The position numbers and the translations under genes are program-made. The notes below the pieces were generated by a model. That model was not told the origin of the DNA. It searched no databases and saw only the letters and a program-made list of their open reading frames with translations. A DNA stretch of 64,000 bases from Dryococelus australis. Its lineage: Eukaryota; Arthropoda; Insecta; Phasmatodea; Phasmatidae. The number at the start of each line of letters is the position of its first letter. Position 1 is the first letter of the stretch. Positions 1-64,000 of the stretch are shown here, piece after piece. The stretch is from the NCBI GenBank assembly GCA_029891345.1, contig CM057009.1, forward strand, positions 212,592,709 through 212,656,708, in the 5' to 3' direction.

Positions 1-1339
1 CCTGTGTTCTCCAGTCATTTAAATGAGTTGGTGTTAGAAAATATTTTAGACTGCTTAAAATACGTAATACTGCACATGAGCTGAGATATTCAGGCTCTCC
101 AGCACGTCTTAACAACTTGTAGTACATTTTACAACATAACACATACATACACTTCCAAGCACGTGATAAGCAGTACATGGTGGATAATTATTAAATCTTA
201 AAATTGGCAGCTTCAAAATGTCTCGGCAAGCAAGAATAAAAGAATACCAGATATTTCAATTTAAGAAACAGTAATTATTCTGTATTTTTTGTGATATGGT
301 ACATGATATAAATACGGTTATGCGGGCATGCGGAACAAAGTCCGCCATAGGTGTAAGCTGATAAAATGCCTGAAAGCATGAAAAATAAGTTAAAGAATCT
401 TTCCAGACGGGTCATGAGTCTGCTTCGGTGGAGGTATACTCGGGAGGTGCGCGATACGTAAGAAAAAGGTTCCAGAATAATTATGTTATTGCAATGAAAA
501 TTACAAGTTCAAAGTTGCTTTACCTCCGAGTACGTGGACGCGTCCTACCCTGCTGCCCATCGAACCAAGGTTAAAAAGAGTAGCATCGTGTCGGTGATGC
601 TTCGTGACCGATGCCATACCAGTACAAACAAAATCCCTTGCAATATTCTTGAAATCAATTATGTGGAACATAACACTAGATGATGAAGATACATTCTTGA
701 ACATTAGGCTAGGCACTTACAATCAAAAAATGCTTAAAAATTACGACAGTGTTTTTATATCTAAAATTATTATTTTTAACCTACTCTCTTTTTGACCTGA
801 AAAAGGAACAAACGCATTATTAACTTTTTGATTTGTTTTAAAACATATTTTTTATATATCGTTTGCAATAAAATAATATAAGTATTCAAATTAAATATAT
901 AAGTAATTTCATACTGCAGAGTTCGAGCGTGACGCTTAGCACTGCTGGTGTCAACAAGTGAATGTTAGGTATTTCTGTTTTGCAGAGTTAGATTAGCTCA
1001 TTACTTTAATCTGATTACATTTAATGTAGACATTACGATGTACTAGTTAGTTTTCCAAAATGTTACGGGATTAGTCAGATCCATGTACCCACGTGGTTCA
1101 CTACTTGCACCTTCATTACGTTTTTATTTAGCGTAGGATTTGGCTACCTTCATGTGTAGCATGTTACTTTAATGTGGGGTTTATTTTAAAAGACTAAACA
1201 CTTTAATCAGCACTGGTAATTTAAAAATTCCCTTACAAATAAAGGTCATTGTTCTGATTCACTTTATTGCTCTAGAAGGTGTTGGCCTTCGGTAGAGAGC
1301 TGTGTGGCCTGCCCTATACATAGTCCACAAGATGGTGTG
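1..1339. other. Gene-poor AT-rich DNA
   Basis: I see no recognisable gene, RNA or repeat family here apart from one unassigned small reading frame at 501-716. The sequence is AT-rich with short homopolymers and no sustained coding signal. Confidence 0.5.
501..716 (-). CDS. Unrecognised 71-codon reading frame
   Basis: A small minus-strand frame starting MPSLMFKNVSSSSS. It is more GC-rich than its surroundings in its second half, where it reads GSMGSRVGRVHVLGG. The codons for VLGG span a GGAG/GTAAAG junction near 515, which fits a splice donor, so the 3' part could be an exon end. I recognise no family and it has no repeat partner in the window. It may well be chance; the case rests only on composition and the donor-like site. 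Confidence 0.15.
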   Translation of the reverse strand: MPSLMFKNVSSSSSVMFHIIDFKNIARDFVCTGMASVTKHHRHDATLFNLGSMGSRVGRVHVLGGKATLNL

Positions 1340-1429
1340 CTGCGCAGGTTGACTAGGGATAGTCATTGTGGCCCTTAATCATAATCAGAGCTTCGTCCAA
1401 ATATGATCCAGAGGTGATTTTCATCTGAG

Positions 1430-1520
1430 TTGGTCTGAGGTTAGTCCGGACTAGGGCTAGACTAACTATAGCATATTTATAAACCCCGATTATACTGAGA
1501 CTAACTTTAGTCGAAGGATC
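1430..1520. repeat. Palindromic TTAGTCCGGACTA repeat, copy 1
   Basis: TTAGTCCGGACTA at 1441-1453 is followed by TAACTATA and an AT-rich stretch, then GACTAACTTTAGTC near 1498. The same 13-mer, again followed by TAACTAT, recurs at 4158-4170. The CTAGTC/GACTAG-rich setting suggests the ends of a small non-autonomous DNA transposon. I could not pair inverted ends with confidence. Confidence 0.3.
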
Positions 1521-1842
1521 ATGGAAGTACACTGTTGCCAGGCTTACTGCGTATGTGCATTGCAGATTTTTGTCTGAAATAAAACCTTTACTATGAAAAT
1601 AGAGACTAGATAGTGCTAAGCACAATGTAACCAATTTACAAGAAATATATTTTTCCTTTTCAAATGTAATAAGTTAGTAATTTACAATAAGTGTTAATGT
1701 GTGTAACGACAAACAAAATATCATCTATTATACTGTGTGCTAAATTGAAAATAAAAGTAGAACATTTATAAATATGAATATGTTATACAAAGATATGGTA
1801 CTTTGGAAGCAAAAGGTTATATAAGAGGTTTCAACTGTCGTG

Positions 1843-3109
1843 GGTTGAACATTGCACTCGTGGCTGCTCGTTCGCTGGAAACTGCCCGTGACTTGAGGAC
1901 CAGCGAATACGAGATGCATCTGCGAGTGCAATGGGACCATGGCAACTTGGGTGCGGCGACTAACCGCAACTCATAGCGTCCCCAGGTGGCGGATAGGAGA
2001 TCACCAGGCTCTGGGGTGGCTGGAAATACTCCAATACCAGCCGTGGACCAAATGGTCGGTGCGAGAGCATCGTTGTCGTGGGCGTCGGGATCCTGGGTAG
2101 CTCAGTACGAGATGTCGAAGCACGTCTGTTGGCGGTGGCCCAACTATCAAAATGGGGAGGTGGATCTCGAGGTGCTGAAAAATGTGAAGTGTAGCGATAC
2201 TCACTGCTGGATTCTGCAGGCAGTCGACTGTGGATGTGTGATGAATGGATTGGAATGTATCGGACCTTGGAAGCACCACCGATGTCAGCCTTCACTCCTG
2301 GGCCAGTGGCGGCTTCGCCACTGCTGTAGGTAGGTCCCAGATGTCTTGTGTATCCTAGACCGACGGACTATTTCGGAGGATGGTGAGGAGGTGGCTCCCC
2401 CGATTGCTGGTTCCTGCCTTCACCCATGGAGTGGAGAATCTGATGTCGGCGTGGAGGAGGGAAAATAGATTCGGTACCATGGCAAAGCTGTCTGGTTTTC
2501 CGATGCACACAGCGAGAAACAGGGATGTCCCTGCATCCAATTACTTCTGTCGGTGCTGCAGTACTGGTTCACCTGCACTGCAGTATTGACAGTAGTTAAA
2601 TGTCAAGGGCGCTTGTACCCACATGATGAATGGCATCGGCATGGGGGCTATTCTGTCCCCCGCAATACACACCAGCTGCACACTCATTTCATTTAATTTC
2701 ACCCTACATCAAACCAACAGAAGTCTTTCTTCCCGAACTAACAAATACCCTACTTTATCCAGCCCTAATCGAGTTAAAAGGAATTAAATTTTTATCCTCC
2801 ACGACTGTTGCATATATTTTTCACAGCCCTCTCCACTTTACCTGGTTTGCTATGCTCTTCCATCTAGCCCCTTCTTCTTTCGGAGTGTGCACAAAGCTAC
2901 AATTGCGGCCATGACACTACGAGCCTGCTCATACGATGCATGTGCCCATTATAATAATTAAACCCGACCTAAGGACTGTAGTGCTTACTCTGAGATGCAT
3001 CCCATTATCTAACCGACTTAGCTACTAACATGCATGCCAGAGGGCATACAGAACGGTGAAGGTGCCCATACTGGCGGAGCGAGATTTGGGAGCTAGCCAG
3101 AAAAAAAAA
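1843..3109 (+). mobile_element. 1.27 kb interspersed repeat, copy 1 (non-LTR-like 3' end)
   Basis: This segment recurs in the same orientation at 52364-53619 with high similarity along its whole length. Both copies open with GAACAT..CTCGTGGCT and end in CCAG followed by a run of 8-9 A, as expected for the 3' end of a non-LTR retrotransposon inserted by target-primed reverse transcription. Open frames exist (for example 1986-2333) but they are not conserved in the other copy and show no RT motif. It could be a 5'-truncated LINE 3' untranslated region or a long SINE; I cannot choose. Confidence 0.55.
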
Positions 3110-3596
3110 TTCAACATTTCAAAAGAATTTGATTATTTCTGTTCAAAAATGATGCTCTCGATAATATGCTGAGTTATTTTCTGTCTGCATGTTTAAACAA
3201 ATCACAGTCATATAGTTTCATTTACAAATCTTTTTTTTTTTACTATCGCTCACACACCATTTTGCCAAGTGAGAATACCTAGCAACAACCATTTTTTTTC
3301 ACTATGTTAATGTCACTTTATTAGTTTTAACCTTGTTTTTATAACTATCATATGTTGAAAACCGGATACTATCATATATTGTAATATTGCAGGACAGAGA
3401 ACGATAAAATTAATATACTAATATCTTATTATTCCATAATGATTTGTTAAATTTTGATAGCACACCCCTATGCATTGGTAATCCGGGCTGGTTTCGTTTT
3501 AATACACCAATACTGTCTTTATAATGATTTTAAATGTGTATCGTTATGCTAAATATATTACAAATATACATTATAAAATTGTTAAAATACTACTTC

Positions 3597-3668
3597 TCAG
3601 GCGAGAGTCGAACTCGCATACTGGAGCACAAGAACCCACTACTTTACCAATGAGCTACCAGTATTTGC
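3597..3668 (-). tRNA. tRNA-like sequence or tRNA pseudogene
   Basis: Read on the minus strand, TGGTAGCTCATTGGTAAAG matches an internal A box/D arm, and GCGAG-TTCGACT-CTCGC forms a perfect five-pair T arm with a B box. The spacing is tRNA-like, and the middle could present a CTT or TTG anticodon depending on register. The expected acceptor stem does not pair: the 5' ATACTGG instead complements an internal CCAGTAT. That makes a functional tRNA unlikely. A tRNA pseudogene or the head of a tRNA-derived SINE is more likely. Confidence 0.45.
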
Positions 3669-4019
3669 ACTTTGTTTAGTATACTTTACTTATATATTTA
3701 CAAATTTGTATTTGAATTCTCTTTGAGAATATTAATATCACGCCTCGTAAGAATCTGTTTTCAGAAAAGGCATTTGATTGAAACAGAAATAGAAAGGCAT
3801 TGCTGTAGCTAAAAACTGATATAGGTATTTTTGAGCATATTAGGTATAATTCCTTTGAATTATGATTCATGGGACATTTCGTTTACAAGGTCGGCATATT
3901 TTTGCACACAGATTGACAGAATCGGCTTTAAACGTAATTGTTATGTTTCGTGAACTTTATCTAGCTTTCACTGGCATGTAATTTTAATGAAACTGTTTTA
4001 TTTTATGTTCGCCACGTTT

Positions 4020-4200
4020 AGTTTTGACTTTAATACTTCGTTAGTCCTACCCTCAGTCGTGACTAAAAGTTAGGCTGTACTATGCAAGATTATTCACGGA
4101 CTAGCAATAATAATGCCATCTGAATACAAAAAATTTTGGTCGGAGGATGATCTTTCCTTAGTCCGGACTAAAAATAACTATGAATAAGGCACTGTACTGC
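4020..4200. repeat. Palindromic TTAGTCCGGACTA repeat, copy 2
   Basis: TTAGTCCGGACTA at 4158-4170 followed by TAACTATGAATAAG repeats the arrangement at 1441. CGTGACTAAAAGTTAG near 4060 is roughly the reverse complement of the CTAACTTTAGTC stretch near copy 1. The segment may be an end of a small DNA transposon that ends with GGCACTG near 4192. Confidence 0.25.
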
Positions 4201-5057
4201 TGGCCGCGGACGGTGTAAGAGGGAGTATACAAATTAGGGCATGATGCATTGACGAATAACAGTACGTAGTATTTTTGTTGGTTTAAGAAAAAAATTTATT
4301 ATTGCATGCTCTTATATCTTGTACATTCATTTAAAATTCTTCCACGAGCCACCAATTTGATTAAACTATAATACAAACAACATTATGATAATGCACCTAT
4401 TTGGGATAGTTGCAAGACTGCTGCACTGGCATATGTCATCTGCCATCCAGGGGCCCAGATAAAATACATGTTTCTATGGGTGCAACGCAAAATCTGCACT
4501 TGTGTTGCACCAGAATGGAATTAAATTAGAACAAACAGAGATGCAAGCAGTTGCGCACCAATGCAAAATCCAGAGAAATCTCCTCCCAGGCAGATACCTC
4601 GGCTCAAGTGCAATTGCTCTCTCTGCACAGTCGCAGTCGACACATGTAGCTAATGAGCAACATGACTATCATTTTGTAATTGTCACAAAATACGATTTGG
4701 ATAATTGGTGGCATTGGCAAATTGTGTAAATTTCTACATTAGAGTGATTTCAACAAGAAATTGAAATTTAAAAAATGACATTTGTGTTTGGGTGTACAGA
4801 CATTCAGGTGGAGCATGCTTGATTATTACATGTACAGCAGCATCCAATTACTTTACGACACATGAATATTCTGGCTTTGTTTTGATGACACTCAAAAATC
4901 ACAAGTTGTTTTTTTTTTAACAATATCACACAGTAAATTGAATTACAGGTAGAATAGATAAAGGGGGTTTTCTGAGAGTGCTTCTGACTTAACTTTTCAC
5001 ATACAACACTTTTATTTCCATCAAAATAGTCCAAAAATATAATTTTGTTGAGGTACT

Positions 5058-6753
5058 TGACGTGGACCATGTCCCCTGGCCCTAAGTCCATTCACCAAAC
5101 TGCCATCTAGCATCTGAATACAGTCATATCTGCACTGAATCTGGGTGTTGTAACCGAAGCCACCATCCCGCGTGTGTGCACATATGTGTACTGTGCAGTG
5201 CGGTTTAGTGTAAAATGTTGTGTATTTTACTTTATAGGTAAATATTGTTTAAATTCAGTGAGTGCATCGCACATATCTATCACCCATTCGGTATAGTGCA
5301 CCTGTTGCGTTATTTTTATTCTGCAGTGCTTGTTATGTTATTAATTGATATGTTGTGTTCCAGTGCAAGTGTCATGCCATGTGTTGTATTATTAATATTG
5401 TCCCATTGCAACCTTACTTACATGTAAGTACAGAGGCAAATCGGCTAGAAATATTTTAAGGTGCAATGTTTTGTTTCAGTAATGTTTTATTTTAGTTGAG
5501 TGTTATTATTATAACAGGTGTAATAAAACCTATGCGCTCCATGAGCCACATATTTAGTACACTTGTTTATGGACTTACATAATACGTAAACAAACTGTAC
5601 CAGCGCAGAGTGCCAATATTAATAGGATATTATTAGGATATAAATCACATGACAAACACATCGCATTAATAAACTGTCAACCATAACCTAAAAGGAGCAT
5701 ACTGAAATACTGGCCAATGCCAGTAATACTAACCGTTCGACCATCGAACCAACCGATGCATATGTTGCACTCGACCACATGGCCGGAAAAGTAAGAAATA
5801 TAATAAGTTTTGTTGTGTGTGTCCCAAGGGTTTGTAGTTAGTTATAAAATGTTTTGACCTTAATGTTATGCATATTCAAATATACAATTAATGAATTCAA
5901 AGTGTATATAAATATCCGGTGAAAGCAGGTACAAAAGTGAGGTTAGATTGCCACGGAATTACAGCGGTTGAACATGTAATTTTGTTTTGGTAATTGTTAC
6001 ACATAACATTTTTGCTTCATAAGGAATAATGTACTAGTGATTACATTCCATTGGCCCTCTGGACAGATATCAATTGATTTTTCATTTTAAATATACATAT
6101 TAAATCCTGTAAATTGATGTGTTGGTGGCAGTCGCAGCCAATGAGAGGGACCCATGCCCAATTCTTATTAGTCTGGTACTCGTCTTCATGTGAGGTCGCA
6201 GCTGTGCCGCGGAGCTCCGGGCAATTCAACTTTTTAATACCAATCATATTTAATTTCCGTCTTGTAACATGCTTTCATTGGTACTGTTTATCGTCTAGCT
6301 AGCCCAGAGTCAGTGCCACCTCACAACTCGCTCCGTATTGCAAACAGCCAGGACGTCAAATGCACCATAAGTTCATGTAGGCCTACGACCATTTTACAGC
6401 TTCCGAGTCATCCTTGCTTTAATGGTGATCTTGTAATTTCAGTGATCCGTGTTGATAGAAACATTTTAATAAGCCTACGTGACAGAATACCGGCATATTT
6501 ATTTATTCCAGCTGCATCCTGGCTGCTTATTGCAACCTTTTCACTTGAGAAATCACGTGAGTAATTCATGGCATTGGAAGGACAGAATAGTTCATTTCAA
6601 AGTGTGTATTGGCAACTGGAGGAGGCCAACAGCTCCCACTAGGTCGAGGCACAACTTGATACAGCACAACAGACTTTGTCGCAGCTTGGGAGTCAGCATG
6701 GTAACCACTTCATTGCCCTCTCTTTTATACAGGCGGAGTCACCACTAGGGAGG
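5058..6753 (+). repeat. LTR A, outer 5' LTR, 3'-truncated
   Basis: It starts TGACGTGGACCATGTCCCC, close to the starts of LTRs B, C and G, and aligns with B and C along its length. Shared landmarks include GTGTAAAATGTTGTGTATTTT near 5210 and TTCATGTAGGCCTAC near 6370. The match stops near 6753, about 130 bp short of the LTR end defined by LTR C, where the sequence passes directly into the 3' internal remnant. The end of the LTR, the primer site and the 5' internal region are therefore deleted at this junction. Confidence 0.7.
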
Positions 6754-8326
6754 TCTGCGAGTGAGAACGGGCCAACTCCAGCAGCACCATGGAATACTGC
6801 AGTGTACTGTGTGACACTGATGTCATTATCATGTCTGCGCATCCATGCAGGTAATGCCCAGTGACAAGGTACCACTTGCACTGAGGATGCTGGAGCCAGA
6901 AATGCAAGAGTATCAACAAGAGAGACAATGTGACACAGTGCGGCATTGAAAGTATAAGTGTGGCGCCCATGCTGCCATCTCTAATGTGTGCGGTCATGAC
7001 CAACCGACCGAAAACAACACTTGCTCGTTCGAGCGATCTCATTGCCATACGACCCGTCGTGGGTGAAACCAAAACACGCAGTATTGTGTTTCTACACAGG
7101 GTGGACAGAAACTGCCCAGGAGATCCAGAACACGGTTCGTGCACAAAGCATGTGCAACAAATACAACCACCACCATGCTAACAACAAACATGCCGGCAGT
7201 TAGGCAAGTTAGTTTGACATATTGCACGTGAAAACTGTGAATTAAGAATGCTGTGTTTAATGTGTAAACATTGCTCCCAAACCACATGGCCACAGCATAC
7301 ATGTCCGCACGTGAAAATTAAGCAGGATTCCAGGCCACCAAGGAGTCACATCAGTGTGTAAACTTTTGACAGTTCAACAAGTGACATTCCATTCCCGGAA
7401 TAAAAATCTTTGTTTCAACACCATTCACACCTGCTGTTTTGAAGTTGACAACATGTGCAATTCTGCCGCATGTATTTGTTTACATTTGGCCCAAGTTCAT
7501 CAACTTGCTATGCAGCAGAGGAGGGGTGGATAGTCACCCTTACTTCCCCTCTTTCTTCTGAGCCTTCACTTCTCACCATCTTTTCATTACAGTGCATCGG
7601 GTGGAAGAACTTCACCCTCCTCCCTGCAATCGTCATCATTACGCCGAATATAACAATGCCATGTGTGGAGTTGTTGCGTCGCCCATGCAACAGCACGTCC
7701 TTCATTATTATTGTTTCATCATTTGTAAAAATAGAGATGATGTTGAACCCCGTGCGACACTCCTGAGACTCTCGACATATGAATGTCAACAAGGGATCTA
7801 GCAGGGAATACACTGAGGAAGTACAACATCTGTTCACTGGACATTTTATTTTGTTCTGGCGGCTCTCCATAGTGGGCCAACAAAAGACAGCTTAACTCGC
7901 CAGGCGATGGTCCCACCCACATGTGTCGTGATGCTATGGTGCTGCCTACCATTCTTTGGGTGTCTGCTGCAGTTAGGCCATTGCTTCACGATGGAATGCC
8001 TGTGTTCCTAAACTGCTTCACCCACATTTTTCAGCAGTGTTTGCGGATCAGGGGTGGAAGAGCTCTTCTCCCCTCCCCCACACTCTCATTGATTTTGTAT
8101 CATCAGTCGTGCCGCGTGCACAGCTTGCGTGCTGCAGTGGAATGCCCAACGCAGCTGTCACAACATGGCTGGCAATGCAGGAGCAACACCAGCAGCACTA
8201 CCCACTTTCAACTCAGCGTGCCTACAACTTACGACCGTGAAGGCAGTTACGCCTGCCCCGGCGGTGTTGCATTGAAGAAGATAGATGATTTCGAGTGAAC
8301 AGCCTCAAAAAGAAGAAGGGAGTGTA
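6754..8326 (+). pseudogene. Gypsy internal remnant 1 (distal Pol tail, polypurine tract)
   Basis: This 1.57 kb segment matches 11365-12960. Near its 3' end one frame reads STQRAYNLRP (about 8205-8240). A YNLRPR-like motif is a common ending of Gypsy Pol proteins and also occurs near the end of the plus-strand element at about 20190. The purine tract at 8307-8322 lies just before LTR B. The upstream frames are interrupted by stops. No protease, RT or integrase motif remains, so it represents the region between integrase and the 3' LTR. Confidence 0.6.
8307..8322 (+). other. Polypurine tract before LTR B
   Basis: AAAAAGAAGAAGGGAG lies four bases before the TGAAGTGGACC start of LTR B. Retroelements prime plus-strand DNA synthesis from such a tract. 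Confidence 0.65.
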
Positions 8327-10136
8327 TGAAGTGGACCACGTCTGTTTATCACGCCACAATTTAGCATCTGCTACAATAATATCTGCATTGTGTGTGGGCA
8401 TTTTAGCAGAAGCCACCGTCCGGCGAGTGTGCCTGTGTCGGTACCATGCTGTGCAGTTTAATGTAAAATGTTGTGTATTTTACTTTAAAGGTAAATATTG
8501 TTTAATTTCAGTGAGTATGTCGCACATAACTACCACCTGTGCGATATAGTAAACCTGTTGTGCTTGTTTAGAATCTGAAGGGCTTGTTGTGTTATTAAGA
8601 GTTGTGTTGTGTTCCAGTACAAGTGTCCAGCCATGTGTAGTATTATTATTATTGTCCTCTTGCAACCTTGCCTACATGTAAGTACAGAGGCAAATAGTCT
8701 AGATATATTTTACAATGCAAAATGTTTTATTAATATTTTATTTTAGTTGAGTGTTATTATTATGTCACATCATAAATTCTATGCATTCCGCGCGCCATCT
8801 ATTTTGGACACTTGGTTATAGTCTTACATAATATGTAAACAAACTATGCCAGCAGAGTGAAAATATTAATTGGAGATTATTAGTATACAAATTACATGAC
8901 AAACACATCACAATAATAAACTGCCAAACGTAACCTAATAGGATAGTACTGAAGTACTGGCCAATAGTCATAATGAATGTTCCTCTCTCGAAACAACTGG
9001 TGCACATGGTGCCATCGACCACATGGCCAGAAAATAAGAAATGTAATGTTTTGTAGTATGTGTTCTACAGGATTGTATTTAGTTATAAAATGTTTTGACA
9101 TTAATTTTATGTATTTTTAAATAGACAATTAAGTTCGGGAGGAGTTCCGGTGAGTATAAACGGCCTGTAAAAGCCAGTACAAAAAACATGTTTTTTTTTT
9201 GCCACGGAATTACAGTGTTTGAATATGTATTTTTATTTCTGTAATTTTACATGTATCATTTTTGATTCGTAAGGAAGTATGTATTAGTAATAACATTCCA
9301 TCAGCCCTCTGGCCAGACATACTATTAAATTTTTCATTTTTAATATAATTATTAAATCACCACATGATATGTTGCCGGAAGTTGCAGCCAATGAGAGGGC
9401 CTCAGGCCCAATGCTAGTTAGTCTGGTACTCGTCTTCACGTGAGGTGGCCGTTGTGCTGCGGGGCTCCGAGCAATTCAACTTTTTAATACCAGTCATATT
9501 TAATTTCTGTCTTGAAGCGAAATTTTATTGGAACTGTTTATCGTCTTACTAGCCCAGAGTCAGCGCCACTTCACAACCAGGTCCATATTGTACATGGCCA
9601 GGACATCAATTGCACCATAAGTTCATGAAGGCCTACAGCCATTTTACAGCTTCGGAGCCTGCCTTGCTTTAACTGCGATCTTGTAATTTCAGTGATCTGT
9701 GTTGAGAAAAATATTTAAATTAATTTATGTAACGGAATACCAGCGTATTTATTTATCGCAGACACATCCCGGCTGCTTATTAAAACTTTTCACTTGAGAA
9801 ACCACGAGAGTAATTCATTGCGTTGGGAGGCCAGAACAGCCCATTTCAAAATGCGTATTGGCGTCTGGAGTAGGCCGACAGCCCCCACTTCACGAGGCAC
9901 AACTGGATATAGCACAACGGAGATTGTCGTAGAACTGGGATGCAGCATGGTAACCACTTGATTGCCCCCTCTTTTATAGAGGCGGAGTGATTACCGGCAA
10001 GGCCACATGGGCTGTCGGTGTACACGACCCCAACTTGTTCTCGTGCTCGCTAGCACTGGCACCCATCCCCGGATTTCCTAATGAAAAACCATATTTTCCT
10101 GTAATTTCCCCCTGGAGACCGACTCAACCACCAAAA
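8327..10136 (+). repeat. LTR B, middle LTR of the array
   Basis: It starts TGAAGTGGACCACGTC after a polypurine tract and aligns with LTR C to about 10136. It carries the conserved late block CTGGCACCCATCCCCGG near 10050. The segment AAAATGTTGTGTATTTTAC near 8465 is shared with LTR A and deleted in C. A candidate tRNA primer site, TGGCTTGGCGTTCTG, begins at 10138, two bases past the inferred end; I could not assign the tRNA. Confidence 0.7.
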
Positions 10137-12960
10137 ATGGCTTGGCGTTCTGTGTGGCTTTACATACCGCCACTTTGACTTATGTCAAATGGCTTGCACT
10201 TCCATGTGGATTGTGCATACCGCCATGTTCGTCGCGTCTTCAGCGGACAAGTGAATCCAGGTTCCCGTATCATTTCAATAATTTCCTTGTATTTTAGGGT
10301 CTTTCCTCATTCCTAATAATTGTTTATGTTTTGTGCGCCACATGAGATCACGTGTTCTTATGTTTCCTGTCCTTTAAGCCCTGGCTCAACATTTTCTGCT
10401 ACTGTTGGTAATATATAATGTGCTAATTCCAGTTGGAGTCATAATGTCAAGAAATATCGATGAGAAAATCATCATAAAACCAACCATGTGTTACTTCGCG
10501 CCAAAATTGCAGTTTTCCCTTGGGACAATGCAAGTCGGACATCTTGGAACAGAACTTCACGAGTAGCATCAGACAACATCCGCCATCTTGGCACCAGCAG
10601 AGGGGAAGTGCGTCACCTGTCGCCCCCTTCCTTCTACGCAGCATCAAGCCAGCAGTAACCACCCCTCCTGTGCTGTGCTCCACTGGGTGTAGTTGCGCGC
10701 CAAGCGACGACGTGGTTGGGTGAGGAGGATCAAGAACATGTGACTACTGCGCCATATTGATCAGAACATCCGTGTCCCAAAACTCATACAATGGGCTCTA
10801 AGTTCGATGAACGGACCGTGATTGTCCACAGTGTGGCAAGTTAAAATGAATGTGAATCCTTATGGGGCACACTTCCATCTGCAGCTGATCATCTGTCCCC
10901 ACTCTATCAGCCCCAGCATGCCGGGAAAAACGATACCAATATACCGCTCGAAGGACATATGCCCTGGGATGGGAGCCTGCATCGTACATTGCCGATGGTG
11001 TTAATACTATTTCCAAGTGTAGTGCGCAATTGCAGAAATCGGGGAAACACCGGATATAAACAACGGGCATTTCCTGTGCAACATATATGTATATCTACTG
11101 TGAAACTGGCATTTCTCGCATCACGTCTTTTCACATCTGCATTCAACTCCACTGCCGCCCTGCTTCTGAATCAGCGTGAAGTATGTGCGGTCACTCATCC
11201 ACGAAATGGACAAGGACCAGAATCCATTACCTCTACACCGAGTGAAAATCTACATTCTCTGCTAAAAATATATCTGAACAGCAACCTGCAACAACTGTCA
11301 GCCATGCCCACATTAAGATGTAAACAATGAGCCATGCGGCCAGCCGGCCCAACCATTACCAGCCTCAGCTGCCATGCCTGCGAGCGAGAACGGGTTAACT
11401 CCAGACTCCAGCAGCACCTCGGAATACTGCAGCGGTCTGAGGGACACCAATGCCATCATCATGTCTGCGCATACATGCAGATACTGCCCAGTAACAAGGT
11501 ACCACTGGCAGAGTGGGTGCCGGAGCTGGACACGCAAGATTCTCAACAAGAGAGATGCAGTCAAGGACAGCATTGAAAGTATAAGTGCGACGCCCATGCT
11601 GCCATCTCTAGTGTGTGCAGTCAGGACCGACCAACCGAAAACAACACTCGCTCGTTCGAGCAATCTCATTGCCATACCACCTGTTGCGGGTGAAACAAAG
11701 CATGCCATATTGTGTTTGTACATAGTGTGGAATGAAACAGCCCAGGAAGTCCAGTACACGGTTTGTGTGCAAAGCAAGTGCAATGGATACAACCACCACC
11801 ACAATGACAACAAACATGCCGCCAGTTAGGCATGTCAGTTCGACATATTGCATGTGAACACTGAGAATCAAGAACACTGTGTTTGGTGTGTAAACATTGC
11901 TACCCTCCCACATGGCCACAGCACACGTGTCCTAGCATGAAAATTAAGCAGGGTCCCAGGCCACCAAGATATCGCATCAGTGCATAAACTTTTGACAGTT
12001 CAAACAGTTACATTCCATTCCCGGGAAAAGAACCTTCATATCAACACCATTCAAACTTACTGTTTCGGAGTTGACAGCACATGCAATTCAGCTGCATTTG
12101 TTTACATTCGGCCCAAGTTCATCGATTTGCTATGCAGCAGAGTAGGTGTGGCCAGTCGCCCCTACTTCCCCTCTTTCTTATGTACCTTCACTTTTCCACG
12201 TCTTTTCATCATGGTGTGTCTTGCAGAAGAACTTCACCCTCCTCCCTTCACCATGCATCATCACTCCGAATGTAACAATGCCATGTGCAGTGTTGCTGCA
12301 TTGTCCATGCAATAGCACAAACTTCATTATCATTTTTTATCATTTGTAAACAAGGTGATGGAGTTACACCCCGTGCGACATTTCTGCTCGACATCTATAT
12401 GTCAACAAGGGATCCAGCGCGGGTACACCGAGGATGGGTATACTTCTGTTCGCTGGACATTTCTTTTGTTTCAGTAGCTCCCCGCAGTTACAGAAACAAA
12501 CTAGGCAGGCCACCTGAAGAAGGCATAGCTCTCCAGGTGATGGTCCTATGCACATGTATCGTGATGCTATGGTGACGCAGGCCATTCTTTGGGTGTCTGC
12601 AGCAGTTATGCCATTGTTTCAAGATGGTACGCCTGCATGCCTTAATTGCTCCATCCATATTTTTTGTAGCAGCGGTAGTGGGTCAGGGATACAAGAGCTA
12701 TCCTCCCCTCCCCCATGCAATCATTTATTTTGTCTCATCTGTCGTGTCATATGCACAAATTGTAGGCTGCAGTGGAGTGTCTAATGCAGAAGTCACAACA
12801 CGGCCAGCCACGCGGGAGCAACATCAGCAGTCTCACCTACTTTCACCTCAGCATGCCTACAACCTGTGTCTGTGGAGGCAGTTATGCCAGCCACGGCGGT
12901 GTTGCAGTAAAGAAGACAGTTGATGTCTAGTGAACTGCCTCAAAAAAGGGAGGGGGCTTA
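10137..12960 (+). pseudogene. Gypsy internal remnant 2
   Basis: The segment lies between LTR B and the polypurine tract of LTR C. The first part (10137-11364) has no counterpart in remnant 1 and may hold the leader and a decayed gag start, but I recognise no Gag core. The second part (11365-12960) matches remnant 1. It includes a 151-codon frame at 11374-11829 and the degraded tail motif AYNLC near 12855. AAAAAAGGGAGGGGG at 12942-12956 is the polypurine tract. RT, RNase H and integrase are absent, so it is a deletion derivative. Confidence 0.6.
12942..12956 (+). other. Polypurine tract before LTR C
   Basis: AAAAAAGGGAGGGGG is followed by CTTA and then TGATGTTGACC, the start of LTR C. Placement relative to the LTR is the same as at LTR B. 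Confidence 0.65.
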
Positions 12961-14590
12961 TGATGTTGACCGCATCCCCTGGCACTAAGTCCGTTCACCA
13001 TGCCGCCATCTAGTATCCGCCACAGTCATCACTGCACAGAGTGTTGGCATTGTAGCCGAAGCTACCATCCCGTGTGTGTGCACGAGTGTGTACCATGCTG
13101 TGCAGTTTAGTGTAAACGAAGCAAACCATCTCGATATAATTTAACATGCAATGTTTTGTTTTAATAATATTTTATTTTAGTTGTATGTTATTATTATGTC
13201 ACTTATGTCACATGTTATAAAGCCCACGTGCTCCACACGCCATCTGTTTGGGACACTTGGTTATGGACTTACATAATATGTAAACAAACTATACCAGCTG
13301 AGTGCCAATATTAATTGGAGATTACTAGCATATGAATTACATGAAAAAACGTCGCAATAGTAAACTGCCAACAATAATCTAAACGGACAGTACTGAAATA
13401 CTGGCTAATGCCAGTAATACTGAATGTTCCATTCTCTAACCAACCGGTGAACATGATGCACTCGACCACGTGGCCGGAAAATAAGAACTGTAATAAGTTT
13501 TGTGTGTGTGTTTGCCAGGAGTTTGTAATTAGTTCTAAAATGTTTTGACACTAATTTTATGCATATTAAAATATACAATTAAGAACGGCATGAGACGAAG
13601 TGAATATAAACGGCCAGTGAAAGCTGGTTCAAAAGTGAGGTTATATTGCCATTAAATAATTACAGCGGTTGAACACATTTTTTTTTTTTTTTTTTTTAAT
13701 AATCCTTACCCATATAATTTTTGATTCATAAGGAAGTATGTATTAGTGATTACATTCCATCGGCCTTCTGGCAAGATGTATCAATTCATATTTCATTGTT
13801 AATATATTTATTAAATCATGTCTAGTGATATGTTGGTGGTAGTCGCAGCCAATGAGAGGGCCGGCCCAATGCTAGTTAGTCTGCTACTCGTCTTCACGTG
13901 AGGTGGCTGCCTCGCTGCGAGGATCCGGGCAATTCACCGTTTAACACCAATCATATTTAATTTCTGTCTTGTAACATAATTCTTTTGGAACCGTTTATTG
14001 TCTTGCAAGCCCAGAGTCAGCACCACCTCACATCCAGTTCCCGATTGTGCACGGCCAGGACGCCAATCGCATCGTAAGTTCATGTAGGCTTACTGCAATT
14101 TTATAGCTTCAGAGCCCACCTTACTTTAACAGCGATCTTGTAATTTCAATGCTCTGTGTAGAGGAACGTTTAAATAAATCTACATGGTGGAATACCGGCA
14201 TATTTATTTATTCCAGCCACGTCCTGGCTGCATATCGTAACCTTTTAACTTGAGAAACCACATAAGTAATTCAGGACGTTGGGAGGCCAGAACAGCACAT
14301 TTCAAAATGTGTATTGGCATCTGGGGAGGCCAATAGACCCCACTAGGTCGAGGCACAACTTGATATAGCACAACAGAGATCTTCGAAGCATTGGGAGTCA
14401 GCATGATAACCACTTGGTTGCACCCTCCTTTATACAGGTCGAGTGACTACCAGGGAGGCTACTTGTGCTGTCAGCCTACATGACCCCAATTTGTTCTCAT
14501 GCTCGCTAACACTGGAGCCCATTCCGGATTTCCTACTAAGAACCATCTTTTCCTGTAATTTCTCCTTGGAGTCCGACTCGTCCACCCACA
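12961..14590 (+). repeat. LTR C, outer 3' LTR
   Basis: It starts TGATGTTGACCGCATCCCC and ends CCACCCACA. TACT follows directly and matches the bases before LTR A. It is about 200 bp shorter than A and B because a segment after GTGCAGTTTAGTGTAAA is missing. A poly-T run of about 20 occurs near 13679. The conserved late block CTGGAGCCCATTCCGG lies near 14512. Confidence 0.75.
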
Positions 14591-14594
14591 TACT

Positions 14595-15430
14595 TAAAAT
14601 TTTTTGCTTCATATTTTGGAGTGGGATTTGTTATTGAAACATAAAAGAGTGGTCATTTACTGTCGAAGGGTACGGCGACGATTCGTGATAAAAATGTTAA
14701 TGTCATGTCATGTCTGTGAATGTAACATAAACTCTAAACACCTTACATAAACCTAAATATTCAACTTGAGCACTGCACACATAGTAATTGCAGAGAAAAT
14801 ATCAGCCATATGGAAATTCGTAGTGAACTGAAAAAATGCCGTGAAGAATAGCATATTTTCTAAACAAAAAAAGGAATTAAACACAATATTAGGTTGGTTA
14901 CACTTCGAACACAGTCACAAATTGTATTAACACTTGTAATATGATGTCGTCCATGCCCCTAGCCCTTGGCTCGCCATGTATGCTTCACAGCAGGCATCAG
15001 AAGTGTACTGAGCCTTGTGTGCACCGGGTATAGCAGTGTGTTTTTAAGAGGATATTTTGTGTAATTTTGTATTCTCCATTTTCACGTGTTTCTTCCCCAT
15101 TTCATTTCACGCAGTGTCTGTTATGTTTATTAAAGATGTTTTGTTAGAGTAAATTAGTTCACGTGTTGAAATCAGTAAGGTAAGAGGAGAAAGTGTCATG
15201 TGTATTGTTTGTACGGTGTAAGAAAGGCATTCCCGCTGCCGGTTTGCCCACCTTCGATGGCTGACACGAAGCATGGTGCCTACAGTCAGTTCTTCGTGTC
15301 TCGAGAATGTGGTCATGCGGACTGACATCATCGCAGTTTTGCGCGCCAAGATGGCCAGCAACTTTTTGTACCGATTATGTTAATTGCAATAGCTTAAATC
15401 ATTCGGAATTTTTTTCATCTGCCTCCCAGG
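14595..15430. other. No gene seen
   Basis: The stretch between the three-LTR array and the next recognisable repeat shows no conserved reading frame. I also found no match to LTR H, so the 5' LTR of the following element is not visible here. Confidence 0.45.
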
Positions 15431-15439
15431 ACTCTCCAC

Positions 15440-15720
15440 CTTACATCCTCCCTCGGTTTGCATCGCCTTGGGAGGCTTAAGTTTTCATAGTAATTATTTG
15501 TGACCTAGCACAGTCTTCACAGATTAATCCTACTGGTGGGTCAAGCCCGGCAACTTATGTAAAGTGGTCTTCATAGAAAGATGTTCAATAAACCCATTAA
15601 TTTATGCTACAATGTTGCGAAGCTTCAGTCTGCGCTGCCTCTGCCTATAGAGCATGCTGATATGTTATAAATGACTTGAACTGCTGCCCCAACTGCGATT
15701 GCCTTGGATACCTTCCCCCC
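15440..15720 (+). repeat. Diverged copy of the 560 bp repeat
   Basis: The run from CCTTGGGAGGCTTAAG through GGTCAAGCCCGGCAA to ATGTAAAGTGG follows the order of CACCTGGAGAAG through GGTGAAGCCCGGCAA in the repeats at 45895 and 49447. The match is clearly weaker than between those two, so this is an older or related copy. An AATAAA motif lies near 15588. Confidence 0.35.
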
Positions 15721-16267
15721 TTCCCTTTTATAGCCTACCCCTTTGTATTCCCCTCCACTTATGCACATGCGCAAGTTCCTGTGCTTTGATTGGATCTTGT
15801 AAATTCAGTATGAATGGACTTTGCTTTCGAGCAGAGCTCTCCCTCTTCTACTCTGGTCAGCTCAGGAATAATACCCCTGTGGTATTACCTGCTCGTAGGT
15901 CTGTGATGTACTCTGTTCAACAGGCATATCCTCGCTCGAGATAGCGAGCTGAAATGTATTCTGCAATGCACGACGAGTCACACTGTGAGGTGAGTTCCTG
16001 ACATGTGTAGTAATTTTCTAGTAAATCGAGTTAGCGTTTTATGAGAGAGCTATATATTTGCATTCTAAATTCTGTTTGGTTTTCCTGGAGTTTTCAAAAT
16101 TTAAGTTTGGATTAACTTCTAGTATGTGGTGCCCAAAGTACCTTTCCTTTGAAACGTTTTTCTGATAGTAAACTTTGAACTCTTGAACACCTGGGCAGCT
16201 GGAACACGTGATCGCAGAAAGATAGAAAGGCGCCGGATTAACGATAAATTCCTTCCTCCCACGTAGT

Positions 16268-18074
16268 GTGACTGAGGGCCAGCCGCGTAACAACACAATG
16301 TTTGATGTTGAAGCCCACGCTCCACAATACATAGTGGTACGAGGTACGGGCTGGAAGCATTTTAAATTGTCTACAAGCACAGGCCAAGCGAAACTGTTAT
16401 GTTTGATGTGTGTACAACCCACAATAGGTACAAATCTCTTTGAAGGAGTAATATGTCCGTGTAGGAAAAAACTGAATTTGAGAATTCGCACAGAAATAAT
16501 AACCATGGCAAACAGGTCCCGAGTGAGAAAAACGTGGAGTTCTACCTCAGGTAGTACACCAGCAATTTTGTGTGCCGACTTTGGCAAAGTACAACCCATG
16601 CAAAATGAACACGGTTTGCAAACAAATTTGTTTGTCGATGTGAACAGCCACACTTTAAATATTTCAACTCCACGGTAAATGAAATTACGCATTGGCAAGA
16701 TGGCAGGTGTGCGAAACAAATTACGTACGTAGGAAGGGGAAACAGAGCCGTAATTTGTGTACAGTGTGCACATAGTTTACATCCAGAATGTTTCAGCCAG
16801 ACTGAAAAAGCCACCAGAGATAACAAGGCCATATTCTCTGCGAAACATGCGAACACATTCTTTTTCCAACAGACAAAATTTCCGAAGCAGTCAAAACAGA
16901 ACATTAAAAAATGCATGAACAGCGACAACATGTAATTTGCAGACAAGTGTCACAAGAAACTGTGAGGTGTAAGATGTGTGGACGCAAAATGACTAGGCAA
17001 GATATTGAAAAGCAAGCCACAGGGAGATTCTGCTGCTGGCAATGGGCATTCCCATCAACACGGTCTGAAGGCAAGGAAGTAGTAGGGGCGGAATTGTCTA
17101 GCGCACATCACTGTGCACGGGAACATTCAGAATGGGCCAGTGTGTACCAAAGCCTACTGGTACATTCAATGCCCTTACCCAGAAGAACAGAAGCACTGCA
17201 GAAAGAGACATCACAATGCATGCTCGTCATGTACCCGCAACAAAACAATCATAATAATCCAGAATTATTTACAGCAATCACAAGAGCCATCGAAGCCGGT
17301 ACAAGCCCGGCCCGATTTCAACGGTTACCAATGTTATCAGGCCTACCAAGTGAGGACCCGCAGCCATTATTAAACAACTGCACAATGCGTTTAGAGAGGT
17401 ACAGATTTTGCCAGCAAGAGTGGCCAAACTGTATAGCGACTCAATTGGCCGACGAGCCAAATAATTGGTGGAAAACAATCGGTAATTACGGTATTCACCA
17501 GGTAGAATTTCTTAACAGCATTCAAATTCAATTTGCCATTACCTACTCTTCATTGCAAGCACAGAGAAGGGCTGTGCTAGAAATGCAAAAAGTGTGTGAA
17601 TCCTTGACTACATTTACAATGAGGAAGATAGAGCAAATCAAAAACTTTCATCCACACATGAGCGAGGTGAAATCCTTGAAGTAGTTGCGTCAACTGTAAG
17701 AGCGGAAAACAGGCTAGTAATAGCACCATCAATTCATAGTATCACGGAGGACTTCATGCTCTCTCCCGTAGCTGGACCAAGCTAGCCGAGAGGATGATGG
17801 GTATCATTTGCGTCGGAGAAAAGATTCAGAGCAGAGGGAGTGGACAGAGGAGCAACCGGCAGTGAACATGGTAGTAGGAGCAGGTGCGTTCCGGACAAGA
17901 GCATACCCCAAACTTAGGATGGCAGTATGGACATCAGCAACCTTAGACATGGTAGGAGGCCCATGTGAGCTGTCGTTCGCGGGCCTTTATTGCAAAGGAG
18001 AAGGCAAAATGCATTGGCACAATCAGTGCTCAAAACGCTACCAACTGCAGAACATCAACAAACCACCAACGTGA
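16268..18074 (+). pseudogene. Gypsy gag pseudogene with PHD-like finger
   Basis: Three modules appear in order. First (about 16680-16870) comes a Cys/His finger with CVQC, HPEC and a later Cys/His pair position, like a PHD finger and matching one in element Y. Second (17300-17684) comes the Gag core: GLPSEDPQPLLNNC, ending in a WW pair (NNWWKTIG), then YSSLQAQRRAVLEMQ. Third (about 17980-18040) comes a degenerate zinc knuckle, YCKGEGKMHWHNQC, keeping H-x4-C. More cysteine clusters (CKMC, FCCW) lie at 16960-17040. Stops and frame changes separate the modules. Gag would form the particle and bind RNA. Confidence 0.7.
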
Positions 18075-18239
18075 AATGAACCATTGGGGTAGGCGAGGCA
18101 GACACTCACTACCCCAGGGCAACATGCCCCTGTGGTAAAACGCCTCCTTGACAAGTATAACAGGCAGAAATCATAAGTCAGCAACCCAGCATACAATAAA
18201 TCAATGTACCTGAGGAACCATAAATCGGGATCGAAGACC

Positions 18240-19460
18240 TGCAGACAGTTGTTTTAACTGCGCAACTGCAGTGCACAGACACTCAAGAACGTCTCACCTC
18301 CATCGTGAAGAATGAACAGGAATTGTGGCGAATGAACGGCATGCACATCGAGACATGACAGTGTCGTCCTGAAGCAGCCTGGAAGTTGTATGTGCCCAAA
18401 AGTGTACGAGCACAAGTGCTACATCATGCACATGACGCACGATTTTCAGGACACCTTGGTGCATTACAAACCACAAGAAATATGGAGAACCATTTCAACT
18501 AGCCCGACATTACCAGAGATGTACGGTAATACATGAGGGAGTGCGTAAAGTTTAATCATTGCAAGAGTAGGATAGCTGATGGAGTAACACAACAACCATG
18601 GAAGCCACAGGAGCCATTCGAGTCTGTCTCGCTGGACTTGATGGGACCATATTCGCACACCCCTAATGGCAAGAGATTCATTCTTGTGGTGAGTGGCTCG
18701 TTCTCAAGATAGACAGAAGCATACCCAGTTTCCAGTGTATGGGCACGCAACATATCCCGTGTACTGGAGACCAAATCTACCCCCATGGGGCTACCCATGC
18801 ACCCTCTTAACAGACAATGGTACACAATTTACGGGGAAGTATTGAAGAGAATTGTGTACCAGGTGAGTAGTCCATCATCATATAACTGCAATGTACCACC
18901 CATGGGTCAACCCAACTGAGAGGAAGAATCAAGACCTCAAGACTCAGTTCCATCTGCAGGTATAATCAAACCATGCAATTTGGGCTGAATATCTGCCCGC
19001 AGCCTTGTTCACAATCATACATAGGGTGAACCTAGCCACAGGTCAATCACCATCCACCATTCTGCAGGGAAGTGAGTTAACCCTCCTTGGAGAATTTAGA
19101 ATCAGATAGTCAAACAGCGATGCAACAGAAAGTGCAGCAGGCAGGCGACAGCACTGAGAGCAAGACCTGGAAAATGCTTACATTCACCAGAAGAGGTACA
19201 TAGGACAAAGGGGACCAGCAACTACAAGCCCACCAAAGAGCCTCAGGCTGGACAACATGTTTATGCCCATGAGCACAGGCTGAGCAGTGCAAAGCACAAC
19301 TTTTGTGCAGGGTTTGCCCCTAAGTGGAGGAGACCACATGCTGTAAAAGTGCTGGTGTATACAACTTACCTCATCAAGGTCAGCAGCAGATGCAAGGTGG
19401 CCGAACACTGCGATGCCCTTCGCCTAGCCATGCAAGGACCCAGCACTGACACTCCTGAGT
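18240..19460 (+). pseudogene. Gypsy integrase pseudogene
   Basis: The order is a pre-integrase stretch (LTSIVKNEQELWRMNG, about 18290), the HHCC finger start HHAHDARFSGHLG (about 18420), then SLDLMGPY with the first catalytic Asp (about 18630), TDNGTQF with the second (about 18812) and PTERKNQDLKTQ with the catalytic Glu (about 18912). A GPY/F-like C-terminal module, FAPKWRRPHAVKVL, follows near 19312. The whole DDE triad can still be read, but in-frame stops and frameshifts break the protein. Only about 165 bp separates it from gag, so protease, RT and RNase H have been removed. Confidence 0.75.
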
Positions 19461-19619
19461 AATAGGAAGTGCCCAATGGCCACGAGCATGTAGCAGAAAC
19501 GCCCAATGGCAGAGCAGAGGCAAGCTCAAGTACAGATGGTAGTACTCTTCGGCACCTTTTTCCCCACTGCCACTCCTGGTAGTCATTCACCCATACGATT
19601 GGCAGGGGAAGAATAGGAG

Positions 19620-20244
19620 CAAGAGGAAGAGGTCACAGTATTTCAAACATATAATGGCATCATCATCGTAGGAGCTTCAAACCGAAGTGAGCCAGATCGG
19701 AGTGTCACGACACCCAGTGTAGAGAGACTGCCTTCAGAAGACATCGCACAAAGCGAGTCAGTAGGACCAACTGCAGGCCCAATCAGCCCACAAGAAAGCT
19801 ACCCACAAGACTTTGCCACGATGCCAACCAAGATTATGATACCGGCTGACCTCGCATCGGAGGAACACATCAGGGGCGCAGGGGAAGGTTCATCAGAAGG
19901 AGCATCAAGTTCAGTAAGGGACAGCATACCTTTCTCCTCGTTAGAAGAAGGAACCACGAGGAGTCCGAAGAGCAGCGACAGCATCAGCAGCATCGACGAC
20001 GAGTCGATGGAAGAGCGGGTCTCGGCCCCTCCTCGCAGCTCCAAGCATCAGCCTCTACATCAGCTGGCATGCACCACTTGCGAAGGGAACAACACATTTC
20101 GGCGAGCATGGGCAGTGGCATTTCACCATCAGCAGGGTCATCGCCCTGGAGCATCGCCAGGCAGCACAGCACAGCATCATCGCAGGCCTTACAACCTGAA
20201 GCCCCGCAACCAGGTGCGACTGCCGAGATCCTGTTGCGCCTAGC
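19620..20244 (+). pseudogene. C-terminal Pol tail of the same element
   Basis: A Ser/Glu-rich frame (IPADLASEEHIRGAGEGSS and SSDSISSIDDESMEE) runs from about 19815 and ends in RRPYNLKPRNQVRLPRS near 20190-20235. The YNLRPR-type ending is shared with the remnants inside the three-LTR array. It lies just before a polypurine tract and an LTR, the normal position for the end of Gypsy Pol. The first part has frame changes. Confidence 0.55.
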
Positions 20245-20259
20245 GACAAATGTTCACCA

Positions 20260-20273
20260 GAGAGTGGGGTGTT
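20260..20273 (+). other. Polypurine-type tract before LTR H
   Basis: AGAGAGTGGGGTGTT ends next to the LTR start TAACGTGTTCC. The same arrangement, GGTGGAGGGGTGTT then TGACATG, occurs on the minus strand at the 3' LTR of element Y. Confidence 0.5.
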
Positions 20274-21925
20274 TAACGTGTTCCTGATGTCAAAGTATCC
20301 CTTGTTCCCGTTTATTCCATCGCATTTGCATTAACCACATAGCAACACTCGACCGATCGACATTACGCCTCGGTCTCGATCAGTACAAGTCGACAAGAAT
20401 GTCGTTTACACTTTTCTTGCCAACCTGTAACTCGTGACCGTGGGTCATAATATTTAACATTCATCACAAGAGTTAACTCTTGTGATGAATAGACATGTGG
20501 CCTAAATGAGTGTGTCCTGTGAAGTCACGTCCGTTAGATGCAACAGTCATTGGAGGGAACACTGGGATAATTGGAGCTACTTATTCCCACAGCTTTCCGA
20601 TGTGCGCGATGTCGATGGGCCCCGTCGCCGAATCCAGAATGCGACGTGGCTCCAAGTAGTGTCAAAACATGGGGAATCACATTCCTGCAGGAAGTGTGAA
20701 GTGGCAAGCAGCTGCCTAGCCGCATTAATTAATAGGAGAATTGTTAGGCATTTTTAGTGGTGATTGCACCACAATTAACTAGGAAAACCTCCCACTCCAG
20801 CATAGAGAGTACATAACATACCATAGAAGCTCCACCCTTAGTGACGAAATCAGTGTGTCACCGCATCCATACATATTCCTTTATTATAACCATTACGACA
20901 CTCGCCGATCTTAATATGTCAATTATAAGAGTGTACATGTAATCATCTATCGAGTATCAGCCACCCTTCAAGTGCAGTGACATACTCGTGACGTCACATT
21001 CTTAGACATATCTGGGGCTAAGGCGTTCATGAGTATGTCGCCAATGTGTTTTTATTTAATAATCATAATAATGTACTATGTCAGTTTAATTTATCGTGTT
21101 AATTAATAGTTTCCATTTTTTTATGTTTTCATATTTGGCACCGGATTCGCCGGACGTGCGGCGAAGCCGACACCATGTCGTTCGTCAGACTTCAGCACTC
21201 CAACCAACCGACAGGGCAGACGGTAAGCTCCGTGTACCACTCTCGGAAATTCTATTTAGGCTGCATTTCTTTTCATCACAATAGTTAATGTAATTCAAGT
21301 ACATTTAAGTAATTTTATTTAGCCGACTGGAGGTCCCTCTGCATCCTTTTGTAGCATACCAGGACTTCATGTGCGAGAAGTGTTTTTACATAACTCTAAC
21401 TTCAGGCCTATGCCTTACTTTCCACATTATTGGTCATCGGCAGGTTCAGAGTGCCGGGTCCACTTAACCTAGGGTAAGCATTTTCATATGCAGCGACATT
21501 TCATTGTATCTTTGCGGTAATAAAAGAGTCATACTATAATTAGGCGTGCTTTTTGTATTATCTCTCCAGAGTTCATCGGGTACTGCACCTTCACAGCACC
21601 AACTTTATAAGTGTCTTTTTTTTTTACGGGGCCTGTCTCCCTCAGAGTAAATTCAGTGATAATATAGGTGTCCGAAGTGGCCAACAGCTTCGCCCCAAAT
21701 GAAGGAAATATTTTACATGCAAGATAATTTAACTGACAATTAAATTAGATCTCCTTCATATTGATCGCGTATCCAGAGTCGCCATAGGCTGTCGGCCGTA
21801 CGACCCCATTCAACATAATTTACTCTACCGAATGTGGTGCTGGGCACATCATCAGTTGCTGTTCTCCACGTGCTGCCAGGTGGGATACAAACACATCCCA
21901 GCACCTCTGGAGGCGCACTACATCA
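20274..21925 (+). repeat. LTR H, 3' LTR of the gag-integrase element
   Basis: It matches the minus-strand LTR I (60378-62072) end to end; the start TAACGTGTTCCTGATGTC is a decayed version of TGACATGTTCCTGATGTCC. It follows the Pol tail and polypurine tract, so it is a 3' LTR. Internal landmarks include an ATCACAAGAGTTAACTCTTG hairpin near 20462 and AATAAAAGAGTC near 21520. The end ACTACATCA is inferred by alignment with LTR I. I found no matching 5' LTR upstream. Confidence 0.65.
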
Positions 21926-22021
21926 TAGTGATATAAGCAGCTCTTCATGTCCAAACGTTTCAGTATAAACATAACACCCACCAGTTGTTGTTTAGGTTAT
22001 AACTACTACAAAATATCATCA

Positions 22022-22310
22022 ACTATTCAGCGTGGTAAAACCTTTATTCACTTCCACTTAAAAACACAGTAGTGCATGTTAAATCCTTTGCAACTTATGT
22101 ATCAATGTGGCCATGAAGACCTTGTAACAAATTATTTCATTGGCCACTCTATTTTGGGTAGTGGGATTGAAATTGAGTGGCCAAAAGAGTCCAGCTCACT
22201 ATCGTTCGGTATATTTAATTGCACCAGTGATTATGGGCGCAAGTGCAGCGAGCTTTTATTTGTGTTGCTTTGCTCCGGTGCAAATGTTAGATATATATAT
22301 TTAATCGAAC
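22022..22310 (+). repeat. 290 bp direct repeat, copy 1
   Basis: It shares TTAAAAACACAGTAGTGCATG, GACCTTGTAACAAATTATTT and TTTATTTGTGTTGCTTTG with 24243-24540 in the same orientation. The copies flank 1.9 kb that contains a MADF exon. They may be terminal repeats or two insertions of one family; I saw no target duplication. Confidence 0.55.
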
Positions 22311-23822
22311 GCCAGACATATAGTGTTATCTCAGATGCGAAGACCATTTTCTGACAGTTCTAAGGCAGTGCCAGTATTGTTCCGACAATGTATCCTGTCA
22401 GCTGGGCTGTTCCGACACATGAAATCCAGGCTATTTGTATTTATTTAGTCAATTCGATGCAAAATGGTTTTGATAAACCCTGTTCTATTCTAAATACTAC
22501 ATTCTTTTTGCAACCCAACTGTCAAAAGGCAGCCACCGTAGCTAAAATATTAACTAAAATTATTGGGCTGTAATTACTTTGCTTTTATCTACTGTCACAA
22601 ATTACTCATGTTGCTGTTAATTTTTTTATGTACGAAAGTTTAATAAATGCTTACTGGGCAAATCAATGTTGTCTGAAATAAATTCCATTACTGCCATGTA
22701 TGGCCATTTTTTTGGGACTGGCTATAGAACTGCTCTTTACCTTTGTTACTTCCCTCCATACTCTTCTATAAGTATCTCTAAGAGGTCTCCAGCATATCTT
22801 TACTACTTCAACTGAAAAAAATTAAGCATACACACTGGAGAATAAAAGTACATTAAATATATATTATATTTCATGTTGAGATTGGCAAAACAATATATTA
22901 TTTTCACAAAATGTGGCTAATGTACATTACAAGACTGATGCAGTAAATATATGCACCAGTAATATAAAACTTACAGATTTTTTAAAGAATACAAAATGCT
23001 TAAAGCATACAGTGGCATATGTAGTTTTAATGTTTGGCTTACATTGCCAGTAATAATATGTTACTTGTACCTACCAAATTAGCCAGAAAATAGACTCTCT
23101 TTAACTACATGTCCCAAACTTGGAAGGGCCTACCACAATGTTTATTAATGTGAAGATGTGACCTTGAAGCTTCAAAATACTTAACAGGATGTCTCTTTAA
23201 CTGCAAAGGACCATATGGTATGATGATGACTGTCACTTTAATTGACTTTGATATAGTTACTATGCAGCACATCAGAACATAAAATGTTATTGTGTCATAA
23301 AAAATTGCAAACTATTTAATAAACAATAAGAAGATGGATTGGGAAACAACACTGGAAATTTAATAACTGCAGGGAAGATTACACAAGACTACCAACTATA
23401 CAAGAATCATGGAACGTATGTACTTGTTCACCCAAAGTCACCTATGTTATATTTGGTTAGTTTGAAAACTCAAATAAATGTGTCTAATCTTGCCTACACA
23501 CGACCATAAAATGTGTTACACACACGTGTAATTTTCCAACGATTCTAATTTACACACAAACCGAAACAAGCAAGTTCCCGATTTTCTTTCTCAGTGTGTT
23601 TGTACAACAAATTTAGCTGCTATTGTTCAACTCATGTTTTGTTTTTGCATAACTGTGTGAACGCATGACAGAACTGAAACAGAGTCTCATTATAATTATG
23701 AACAAAGTGAACACCCTCCTTAATTTCGTTTATTGGCATTAACTGTTTTTAATCTTGTAATATAGTTGACAAGTTTTTGGCATTTAAATTAATTATTACT
23801 ATTTTTAAAATACGACAATTAC

Positions 23823-23970
23823 CTTGTTCTCCCAGAATGCCAGCAATTTCCAACCAAGCCTTAAGTTTTGCGACTTGGTTGCTGTAATTCTTTCACTTCG
23901 AGTCGTGGAGAAGTGGCCTGATTTTCACTTCCTCTATCAACTGCTCCACCATACATTTTTCATCTGCCAT
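23823..23970 (-). pseudogene. MADF-domain exon with an in-frame stop
   Basis: On the minus strand an ATG at 23970 opens MADEKCMVEQLIEEVKIRP, then LLHDSK, a TGA codon, and KNYSNQVAKLKAWLEIAGIL. The Leu-Ile-x2-Val..RP-x-L start and the later K-x-AW-x-EIA are hallmarks of the MADF (Myb/SANT-like) DNA-binding domain. The frame runs into CAAG/GTAATTG, a good splice donor, so this looks like a first exon. MADF proteins occur as host regulators and as the accessory protein of PIF/Harbinger transposons. The stop argues for a pseudogene. I did not find later exons. Confidence 0.6.
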
Positions 23971-24242
23971 CGCAAATCGCTTTTCACTCGCCCCTCTCTC
24001 AGATACACAAATACTCGTGGCATAACAGCAAATTCAATGACTCCGAAATGTAAACAAATACCTCCAAGACAACAAACACTTTTCCTTCTTCTTCTTCACT
24101 CTCGCAAGCTGACTGCGACAATCGGAATATCAGGATTTCACGTAACACACTAGACGCCGATGTGCTGCTACATAATCTGCTTCATTCCTATTGTCTACAG
24201 CTCACCACATCACAATGCAGCACAATGCATCACACTATTGTG

Positions 24243-24540
24243 GAACCAGCTTATTCAGCATGATAAAAACATTGTTCACTGCCACTTAAAAACACAGTAG
24301 TGCATGAAAATCCAATGCAAATTATGTATCCATGTGGCCTTGAAGACCTTGTAACAAATTATTTCATTAGCCACTGTAGTTCAGGTAGTGGAAGAGAAAT
24401 TGTGGGGCCAAAAGAGCCCTGCCCAATTGGGTTCGGTGTTTTTAATTGCACCCGTGGTTATGGTGCACTTGCACAGTGCAGCTGAGTTTTATTTGTGTTG
24501 CTTTGTGCCAGTGCAAATGTCAGGTACTTATATTTAATCG
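24243..24540 (+). repeat. 290 bp direct repeat, copy 2
   Basis: Second copy of the unit at 22022-22310. It ends in a shared GTGCAAATGTCAGGTA..ATATTTAATCG run. Divergence is moderate and includes small indels. Confidence 0.55.
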
Positions 24541-25009
24541 GCCACCTGTTCTGGAATTAAAATAGTATAGTACTATTAGTGCACCACTTCGCCTTGAGAT
24601 GGCAGCACCTATATAACGACTGCACTATATAGATGTTTCTCCATGCAGCCGACTGCAAAAGATGAAATAAGTGTCCAGACCAACTTGGAATCTGACGTAG
24701 ATTCTGCCATGTGTGGCGAATTCTTTGTCAGTCAAGGTTATGTTGGCATTTCATCGTTCCACATAGTTCTTAACTTAAAATTTAAGGCATTTTGTATGAT
24801 TAAGTTTAATTTTTCACAGTGAAATTTTTCACGAAAAATTCATTGTAGTTATTACCATAAAGTCCACGGGACCAATATGGATGGGCAATCTATGTTAAGT
24901 GGTGCTACATTTCGTAAGAAAGTTGAAGAAAAATAAATAGGGATAGTAGAATTTTACAGAAAAAACCTCGACTGGATTTGTAATTTACTGGTTAAAGAAA
25001 AGTGAACAG

Positions 25010-25879
25010 CATAGGTCTGAAAATATATGCATGAAATTATAGTTCAAAACAGTGAACACAATGCTGAAGTTGAAAATTTTGAAGTTCTGGAAGGGTGTGA
25101 AGAATATACACTCTCTAAAGCAGTGGGTTTGGCTATTTCTGTTCCCAGTAATGAATCATTTTACTAAGAAAACACTGACTAGACGTGGGATATTTCGATA
25201 AAACCAAACAAAAGTGCTGACTTTTCTCAGTGCTCGAAGAGATATACCAATGGATCACAACGATTTTGCAGTAAAGAACTATTCCAGAGGTTTGTAGTGA
25301 ATGGGGAAATTATCGAACGTTAATATCTTGTATATTCCCTTAGCAAAGGATAAATGTTATGTAGCTCTTGCAAATTATTTGGTAGTGCATCACAGTTTCA
25401 ACAGTTGGTTTCACTGATTGGAGCAATGCTGGAATATGAATAGCTGGACATGAAAATTCTACCTCTCACCGAGATGGCTTGTTAAAATTGAAAAAAGGAG
25501 GAAACAAGATTAACATAATTTACAAACGATTGCTCAGTCAGTATGAACATGAAGTTACATATTGAAGATGTGTGCTAAAAATAGTTGTCTCTGTAGTTAA
25601 GAAGCTAGCTTCTAGGGGTCTAGAATTTCGTGGAGACGAAGAGGTATTTAGCTCTGTGAAAAATGGAAATTTCATGATGTGTCTAGAATTAATTTCAGAG
25701 TATGATTCTTTTCTGGCTGACCATATTAGAAGGTTTGGTAACCCTGGAAAAGGATTTACTTCATACTTCTCACCAGAAAACTATGAAGAATTTAATATCA
25801 CTTATGGAGAAGTCAGTGAGCAAGAAAAAGATAATGAAGTTATTTCTACTATATATTTTTCAGTCATAGTAGTTTCTAC
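25010..25879 (+). pseudogene. DUF4371/ZMYM-type transposase pseudogene, 5' part
   Basis: Frames shift several times, but the order matches hAT-like DUF4371 proteins: a TTF-type zinc-finger region (CSKELFQRFVVNGEIIER near 25262, then CSSCKLFGSASQFQQL near 25360), NSTSHRDGLLKLKKR-like residues near 25470, and DUF4371 from 25572 (KKLASRGLEFRGDEEVF, NGNFMMCLELISEYD, GKGFTSYFSPENYEEF). Coding similarity stops at 25879, exactly where solo LTR G begins, and resumes after 27583. The product would be a transposase-derived protein with an RNase H-like fold. It is not functional. Confidence 0.75.
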
Positions 25880-27579
25880 TGACGTGAACCACATGTCATC
25901 TCCCAGACCATTCGCCACCTCAGTTCACCACACTGCCAAGAGACGGCATCAGTGGACAGCAACCAATGTTAATGTGTGCATGTGTGCACGTGCAGGGTTT
26001 GTATAGTTAAGTGGTTGTTACTTTTCAAGGACCTTTTTTATATTCATTATTTCATATTCCAGATGCAGTGCTTCGTTATTTTGTTAGTGCCATGACACGT
26101 GTGTAGCGCTAAAGAGCTTAACATGGGTTATGTCACGTGACTTGCAGGTTGGTCTATATATTTAATCATATTTTTATTTAAATGTGTCTTGTTATGTCTG
26201 TATAAATTTAAGCACAGAGTATTTTAGTGTTTTGATAGTTGAATAGGAATTTTAAAGGGTTGTTTACATTGTTATATGTGATGCATACAGACAGTGCCAT
26301 GTGCACAACAACATGACAATTTACATGAATAATGAGCAATCACTATTTTTACAGCACAGGGAATTTTGCTAAGTACATATATTCCAGCGCTTGACTAATT
26401 CTTATTTTATATTTCACTAAAGTCAGTAGTGTCCAGTAATATGGAAAGTAGCATCCTGGTACATTGAGGTTATGTGTGAACATACGGCCAGAGAGCCTGT
26501 GGCATTATTACAGTCACATGCGATTCTTAACCTCCAAATTCTTATTTTATTTTAACAAGTGTTTTATGCCTTATGATGTGTTGTGAATAAAGATCCCATC
26601 CTAATGTGCATGTTTAGATGTTAAGTTTTGAAAAGATTAATTTGCTCCTGACCATACGTACTTTTAGGTTATGCCTTAAGGCAAATGCAATAGCCATCAT
26701 AGTTTCCATCATAAGTATATGTTGTGTTTTGTAATTTTTATATTTATTTTGATTAAAATAAAGTATTTTATGTTCATCATGTCTCATCAGCACTGCATCA
26801 TCAACAATACACATTTCTTCTGTCATCATTAAAATTTACATAAAGTGTATTTTGTCATGTTTTCGCAGCAGAGCTAGGCCAATCAGAGAGCTCTGCGCCA
26901 AGACATATTCAGTAGCGCCTTTGGGGTGGTAGCCATGTCACACTGCTCCAGGCATGCACTCTTTTGCATCAATCATCTTAGATTCTGAAATGTAATTTGC
27001 TGATACCGGATCATTTAAATTGTTTTTGTTACCCGGAGCATGTGTCACCCCACAACTCTGGCTCGTTTATATGCGGTCGGGGCATATTGTTCACTTAAAG
27101 TCATGTAGGCCCTCGGCCATTTTCCTGTGTAAGAACTTGCCTTGCTCTAGTGGCGAACATTTCATGTTTATGCTCCGTGTGGGGGAAGGATTGTGAATAA
27201 ATCAGGTGATGGTAAATGGCTGCATTTATATATTTCCAATAGCTGCTTCACGGCTGCATTACTTGTGTTCATTTAATATAATATACATGACTGAACGAAT
27301 AGTGTGGAAGTGACCTCAGACAACTTCCTCGGGAGCGAGTATGGCATTTGAAGGGGGACCGAACAACCTCCACTAACCTAGGCATGGTACAAGGATTATA
27401 GCACTGCAGCAACATGGACGCCGGACATCAGGAATGACCATGCGAGCCTATGGCCGCCACGACCCAACATCAGCAACTCGTGTTTTCCACCAAGCACTGG
27501 TGCCCAACAGAAAAAGTAATTTCTTATCTTCCTCTCAGCCTCTCCATGTTTCTGATGCTCCAAAAACCACAAGGCGTCA
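25880..27579 (+). mobile_element. Solo LTR G with CTAC target duplication
   Basis: It starts TGACGTGAACCACATGTC and ends AAGGCGTCA; CTAC flanks it at 25876-25879 and 27580-27583. At 1700 bp it is the cleanest guide to the family's LTR ends. It carries the shared CATGTAGGCC block near 27104 and the CTGGTGCCCAACAG block near 27500, some 80 bp inside its 3' end. It splits the DUF4371 pseudogene. It has no internal coding region, so it is a solo LTR left by recombination between two LTRs. Confidence 0.8.
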
Positions 27580-27583
27580 CTAC

Positions 27584-28440
27584 GATATATATATATATCC
27601 TACAAAGACCAGTTAAGTGTAATCATTAGATATGTAACAGAAGATGGGCTCTCAGTTGATATATTCTTTTGTTTTATAAAAAGTACAGGCCCAATTGGAG
27701 AAAAGCTTTCTGGAGCAGTTTGAATTCATTAGAACTATGTAGTCTGAAACATGAAAACTGTATAAGTCAGGAATATGATAATGCAGCCAACATGTCTGGA
27801 ATATATTTAGACTTGCAGGCAAGACTCAAGGACCATAACCCTCTTATTTTCTTTATTCCATGTTCAGCTTACTTGCTAATCTAGTTGGCTCACGAGCAGT
27901 GCAATGCTTTACAACTGTAGCACTGTTTTTTTGAGTTAACTTAAAGTTAATACAACTTCTTAGCAGATTATACAGGCCAATGGAACACCATGGAAACTTT
28001 TCTAAATTCTGAAATAATAATATTGATATCATTATCAACAACTCGATGGTGTGGATTTGAGGATGCTTGTAAGAGCTTGAGTGCAGATTGGAAAGAAAAT
28101 TTTTCTGCATTAAGAACAATTTCATAAAATTAAACAGGAAAAGTTAGATGTGAAGCTGAGGGTATTTTTAGAAAGTTAACTATTATTGAGGTAGCTTCAT
28201 GACATCAGTACGGGACTTTATTCTCCAACAGTTTGGCAAACCAATGATAAAAATGCAAACCAAGGTAGTGGACATTTCTACTGCTTTTGAAATGCACGAC
28301 TCTCTTGCTACATTTTTATCTGAGCTTCAACCCCATTTTAGCATATAAAGGATTCAGCTGAAAATAAGCTCAGGAAGATCAGGAATTCTGAATCAGTTCC
28401 ATCTTCTTCAGCTGTTGAGATTCAAAGACCAAAGCATTGA
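27584..28440 (+). pseudogene. DUF4371/ZMYM-type transposase pseudogene, 3' part
   Basis: Similarity resumes with DQLSVIIRYVTEDG near 27606, then EYDNAANMSGIYLDLQARLK (about 27773), the IFFIPCSAYLL region and NLVGSRAVQ-like residues near 27880, and a later VVDISTAFEMHDSLATFLSEL-like stretch near 28270. The YDNAxNMSG motif is diagnostic of this protein group. Frames change at least three times and stops are present. The C-terminal hAT dimerisation motif was not recognised. A TA microsatellite (about 27584-27598) lies at the break point. Confidence 0.7.
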
Positions 28441-28449
28441 ATTTAAAAT

Positions 28450-28915
28450 ATTTATTTTCGTCAATTCACTATCTTTATGTTACAAGATAACATATGTTTA
28501 ATGCGAAATTTATCACAGTAGTGAAATCTGCACATGTTGTTTTACAAGGTTATGTTACCTATAAGGCTAGAATAAATATAATTGAATAAAAATAACTTTG
28601 CTTACAAACACATATTCTAAAATATAATAATAGGCCTAAATAAAAGGGAGTAGCTATAGTAAAAAATAGGCCATGCTTCAGATATATTTAAATATTAGAC
28701 ACAGAGGTTCTTATAAAGGTTTTTGTTGTTAAAATAAAATTCAAATCTACGTTATAAACTGCTTCAACAGTTACTATTTATTTCAAGCAAATTGTCCTAC
28801 CATGTGGAATATACCAGTAAAACCTAATAGAGTCCGGAACAGTTTTAACCTGGACAGGATTCCCATGCTCCTTGAAAGTCCTTGAAAAGTGCTTGTAATG
28901 CATTCAAGAAATCAA
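28450..28915. other. No gene seen
   Basis: AT-rich sequence after the transposase pseudogene. The CTTGAAAGTCCTTGAAAAGTG run near 28871 may belong to its 3' untranslated part. Nothing else is supported. Confidence 0.4.
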
Positions 28916-29702
28916 GGGCCAATCTCAAAAGGTGCTTAAAGAGCTTTAAAAATTTTCATTTGCTTAAAGCACTAATTTTCAGTGTTTTTACATGGTATTC
29001 CTGACTACTTAAAAGTGGTGTGCAGCCATTGTACTTACAGGAAAATTAATTGTATGTTTGAATAGTTTCTATGGAGCTTTTTACCTTTTTTGATTGTGTA
29101 CAATACTAGGCCTGCATTTTTTTTCTGTGTAGAAATATTATCAGCAGTTGTGATGTTATACTCATATTTTTGTTCCCATAAAATTTAGATTCCAGAATTG
29201 CCAAACATAGGAGGATTCTAGTACACAGACACAAGAATGCAGGGTTTGTATACAATGTACAATAACAACTGATCTCATATGCTTTCGTACGAAAATTTCG
29301 AGAATCTATCAAAATTGCCCAATAGTATGTTATTCTCTAATCATGACCCCGCCCGTATTTTCCAATATCTGATTCATGGTATCGGTAATTACAGTTATAA
29401 CCTATTTCTTTAATAGATGCAGCATTCTTTTAACATTTAGTCATATTGATATCCCATCTGTATATGGACCATGATATGTTGTGGTCATTGTAGTTAAAGC
29501 ATTATTATCAATTCTTAAGGAATTTATTTCATATTCCCTCGTACGTCATTTTTTTTTGGGTTCCATACGTGATATTGAAACACGCTTTTAAAATGTTTCT
29601 TGTAATAGACATAGGACAGATATAGTGGTTCCAGTATCTGACATTCATTGTTAATGTTTAAGATATTACAAGAAAAATGTTGGTGAGGCAGCCACTCCGT
29701 GT

Positions 29703-29819
29703 ATGAAGAGGAAGAGGACACTGCAAGAGGGTAAATCCATCGCGAGCATCGATGACTTCACTGTCGGAGAGGTTCGAAGGACCATTTACAGGATTTACAG
29801 CGAAGGTACAATATGTTAA
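29703..29819 (+). CDS. Short transposase-like exon (IDDF..RRTIYRIY)
   Basis: A 38-codon frame reads MKRKRTLQEGKSIASIDDF then TVGEVRRTIYRIYSEG, followed by GTACAATATG, a possible splice donor. The pattern IDDF-x5-RRTI-x2-Y resembles the N-terminal segment of arthropod and cnidarian DDE-type transposase proteins as I remember them. This is recognition from memory, not a search. It lies inside the candidate transposon at 28916-32579, in the plausible orientation. I could not find the following exons. Confidence 0.4.
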   Translation: MKRKRTLQEGKSIASIDDFTVGEVRRTIYRIYSEGTIC

Positions 29820-31059
29820 ATGTAATTATTGTGTAATGCTATAAAGTAAAACCGAGAAAGTTTGACAAAGTGTGCCATTGTTCAGGAAATGGGTGTTGGG
29901 TTGTAAATAACCGAGAATGACAAAAAGTAAGCGATAAATGACTACGAATGGGTAGTTATGAAGAACAAGTGCTTTTTAAAAAAAAATTTTAGGCCTATAC
30001 AATTGTAAAAAAAATATGTATGGGATATATGCATAAGTTGTAAAACAAATGTATGAATGCGCGAGTTTGAATCCTGTGGGGAAGTTAGGGGCATTCTCTT
30101 ACACAGTACGAAGGATGCTTGCCTACAGCTGTGCTGATCAGGGCAACTGTTCTAATAAATACTTAATCGTTGAGATGTTTAAAACCAGGAATAGTTTGAG
30201 TTTAGGATGTAAATTTTAATTCGCGAAAATTCTGCATTAACACGCCAACTTAGGTTATCTTGCATCCTAAGTTAACCTTGCAGTTTAAAATGTTTCTCAT
30301 GTTGTAATTGTGCTGTACGATTGTCGAACTGATGTGGTTAGATACACATATATTTTAGCTCATAGTGGTTATTTTCCTGGTTTTTAACCAATATTACCAC
30401 AATTGTCATTGCCCTCCTCCCCACTAATTAGATGGGATGGTGACCATTGTGTTAAGCAAACACCTGTGCTCAATTGAATTTTTTGTTTAACTAATAAAAG
30501 ACATAAGAACATAATTATAACATTTGGTATTTGTTGGATAAGCAACTGCAGATAAGTTACTCTATTTTCAAAATATTGTGCACACACAAAACCATCTTGG
30601 GCCTTTGGGCATCTGTAATCTTTTTTTTTCATATTGTTTGTGCAAAAAATGCTTCTGCAAAACTATGGTGAAATAAACGTTAGCCCTGCAGCGAAGACAA
30701 TTTCTCTGGCATTTCATACATAGTACAATTACCTGCTTTTTACTATTGTTTTATTTTGGTCCTTGGAAAAGTGTATAATTAATATGTTCGACTGTATTTA
30801 CAACACTTGTTGTCATTATTTTCACAGATAGTTGTCATACTACAGTTCATAAAATATGTGCATCTTATAATATATTTAATACTTTTAGGGGGAATAGTAC
30901 GGTTCAGTGTAGAAACTTACATAATACTGTGCTAACATAAGTAAAGCTTTTTTAGATGACCTATGTTGTATGATATCAGGTCTGTAGTATTATTTCTCAC
31001 ATAATCTTACAGGTTGTCACATCACCCTCTCAACACTTCTGAAGGAAATTCAAGAAAGT
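29820..31059. other. No gene seen
   Basis: AT-rich DNA inside the candidate transposon. I looked for later transposase exons with DDE motifs and recognised none on either strand. Confidence 0.4.
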
Positions 31060-32060
31060 GACATAGATTTCCTTGGCAAGAGGTCACATCTGTAGTACAG
31101 TCTTCTGCTCTTCGCAGGCTTATATTTGTTAATGTAAATTTTGCATGTATTTTTAAGAGGCAAACCCAACATATACATAGGAAATTGAGTGTAAAGGCAG
31201 GTAGCTGATTGATAAAGTATGATTTTATTGAGTACGCATGAACTACGGAAGTATCTATTTGAAATAAATGGAAAAATGTTTGCCTTCACTACACTGCATG
31301 TATGTACGATATGTAGGCCTACAAATATATTATTACATTGATTGAATTTGAGATTGGACATAATATAATGCATTTACACCTACGTTTTACTACACATGAC
31401 AAATCTGCAGTACACGTTTTGCACCCATTCGACTTTGTTTTGAATTGGAAAAGTTAACGAGGGCCCAGTTAAAGGTGTCGTACAGGGGCGACATGATATT
31501 CATATTTATTCATATTCGGACACTGGGCGTTTCTAAATTGCACATGAATATCGTCAATGTTATTATCAACAAACGATCACAATTTCAGAAAGTTCAATTC
31601 TGGTTAGTGATGAAAGCTAAACCGAATCTTTAAAACATAGAAATAATGTTGTACGTAAAACATAAAAAAATTCTATTAAAGTAGAAAAATTGGGGATGGC
31701 CTTATAGACTGTAGTAAATGTAGGCCCAGTGTTGTTTTTTGAGAGCAAAACGATTTTACACAGAATATACATTACGTTTAGGGAATATTTATTTAGTGCC
31801 TTAACAAGAGAACAATTTCATTTTAAAAATTCATCATTAACCTAACATATTATTTTTATAAGGAATTTAATATATAAATGCTTGACGAAAGCTACTTAAA
31901 TATATGTAACAAGTCTAAAACATTACCCAAGCAGATAAAATATGAAACAATTTACATTCTGACTAGTAAAAACAACTCAGGCCTCTATGGAACATAGCTA
32001 TTTTTGCTATGAAAAATAACACTTGGCACTGATATTTAATAAAAACAACATCGCAAAACA
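31060..32060 (+). repeat. About 1 kb repeat shared with the window's right end
   Basis: This stretch matches 63007-64000 in the same orientation. Long shared runs include GGTAGCTGATTGATAAA near 31199 and AAATTGCACATGAATATCGT near 31533, the latter identical in both. The matching copy continues past the edge of the window. The repeat is non-coding and probably the 3' half of the candidate transposon. Confidence 0.65.
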
Positions 32061-32582
32061 TCACATAATAGCAACACAACACTTCGACGATAGTAAATTA
32101 GCCTCCAAAAATTAAAAACATATCTATTCACGTACATAATTTTAACATAAATAAATTATGGTATGCATAGTTATTTGAATAAATCGAATACATATAGTTT
32201 TTCGTATTTGCAGTGATATTTTAATTGATTCTTCAAATTCATCAGGCGAACAATAACGATTTAATTTTTTATTGTAAAATGAATATTTGGTTAGGATTCG
32301 TTTTGCTCATAACAAAAGTAAACATAACATTTCAGGGGGGAAATGTTTTTTTTTACTTTCATTTAAATTATTCTCATTGGTTCGTTTAGTCACATGACCA
32401 CAATGTGCCACTAGCAACATGAGAATATTTGCAACTTATTTCTTTAAGCACACCCAGCTAAGACGTGCATATAAAACTGAGTTTTATCATTGTGAAACAC
32501 CTCGACATCCTTAAGAGCCACTTAAGATAAGTATCGCTTTGCTGGAACTTAGTTTATTCCTTGTTGGTGAAACCAGCCCCAA

Positions 32583-33000
32583 GTCTATGTAATTAATGTC
32601 CAGATGCAAAATATTAAAGGCCGCCCAGTGCAAGCGGGAAAATACCGGAGATCACGACACGCAATCCACCTCCGTAGGATGCTACACGCTGACTGACATC
32701 CCGTTCGATGTGCAGGCTCGCCTCAGCTTACCCTCGCACCGAAACGGGACTACTTACTGTCATGCCTTGCAGTACCTGCCCTTGCAATATGCTTAATAAC
32801 TAAACAATCCTTTAAAGAGCACAAAAACAATCCTGTAATACAAAACCCTTGTAAATGGAATGAACAAGCACCGCGTGAATGATGAAATAACTCTTGCACT
32901 GTAAACAACTAACACTCAAATAAAACAAAACATATGATAAACCATTTAATCAAAACAACAATGTCTTTAATTAGGCCCATATATTCTTAGTTCAAAATAG
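32583..33000. other. No gene seen
   Basis: Sequence between the candidate transposon and Gypsy body X. One 66-codon frame (32596-32796) is open but resembles nothing I know. Confidence 0.4.
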
Positions 33001-33002
33001 TT

Positions 33003-33300
33003 GGCCTATTTCATCCTCCTCCTGTCCCTGCTAAGACCTGGCCAAAAAAAATGGTAGGGTACATTCCATACCATCTGTTCAACGTCTGGGTGTCTATCCA
33101 TGCTGTCACAGTGCGAATAAGCGAAAACATGATCCGTTGCACACGTGTGGACATACCCCCTACATTTCCTTGGCTTTTGAACCGAACAGGTCTCCAACGT
33201 GCCATCCTTCTACCTCCTGTTGTGCACATGTTGCATTTTTTCCTGTGCGAACCTGAACTTTCACTGCGCCTTAATGACTTCCATGTACACATCGTTAATT
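33003..33300 (-). pseudogene. Element X: integrase N-terminal fragment
   Basis: The minus-strand frame includes HCDSMDRHPDVEQMVWNV followed by YHFFWPGLSRD, the start of the HHCC zinc-binding domain of Gypsy integrases. The zinc finger's CxxC pair and the entire catalytic core should follow at lower coordinates, but sequence similarity ends at about 33000. Upstream residues (FRFAQEKMQHVHNRR) contain stops. This marks the broken 3' boundary of element X. Confidence 0.6.
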
Positions 33301-33506
33301 AATCCCTCATTGTTGGCGGTTGTGATTAGTCGCACATACACCTCCATTGCTGAGTCAAGTGAATTTGGCGGTAAAATGTCCTCCCATCCTGTTTAATCTC
33401 TGGCAATTACCACATTGTTAGAGTTCCGTGACAACGCATTTGCCAATTGGTTTTCTTTCCTGGGTACATGTTCCACTTTGAAATCGTATGCCAGCAATTG
33501 TAATGC

Positions 33507-34040
33507 CTAATGCATCAACTTACTCCGAGCTTCTCGCATGCTGTTTAACCACACAAGGCGCCTATTATCAGTCCTTAGTGTGAACCGCTGGTATTCGAGG
33601 TATGCACTGTATTTGTTGACTACCCATATTAATGCCAAATATTCTCTCTTGTTCACGTCGTAGCGTCTTCCAGCCTGCCCTAGTTTCGCGATCTCAATGT
33701 CGATTACATGTTTCTCCCCACTGTCGTAAACCTTGTACAATATGGCACCAATTCCATATTGGCTTGCGTCAGTCTAAAGGTACAAATTCTTGCTAGCATC
33801 ATAACCTGTCAGCGTCTGGCACAATTTTAATTCACGTTTAATGTCCGAAAATGCTATTTCCGTCTCGCACATTCACTGAAATATTTTCTGCTGCGACATA
33901 AGTTCCATCAAGGGTGCGGTTATTGTTGCGAACCTCGGGATATGTTCCCGTAGTAAGTTGATCAATCTGAAAAACTTTCTCAGCTGCTTGCGGGTTTTGG
34001 GCTGTGGGTAGCTGTCGATGTGCCTTAAATGCTCCAGATT
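33507..34040 (-). pseudogene. Element X: RNase H domain
   Basis: The minus strand reads TDASQYGIGAILYKVYDSG, then NKREYLALIWVVNKYSAYLE, then FTLRTDNRRLVWLNS. These match the first Asp, the Glu region and the TDN-type Asp of Gypsy RNase H. EHVPRKENQLANALSR follows, as expected (VPGKxNxxADALSR in the family). The frame is mostly open from 33740 to 33507, so this is one of the better preserved domains in the window. It would degrade RNA in RNA-DNA hybrids during reverse transcription. Confidence 0.75.
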
Positions 34041-34043
34041 CGG

Positions 34044-34861
34044 CTAGTTCCCTTCCTGATCGACTATGTGGTCTAGAAAATTGATACTGTTTTTACCCAC
34101 ATGGCATTTCTCAATCGAGCATGTGAGGCCATTGATTGCAAGCCTCTCCAGGACTACTGCCAAAATATATGTGTTCCTCCCAGCTGTTTGACCAAACAAT
34201 GATGTCATCGAGATATATGCCAGCGTATACTCTCCAATAATGTCATCCAACACATGTACCATCATTGCCTGGAATATCGCAGGTGCACATTTCAAACCAA
34301 ATGGCATCACACAAAGTTGAAAATGCCAGCCGTCTGGGGCCATGAATGCTTTTTTCAGCCTGTCTTCGAGTTTCACCGGCACCTGAAAATATCTGCTTTT
34401 CAAATCCAAGGATATCCAAACTTTTGCCTGCCCTAATGTACTCAGTGCCTCCTTCACACTTATATTTGGTGGAAGTGCGCTGCATTTTACTTGATTCAGC
34501 AATCTAAAGTCTACACATAATTGCCACGTTCCATATTTCTATGGAGATAATCGCAAAGTTGAATGGACTGTCTGTCAGTTCTATCACACCATCATCAAGC
34601 ATCTCCTGGATTTTGTTTGATTATCCACATTTGGTGCGGTAAATAACCTTGCAGGCTAGTGTGGACTGGTTTTTCGTCTACAAGTGGTATCGAGTGTTCA
34701 ATAATGGTTCTGCATTTCAACGCATCATTTCTACCGAATACATCATGGTATTCGTCAAGGACGAGCTGCAATATGGCCAGGTACTTACACGGGACCTGGT
34801 TGTCGAAATCTTCTAACTTTACTTCAAGTAGGTTACCCGTCAGACAGCAGTCCAGAAGCAT
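34044..34861 (-). pseudogene. Element X: reverse transcriptase
   Basis: In order on the minus strand: an N-terminal linker (DEYHDVFGRNDALKC, about 34740), EMLDDGVIELTDSPFN near 34570, then VWISLDLKSRYFQVPVKLED (about 34400) with the first catalytic Asp and VMPFGLKCAPAIFQAMM (about 34290). The YLDD box is present in the DNA near 34200, but in a shifted frame: a duplicated TA dinucleotide just before it takes the frame out, and a second change about 50 bp on brings it back. A further break lies between 34503 and 34595. Confidence 0.75.
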
Positions 34862-34867
34862 TTTTCT

Positions 34868-35065
34868 TTCGCGTCAAAATGTATCCTTCTTGCAGCTGGT
34901 TCCACTATTGTGTGCTGATCTGTTAACCACGGTACCCCCAAAATAGCTGCCTCGCGTATTGCTGGCTTAACAATGACAGTTGAAGTTGTCTCAATTTCAC
35001 GGCCTCGAACCGTTACGACTACCTATCCCATGGTCATACTGCAAAACTTGTTCACATGGTCTGTA
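34868..35065 (-). pseudogene. Element X: protease C-terminal part
   Basis: On the minus strand VVVTVRGREIETTSTVIV is followed by REAAILGVPWLTDQHTIVE. The ILG-x-x-WL motif is typical of the second half of Gypsy retropepsins, just upstream of RT. The catalytic D-T/S-G segment should lie above 35070, but I could not recognise it. A TAG interrupts the frame near 35030. Confidence 0.55.
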
Positions 35066-35439
35066 GGCATCATATCCTGCTCATGTACTAAGTGCGGTCA
35101 TATGAAGTTGTGTGGGGCTGCTTCTAATTTTATGTACTAGTGCCGGTTGTGGAGTTAATTTCGTGCTTGGTGTTGTCCGAATTTGAGTGGGCAGGGTGTT
35201 GGAAGTATTTTGCCCCTTCACCCATGCAACCTGTTTCCCTGTAATTTATGTTCTGTCGCTTCCCTTATTAGTCTCATGTGCGGGTTATTCGAGGTTTTTT
35301 TATGCCAGTGATAATATGGAGTTGGACAATACCTGAACGTGGGTCTGGGTCAGAACTATGCTTGTTCACATTTTCGTAGCTTGGCTTGTGTCACCATTTA
35401 CTCCAATAATATCACTGCGTGATGATACATGCGTTCTCT

Positions 35440-35612
35440 ATAAAATTATTGCAGCATGCATAAGATTTTCTAGCTTCCCATTTAAGAAAAGAATTAAGAC
35501 TGCTCTAAATTCAGGTCGAGCTGTTTCTGCAATTACTTCAAGTACTTCCCGTTCTGGCAGATTAGGATGGAAGCGTTTGAAAAGTTGGTTTTTACATGTA
35601 ATGAAAGCTCTT
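35440..35612 (-). pseudogene. Element X: gag fragment
   Basis: FITCKNQLFKRFHPNLPERE followed by EFRAVLILFLNGKLENLMHA matches the Gag of element Y (FIMQKAHLIK..FHPQLPDHK near 40940-41010). The similarity starts abruptly at about 35612, where the 3' LTR of Y begins on the other side, so the N-terminal part of X Gag is missing. Confidence 0.55.
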
Positions 35613-35617
35613 CCAGA

Positions 35618-36281
35618 ACCGCTATGTTAAATTAAGCTATCGCAAGTTAAATTAACAGTCCAAATTGATGTGTGCCACCCAAGCATGCAAAAGCATGAGA
35701 CCCAACATGATGCATCACACGCCTTGCAAAGACACATAACGACCAACTTCTCGCCTCGCTGCATGCCCGCTGGCTTGGAGGGCTCGCACCCCATGCTGCA
35801 CTACTTTCCTGCAAAAAATTTACTCATGCCGGGCACACAATCCCTCTGCTGGCTGTTACACATTGCTAATAATAACCCTGTAATTATATTTTAAAAAACA
35901 AGACATTGCAGAAAGGGATGAATAATGTGAGGGTGAAAACATGTGAGTGAACAAAAAAACATCGCAAACATACACTTTAGGAATACTTAGGGCTTTGAGG
36001 CTGCTAGGATATGCATATTTATTAATATTGAATATGTTCTATTGCATATTATCATTCATGCCCTTTTGTGTAAAAATATTGGCGAAATTACCAAGGTCAA
36101 CTTTTGTATTAGTGCACCTGTGACACACATTGTCGCTGCTCACTTTGTGCTGTACTTGCATCCCTTGTAACATTTCACTGCACCTGCACTTGTAGAGCAC
36201 GCACACACACACACTGTATCGCAGGACTTGGTGCAGTGGACAAATGGGCTAAAGGGGTAGGGAGTGCGTGGACACATGTCA
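35618..36281 (-). repeat. Element Y 3' LTR, truncated
   Basis: On the minus strand the LTR begins TGACATGTGTCCACGCACTCC at 36281, right after a purine-rich tract. This start matches those of LTRs I and H. A 500 bp part (35620-36118) matches 43446-43948 in the other Y LTR. The match then ends within element X gag at about 35615, so the second half of the LTR is lost at the X-Y junction. A short CA repeat lies near 36201. Confidence 0.65.
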
Positions 36282-36298
36282 AACACCCCTCCACCCTT
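36282..36298 (-). other. Polypurine-type tract of element Y
   Basis: AAGGGTGGAGGGGTGTTT on the minus strand abuts the TGACATG start of the 3' LTR. It closely resembles the tract before LTR H. Confidence 0.5.
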
Positions 36299-36619
36299 GC
36301 GAGACAGTTTTCACCAGTATACGTCACTGATGACAGAAGCACCTCCTCACATCTGCCCGACATGTACATAAGGCATAGGGGCTTCTTCCCAGCCCCGTCC
36401 CGCTGCCCCACACTTAGGAACTGCCGGCTGCGGCCATCGTCCCTCGCCGTCCTGCAGTCGCTGTGAGGTCGCTGTGCTCACGCATGTGCGGCATGTTGTA
36501 GGTGGCCATCTTCGACGTCGTGATTGGCGGAGCTCATACGAGCTGCTTGAACAAACATCATCGCTGCCACTGTGCTGTCCTTGTGCACAACTCCATGTTG
36601 CTGCCGGTAGCTAGTCGGA

Positions 36620-37420
36620 CTAGCGACCACTGGGGGGATTGACGTCACCTGCAGATAATTCCCCACCCACCGTTGGCACCATTGCTAATTCTCTCATGCC
36701 GTCCTTCTCAATGGGCAGCGCCCTGTTGATGGGAGTCATGTTGTCTTCTGAGGGAACCTCTCCCTGATGTGTCACTGCTGGTTGCAGCTCTGGCTCTCGT
36801 CGGGTTGCACTCATAACTGCTGTGCCATCGATCACCGCGGGCCGGCAGTAGAATGCTCTCTGTCTGGCACCAGTGCACACGGGCGATATCGTACTTTGGG
36901 CACACACAGCTGGTGGCCTTGGGTAAGGTACTGATCCACCACTCTCGCTTGCTTCCTCCTCCTGGAGCTTATACCCGATGGTGCCATCATGAGACACCAT
37001 GCCTCTTGAACTGTCTCCATCCCTTGCCTGTTCCTCCTCCCTTACTTTCTGGTGGCTGTCTGCAGGAGATTCTGAGATGGCATTGATCCTTGCTATGACG
37101 CACCCTCCATCATCCAGGCCTCTGGCGTCCAGGCACCATGGAGATGTGGCCTCGTCTGGCATCTGCGACATGGTGGTGTTTGGTAGGGGGCCTCCTGTGG
37201 GAGGTGCCATTCCACTCTCCTCCTCTCTTGCTTGTACTACAGGCTCGGAACACGTTGCGCCATCGTGGGGTTGTTGTTCACCAGCCTTGTACTCGCCGCA
37301 GACGTCTCCAGCCGACAGACATATTGCATATCTCTGAATTCTGGGGGTTTCCCTGCCCACGTGGAGAATGTGACTGGTTGCTCCTAATCCCTTTATGATC
37401 CTGTGTGGTCCGGTCCACTA
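36620..37420 (-). pseudogene. Element Y: integrase GPY/F end and Pol tail
   Basis: A frame entering at about 37420 reads WTGPHRIIKGLGATSHILHV, a GPY/F module that closes Gypsy integrases. It continues into a 246-codon open frame (37360-36620) rich in Pro, Glu, Ser and Gly. The tail has no domain that I recognise and no clear YNLRPR ending. Tails of this type follow integrase in many Gypsy elements. The antisense strand is also open over much of it, which reflects GC-rich composition. Confidence 0.6.
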
Positions 37421-38424
37421 CACACAAGTTTGGCTTACAAATTCTGTGGGCTGCTGACTGCGCACCGCCTTCACGTACACTTACTGGCCGGGTTCAGGTG
37501 TGGGTGGGGGTTTGGTGCTTGTCAGGACCGACACAGATGCATACCTCTCTTGTCCCTATCTCTCTCTGTTCCCTGTCTCGTTACCTTCTTCTCTCTCTCC
37601 TTGCTGTACTATATTCCATGCTCTCACTAGAGTTTTCCTGCAGGCAGTTTCACTCCCCGGAAGTTTGATGTTATGGCCTATCAGTACATCGGCAGGTATC
37701 CAGTCTGTTGCGGCGTTTACATGCTGGCAGAGGGTGAAGAGGGTGGCGGGCAAGTGGTATGCCCAACTGGTGTGTACCTCACTCACACAGAATCACAGTT
37801 ATACTTTCAAATCTTGGTTATGGTGCTTCGTGGGGTTGGCCCTCGGGTGATACACCACCGTCATCAAGTACCGAACCCTCCACCAGGTGCACTTTGCTTG
37901 CCACTTCCTTCCCCTCGAATTGTGTGCTGTTATCTGTCAGCACTTGTTTAGGATATCCCCAGCTGGGAAAAAACTCTCGTTCGAGGACTTGCACAATGTT
38001 GTTTACTTTTGCACTACTAATTGTGTAGGACTCCACGCACCGTGAAAAGATATCAGTCACAACCAAAATGAACTTTTTTCCACCAGGTGTTTGGGGGTAG
38101 GTCGAGACTCACTGTATCAAACGGCCCTATCAGAATACGGGGCTGTTGCTGCTGCGCCCCTTCGGTCCTGCATGATTTGAAAGTCTGGCACATAACACAC
38201 TTTTGCACGAATTTCCTTACATTGTGATATAATTCTGGCAAGAAAAAGTGCTGTCTGAAGTTTCGGGTTGTTTCCTCCGTGCCCAGGTGCCCGGCTACGT
38301 TACGCGTGTGCACATGTACTAATACTTTTGCCCTGCATGCCGCCGGTACAAACAAACTCAATTTTGTATTGTCCTGTGCTGAACATGTTTCTAATCGACC
38401 CTCAGGCACACACCTCTCTTCCAC
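37421..38424 (-). pseudogene. Element Y: integrase
   Basis: The 123-codon frame 38424-38053 holds the HHCC finger (VHVHTRNVAGHLGTEE, then CVMCQ) and VSLDL with the first catalytic Asp. The next frame (38066-37818) continues VVTDIFSRCVESYTISSAK and LTDNSTQFEGKEV with the second Asp. Near 37700 NAATDWIPADVLIGHN and IKLPG match the segment after the catalytic Glu. The two main frames overlap out of register near 38060, so at least one frameshift is present, and the Glu segment is poorly preserved. Confidence 0.75.
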
Positions 38425-38525
38425 TGTTTCATGTGCACACTGTTCATTCCTACCCTGTGCTATTACGCAGTTGTTTTACGTATCTATTACTTACTGGTAC
38501 AGTTCATTCAACAGAATGTCACTCC

Positions 38526-39010
38526 TCAATGCCTGCAATTTGTTGACGTGTAATTCGTGGACTGCTTGTGTCGGTCGGGCAGGAGCACATCGTCCCACTC
38601 CACATTGTCTGTGATTATTACACTAGCATCGGCCACATGTGATAAGATGTGTGCCAACTGGTTCTCCTTCCCAGGGTCGTGCTCTACAGTGAAGTCGTAT
38701 GACTGTAGGAGCAACACCGACTCGGTGTGCTTAATTCGTGTCTCTTTTATAGCGTGCAGCCAAACAAGGCATCCGTTGTCCATCCTTAAGGTGAAGCGCT
38801 TGTATTCCAGGTAGGGCCAGAACTTATTAACTGCCCACACTACTGCCAACATCTCTCACTCATTCATGTCATATCTCCATCCGACCTGGCCTAATTTCGC
38901 ACTGACGAAATCGATCACTTGCTTTGTGCCATCTTCCATGCATTGAAATAGGATGGCACCCAGCCCCTCCTGACTGACGTCCATTCGTAAATAAAGGTGC
39001 TTACCTGGTT
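38526..39010 (-). pseudogene. Element Y: RNase H domain
   Basis: LYLRMDVSQEGLGAILFQ (about 38970) corresponds to LxTDASxxGxGAVL, with Thr changed to Met. After a TGA near 38860 the frame continues MLAVVWAVNKFWPYLEYK, FTLRMDNGCLVWLHA and EHDPGKENQLAHILSHV. The order and spacing match the RNase H of element X. A single in-frame stop in the middle disables it. Confidence 0.7.
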
Positions 39011-39142
39011 CATATTGCGCTAGTTCGGGACAGGAACAGAAAAGGGTTTTTTTATTTCTTGAAATGATTTTTCTTCAGTTTCTCACCACAAAACCGCTTC
39101 TGGGGCAAAAGTAGGTCTGCGAGGGGCACTCACTATTACAAA

Positions 39143-39860
39143 CTATTTGATGAGTTCCCGGAACAAATTAATCAAAACAAAAAATTTGTGGAGTTTCTTA
39201 CGAGTTTGTGGATCTGGATAGTCACCTATTAAGTGTAACTGTTCGGGGTTGGGGGTGTTTCCGTCCTTGTCTACAATGTGTCCCAGGAACTCCAACTTGC
39301 TCTTTCCTAGATGGCATTTATAAGCGGCACAGGTTAGTCTATTTATCGCGAGCCTCTCTAGTACCATAGAAACGTGGCGTACATGGTCCTCCCAACTGCT
39401 TGACCATAAAATTACGTCATTTAAATAGGCCAGCGTGAAGTCTCCGACGAGCCCGTCCATGACACAGACCATCATTGACTGATACGTGGCAGGTGCTCAT
39501 TTAAGGCCGAAAGGCATCGCGCAAAAATGTAATCTCTGGCCATTGGGTGTTGTGAATGCGGTTTTCTACTTGTCTTCCAGCTTGACGGGTATTTGCCAGT
39601 ATCTACTGCGGTGATCTAGCAACATCATTTATGTGGCCTTGCCTAGTGTGGCGAGCACGTCTTTCACACTTATGTATGGTACAGATCATTACAGGTTACC
39701 TGGTGATCGGACAGAAATCGACACAGAAGTGCCAACTCCCATCTTTCTTAGGGGCCAAGGTAATCACTGAGTTGTATTTACTGTGCGAAGGCTCAATAAC
39801 TCTGTCTGCTAGCATCTACATGGTCCTGCATAAATTGGGCCTTCTTGTGATAGCGGGATT
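39143..39860 (-). pseudogene. Element Y: reverse transcriptase
   Basis: RYWQIPVKLEDK near 39590 and FCAMPFGLK near 39520 mark the RT palm, each followed by a stop. The 110-codon frame 39475-39143 then carries FTLAYLNDVILWSSSWEDHV, where the YLDD box has become YLND, and NRLTCAAYKCHLGKSKLEF. The Asp-to-Asn change alone would be expected to abolish catalysis. RT would copy the element RNA into DNA. Confidence 0.75.
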
Positions 39861-40120
39861 TCATGTCTGACTATGGTCGTCCTGCGGACTGTATCTGTTT
39901 TCACAAAAACATCCCTCCTCTTGTTCAGTATATCCTGGAACGTCGCCTGATGTTGTTGCAGGATTTCGTTATCATATTATTCTAGTGATACTGAGTGTAA
40001 ATCACTTACACATTGTACACTATACACCACTCCTTTGTGCCGAAATGAATCCGCCTGGCTGCTGGTTATATTACAGTATTTTGTTTTTTTAACCAAGGCA
40101 CTGTTAATATTGCATCCTCC

Positions 40121-40400
40121 TTAACATATGGTGTTGCAATAGATCTTGTTATGGTTTCCAAGTCTCAGACTTTTACCATCACTGTTGCTTTGGTCTAATG
40201 CTCCGCTATTCACTTGACTGGTTGTGAGTATAATTTTGTGTTTACTAGGTGTTATGTCACTTGGGTTGACTAAACAAAGCTGAACAAAATTGTGAGACAT
40301 GGCCATGTCAATTAGCGTGTGGAAAGTATTGCCATTCATGGTTACTAGGATGCTGGTAAATTTCGCTTTATATCCACTTACCTGTTGATCAATGCTTGTT
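40121..40400 (-). pseudogene. Element Y: protease
   Basis: On the minus strand SILVTMNGNTFHTLIDMAMS is followed by HNFVQLC. This is the N-terminal part of a retropepsin, where the family reads ALIDTGAS. Here the DTG triad has become DMA, so the catalytic Asp remains but the flexible Thr-Gly is lost. The frame stays open to 40121 and then stops. Confidence 0.6.
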
Positions 40401-40849
40401 GATGTGTTTTGTTGGTTGTTGTTGACGGGACCGGGGTGAGAGAGGCATTAGGCCCCTTCGCTCTTACTGCCTGTTTCCCTGCCTCCTTAGTGCAGATCCA
40501 TTGTAGGAGTCCAGGTGCGGGTTATTCGACAAAAATACTATGCTAGTGGAAAACCAGCATGGGGCGACAGTAACAATGATGTGTCATGGGTGGCTGGCTC
40601 TTGTGTAGCCGCACTTGTGTTTGCCCGTATCATTGCATGCACTGTCGCCTGGCTTTTAATTGCGGCATGCACTGTTCCCATTATGCATCCGCATTGTGTC
40701 CCGTTCTGGTTTGTGTCCATACTGCTCCATCGGGCTGTTTACTCAGTCCCGTTGCACGCTACCGTCACTCCCGTGCGACACGTGTCTCCATCAAGCAGCT
40801 CCACTCTCGCGATGTGACGAGCTATTGTTCTGCTCGAATATGATTGCAG

Positions 40850-41290
40850 CCTTCAGGACATATTCCATGCTGCTGTTGAGGAAGGTCATTAACTCCACTC
40901 GGTATTCCAGCAGGGCTGTTTCTGCAAAGATTTCCAAAGCTTTGTGATCTGGCAGTTGCGGATGGAATCACTTTATTAAGTGAGCTTTCTGCATGATGAA
41001 AGTATGTAAATGTTCACCAGGCTGCCGCTCCTGCCAAAGTATATTGCTCTGCGCCTGGAGTGATTCGAAAATGCTCCTGTATCGGCACTGGAAAGCGTAG
41101 ACAAATTCTTTCCACTGCATGCCGTAATGATTCATGGCACCCCACCACATTCCTGCTTCTCCTTGTAGCTGTCTGCCAATTCAACTGGACCACTCGTCCT
41201 TGCAGACACTCTATCATTTTAGATGCACTGCACATACTTTCAGGAAGGCGCTCGGATCCTCGCTGGTCATTCCAATGAACTCATGCAGGT
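40850..41290 (-). pseudogene. Element Y: Gag core
   Basis: IGMTSEDPSAFLKVCAVHLK (about 41260) opens the Gag domain. MWWGAMNHYGMQWKEFVYAF (41150) gives the conserved WW region, and SLQAQSNILWQERQPGEHLH plus FHPQLPDHKALEIFAETALL follow. The order matches the plus-strand Gag at 17300-17684 (GLPSEDP, NNWWKTIG, YSSLQAQRRA). Stops occur after HLK and before FHPQ. Confidence 0.7.
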
Positions 41291-41673
41291 GTTCAAAATA
41301 TGTAGGTGTGCGTTTCAGGCCACTGCTACTATCTCTGATGCTTCTTTCATGCTTCTGTTAATGTTGCGGTTCCTATTCTACTGGCCAGCTAGGCTCAGTG
41401 TATCCACTGTGGCTGTTCACTGTATGTGATGTCATGGGCGTTGGTACTGGGAAAGATGTGGGAAACAATGTTGGTGCTGGTTGCGGAAAAAATTTTGTTG
41501 GATGGTAAGAAGGAAATTGCAACTGGTATGGTGTCATGGGCCGGAGTGGTATAGGTATAACTGCTGCAAACACAGGCCACTTGGTGCTGGATTGCTGACA
41601 GGTGTCATGGGGGGCCCGCCCGCAGGTGACATGTGGTTGTCAGAGCCCTCGACCTTGCAGTGAATGTCCTTCT

Positions 41674-42213
41674 TTATGCTCCCTTTTCACCTGCTCCCTC
41701 ACTCATGGTGCGAAACAACGTGTTTACACTGGTGGCACAATTGACATCTGCTTGAAACACGTGTGTAAGTGCGAACTGCTTGCGTGGTTGTGATCCCATG
41801 AGAATGTCTTTGGAAACATTGTTGGTCACGAGTGTTCTTATCTGTTCGTTACAATTATTGCAAATAAAGCACAATACAGTTAGTGTGGTTGCTTCTGTTC
41901 TGCTCATGCACTCTCTGTTTGTGTGCGCTTGACACTGTGTGCACTCGATAGGCACTGTACCGAATCTTGTGCACAGTAATTTCCTGCACAAATGTACTTG
42001 GTACAAATTTTGAATTTCACTTGATGTTGCAATGTCCGAATGTTCTATTCCTGGTTCTTCATCATGGTTGATCGTGGCATGGTTACCTGTTGGGCTGGAC
42101 TTATGGATGCATATACAAATGGCGGTTCCCATTTCATATTTGTCTACCATGTCCAGAGTTTTGGGGCTCAAACACACCATTGTCAGGGAACCATGATGTA
42201 ATTGGCCAGCCAT
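41674..42213 (-). pseudogene. Element Y: Gag N-terminal region with PHD-like finger
   Basis: A 179-codon open frame. Residues about 75-125 contain HLCRKLLC, then IECTQCQAHTNRECMSRTEA and LCFICNNC: Cys pairs, a His, a Cys and a final C-x2-C spaced like a PHD (C4HC3) finger. The same arrangement occurs in the plus-strand Gag near 16770. Further on, residues about 155-165 contain another Cys (DVNCATSVNTLF). It lies upstream of the Gag core, in the right orientation. The link to chromatin reading is inference from fold resemblance only. Confidence 0.55.
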
Positions 42214-42889
42214 AGTGGTATGTTAACAGGACCACGTGCTTGTGGACATGGAAGTGAGAATGCAGAAGCATGATGTGGAAGCACAACTGGCCTTCATGGT
42301 GCAATGCAGGTGTCAACATAAGCGGGCGCACACCTGACTGTTGGTGTGTGGTGAGCGGGTAGTGCAGGGGGGAGGAGGTGCTTTTATTTCCCCTACTCCT
42401 CATATTCTCCTCCTTTGTGCACAGCGATGGGCGAGTGGCGATTTCAGCTGGGAGAGGGGTAGCACAGGCACATTCCCCTGGCCCTTTGTCAAACTGCTTG
42501 GCAGCAGGGTGTCGCACCAGTGACGTCATGCCTGCTGCTCCAAGATGGCAACCTCGCCACTCCTCGCCCTTGCCGAAACAATGGCGACTGACCTGTTCTG
42601 GCATTTTTTTTTCGATCATATGCATCCTCCCTGCCATTGTCTGGGTGTCTGGAAGGCATCTCGATGCTGCCACATGCTGTGCAGGTCGCTTACTTTACCA
42701 CACAGGTCCCTCATTGTGAGTAAATCCAGGAAAATGCAGGAAAATTGCAGAAAAAATTTGGAACAAAATGTTCGCATAAGAAAATTTGCAGGAAAAATTG
42801 GACAGTTTTTAAGAAAAAAGATTTGCTCCTACATTGGGCGACATTTTGATAGTGACTGACTGATCGAAAAGGATAGAGGTTAGGTTTTG

Positions 42890-44018
42890 AGAAGCTATGT
42901 AAGAAAGTTGGATTTTTGTAGGAGTATTACCCATGGTGTCAAAAATTACCGGGTTGGCAATGTCATGAAATCAGAGTGCTGACTCGTTCCTCAGTATCGT
43001 TCGGCCGATGACCACGGCGAAATCCTTCATGTGCTGCTCCTGGCTCCTCCAGTAATAATAAACATAGAACTTTTCCTTTACTTTTAGCGCTGTGGGATAT
43101 TCAGGCTCCCCACATGTCCATACACAAAAACACTGTTTATTTCAATACAAACTCGTGGCCATTTAAATGTAGATTAAACACATTTGCAGGTTGAAGGAAA
43201 TTTGGCGGGAGGCCCCTACCTTAAATGCCTGGCGGCGAACAGAAATAAATCACATGTCTAAAATACTGCTTCGCTGCTGAGATTTATCTGATATTCTAAA
43301 TACATCTCCGTTGGAGAACACTTACAAAATTCACAAAGGTCACATATATATTAAGTGCAGATGATGTCCACCCAGGCAAAGCAAACACTGGGTGGGTGCT
43401 AGGGACGAAAAACTTGGGCGGCTGAAAAATACAAAGGTTCTGGTTCATTAAATTAATCTATTGCAAGTTATATAATCAGTCCAACATGATGTGTGTCGCC
43501 TGAGCACGCAAATCCACTAGCCCTGACGTGACGCTTCACACCCCTCGCAAAGACGAAAGACTACTAACGTCTCCCACAGCTGTGTGGCGACCAGTTTGGT
43601 GAACTGGCACCCCGTGCTGCACTACTTTCTTGCAAACAACATACTCATACGGGGCACGCACTCCCTGTGCCGGCTGTTACGCATTGCTAATATAAATTCT
43701 GTAATTATAGTTCAGAATACAAGACACTGCAAAAAGGAATTAATGATGTGACGGTAAAAACATGTGAGTGAACTTAACAAAATATTGCAAACACACTTGA
43801 AGAACACTTAGGGCTTTGAGGCTGCTAGGATAGGCATCTTCATTGATATTCATTATGTTCTATTGCATATAATTACCCTTTGCCTTTCGTGTAAAAAGAT
43901 TGGGAACATTAGCAGGGTCTACTTCTGTATTAGTGTAGCAGGAGACTGGCACTAAACCATAATGTTGCTGTTTATGGTAAAGTGAGTACTTAAGGAAATC
44001 GACTTTTGAAAAATGTCA
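42890..44018 (-). repeat. Element Y 5' LTR
   Basis: It shares 43446-43948 with the truncated 3' LTR (35620-36118). On the minus strand it runs towards CCGTGGTCATCGGCCGAACG and a TTGCCAACCCGGTAATTTTT block (about 42950), which corresponds to the late CTGGCGCCCA..CCGG block of the other LTRs. The right edge at 44018 is set by an ATGTCA that could be the TGACAT start. The left edge is approximate. No target duplication was found, as expected if the other end is lost. Confidence 0.5.
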
Positions 44019-44639
44019 CTGCCCCTAACTACTTGTATTTTAACAAGAACACTAACTATCATGCACCCAGTAAAGTTAGCAACGACAGAGAGAAAATTGT
44101 TTCATATGTCAACATTAAATTTAATATATTATGAATACTAAAATATTTGTTTTTACTTACTGTTTTTTAATACATATAACTGTAAGAATATTACCTAAAA
44201 TATTTTCTTTTCTAATAAATTCACAGTTGCCCTTGACCTATGCACGAATAAAATGATGAGGCCCATGGCAAGATTAATTTTTCATATAGTGGAATAAATA
44301 ATATATGACTTCTTCGTCCCTCTTAGCCGACGGCCTTTCCAGGGTTTTTACCTTATTAATAAGATATTAAGTACATTTTGCTGCTTCCACAGGCACAGAC
44401 CTCCTCTCACCAGGCTGACAGCAGCTCCCTCTCATGAAGTCTGTCGCCGTTTTATTTACTTTTCTTCGGCCATTAGAACCCCATATCTCCTTCCAACATT
44501 CAGGAACATTCTCCATTTTGCCAGCTATTACCTGGCATTTGTCCAGTTAAACGTTCTCCTCGTACTGGGAAAAATATTTACTACCATCACGAATACCTGT
44601 ACATATAGTCCAAGTACTCACCACTACCAGCACTAATCC
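44019..44639. other. No gene seen
   Basis: AT-rich flank of element Y. No frame, RNA or repeat is recognised. Confidence 0.45.
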
Positions 44640-45068
44640 ATCATCAGTCTGACCACTAGGTGCTGGAGAAAGTGGGAATCCTCATTAACACTAATCCCTT
44701 TCTTCAGGGTTGTGTCCCATACCTCCTTCAGCTAAGAAAACCTCTACAGGGAAAGTGATGTCAGCCCATGCTCCTCCTTCCTTTTCATCTTGGGTTCTCG
44801 ACATTTTGGGCTGCCACTTCATATTGTGGCTTCCAAGGGCACAAACACAAGCTAGGTATTGAGAGCCAATGAGGGTGAAGAGAGTATGTAGCTCCACCAG
44901 AATGAAAGGGCATAGAAAATGGGAAATCCCTGAGAAAACCCACCAACCAGTGGTATCGTCTGGCATGATTCCTACTTGCTGAAATGCGAAGTGAACCATC
45001 CAGGGATTAACCCCGGTTTGCCATGGTGGAAGGCGAGCAGGCTAATCGCTCAGCCACTGTGGCCCCTA
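44640..45068 (-). mobile_element. tRNA-derived SINE
   Basis: Read on the minus strand from about 45068, GTGGCTGAGCGATTAGCC is an A-box region and CCGGGGTTAATCCCTGG a B-box-like T arm, 40 bases apart as in a tRNA. A body follows with GGGAAAACCC-type and CCACCAGAATGAAAG-like stretches. The 102-codon frame inside (44691-44999) has no features of a protein. The body resembles tRNA-derived SINEs I know from orthopteroid insects, but this is from memory. The left end is approximate. Confidence 0.55.
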
Positions 45069-45069
45069 T

Positions 45070-45890
45070 CTGGTGAAAGAATACACAATATGAATACAAG
45101 TAGATCTTAAGCAGGACTTTCAAAAGTTAAAATGTGAACTCACTATAGAGTTTACATTTTATATTAGGATGCTTATTTGTGAATTTCTTGGTGGACTATT
45201 ACAGGGGCTTATCATACCGGTTAGATTATTAAATGGCTCAAAATAAATCCAGAAGCACACATTCTGCAAAACCTAGGAAACATAACAAATGTACAAAAGA
45301 TTACAAATGCTTGTTACTCCGACAGAAAGATGCATCTCTAACTGGAGGGTGAGTAATATTTCGAATGATTTATTAAAAACGCTCTTATATGTTTAGGTGA
45401 TATCACTCTGACTTGTGCAATTTGCCTAGGCATATAGGCCTCAGCCCTGAGGCGCACTTAGTTCCCATCCTTACCCAACACCTTCGACTCTCCTCTTAGT
45501 CTTAAGATAGGTTAGAAAACAAAGAGTACTAGTGCCATACATTTATACAATTTATTTCTATTAATTCAAGACAATAATTAAAGATATAATAGAATTATTT
45601 TGTGTAAATAATTCGTACCTGTAATCGTAGCAAGTGTTTTTTACATTTGGCTTCATACTGGTGAGATTTTTTATTCGTAAATTGTAGTTAGAGGTAAATG
45701 ACAATCCAGCCACCCTGAAGGGTGGTCAGCTATCAATAAACTTCAAGGAATAAAAATTATCAATCCGATATTTAGCACTTCTTAATAAAAGTATATATAT
45801 ATAATGAAAATTTTATAGGTGTACCACATATGAAATATTTACATGGTATAGCTGTCCGAATTAATTTCGTCTTCTGAACAATATAATTAG
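45070..45890. other. No gene seen
   Basis: AT-rich DNA with no supported feature, apart from a TA-rich run near 45796. Confidence 0.45.
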
Positions 45891-45894
45891 TAAA

Positions 45895-46455
45895 CAGAGG
45901 AGAAAGTTAGTCATCACTAAGTATCTCGAGGGGTCGGTCGTGTGTGCTTGTGTTCGGCATCGCCGTGCTCCAGGCGGCACTCAAACTTTGTTTCACCGGT
46001 CATTTTAGTTTGCAATAGTTAATTTCTTGGAACCTCATTTCGTTTAGCCACCCAGAGACACTGCCCTTCACCTTCCACAGTGCTTGCATCACCTGGAGAA
46101 GTATAATTTTTACTTAAAAGGTTTTTACGGCCTTCGCACCAATCATGTTAGTGTTACATTCGTCGGCAGGTGAAGCCCGGCAAATCTAGTATGTTACTTC
46201 TCTAGAGGAATGTAGATCTTCTTATCAGATGCTTAACTTCATTTTGAACTGAACTCGCTTGTTTTATTCCATCTTGCCTTCGGGCACTGAAGGGTGCGGG
46301 ACCTCGCCTTTCCCGCCAAAACCTCAAGAGTTTTATGCAAATGTTTCCTGTCCTTTTATCACTGTTTAAATATCATTGCACCATATTTCAGGTAAATTGG
46401 GGGGGGGGGTGTGGCAGCCCAAAATAGGCCACCACATCATGAGAATGTAAGTTAA
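45895..46455 (+). repeat. 560 bp direct repeat, copy 1
   Basis: It matches 49447-50005 from AGGAGAAAGTTAGTCAT to AATAATTCATAAA. A run of ten G at about 46399 precedes TGTGGCAGCCC, like a polypurine tract before an LTR start, and the similarity ends about 60 bp later where an RT fragment begins. It may be a 3' untranslated region and LTR start of another retroelement. Confidence 0.6.
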
Positions 46456-46464
46456 TAATTCATA

Positions 46465-47335
46465 AATATCTGCACCCCAGCTGCATTTCAGTCCATGATA
46501 GCCCGTGTGTTAGACTGCATTATTGGAGACTTCACGCTCGCATACTTGGACCATGTGGTCGTGTGGTAAGAGTTGGGAATAACACATGATTCACTTATCT
46601 ATGGTGTTCGAGCAACTAGCTTTCAATGGGTTAACATATGCTGCAAGCAAGTGTCATCTAGGAGAAACAAATCTGGATTTTCTGGGATGTGTCGTAAATG
46701 AGACAGTGAATAAACCGAACCCCGAACAACTCCCCGTCTAATTGACAAGTACCAACTGCCATACACACGCAAGCAATGGCGAAAATTTTTCGGGCTAATC
46801 AAATGACTGCACGAGAATATCGAGAACTTTCCAGTGATCACGGCACCACTTATCTATTTGTTATCACCACAACAATTGTCCGTGTGGAGCAGGGAAGTAG
46901 AGGCTGCATTCCACGAAATGAAGAGCCATTTCAGATCATGTCCGACCTTGGCCTGCTACAATTAAAACAAACACCTATACCTGCAGACCGACGCCAGCAA
47001 GGAAGGGCTGGGTGCGGTTCTCCATCAATACAGTGACGATGGTGCATGCCAATAGATAGAATTTGCGAGTGCAAAACTAGGACAGGCATAGCACATATAT
47101 AATGTAAATGGTGGCGAGTATTTTGGCATAATGTGGGCAATCACGAAGTACCATGCATACCTACAGTATCATAGGTTCACACTGTGGACCTGATGAGCAT
47201 TGCTCATACAAGCTTACGACTATGTCGTGGAGCACGTCCCAGGAAAGAGAACCAGCTTGCAGATGCCTTATCTATAGGACCATGTGATGTCAGTCACGAG
47301 ACTCAATCCCGTTTGGACTTTCTCTGGGCAGCTAG
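46465..47335 (+). pseudogene. Gypsy RT end and RNase H fragment
   Basis: The fragment starts inside RT: PAAFQSMIARVLDCII, then DFTLAYLDHVVVW, with YLDD changed to YLDH. NKSGFSGMCRK and YQLPYTRKQWRKFFGLIK mark the thumb and connection. LYLQTDASKEGLGAVLHQYS (about 46974) keeps the RNase H TDAS motif and GEYFGIMWAITKYHAYLQYH follows. EHVPGKRTSLQM near 47225 is the C-terminal motif. Several stops and frame changes are present. It is a third Pol lineage, distinct from X and Y, and ends abruptly at the start of LTR F. Confidence 0.7.
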
Positions 47336-48960
47336 TGAGATGTTGGTTTAGGAAGTACATGTGTTTTTGTTTACCTATTGAAAGTGCCATTAAGTGTTGT
47401 GTTTTTATGTTTTATTTTTGCACTGCTCAGTGAAGTCATTCTGTTTATTGCACAATGTGCACTAATGCAGTTGAATGGCATAAATATTATTTTTAATATT
47501 ATTCTCAAATCAGTGTTGATGTGTAATTAAAGTGCTGTGTTGTGTACATTATGGATTGTGTACACATGTATGTGTTATTTATTTTTGTGTTCATATTCCT
47601 CACATGAAGGGACAAGGCAGTTGCTGTATAAATAGTTATGTTCGTTTTAAGATTTGTTTTTGTTTTATGTATTTATTAGTAAAAGTGCCTGTGTGTGCTC
47701 ATGTGTTGAAGTCATGCCGAGCACCCACGTGGTTGTGTTTATGTTTATGTTTGTTGTGATGCATGGAGACAGAGAGTCAGATTAGCACCATATAGTAGAA
47801 CAACAGAGTAGCTACATTTCCATCATGTGACCTCATGTGTAGTTCGGAATGATGGGGTCCCGAATCTTTCCTAATAATGCCACAGATATGTAATCATACT
47901 GTAAAATGGCAACAGCGTACACCACATGCAATTCTTTTCCTAAACCGAGTTGTATAATAATTTATAATTTTTGCATGTTTTTTATTATATTTAACAAAGT
48001 TCTATCAGTTAAATGTTTGCTTAGATATTAAGTTGTCCTCAGGAGCCATCCCGCTAGCTCCTGGCTCACTTATAAGGTGCTCGCCAATAAAACGTTAAGT
48101 TTTATGTAGCAAACCCCAAATGCCACGAATCTAATATTTTATATGTATTTCTATTGACTGGTTTTTATGTTTTCATAAAGCGAAATTCAGTATTTTCATT
48201 TCACTTGCATGGCCAGGAGCCATTACAGTTCATTATTTATAGTAGTATCATGTGTTGATCATGGTCATGTGATCCAAGGTGGGAATACCGGCCAACCAGC
48301 AGGCTCCGCACCAATGGCCATTTTAATAGAGTCCGAACCTTGTTGTGGGGTGGTCGTATCGCTGCGCCACTCTGCTCCTGCACCAATTTGCTTCATCATT
48401 CATCATGTAATTCTGTTCAATTAACATTAAATAACAGGAACCTTTTTTATAGCCACGAGCAAGCACCACCCCACATCACCGGTCAATTTGTACATGGCCA
48501 GGGTGTAAATATGCAGATATAATTTCACGTAGGCCATGTGCCTTTTTGTCTGTATCAGTGGTCGCCCACTTAAATGGCGAAGTGTAAACTTAATTACCTG
48601 TTAAAGGAAATGAATAGTAAATTAATCAATGTGTGTTTAAGACTGTGTTATTATTTATCTCTGGTGGCATCTCAACCATTTAATGTACGTATTTTATTAA
48701 TGGTGTGGGGAGGCCGACATTCCTTCGAGAAAGAATGGCGTTGGGGAGGCCGACAGCCCCACTATCCCAGGCACTTCACTGGATTTATAACAGCAAGATC
48801 TTCAGCACCAGGACTTATGGAGGCGGAGGACATTGGGGGACAAGCTGCAGATCGTCAGCCACACGACCCCTGCATCATCATGCTCTCAGTGAGCTTGCAC
48901 CCTACCCGGAAAATCTCATAGTATTCTTCATCGTACCTATCAAATACCTTCCTCCCCCAA
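47336..48960 (+). repeat. LTR F
   Basis: It is placed by its 3' landmarks, shared with the other LTRs: TTTCACGTAGGCCATGTG near 48523, the CAGCCACACGACCCC block near 48856 and GCTTGCACCCTACCCGG near 48895. The start TGAGATGTTGG near 47336 is a weaker match. A Gag-like frame follows, so it acts as a 5' LTR for that fragment. No target duplication was found. Confidence 0.5.
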
Positions 48961-49196
48961 TGGTCCAGCCAAATGCAGTCACATGTGCTGATTTCATTGA
49001 ACATAATGATGCAGAATGGAATGAAATCCTTCCTCCAGACATGCAGGAGACTTTCCATGAAGCGAACCTCCAACAAGTAATTATTGACAACTGCAATATT
49101 TTACTGTGTGACTTATACCGCCAGGTAGAATATGCACAAACAAATTGCATTTGCATGGCAGATGCTGAACAAATTCCCTATATGAGGAATGCTTGA
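48960..49196 (+). pseudogene. Gag N-terminal fragment after LTR F
   Basis: The last 79 codons of a longer open frame read MVQPNAVTCADFIEHNDAEW, NEILPPDMQETFHEANLQQ and CDLYRQVEYAQTNCICMADA. Position directly after an LTR and the acidic, helical look suit the start of a Gypsy Gag. I recognise no domain. The LTR/coding boundary is uncertain because the frame is open through the end of the LTR. Confidence 0.4.
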
Positions 49197-49446
49197 GACA
49201 TCCCAAGAAGAGCCCTCAGATAATATAGTTTTCATTAAAGTGTTTATTTTTGCCAGTGATATGTACATCTCACGTGTTTCACCCAAATTTCTTTCCATCC
49301 AAGTGTCAATTGCTTGTTTTCATTTTTTAAATAATCTCAATTATTTTAGAGAATGTTACATTTGCATGTGTCATATATTTTATTATAGTTTATGTAAAAG
49401 TGGCTCAGCAAGTAATTCCACTCTTGCTCGCCAAACTGGCCAGTGT

Positions 49447-50005
49447 GCCACAAAGGAGAAAGTTAGTCATACCTAAGCATCTCGAGGGGTCAGTCGTGTT
49501 TGCCTGTGTTCCGCATCGTCAAGCTCCAGGCTACATTCAACCTTTTTTTCCTGTTAAATTTAGTTTGCAATAGTTAATTTCTTTGAACCTTATTTCGTTT
49601 AGCCAACCAGATACACCGTCCCTCACCTTCCATCGCCTGGGAGAAGCATAATTTTTCAAATAAGTTTTCGTTAATTTCTTTTGCACCAATTTTGCCAGTT
49701 TAACCTTCGTTGGCAGGTATAGCGTGGCAAATCATGTGAGTTACATCCCTAGAGGAATGTATTCATATTACAATGTGTAAATTAACATTGAACTGTACTC
49801 GTGTGTTTTATTCCCTCTTGCCTTAGAGCAACTAAGGACACAGGCCCTCACAATTCCTGCCAAAACATCAAGTGTATAATGAAAGAGTTTTCTGTACTTC
49901 TTTCAGTGTTTAAATGTCAATGGCCGTATTTCAGTAACTTTCGTGTGAGTATGCCACCCCAAAAGAGGCCACCATGCCATAAGCACGTATGTAAATAATT
50001 CATAA
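49447..50005 (+). repeat. 560 bp direct repeat, copy 2
   Basis: Second copy of 45895-46455 in the same orientation. The G run is replaced by TTTCGTGTGAG. The copies bracket the RT fragment, LTR F and the Gag start, which suggests either two insertions or a duplication spanning the block. Confidence 0.6.
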
Positions 50006-50013
50006 AGAGAAGT

Positions 50014-50162
50014 AAATTCCGGCAGAAGATTACACCTTGGTGATTTGGCCCAACGAACCAGAGATTTTCCAGGGTCAGATCAACTGCAGCTTCATCGGCA
50101 TCGCAGTGAAGATGCCTGGGGCCTACCGGGTAATACCAGATTTTCCACAATTTTCCTTAACC
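50014..50162 (+). CDS. Unrecognised short coding-like segment
   Basis: After a stop near 50011 the frame reads IPAEDYTLVIWPNEPEIFQG, QINCSFIGIAVKMPGAYRVI and PDFPQFSLT before TGA. Codon usage and residue mix look coding, unlike the AT-rich flanks. CGGCAG/AAG near 50024 could be a splice acceptor and CCGG/GTAATA near 50131 a donor. It follows the 560 bp repeat directly. It could be a retroelement Gag start or a host exon; I recognise no family. Confidence 0.25.
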
Positions 50163-50164
50163 TG

Positions 50165-51480
50165 ATAATGTTACCATTCCTAAAATTTCCTCTCAACCTG
50201 CATTCACTGCACCCCATGCTGTCACCTGATTGGCCACTTACCCGACTATTTGCATGATTATATTTACATACATAAACAGCAAATAAAAAGCAAAATGTGT
50301 ATTTTCACTTTGTCAGAAAACAAACAGTCAAAGGTATAAAGTCATTAATTAAAAAGTCTTCCTGTTGCATTAACAACGTAAAATTAAAAGTAATATATAG
50401 CCTACCAAATAGCAAGGACACAAACTTGTCGCTGAACCCACTTGGATGCTATCGCACAAAATCTTGTATAGATTCGATGCAAAGTAAGCCAATGCATCAT
50501 ATGAAACATGGTTTTAAATCCTAAAAATTTTATTTCAATGTTTATTTTAAGTAGGTAATTATTAATTTGCTATATATTTAGATAAAATCAACAGCAATAT
50601 ACAGCAACATGTGTGCCACTTGATAAGGAAGATGGAAACAATAATGTTTTGTCTGGGTGACATTTATAATATAACAGGACACTATTAGGCAAAAAAATAC
50701 TGTTCAGTATATTGTGTATTCCTGTAAAGAGTGTTAGGACATTTCGTAAACACGATACAGCTATTGAACAGGTCATTAATACTAACAAAAATATCTTTAA
50801 CATTTTTGAATTGGAGGCTAAATGGTAAATACCAAATATGTAGTCACTTTTCGATGTAGGTATCTGTATATAACAAACTCAAGTTAGTAAAATGGCACAT
50901 GCTATTAATGTCATGGCCAATCTATCAACCAAAACTTAGAATCTGAAAATATTCAAATGCACTTAAACCAATAAATAAAAATTGTTACAGGGTCTTGTTT
51001 TCTTAGATACAAAAATAAGGTGCCTAGTCACTTGAATGTTTTCATTACAACTGTAGTCATTGGAGGATTATGTCCCAAACATATTATATTACTGCATCCC
51101 ACTTATATATCATGGACTTGATACAACTAGGCTACTCAATTTAGCACTTTCTGGACAACAGAGTTTGAAAAATCAAGTTAAATACTATGGTATACCATGT
51201 GCAAACATTTTGTATTTATTCTTCAATTATTGGTTTAATTGGTTTAAAATTAACATAATTTGGATATGTGTTGATAATTTTAAATACAATTGAATTATTT
51301 TTTATAAAAATTAAGATATCGACTTGTTGCAATTGTGCTTAAATGTGCATAAAAATGAGATATCTATTTGGTGCATTGTAAATAACTAAAAAATAAAACA
51401 TGTAAGAATCCTTTGACATGAAGCGCACTTAGGCTAGACCATCGAGGAGAATAGGTTATGTGGATTGGATAAAATATTAC
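50165..51480. other. No gene seen
   Basis: Strongly AT-rich DNA with no supported frame or repeat. Confidence 0.45.
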
Positions 51481-51489
51481 CATCGTTTT

Positions 51490-52345
51490 CCGGGTGGGCG
51501 CCTGCTCCCTTAGTGGAGAACATGAGTAGAAGTGAGGTCGTGTGGCCCATGGCCTTAAGTGGCCTCCTCGGTGGCCTACATCTTAAATTATAGAAGTTGC
51601 AGAAATCCATCCTTGCGATATCCAAGTACACCTGGGCTAGTGAGGGTTATCTGAACTGCACTCATATGCTCATACTCACTCCCGTGGGTTGTTATAGGCT
51701 GCCTTATGCCTTAAAGGTTATGTCGTCGACTTTACCAGTGATGTGGCCATGAAGCGGCCGAGTAGATAAAAGCGTAATTAGTATATACTTTATTTATGTT
51801 TCCACTCCGAGGAGGCATTTACATTATTAGTTCACCATTGAAGTGGGTGAACACTTATACAGTAGAAACAGCACAAGGCCTACATTAATTTTGGTGCATT
51901 AATTCCCGCTCATGTACAAATGACCTTTTACAGAATGGCTCAGTTCCCGGACAGCAAAAGAGAAAGGTTCCAGTTAATTACATTAAAATTACTATTGAAA
52001 TCTACATGATTGGAACAAAAAGTTGCAAAGTCCAGGGAGTATGTCACATGCTGGAACACTCTGTTAACCATTACGACAATACTGCCTATGCCCTGGTGTG
52101 GAGCCTGCTGGTTGGCTGGGTCTTCCGGTGCATGTCACATGACTTGTTGTAGACACGTCTGATTATTAATTACACAAATGAGATACACGAAAATGAAACA
52201 GATGGAAATCTGATCCATAAAACCCCCCTCATTAATCTTACTATAAAACAATTTAACACTAAATATATGAATGAAAATATTCGCCATGGCAGGGTTGCCA
52301 CAATCTACTTAACATACTTTTACCACTATTACATTTGAAGCTGTA
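51490..52345 (-). repeat. LTR D, 3' part (split by a repeat insertion)
   Basis: On the minus strand it ends with GGCCACACGACCTC and GCAGGCGCCCACCCGGAAAA near 51500, the late LTR block shared with B, C, E, F and G. Further in it aligns with LTR E: the ACGACAATACTGCC region near 52074 corresponds to ACGATGGTGCTACTGC near 58138. Alignment stops at the 1.27 kb repeat and resumes beyond it. Confidence 0.45.
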
Positions 52346-52363
52346 GCTCCAAAGCAGTCATGA

Positions 52364-53619
52364 GGTGAACATCGTGCTCGTGGCTTCTCGCTTGCTGAGA
52401 ACTGCTCGCTACTGGAGGACCAGCGAAAGCGAGGTGCATCAGCGAGTTTGATGGGACCATGGCAGCTTGGGTGCGGCGACTATCCGCAACGTGTCGCGTC
52501 CCCAGGTGGTGGATAGGGGATACTCATGCTCTGGGGTGGCTGGGAATAACTAAATACCAGCCAGCGAACCAACTGGTCGGTGCGAGAGCGCCGTCATCGT
52601 GAACGTTGGTAACCTGGGCAGCTCAGTACAAAATGGCGTAGTGCATCTGCTGGAGGTGGCCCAACGATCAAGTCGGGGAGGGGGATCTCGAGGTGCTGAA
52701 AAATGCGAAGTGTAGCGATCCTCACTGCTGGATCTGAGGGCTGCCGAATGTGGGTGCGTGATGAATTGAATGGAATGCATTGGACCTTCGAAGCACCCCG
52801 ATGTTAGCCTTCACTCCTGGGCCAGCAGAATCGCCACCACCACTAGTATGCCCCAGATGTCTCGCGTTTCCCCACACCGACGGACTATTTTGCTGGTGGA
52901 GGAGGGGGTCGCTCCCTGAAAGAACTTTCCCAACCTTCACCCATGGATCGGAGATCCTGGCATCGGCATTGAAGGGCGAAGATGTAGTCGGTGTCATGAC
53001 TGAGCTGTCTGGTTTTCCAATGCATTCGATGAGAAAAAGGGGGGCCCCCTGCATCCTCAGTTGATGTTGGTAATGTAGTACTAGTTCGCCTACACTGTAG
53101 TATTAACAGTAGCTCAATTTCAAGGGCGCCTGTACCCACACAATGACTGGCATCGGCATGGGGGCTGTTCTGTCCCCCACATTACACACTAGCTGCGATC
53201 TCATTTCATTTCATCCCGCATCAAACCAACAGAAGTCTTTCTTCCCGAACTAACAAATACCCTACCTTATCCAGCCCTAATCCAGTTAAAAGGAATTATT
53301 TTATCCTCTGCAACCATTTCATAGATTTTCCACGGACCTCTCAGCTTTGCCTGGTTTACTATGCTCTTCCATCTAGACCCTTCTTCTTTCGGGGTGTGCA
53401 CATGCCTACAATTGCGGTCATGGCACTATAACCCTGCTTAGCCGGGATGCATGCACCCATTATAATAATTAAACCCGACCTAAGGCATAAAGGGCTGGCT
53501 CTGAGATGCATCTCATTCTCCAACTGACTTAGCTACTAACATGCATGACGGAGGGCACACAGAACTGTGAAGGTGTTCACGCTTGCATAGCGGGATTTGG
53601 TGGCTCACCAGAAAAAAAA
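52364..53619 (+). mobile_element. 1.27 kb interspersed repeat, copy 2
   Basis: Second copy of 1843-3109, ending CACCAGAAAAAAAA. It interrupts the minus-strand LTR D, so it inserted later. ACATTTG before it (about 52331) and GCATTTTG after the A run could be a decayed target duplication. Matches to copy 1 include GGATCTCGAGGTGCTGAAAA near 52683. No conserved reading frame. Confidence 0.55.
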
Positions 53620-53639
53620 TGCATTTTGCCGATTAGTTC

Positions 53640-54470
53640 ACATTGCACTAAATTATTTACCTTGCTAGGTGCCGGAGATTTATTGCTAATAATTTATACA
53701 GCGACTGCGCAATCAGATAAGCATTTAAATTAAAGTGTAGTTACAGAATAGTAATAAAAATAAAAACAAGCATTGTAAGCAATGTTCTTTGCTAATATAC
53801 ATATTTATTTATTTATTTTGAGCATAAAATGCATGCTTACTTTCTGTTTTAAATAGGTACTACTAACCTTTACTCTTAAAATATAAATGTATATATCAGT
53901 GTAAAAACAAATAAGTGGTAAATAATATGATTTCTGATAGGCAACCTGTTGCCAAGATAATGCACTTTCATATTTCCCAATGGTCTTCCAATGTTGCCAC
54001 ATAGACATCAACGAAAGCTATCAAAATCTCTTATACCATTTCGATAAACTCGAAATAAGTTACAGAATCACTCTCTCACAAATCGATAAATATGAATTTC
54101 GATCGAAATCGAGATGAGAATTTGAGGCGTTACAGATTCCAAGCACTGGTAAAACACAATGAAAACACAACACAATTACAAAATATTCTTAAATACCGTT
54201 GACTTACTTTTGTAGGTTATCTGGCCACATGCTAGCCACATTCCCGGGTGCGATGGCTGGTCACCGATGTGCAGATCACTGTACTGGCAGAGCCAGTATT
54301 AAATACTGTGGTTAATTCTTCTATATATATTCACAACAAATAATTACATGACGTAAGTCAAAAAAACCTGAAATATTCTGCACTGAATTTTTGTGGTATC
54401 AGATTAATACATGTTTGGCGTGTCACTATTACTTTAAATTAGGTAACACCCCTAGTGGCAAACACAGCAC

Positions 54471-54538
<68 letters not shown>

Positions 54539-55330
54539 CTCACTTCAAAACAAAAACATATTAACATAATTATACACGTGAGCTTTCACATACCTATGTC
54601 ATTAATGCAAGGATGAAACTGTACACAACACTTGTGATATTGCCCTAGTAATAGTCACACACATCCTAAAATATATTAGGTCTCAATGTAAACAAAGCCA
54701 CATTGTCTACTCTCAACCATGTGGCAAACTAATATTCTTTATTTACAAACACTACATGATCTGAACACGTGGCGTTCTGACTGGTAGCGATACCAGTACA
54801 CAAATACATAACTCAACACAAATTATCCTTTATTATTATTCTAACAAACCTGCAGTGACATGGAACTTTAGTGCCCGAAGAAAATGGATGTGGCTCTACC
54901 ATATACATACAACTGTCACATCTCAACCACAAAACAATAACACAATGCATAACCCCAAATACTATTGATGTGGCAACATAAAAAAAACCCGTAGGTGTGT
55001 CCCTGGCTTGTTACATGACACTAGTGATTCAAAGCAATTGCAGGTGGATTGCACACGTGGTATCTCCTCTGGTTACACTGGTGCACAGCTTGCACAAGGT
55101 GGAACACTGCTTGGAACTTGCCTTATGACACTTTAAATATAACAAGAGAAACACTGCACTCTCATAATTAAATTGGCCATTGAAAAGTACACATTTGCAC
55201 TTTATCATTCTGATGCATTCATACTGGCACTGTTCACATGGGTCACTGCATGGTGCTAATGCTCTCCAGTGTTGATGTGTTGGCTGTGGTGCTGACAGAA
55301 GGGCTGGTGAACGGGCTAGCGCTGAACTGC
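53640..55330 (-). repeat. LTR D, 5' part
   Basis: AT-rich sequence beyond the inserted repeat, ending with a GC-richer segment (about 55238-55330) whose GGTGCT..GGCAGT/GGCTGTGGTG order resembles the start of LTR E. The combined length with the other half exceeds 2 kb, partly through a long TA run. The right end is approximate, and this half is the weaker assignment. Confidence 0.3.
54474..54534. repeat. (TA)n microsatellite
   Basis: About 30 uninterrupted TA units. Length in the assembly may be unreliable. Confidence 0.95.
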
Positions 55331-55519
55331 AAAAGATACCTTCGTCATATTGTATTATGCAAAAATCACACAAAATTATCCTTTATAATCATTTTACCCC
55401 AAAATTACTTCATAGGTATCCTTAATCAAGTTTTATCACTCCAAAATTACACAAATTTAACGTAATCAGAAGTATGACAGGAATTTTTTGTTACTGAGTC
55501 TCATATTTAGATGATCGCT

Positions 55520-57447
55520 GACCTCTAGCTCTGCTTTAGTCCATTTATCCTTGATGAGGAAGATTTTTATAAAATGCTCTGTATTCTGTTGACAATGATG
55601 GAAGATTTACTGTCAAAAGAGAATTCAAAGCATTGTTCTTTTCCTTTGAAATAGTATGTATATGAGGGTATAAGGGTTGGTTGACTGACGAGGATAACCT
55701 GTTTTTGGGTTTTGTTTTCTTCTTATAATTTGAAGCTCTGAACTCTTAATCAAATCTTTATTTGAAGTATTTTTTTAGAAATGTAGCCAACTAGTCTTTT
55801 GCCAGCTGATCGAATGTTTGTTGACATCTTCTATCCTGAATGTCGTGTGGCATTTATGATGAGACTTCCAATCAATGATTTGTTGATGAGTTATTTCATG
55901 TACAGTGTAGGGTTTGTCGCCATTTCTTCTAGCACACCTGGCAATTGTCTTCCAGTCGACAGGCCAATTTACTTCTCTAACTCTTCTCTGTTCTGTAGAG
56001 ATGGCATAATGCATTGAATCACATTCCATCTCACTGTGACCAACAACCATAAATTTCAGATCTATAGTTTCCAGGTGTGGTAATAAATTAATAGCAGTCA
56101 AACGCACATTGAAGCAACAAATTTGTACAAGTTCTGTCCTCCAAATCGGTAACTAAACTACGAAATAGGATTCACTTATGCAGCAATGGATTTAAGATAT
56201 AGGCACAGACAGATAGCTAATTCATAGCTTCCTCTTTTGCCTTCTGATTTTGGCCAATTAAAACAATTCCCTATTTTTGAAACAATATTACACACCATGA
56301 AGTTAAATATTTGATAAGTGGCTTATAAAAAAAACATTATTGTTTGGATCAGTTGAAGACCACATAACTTGCTGGAGAACAAAACTGCAGCTTAACAAAC
56401 AACCGTTTGAGTTTTTTGCTTGCTCTTTATCTTGCAATTTTCTTCAAAAGTCCTATCTTATTCTAAAAGATGAGATTAATATTTTTTCTTATATCATCTT
56501 TATCGACTCCAAGTGTATTATAAGAATTACATGCACGACACTGATCTTTCTTGTGGTGACGAAAGCAAAGATTGTGTTTCCTCTTTGAAGATATTTCAGT
56601 GCATTTAGTCACTTGCAATTTCAAGGCCCTTTTCAATGCATGCTTATTTATACATGAAGTACATAAGTGTGATATTAACAGAAGGATCCAAGTATTTCCA
56701 TTTAGATCAAGATTGAGAGTAGTAGGAATTAACCACTGCAATACTGTCATTATAACTCCTTAAACTGTTAAAAAAATTCTGGTGAAGTGACCTTTTTACA
56801 TGATGGCCCCTTATGTCTTTTTCATTAGTATTTTCTTTGGCCTTTTCTTCATCACGACATCCACAACACCTTTACGGATACCAAAAGTATTTATAAACAT
56901 TGTCTTACAAACTTGGATTCGTTCTATATTTTGTGGTAAGTATAAAACCACAGTAATGTTTATTTGAGATTTTTCTCTTGCTTTAGTTTTTTTTTGTCAA
57001 TCATAGCTGTGTTACTCTGAATGAAATCTTGATTTTGTTCATGTGTCTCTAAGTCGTTGTATCTCGGGAAAATTTCTAATCTCCCTGGTTCTGAATTTAT
57101 TTTGCTGCACTTTTTTCTACATTTTTATTACATGTACTTTTAATGCAGACTCCTGGAACACACATTTTTCTGGATGAAATTAAGGGTTCTACTTTCTGAT
57201 GTCTCATTGTTGAAGCAATTCTTGCCCACTTTTAAAGTTATTACAATAGTTATCTAATGTTTTACACTCTTGTAGGTATTTCTTGCACACTCTTCAAACC
57301 CCATTCCGCTGTTATGAGCTGAAGGTTAGCAATGTTTCAGTTTAAGAATATCATCATCTGATTCATCTGATAATGGTTGATATTCTGATATGTCAGGTGA
57401 CAAATCTTCAGGTTCTGTATCTGAATCCAGGCAGTTGTCACAAGCAT
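55520..57447 (-). pseudogene. DUF7869-like transposon protein pseudogene
   Basis: Minus-strand segments in order: an acidic N-terminal stretch (CLDSDTEPEDLSPDISEYQ, near 57430), KKDQCRACNSYNTLG (about 56550), a 110-codon frame (56107-55775) with KFMVVGHSEMECDSMHYAI and later KPYTVHEIT, and a C-terminal YRAFYKNLPHQ near 55580. The GH-S/T-x-MECDS box, the KDQC-x2-C motif and the final FYK-x-LP belong to a family common in arthropod genomes and, as I recall, annotated as DUF7869 with a DDE/RNase H-like fold. Stops and frame changes are numerous. The family label is from memory; the order of motifs is seen. Confidence 0.6.
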
Positions 57448-57449
57448 TC

Positions 57450-59220
57450 AAATGTGGTAGAGTTATCGGAACACAAATGGTTTGCAGGCTAGCTTACTTA
57501 GATATGATGTTAGGTTAATTTTACTGGGTTTGGGCGCCAGTGCAGAGCACCAGGATAGCAGAGGTTATGAAGGCCGACGGTCCATGTGGCCTCCCTGGCA
57601 TCCCGACATCAATTTCCTATAGCAACCATTCCTGCTTCATTGAGATGAAGTTCTAATGTTCTATATTCCTCATGCCTTGTCTTAGTAGAGGCTGTAGACC
57701 TCCCCAAAACCCCATCAAACACGTAGCAGGTTGTTTCCACCACCCAAAACCATAAAATATTGTTCGTGCATTTTAAGAAATATACTTGATATAGGTTATG
57801 TGATCAGACCAACCAATAAAAAGATCACACACTGGTTGAGTTGATGTAGTGATTTCATTTATTTGTGCTTGTATGAGACATTTACACTTCCTTCTCCACT
57901 ATAGCAAGGAGAGATCTGATGCGTAAAAAATGGTGCGAAGCGTACTTTATATTTTACATGAAAATTTACTGCTCGGCTGTGAACAAACTGTCTGAGCGGT
58001 GGGGCGGCACTCCCTCCAGGGCGAAAAGAAAAAGAAAATGTTCTGTCAATCTAAAATTTAAAACACTGAAGCTACATGATTCGTACAAAAGTTGAAGCTC
58101 CTCGAGCAGGCGATCACACATGACCTACCCCACTTGCTACGATGGTGCTACTGCTTAACTTAGCACAGGAGCTGGCTGCCCTTGGCGCGAGCCTCCTGCA
58201 TGATGTCAAAAGCCCCGTTATTCGGGAACAAGTATTAAAATAAAGTATGAATTTGGATGGAAATGAGACAGGAATCACGAGACATCCGGTAAAACACTAC
58301 AAACTACACTATAAAAATATTCAGAAAGAAATTGAACTATCACATTTAGCACTGTTTTGTTGTCATACCACTTGGCTTTATACTTGGATGTTACCCTATA
58401 AAACATGCACGTTTACATAGTGTGTTTGTCTCTCGTATTGCGCATTTCTCTCTACATTCATTTGTGTGGCTATGATAAGTTTTTCTCTTTACTTTAATTT
58501 TTATTATTACTAACAAAACATTTGAAAATGAAGTAGGTATTGTTTGCCAAGCCTTTCTTAACGCTACGGAGAAAGTCCATGGACGTGATATTGGTCAGGG
58601 GCCTCTGACACATGGTTCAATTAGACAGCAAATAGGTTATATTGACACATGGTAAACCACTCTTAAAAATAAAATAAACACATACAAAAATATATATCTA
58701 AAGCCCTCACAGGATATTTCCCGTGCAGGAATATTAATTTTAGGTACCCTAATGCAGTGTGGTGTATGCTAGTGCATGAGAGGAAAAATGCCACACTTTG
58801 TTTACAAACACATAAGTGTCATCACAACACAATAAAACAATATTGCCCTCTAATATATAGTCTCGTGTACATGATTATTCTACATGGCGCATAGCTTACA
58901 TATAACATATTGGAGCTCTTTAATAAACATGACATAAAAATACAAAAAATTACATTTGAACACTGCACTAGCAAAACATAAACAAACCCACGGGTTCACG
59001 AGGATACTATGGTGCACACTTGACAGATGCACTGTAACCCAAACATATTATATTTAAAATGCACTTAAAAATTAAACACAATATTATGACACTGAACCGA
59101 GGAACTTTCCACGGGTGCACAGGAAACAGGCTGGTGCTCATGTGTCTCACTGGTCATGCGATGCCTTGGCAGTTGTGTAGTCGGCAGGACGAACAGGCGG
59201 GCAGTGTCCGGTTCACATCA
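57450..59220 (-). repeat. LTR E, probable solo LTR
   Basis: On the minus strand it starts TGATGTGAACCGGACACTGCC at 59220, like LTRs C and G. Near its 3' end it carries CTGCACTGGCGCCCAAACCC (about 57545). Past the left end lies the N-terminal part of the DUF7869-like pseudogene, and ATTC occurs at 57446-57449 and 59221-59224, which fits a target duplication, though the terminal CA is not preserved. It seems to have inserted into that gene's 5' region. Confidence 0.55.
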
Positions 59221-59224
59221 ATTC

Positions 59225-60373
59225 TAAGTAGAAGGCATTGCAAAATCTTTAGATTGTCTGTAACATACTGCATCTACAAGAAAAAAATTAAATTTTAAAA
59301 TATTTTAAATAACTATTGGTTTCTTGTGCGGGACAAGAATGATGGAGGGGCAGGGGGGAATTGTGCATCTAATATAACTCAACTATCATTATTTATTATT
59401 TACAAGAAATATCTGTGTATGAATATTTTCCAATATCGCTCTTGTACATTCTAGTTTAATATACAGTAAAAATCTTTCTTGATTTATTTTTTCAAAACTG
59501 CATTAATTTATGTTTATATAAGTAAATTTATTTTCTAGCCAAACATTAAAAAGCCAACAATTGAAAACATAGCCTCAAAATTTTAAAGTTTATAATAATT
59601 ATTTTTATTTATATAATTTTGATCAATTACACTAAACCTTGATAATTGTACACTAAATTTTGTGTGTTTCTAAACTCAAAAGTGCTGCTTCCGCCATACG
59701 TCTACCTATGGTACCAAACATTATACGAAAACTCATGAAAAAAAAACATAAGATCAGCATGTTGGTGTACAGAAAAAAATTGTGCAATAAATATAAATTT
59801 ATCCAGTCAGTTATATATTGGCAATGCCAAATCTGGAAAGTTTAAATAACAGTGAGCTCAACAAGGTGCATATGTAGGTAAATATTTTTGAAAAAGCATA
59901 ATAAGTTGAATTGATGGATAACTCGAGATATCTACTTGTAAATCTTAAAAATACTCTGAGGAAACAGATTCCTTCTTGTTAAAATTAATTTACTGTCGTA
60001 ACCATATGGAATATTAATTATCCAATTATTGTATTGAATAGGGAATGTTTTCTTTGATAGTGTAATGTAGGTAACTCAATAATCGAACAAACCAACTTAG
60101 CTAGTTGTTGTATTAAATGCACTATGTTATTAAATCAAATATGAAATATTTCCCATTGTTTACTAATAATATTATTATCAGGTTTCAAATATAAACATTT
60201 AAATAGTAGGGGGACAATACATTGTCCCTACTTGTGTTTGACTAACTACATATACGTCGACATTTTTCGAGTGTAGGACCTAAAACTAAATGCAGTCAAA
60301 TGGCTAAACTAATTTAAATAAATTCGCATTAATGTGTCGCCTTTATTTCGGACATTATAATTAATGTTGATTT
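59225..60373. other. No gene seen
   Basis: AT-rich DNA between LTRs E and I. If LTR E split the DUF7869-like gene, the missing N-terminal part would begin at the left edge, but I recognise nothing convincing. Confidence 0.45.
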
Positions 60374-60377
60374 CTAC

Positions 60378-62072
60378 TGAAATGTTGTGCCTCCATAGGT
60401 GTTGGGATGTGTTTGTGTCCCTTCTGGGAGCAGGTGGAGAACAGCAACTGGTGAGGTGCCTAGCACCACGTTTGGTAGAGTAAATTATGTTGAATGTAAT
60501 CGTACGGCCGACGGCCTACGGCGACTCTGGATACATGGTTAATATGAAGGAGAGCTAATTTAATTGTCAGCGAAATTATGTTGAATGGAAAATATTTCCT
60601 TTTGGGTGAAGCTGTCGGCCACTTCGCACGCCTATGTCATCACTGAATTTACTCTGCTTGAGGGAGGCAGGCCCCGTAAATGAAAAACATACACTGAAAA
60701 ATATTTAAAGTTGATGCTGCTATGAGGGCGCAGGACCCTATGAACTCAGGAGAGTTAATGCAATAAAACACGTCTAATTATGGTGTGACTGTTTTATTAT
60801 CGCAAAGGTGCAATTAAATTTGGCTGCACATGAAAATGCGTACCCTTGGTGAAGCGGACCTGGCACTCTGGACCAGCTGGTGGTCAGTACTGTGGAAAGA
60901 AAGCCATAGGCCTTAAGTTAGAGTTACGTAAAAACACGTCTCGCATGTGAAGTCCATGTATGCTACTTCAGGATGCAGAGAGACCTCCCCTCGGCTAACT
61001 AAAAGTACTTAAATGTTCTTGAATTACATTAACTATTGCAATAAAAGAAAATGTAGCCTAGATTGAATTACCAAGGGGGTACACAGAGCTTACTGTCTGC
61101 CCTGCCGGTTGTCTGGAGAGCAGAAGTCTGACTAACGACATGGCGTCGGCTTCGCCGCATGTCCGGCGAATCCTGCAGCAAATGAAAACATGAAAAAACG
61201 GAAATTAATGATTAATGTGATCAAAGAAACTGACATAGTACATAATAAGAATTATTAAACTAAAACACATTAGTGACATACTTGTGAATGCCAGAGCTTC
61301 AGATATGGCTAACAATGTGATATCACGAGTATGTCACCGCACTTGAAGGGTGATATTAAATGAAATGATGTCTCAGGTGGCTGATTATCGATAAATGATT
61401 TCATGTACACTCTTATAATTAACATGTTAAATTTGGCATGTGTCGTAATGGCTATAATTAAAGGAATGCGTATAGATGTAACGAAACACGGATTTCGTTA
61501 CTAGGGGCGGAGTTACACCCTGTTTTCTATGATATGTATTCGACTCGCTATACTGGAGCAGGCGGTTTCCCTAGTTAATTGTGTTACAATCACCACTAAC
61601 AATGCCTAAAAATACTCCTATGTGTGTGGGGAGCCGCTCGCCACTTTATACTTCCTGCGGGAATGTGATTACCCGTCTTTTGACACTACTTGGAGCGACA
61701 TCGCACTCTGGATTCGGCCACAGGGGACGACGACATCGCGCACATCGGAAATCTGTGGTAATATGTGGAGCTGCTTATCCCAGGGTTCCCTCCAATGACT
61801 GTTGCATCTAACGTTCGTGAATTCACGGGACACGCTCATTTAGGCCACATATCTATTCATCACGAAAGTTACCTCTTGTGATAAATGTCAAATATTATGA
61901 CCCAGGGCCACGAGTTACAAGGTAGCAAGAAAAGTGTAAACGCATTTCTTGTCAACCTGCACTGATCGAGACCGCGACCTAATGTCGATCGGTCGAGTGT
62001 TGCTGTGTGAAATAATGCATCTGTGATGGAACAAACAGGCACAAGGGATATGTGGACATCAGGAACATGTCA
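60378..62072 (-). mobile_element. Solo LTR I with CTAC target duplication
   Basis: On the minus strand it runs from TGACATGTTCCTGATGTCC to ACATTTCA, 1695 bp, with CTAC (plus strand) at 60374-60377 and 62073-62076. It is an inverted, full-length relative of LTR H (20274-21925). Shared landmarks include the CGGCCGTACGA block (about 60505) and the CATCACGAAAG..CTTTCGTG-type region near 61860. No coding sequence lies inside. Confidence 0.75.
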
Positions 62073-62076
62073 CTAC

Positions 62077-62695
62077 ATAGATAATTAATTGAAAAACAAG
62101 AGTCGGATACGAGGAAATAGTAATTGGTAATAAATTAATTAAAAATATGTGGAAATTCTTAAGTATACTAGAATATGTTTCAAAAAGTTTATTTTCAAGT
62201 GCATTTGAAAACTGACTGTGAATGACAAACTGTTCTCCACACATATTGTATAGATTCTATAACTGACAATATATATGCACAATAATATTTTGACATGTGT
62301 CCAAACTCGCTGGTCACCACAAACGTTCACTGTGCCACAATACAACAGCCGAGCACCGCGCCGACGACAAGAACATCGAACGTGGTCGTCAGCTACAGTA
62401 TCTCGCTGGTGTTTCAGAAAGCACTCGCTTCGCCCAACCCCGCATGAATCAGCTGATTATCCCACTTTGATCAGTCCATGTGGGCGTGTGCCATGCTCCG
62501 ACAGGTTCCTTCTCTCTACTATTTTTTCCCCTCTTAAATAGTTTTTCTAATGGTTTTAAGCTTGTTTTTGCAAATCCCGTTTTTATTATGCTTCCTTATT
62601 ACTGTTCGGGACAGTACTTTTGTTTAATGGTAATTTTAAATTTGTGTGAAACTGATTTTTCATTTCTTTATTCCTCTTAAAACTGAGCAGACTAT
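62077..62695. other. No gene seen
   Basis: No recognised feature. An 88-codon frame (62275-62541) is open and GC-richer than its surroundings, but shows no known motif. Confidence 0.4.
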
Positions 62696-64000
62696 GGGCC
62701 AGTTTCAAAAACACATCTTAATTTAAGCACTACTTAAACATTGAATAAGCTGTCCCTCGTGCCTTGTGCCATTTCACCAACTTTAAGCTCTTCTTAAAAT
62801 GTTTTAAGCAGCTCTTAGTATTTGCAACAGAAATCGGATGCCTAACTTAAATCATTGTAAACAAATAAAGAGGAAAATGGTTGCTACTGAAACAGTTGTG
62901 TGTAGATAAACCCAAATGTGTTTTAAAGTATTGTTTTATAAATTAAATTTTTTTATAAATAAAAATAAGAAATAATTGTGTATCAAAGTTATTGAGTCTG
63001 GGTGCAAGTCTTCATTTGTGGAAATAACCTATGACGATGGTCGAAAACAAAACTTGTGGAAGGCATATATTTGTTTATGTACATTTTCCACATATTTTCA
63101 AGAAGCAAATCCAATATATACATAGTAAATTGAGTGTAAAGGTAGGTAGCTGATTGATAAAATATGATTTTATTGAGTATGCATAAGCTACAGAAGTACC
63201 TATTTGACATAAAGGGAAAAATGTTTTCCTTCACTACACTGCATGCATGTACGATATGTAGGCCTAAAAATATATGATTACTTTGATTTAATTTGAGACT
63301 GGACATAATATTATCCATTCACACATTCATTTTACTACACATGACAAATGTGCAGTACAAGGTTTGCACACATTCGACTTTGTTTTGAAATAGAAAATTT
63401 AACGAGGACCCAATTAAAGATTTCACACAGGTGTGACATGATAATCATATTTATTCAAATTCGAGCACTGGGCGTTTCTAAATTGCACATGAATATCGTC
63501 AATGTTATTATCAAAAAACTGTCACAATTCCAGAAAGTTCAATTATGGTTAGTGATGAAAGCCAAACCGAATCTTTAAAACATAGCAGTAATGTCGTGCG
63601 CAAAACAAAACAATTCATTTATGTCGAAAAATTCGGGATGGCCTTGTAGACTGTAGTAAATATAGTCCCAGTGTTTTCTTGAAGGCAATACAATTTTTAC
63701 ACAGAATATACATTACAATTAGGGAATATTTAATTAGTGCCTATACAAGACAACAGTTTCATTTTTAAAATCCATCATTAATCTAATGTATTATATTTAT
63801 AAAGCATTTAATATATAAATCCTTGAAGAAAGCTAATTAAATATATAAATATATATAACGAGTCCAAAACATTACCCGAGTAGATAAAATATAAAACAAT
63901 TAACATTCTGACAAGTAAAATACAGCACAGGCCTAATATAGACCGTAACTTATGCTGCGAAAAAACACACTTCTTGGCACTTATAATTAATAAAAACTAT
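62696..64000 (+). mobile_element. Second copy of the candidate DNA transposon, right part outside the window
   Basis: The left end GGGCCAGTTTCAAAAACAC at 62696 pairs in sequence with the right end of the first copy (32579). TTAAGCACTACTTAA-type repeats follow. From about 63007 the sequence matches 31060-32060 to the end of the window. Only about 310 bp lies between the end and the shared part, so this copy lacks the exon-bearing left half of the first and is probably a non-autonomous deletion derivative. Confidence 0.45.

Follow-up and report, generated by a model that had tools for sequence, protein, structure and literature searches.

Sequence comparison points to doubling of a LARD-like LTR retrotransposon at or soon after a single insertion in the stick insect Dryococelus australis

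Three LTRs and two internal regions, all in direct repeat, lie between one pair of TACT tetranucleotides in the window, a 64,000-nucleotide stretch of D. australis DNA (assembly GCA_029891345.1, contig CM057009.1). Is this block the product of one insertion, and if so, when and by what route was the element doubled? Tandem LTR elements with a common middle LTR are already published, from rice and, as HERV-K, from humans, and the present case is a new, old, insect member. For the rice tandems, the published account leaves the choice between complex insertion and later recombination undecided; SNPs analysed in the flanks did not yield a sequence of events (PMC11899658).

Results

Structure of the block

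Alignment bore out a preliminary description made from the sequence alone: three LTR copies in direct repeat and two internal copies occupy the positions assigned to them there (Table 1). The block reads LTR-int-LTR-int-LTR in a single orientation, and LTR B is joined directly to a polypurine tract (PPT) at the left and to a leader at the right, with no host DNA or extra target-site duplication (TSD), which is the arrangement of a three-LTR tandem. As also described earlier, PPTs precede B and C; the upstream neighbour of LTR A is the host repeat, with no PPT of that kind. The approximately 218 bp absent from C are common to A and B, and B is without approximately 15 bp close to its 5' end. 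In a genome search that took in the leader, most matches started at query position 46 or beyond, with four starting earlier (2, 9, 29 and 29).

Table 1. Features of the tandem block and its surroundings (positions in the window).
Feature	Position	Strand	Evidence or remark
Host repeat, left part (insertion target)	4447..5057	.	39 other scored loci (794 first-look candidates)
Tandem block LTR-int-LTR-int-LTR	5054-14594 (TSDs included)	one orientation	
Left TSD, TACT	5054..5057	+	other copies put the LTR 5' edge at 5058; empty sites
LTR A (5' LTR), without 3' ~132 bp	5058..6753	+	alignment with B and C
int1, 3' ~1.57 kb of internal region	6754..8326	+	80.1% identity to 11365-12960, 1556 columns
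PPT 5' of LTR B	8307..8322	+	sequence reading; position fits other copies
LTR B, shared middle LTR	8327..10135	+	3' end precise to ~1 base
int2, ~2.8-kb non-coding interior usual for family	10136..12960	+	layout as in other genomic copies
Leader (PBS-side) segment, ~52 bp, two in a row	10136..10240	+	most other copies match from second only
PPT 5' of LTR C	12942..12956	+	sequence reading
LTR C (3' LTR), private ~218-bp deletion at 13116/13117	12961..14590	+	alignment
Right TSD, TACT	14591..14594	+	other copies put the LTR 3' edge at 14590; empty sites
Host repeat, right part	14591..14942	.	paralogs found

Three junctions had been proposed, of which the changes at 6753/6754 and approximately 10135/10136 are real, while 11365 is no rearrangement junction: the surrounding sequence is kept in 10/10 other aligned internal copies, one of which, L057, is without approximately 35 bp just before this point, and int2 itself is without approximately 15 bp just after it. 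The view that both interiors are remnants of large deletions had to be abandoned, as int2 is laid out like copies elsewhere in the genome, LTR-int5-int3-LTR. Large deletion is confined to int1 and the end of LTR A and is explained by one event of approximately 1.37 kb, which took the LTR A end together with the first ~1.24 kb of int1. It is likely that the tandem formed first and that the deletion followed.

A putative non-autonomous family

When 10 ORF pieces of LTR A, int1 and int2 were scanned against Pfam, no match rose above the cut-off (four weak ones fell below it), and a coding remnant was rejected on these pieces. The window as a whole had no Rfam match at the gathering threshold and no tRNA. 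The element shows no coding function at the sequence level, the non-coding status of the family being read from those 10 window pieces only. The TG...CA LTRs, short TSD and PPT that a Ty3/gypsy-like LTR retrotransposon would have are all present. Such elements also encode RT and integrase, with integrase in last place; neither was seen for this family in the pieces scanned. Leaders after the LTR mostly start with AATGGC or a variant; a leader stretch at L004 resembles a Lys-tRNA PBS, and other leaders read TGGCTTGCCC, for which we could name no matching tRNA.

Large retrotransposon derivatives (LARDs) have long LTRs, a conserved non-coding interior and an interior 3' end common to a coding relative; TRIM/Cassandra elements are far smaller than the element studied here. 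The stick-insect family shows the LARD features, with LTRs of approximately 1.8 kb and an interior of approximately 2.8 kb, in a copy that here is tandem. The long interior is conserved in many copies (178 and 130 first-look candidates), and 14 of 64 pooled loci extend over more than 2 kb. Six loci with the same PPT-LTR start were fetched and pieces of four of them scanned, which revealed Pfam rve integrase cores at L081 and L083, ~1.2 kb upstream of the PPT. Among the six, L082 and L083 share the terminal ~115-140 bp of the family's interior at 69-73%, and L080 and L081 share shorter stretches of it (37 bp and 35 bp). The element appears to be a non-autonomous, LARD-like LTR retrotransposon, of a kind that an autonomous partner would mobilise in trans.

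A single integration site

Because the LTR edges in other genomic copies fall at the TG of 5058 and the CA of 14590, the TACT tetranucleotides lie outside the LTRs, as previously claimed, and they are a true TSD. The left and right parts of the host repeat were directly joined, with a single copy of the 4 bp, in 16/16 fetched paralogous empty sites. Among 10 family LTRs that could be located at both ends and had no interior next to them, an exact 4-bp duplication was present at 3 and missing from 7. The corresponding place reads TGTA in B and CTTA in C, which raised the question of whether TACT is a degenerate LTR end; this reading was rejected, LTR homology beginning at TG.

Copies within the block were also compared with those elsewhere in the genome. 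The three LTRs were separated as a group from 24 other LTR copies (SH-aLRT 99.3/bootstrap 100), and int1 and int2 from 21 other internal copies (98.3/99). The claim that the whole block occupies one integration site is upheld by the single-copy empty sites, by these two exclusive groups and by the PPT-B-leader arrangement, and a single insertion whose two units share the middle LTR is very probably the correct reading.

An assembly artefact is conceivable in a repetitive genome sequenced with noisy long reads, with more than 1 Gb absent from the assembly according to the genome paper (PMC10268593). However, the units differ at approximately 20% of bases, the same paper gives a read N50 of 35 kb once reads of 20 kb or less were removed, and the TSD and paralogous empty sites are consistent with insertion; we regard an artefact as practically negligible.

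Timing of the doubling

When the LTRs and interiors were aligned, as the preliminary description had proposed, all parts proved about equally diverged (K2P 0.22-0.24). Over 1437 shared columns, K2P was 0.238 for A-B, 0.216 for A-C and 0.232 for B-C, and int1-int2 gave 0.235 over 1556 columns. The ratio of int1-int2 to A-C was 1.09 (bootstrap 95% 0.925-1.301), as was that of the mean of A-B and B-C to A-C (0.970-1.235). Since the LTRs and interiors group apart and are about equally diverged, the tandem formed at about insertion time; judged by these distances, and given rate assumptions, doubling occurred at or soon after insertion, while the LTRs were still identical, to a resolution of roughly 6-7% of element age. 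Taking an insect rate near 3e-9 per site per generation, a K2P of 0.23 would correspond, as a rough figure, to tens of millions of generations.

Late unequal crossover between the LTRs of an element already in place is a known route, and the second tandem locus described below resembles it. It predicts that int1-int2 should be younger than A-C and that B should be a mosaic of C on the left and A on the right, neither of which was seen: 127/235 informative columns of B were in the expected order, and 1018/2000 shuffles did as well. A delay of more than ~6-7% of element age, moreover, falls outside the bootstrap ranges. B lies further from A at its 5' end than elsewhere, the first 123 columns of A-B being more diverged than the rest (5/500 shuffles as strong) in the direction predicted by late exchange; this excess looks specific to B, because it also appears in B-C (42/500 shuffles). 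With about equal divergences and no chimera, late crossover was set aside as highly improbable. The absence of a chimera in B is expected of early exchange and of a tandem preformed before integration alike.

A second tandem locus

Tandems account for 2 of the 64 pooled internal-bearing loci. At the other, L061, the second LTR differs by 18.7% left and 11.6% right of a break (0/1000 shuffles as strong), a signal that was weak when the break was tested within the LTR alone (42/1000 shuffles); no third LTR was found there. The pattern looks like that expected of LTR-LTR exchange, later than the doubling at 5054-14594. A junction search yielded no second middle LTR among 40 scored candidates, and it also missed the L061 tandem.

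Discussion

In the history we propose, a LARD-like element integrated once into a dispersed host repeat, giving the 4-bp TACT duplication that the empty sites reveal. At or soon after integration, its identical LTRs would have given rise to LTR-int-LTR-int-LTR with a common middle LTR, most likely through an unequal exchange that paired the 5' LTR of one chromatid with the 3' LTR of its sister or homologue and whose reciprocal product is a solo LTR. The parts would later have decayed to approximately 20% difference, with the ~1.37-kb deletion of the LTR A end and 5' int1 and smaller private deletions in B and C. We give early unequal exchange an even chance of being the route.

Alternatively, the tandem may have been preformed, either by recombination of two cDNAs or by reverse transcription of a read-through transcript of a one-LTR circle, with integrase then inserting the three-LTR molecule in a single event. 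This route is consistent with the similar divergence of every part, the single TSD and a non-chimeric B, and it has been proposed for the rice tandems (PMC11899658), but early post-integration exchange explains the same data, and tandems are as few as counted above; we consider preformation a plausible route at somewhat under even probability. An element already present could instead have received a second copy, through Ty1-like cDNA recombination or nested insertion, and integrase-independent tandem formation in yeast is cited in the rice study (PMC11899658). However, because A/B/C and int1/int2 each group exclusively, donor and target would need to have been near-identical, and the block contains neither an extra TSD nor host DNA. 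Nested or independent insertions were set aside on the exclusive groups and the lack of an inner TSD, and a second-copy origin is accordingly unlikely.

The stick-insect block can be set beside published tandems. Rice TLI1 and TLI2 likewise have three LTRs, two interiors, a common middle LTR and one short TSD, and their authors read each as a single insertion (PMC11899658). The 28 selected rice tandems are reported to carry protein-domain regions, many being polymorphic, whereas the stick-insect block is non-coding; identity is ~99% for TLI2 and, for TLI1, 85-89% between LTRs and 94% between interiors (PMC11899658), compared with ~80% in both here. The HERV-K(HML-2) tandem provirus at 7p22.1 also has three LTRs around two interiors but is described as a coding retrovirus of which people carry both single- and tandem-copy alleles (PMC11807958), unlike the old, non-coding element studied here. 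TRIM/Cassandra elements are likewise non-autonomous LTR elements reported in tandem, those being from plants (PMC7215508, PMC4528315). A literature search for Drosophila tandem LTRs gave nothing directly on point; one report deals, in its account, mostly with hAT MITE tandems (PMC12368964).

An old tandem offers a further handle on route, through outer-LTR versus interior divergence and through whether the middle LTR is a mosaic. A non-coding LTR element may, with a likelihood short of one half, have entered this site already in three-LTR form; in that case, old star-like tandems would record tandem cDNA, or one-LTR-circle RNA, as usable integrase substrates. The repeats of the D. australis genome are reported to be mostly unidentifiable by similarity (PMC10268593), and a non-coding LTR family is now described among them. 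Within this one family, doubling appears to have occurred at insertion time at the 5054-14594 block and seemingly later at L061.

A single insertion with a shared middle LTR

The preliminary description read the tandem block as one insertion flanked by a target-site duplication (TSD), TACT; the three LTRs (A, B, C) and two interiors (int1, int2) lie where it placed them. Homology of other genomic LTRs to the block begins at TG 5058 and stops at CA 14590. Both flanks are parts of the same dispersed host repeat. From 39 other scored left-flank loci, 16 were fetched: 15 chosen because the left-flank match extended to the final base, and L064, added with a nearly complete match and the right flank next to it. 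In all 16 paralogs the right flank follows directly after the left with a single copy of the 4-mer (TGCT in 13, TACT in 2, TCCT in 1), and at each a one-copy alignment outscored a two-copy one by 8-9 points. The two copies in the window share the A variant (TACT), as expected of a true duplication. The refuting condition set beforehand, an empty site in a related genome lacking TACT between the flanks, is answered here with paralogous sites from D. australis itself. Among 10 LTRs whose two ends were both located and which lacked an adjacent interior, exact 4-bp duplications flanked three (L005, L013, L030; chance expectation, 10/256); flanking 4-mers agreed at three of four bases in two (L015, L022) and differed in five (L009, L011, L012, L016, L029), some of the misses having poorly placed ends. 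L029 has an interior scrap ~400 bp upstream of its LTR.

Features of the window and a second tandem
Feature	Position	Strand	Remark
Tandem block	5058-14590		LTR A, int1, LTR B, int2, LTR C
TACT	5054-5057; 14591-14594		TSD
Host repeat	4447-5057; 14591-14942		Abundant, unclassified; 794 and 1016 first-look candidates for two 800-bp flanks
Leader duplication	10136-10240		In int2; ~52-bp PBS-side leader segment twice in tandem
Inverted repeat pairs	20336-21917; 60386-62009		82-87% complementary, ~38-41 kb apart
Direct repeat pair	31116-31905; 63061-63846		Two pieces, 88% identical, ~32 kb apart
Open stretch	34044-34538	-	Pfam RVT_1, E 9.1e-18; portion of another retroelement
Second tandem (L061, L062)	C2:160353900-160368899		LTR, interior, LTR, second int5

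Origin and timing of the doubling

In a tree with 24 of 27 non-window LTR loci (L021, L022 and L027 excluded), A, B and C stood apart from the other copies (SH-aLRT/bootstrap support 99.3/100), with support for their internal branching order only 33/76. Likewise, int1 and int2 stood apart (98.3/99) from 21 of 28 non-window interior loci (L053, L054 and L056-L060 excluded). A, B and C are 80-81% identical to one another and 68-81% identical to other LTRs, the closest being L025 and L023, both partial copies.

The divergence comparison proposed in the preliminary description gave K2P values of 0.216-0.238: 0.238 for A-B, 0.216 for A-C and 0.232 for B-C over 1437 three-way columns, and 0.235 for int1-int2 over 1556 columns. 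Private differences (A, 121; B, 138; C, 114) are distributed along the LTR. Let f be the share of the element's age that passed between insertion and tandem formation; int1-int2/A-C should then equal 1-f, and mean(A-B, B-C)/A-C should be about 1-f/2. The former ratio, which presumes equal LTR and interior rates, was 1.09 (lower 95% limit 0.925); the latter, free of that assumption, was also 1.09 (lower limit 0.970). From these limits, the delay from insertion to tandem was at most about 0.06-0.075 of element age. LTR B showed no sign of a mosaic with C on the left and A on the right: the expected pattern held at 127 of 235 informative columns, a score reached in 1018 of 2000 shuffles. Divergence of B from A (5/500 shuffles as strong) and from C (42/500) is higher over its first ~120 columns.

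LTR A lacks 132 bp at its 3' end, stopping at the equivalent of 14458 in C, and int1 begins at ~11377 of int2; a single ~1.37-kb deletion would therefore explain both losses, and we infer that it postdates tandem formation. C has a private deletion of ~218 bp, and B has one of ~15 bp.

Of 64 interior-bearing loci pooled from the interior searches, 3 span >3.5 kb. Two are tandem; the third, C17:21554073, is taken to hold one interior interrupted by a gap of ~1 kb. At the second tandem, where no third LTR was found, K2P was 0.193 between LTRs (1335 columns) and 0.123 between int5 copies (797 columns), and divergence breaks within the second LTR (0/1000 shuffles as strong over LTR plus int5; 42/1000 for the LTR alone). 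The lower int5 divergence and the break would fit later unequal exchange, the second LTR being seemingly chimeric; rate differences are possible.

The family and its coding relatives

int2, previously taken for a deletion remnant, is instead the family's ordinary interior, since the series LTR, int5, int3, LTR (5' and 3' interior parts) recurs with continuous interiors in several copies (e.g. L036, L049, L052), and sequence around 11365, formerly called a junction, is found in 10/10 other interior copies aligned. The pieces of int2 scanned gave no Pfam match above cut-off. First-look candidates, which are not exact counts, numbered 643 for the LTR versus 178 and 130 for two interior parts, suggesting many solo LTRs.

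A search with the polypurine tract (PPT)-LTR start returned 80 sites (reversed control, 0). Six were fetched and pieces from four scanned, revealing a Pfam integrase core ~1.2 kb 5' of the PPT in L081 and L083. Both are integrase-coding relatives that share this PPT-LTR start, and ~1 kb separates core from PPT. L082 and L083 match the family at 69-73% over the final ~115-140 bp of the interior, L080 and L081 over just 35-37 bp; L079 and L084, also among the six, gave no match to the interior end. Integrase cores upstream of the same PPT-LTR start and a shared interior end suggest that this is a non-autonomous family derived from an integrase-coding element, likely Ty3/gypsy going by the position of integrase near the 3' end.

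Chromosomal location and known tandems

The assembly searched (3,415,067,245 bases, 646 contigs) seems to lack small scaffolds of the published version, reported as 3,421,391,311 bases in 1,879 scaffolds, with scaffold N50 262,277,254 bases and L50 5 (PMC10268593). Going by that L50 and the lengths seen, the window's contig C17 (326.6 Mb) is the fourth-longest. As the X chromosome is reported as Scaffold_4 (PMC10268593), the locus is probably X-linked, provided scaffold names follow size.

Among open-licence papers, queries that did not name the family found no published description of this locus or family. Like the D. australis block, tandem LTR elements in rice have a common middle LTR and a single TSD, their mechanism being left undecided by the authors (PMC11899658); human HERV-K loci also have a common middle LTR (PMC11807958). 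Tandem LTR elements are thus already known as a kind, to which the D. australis block adds another case.
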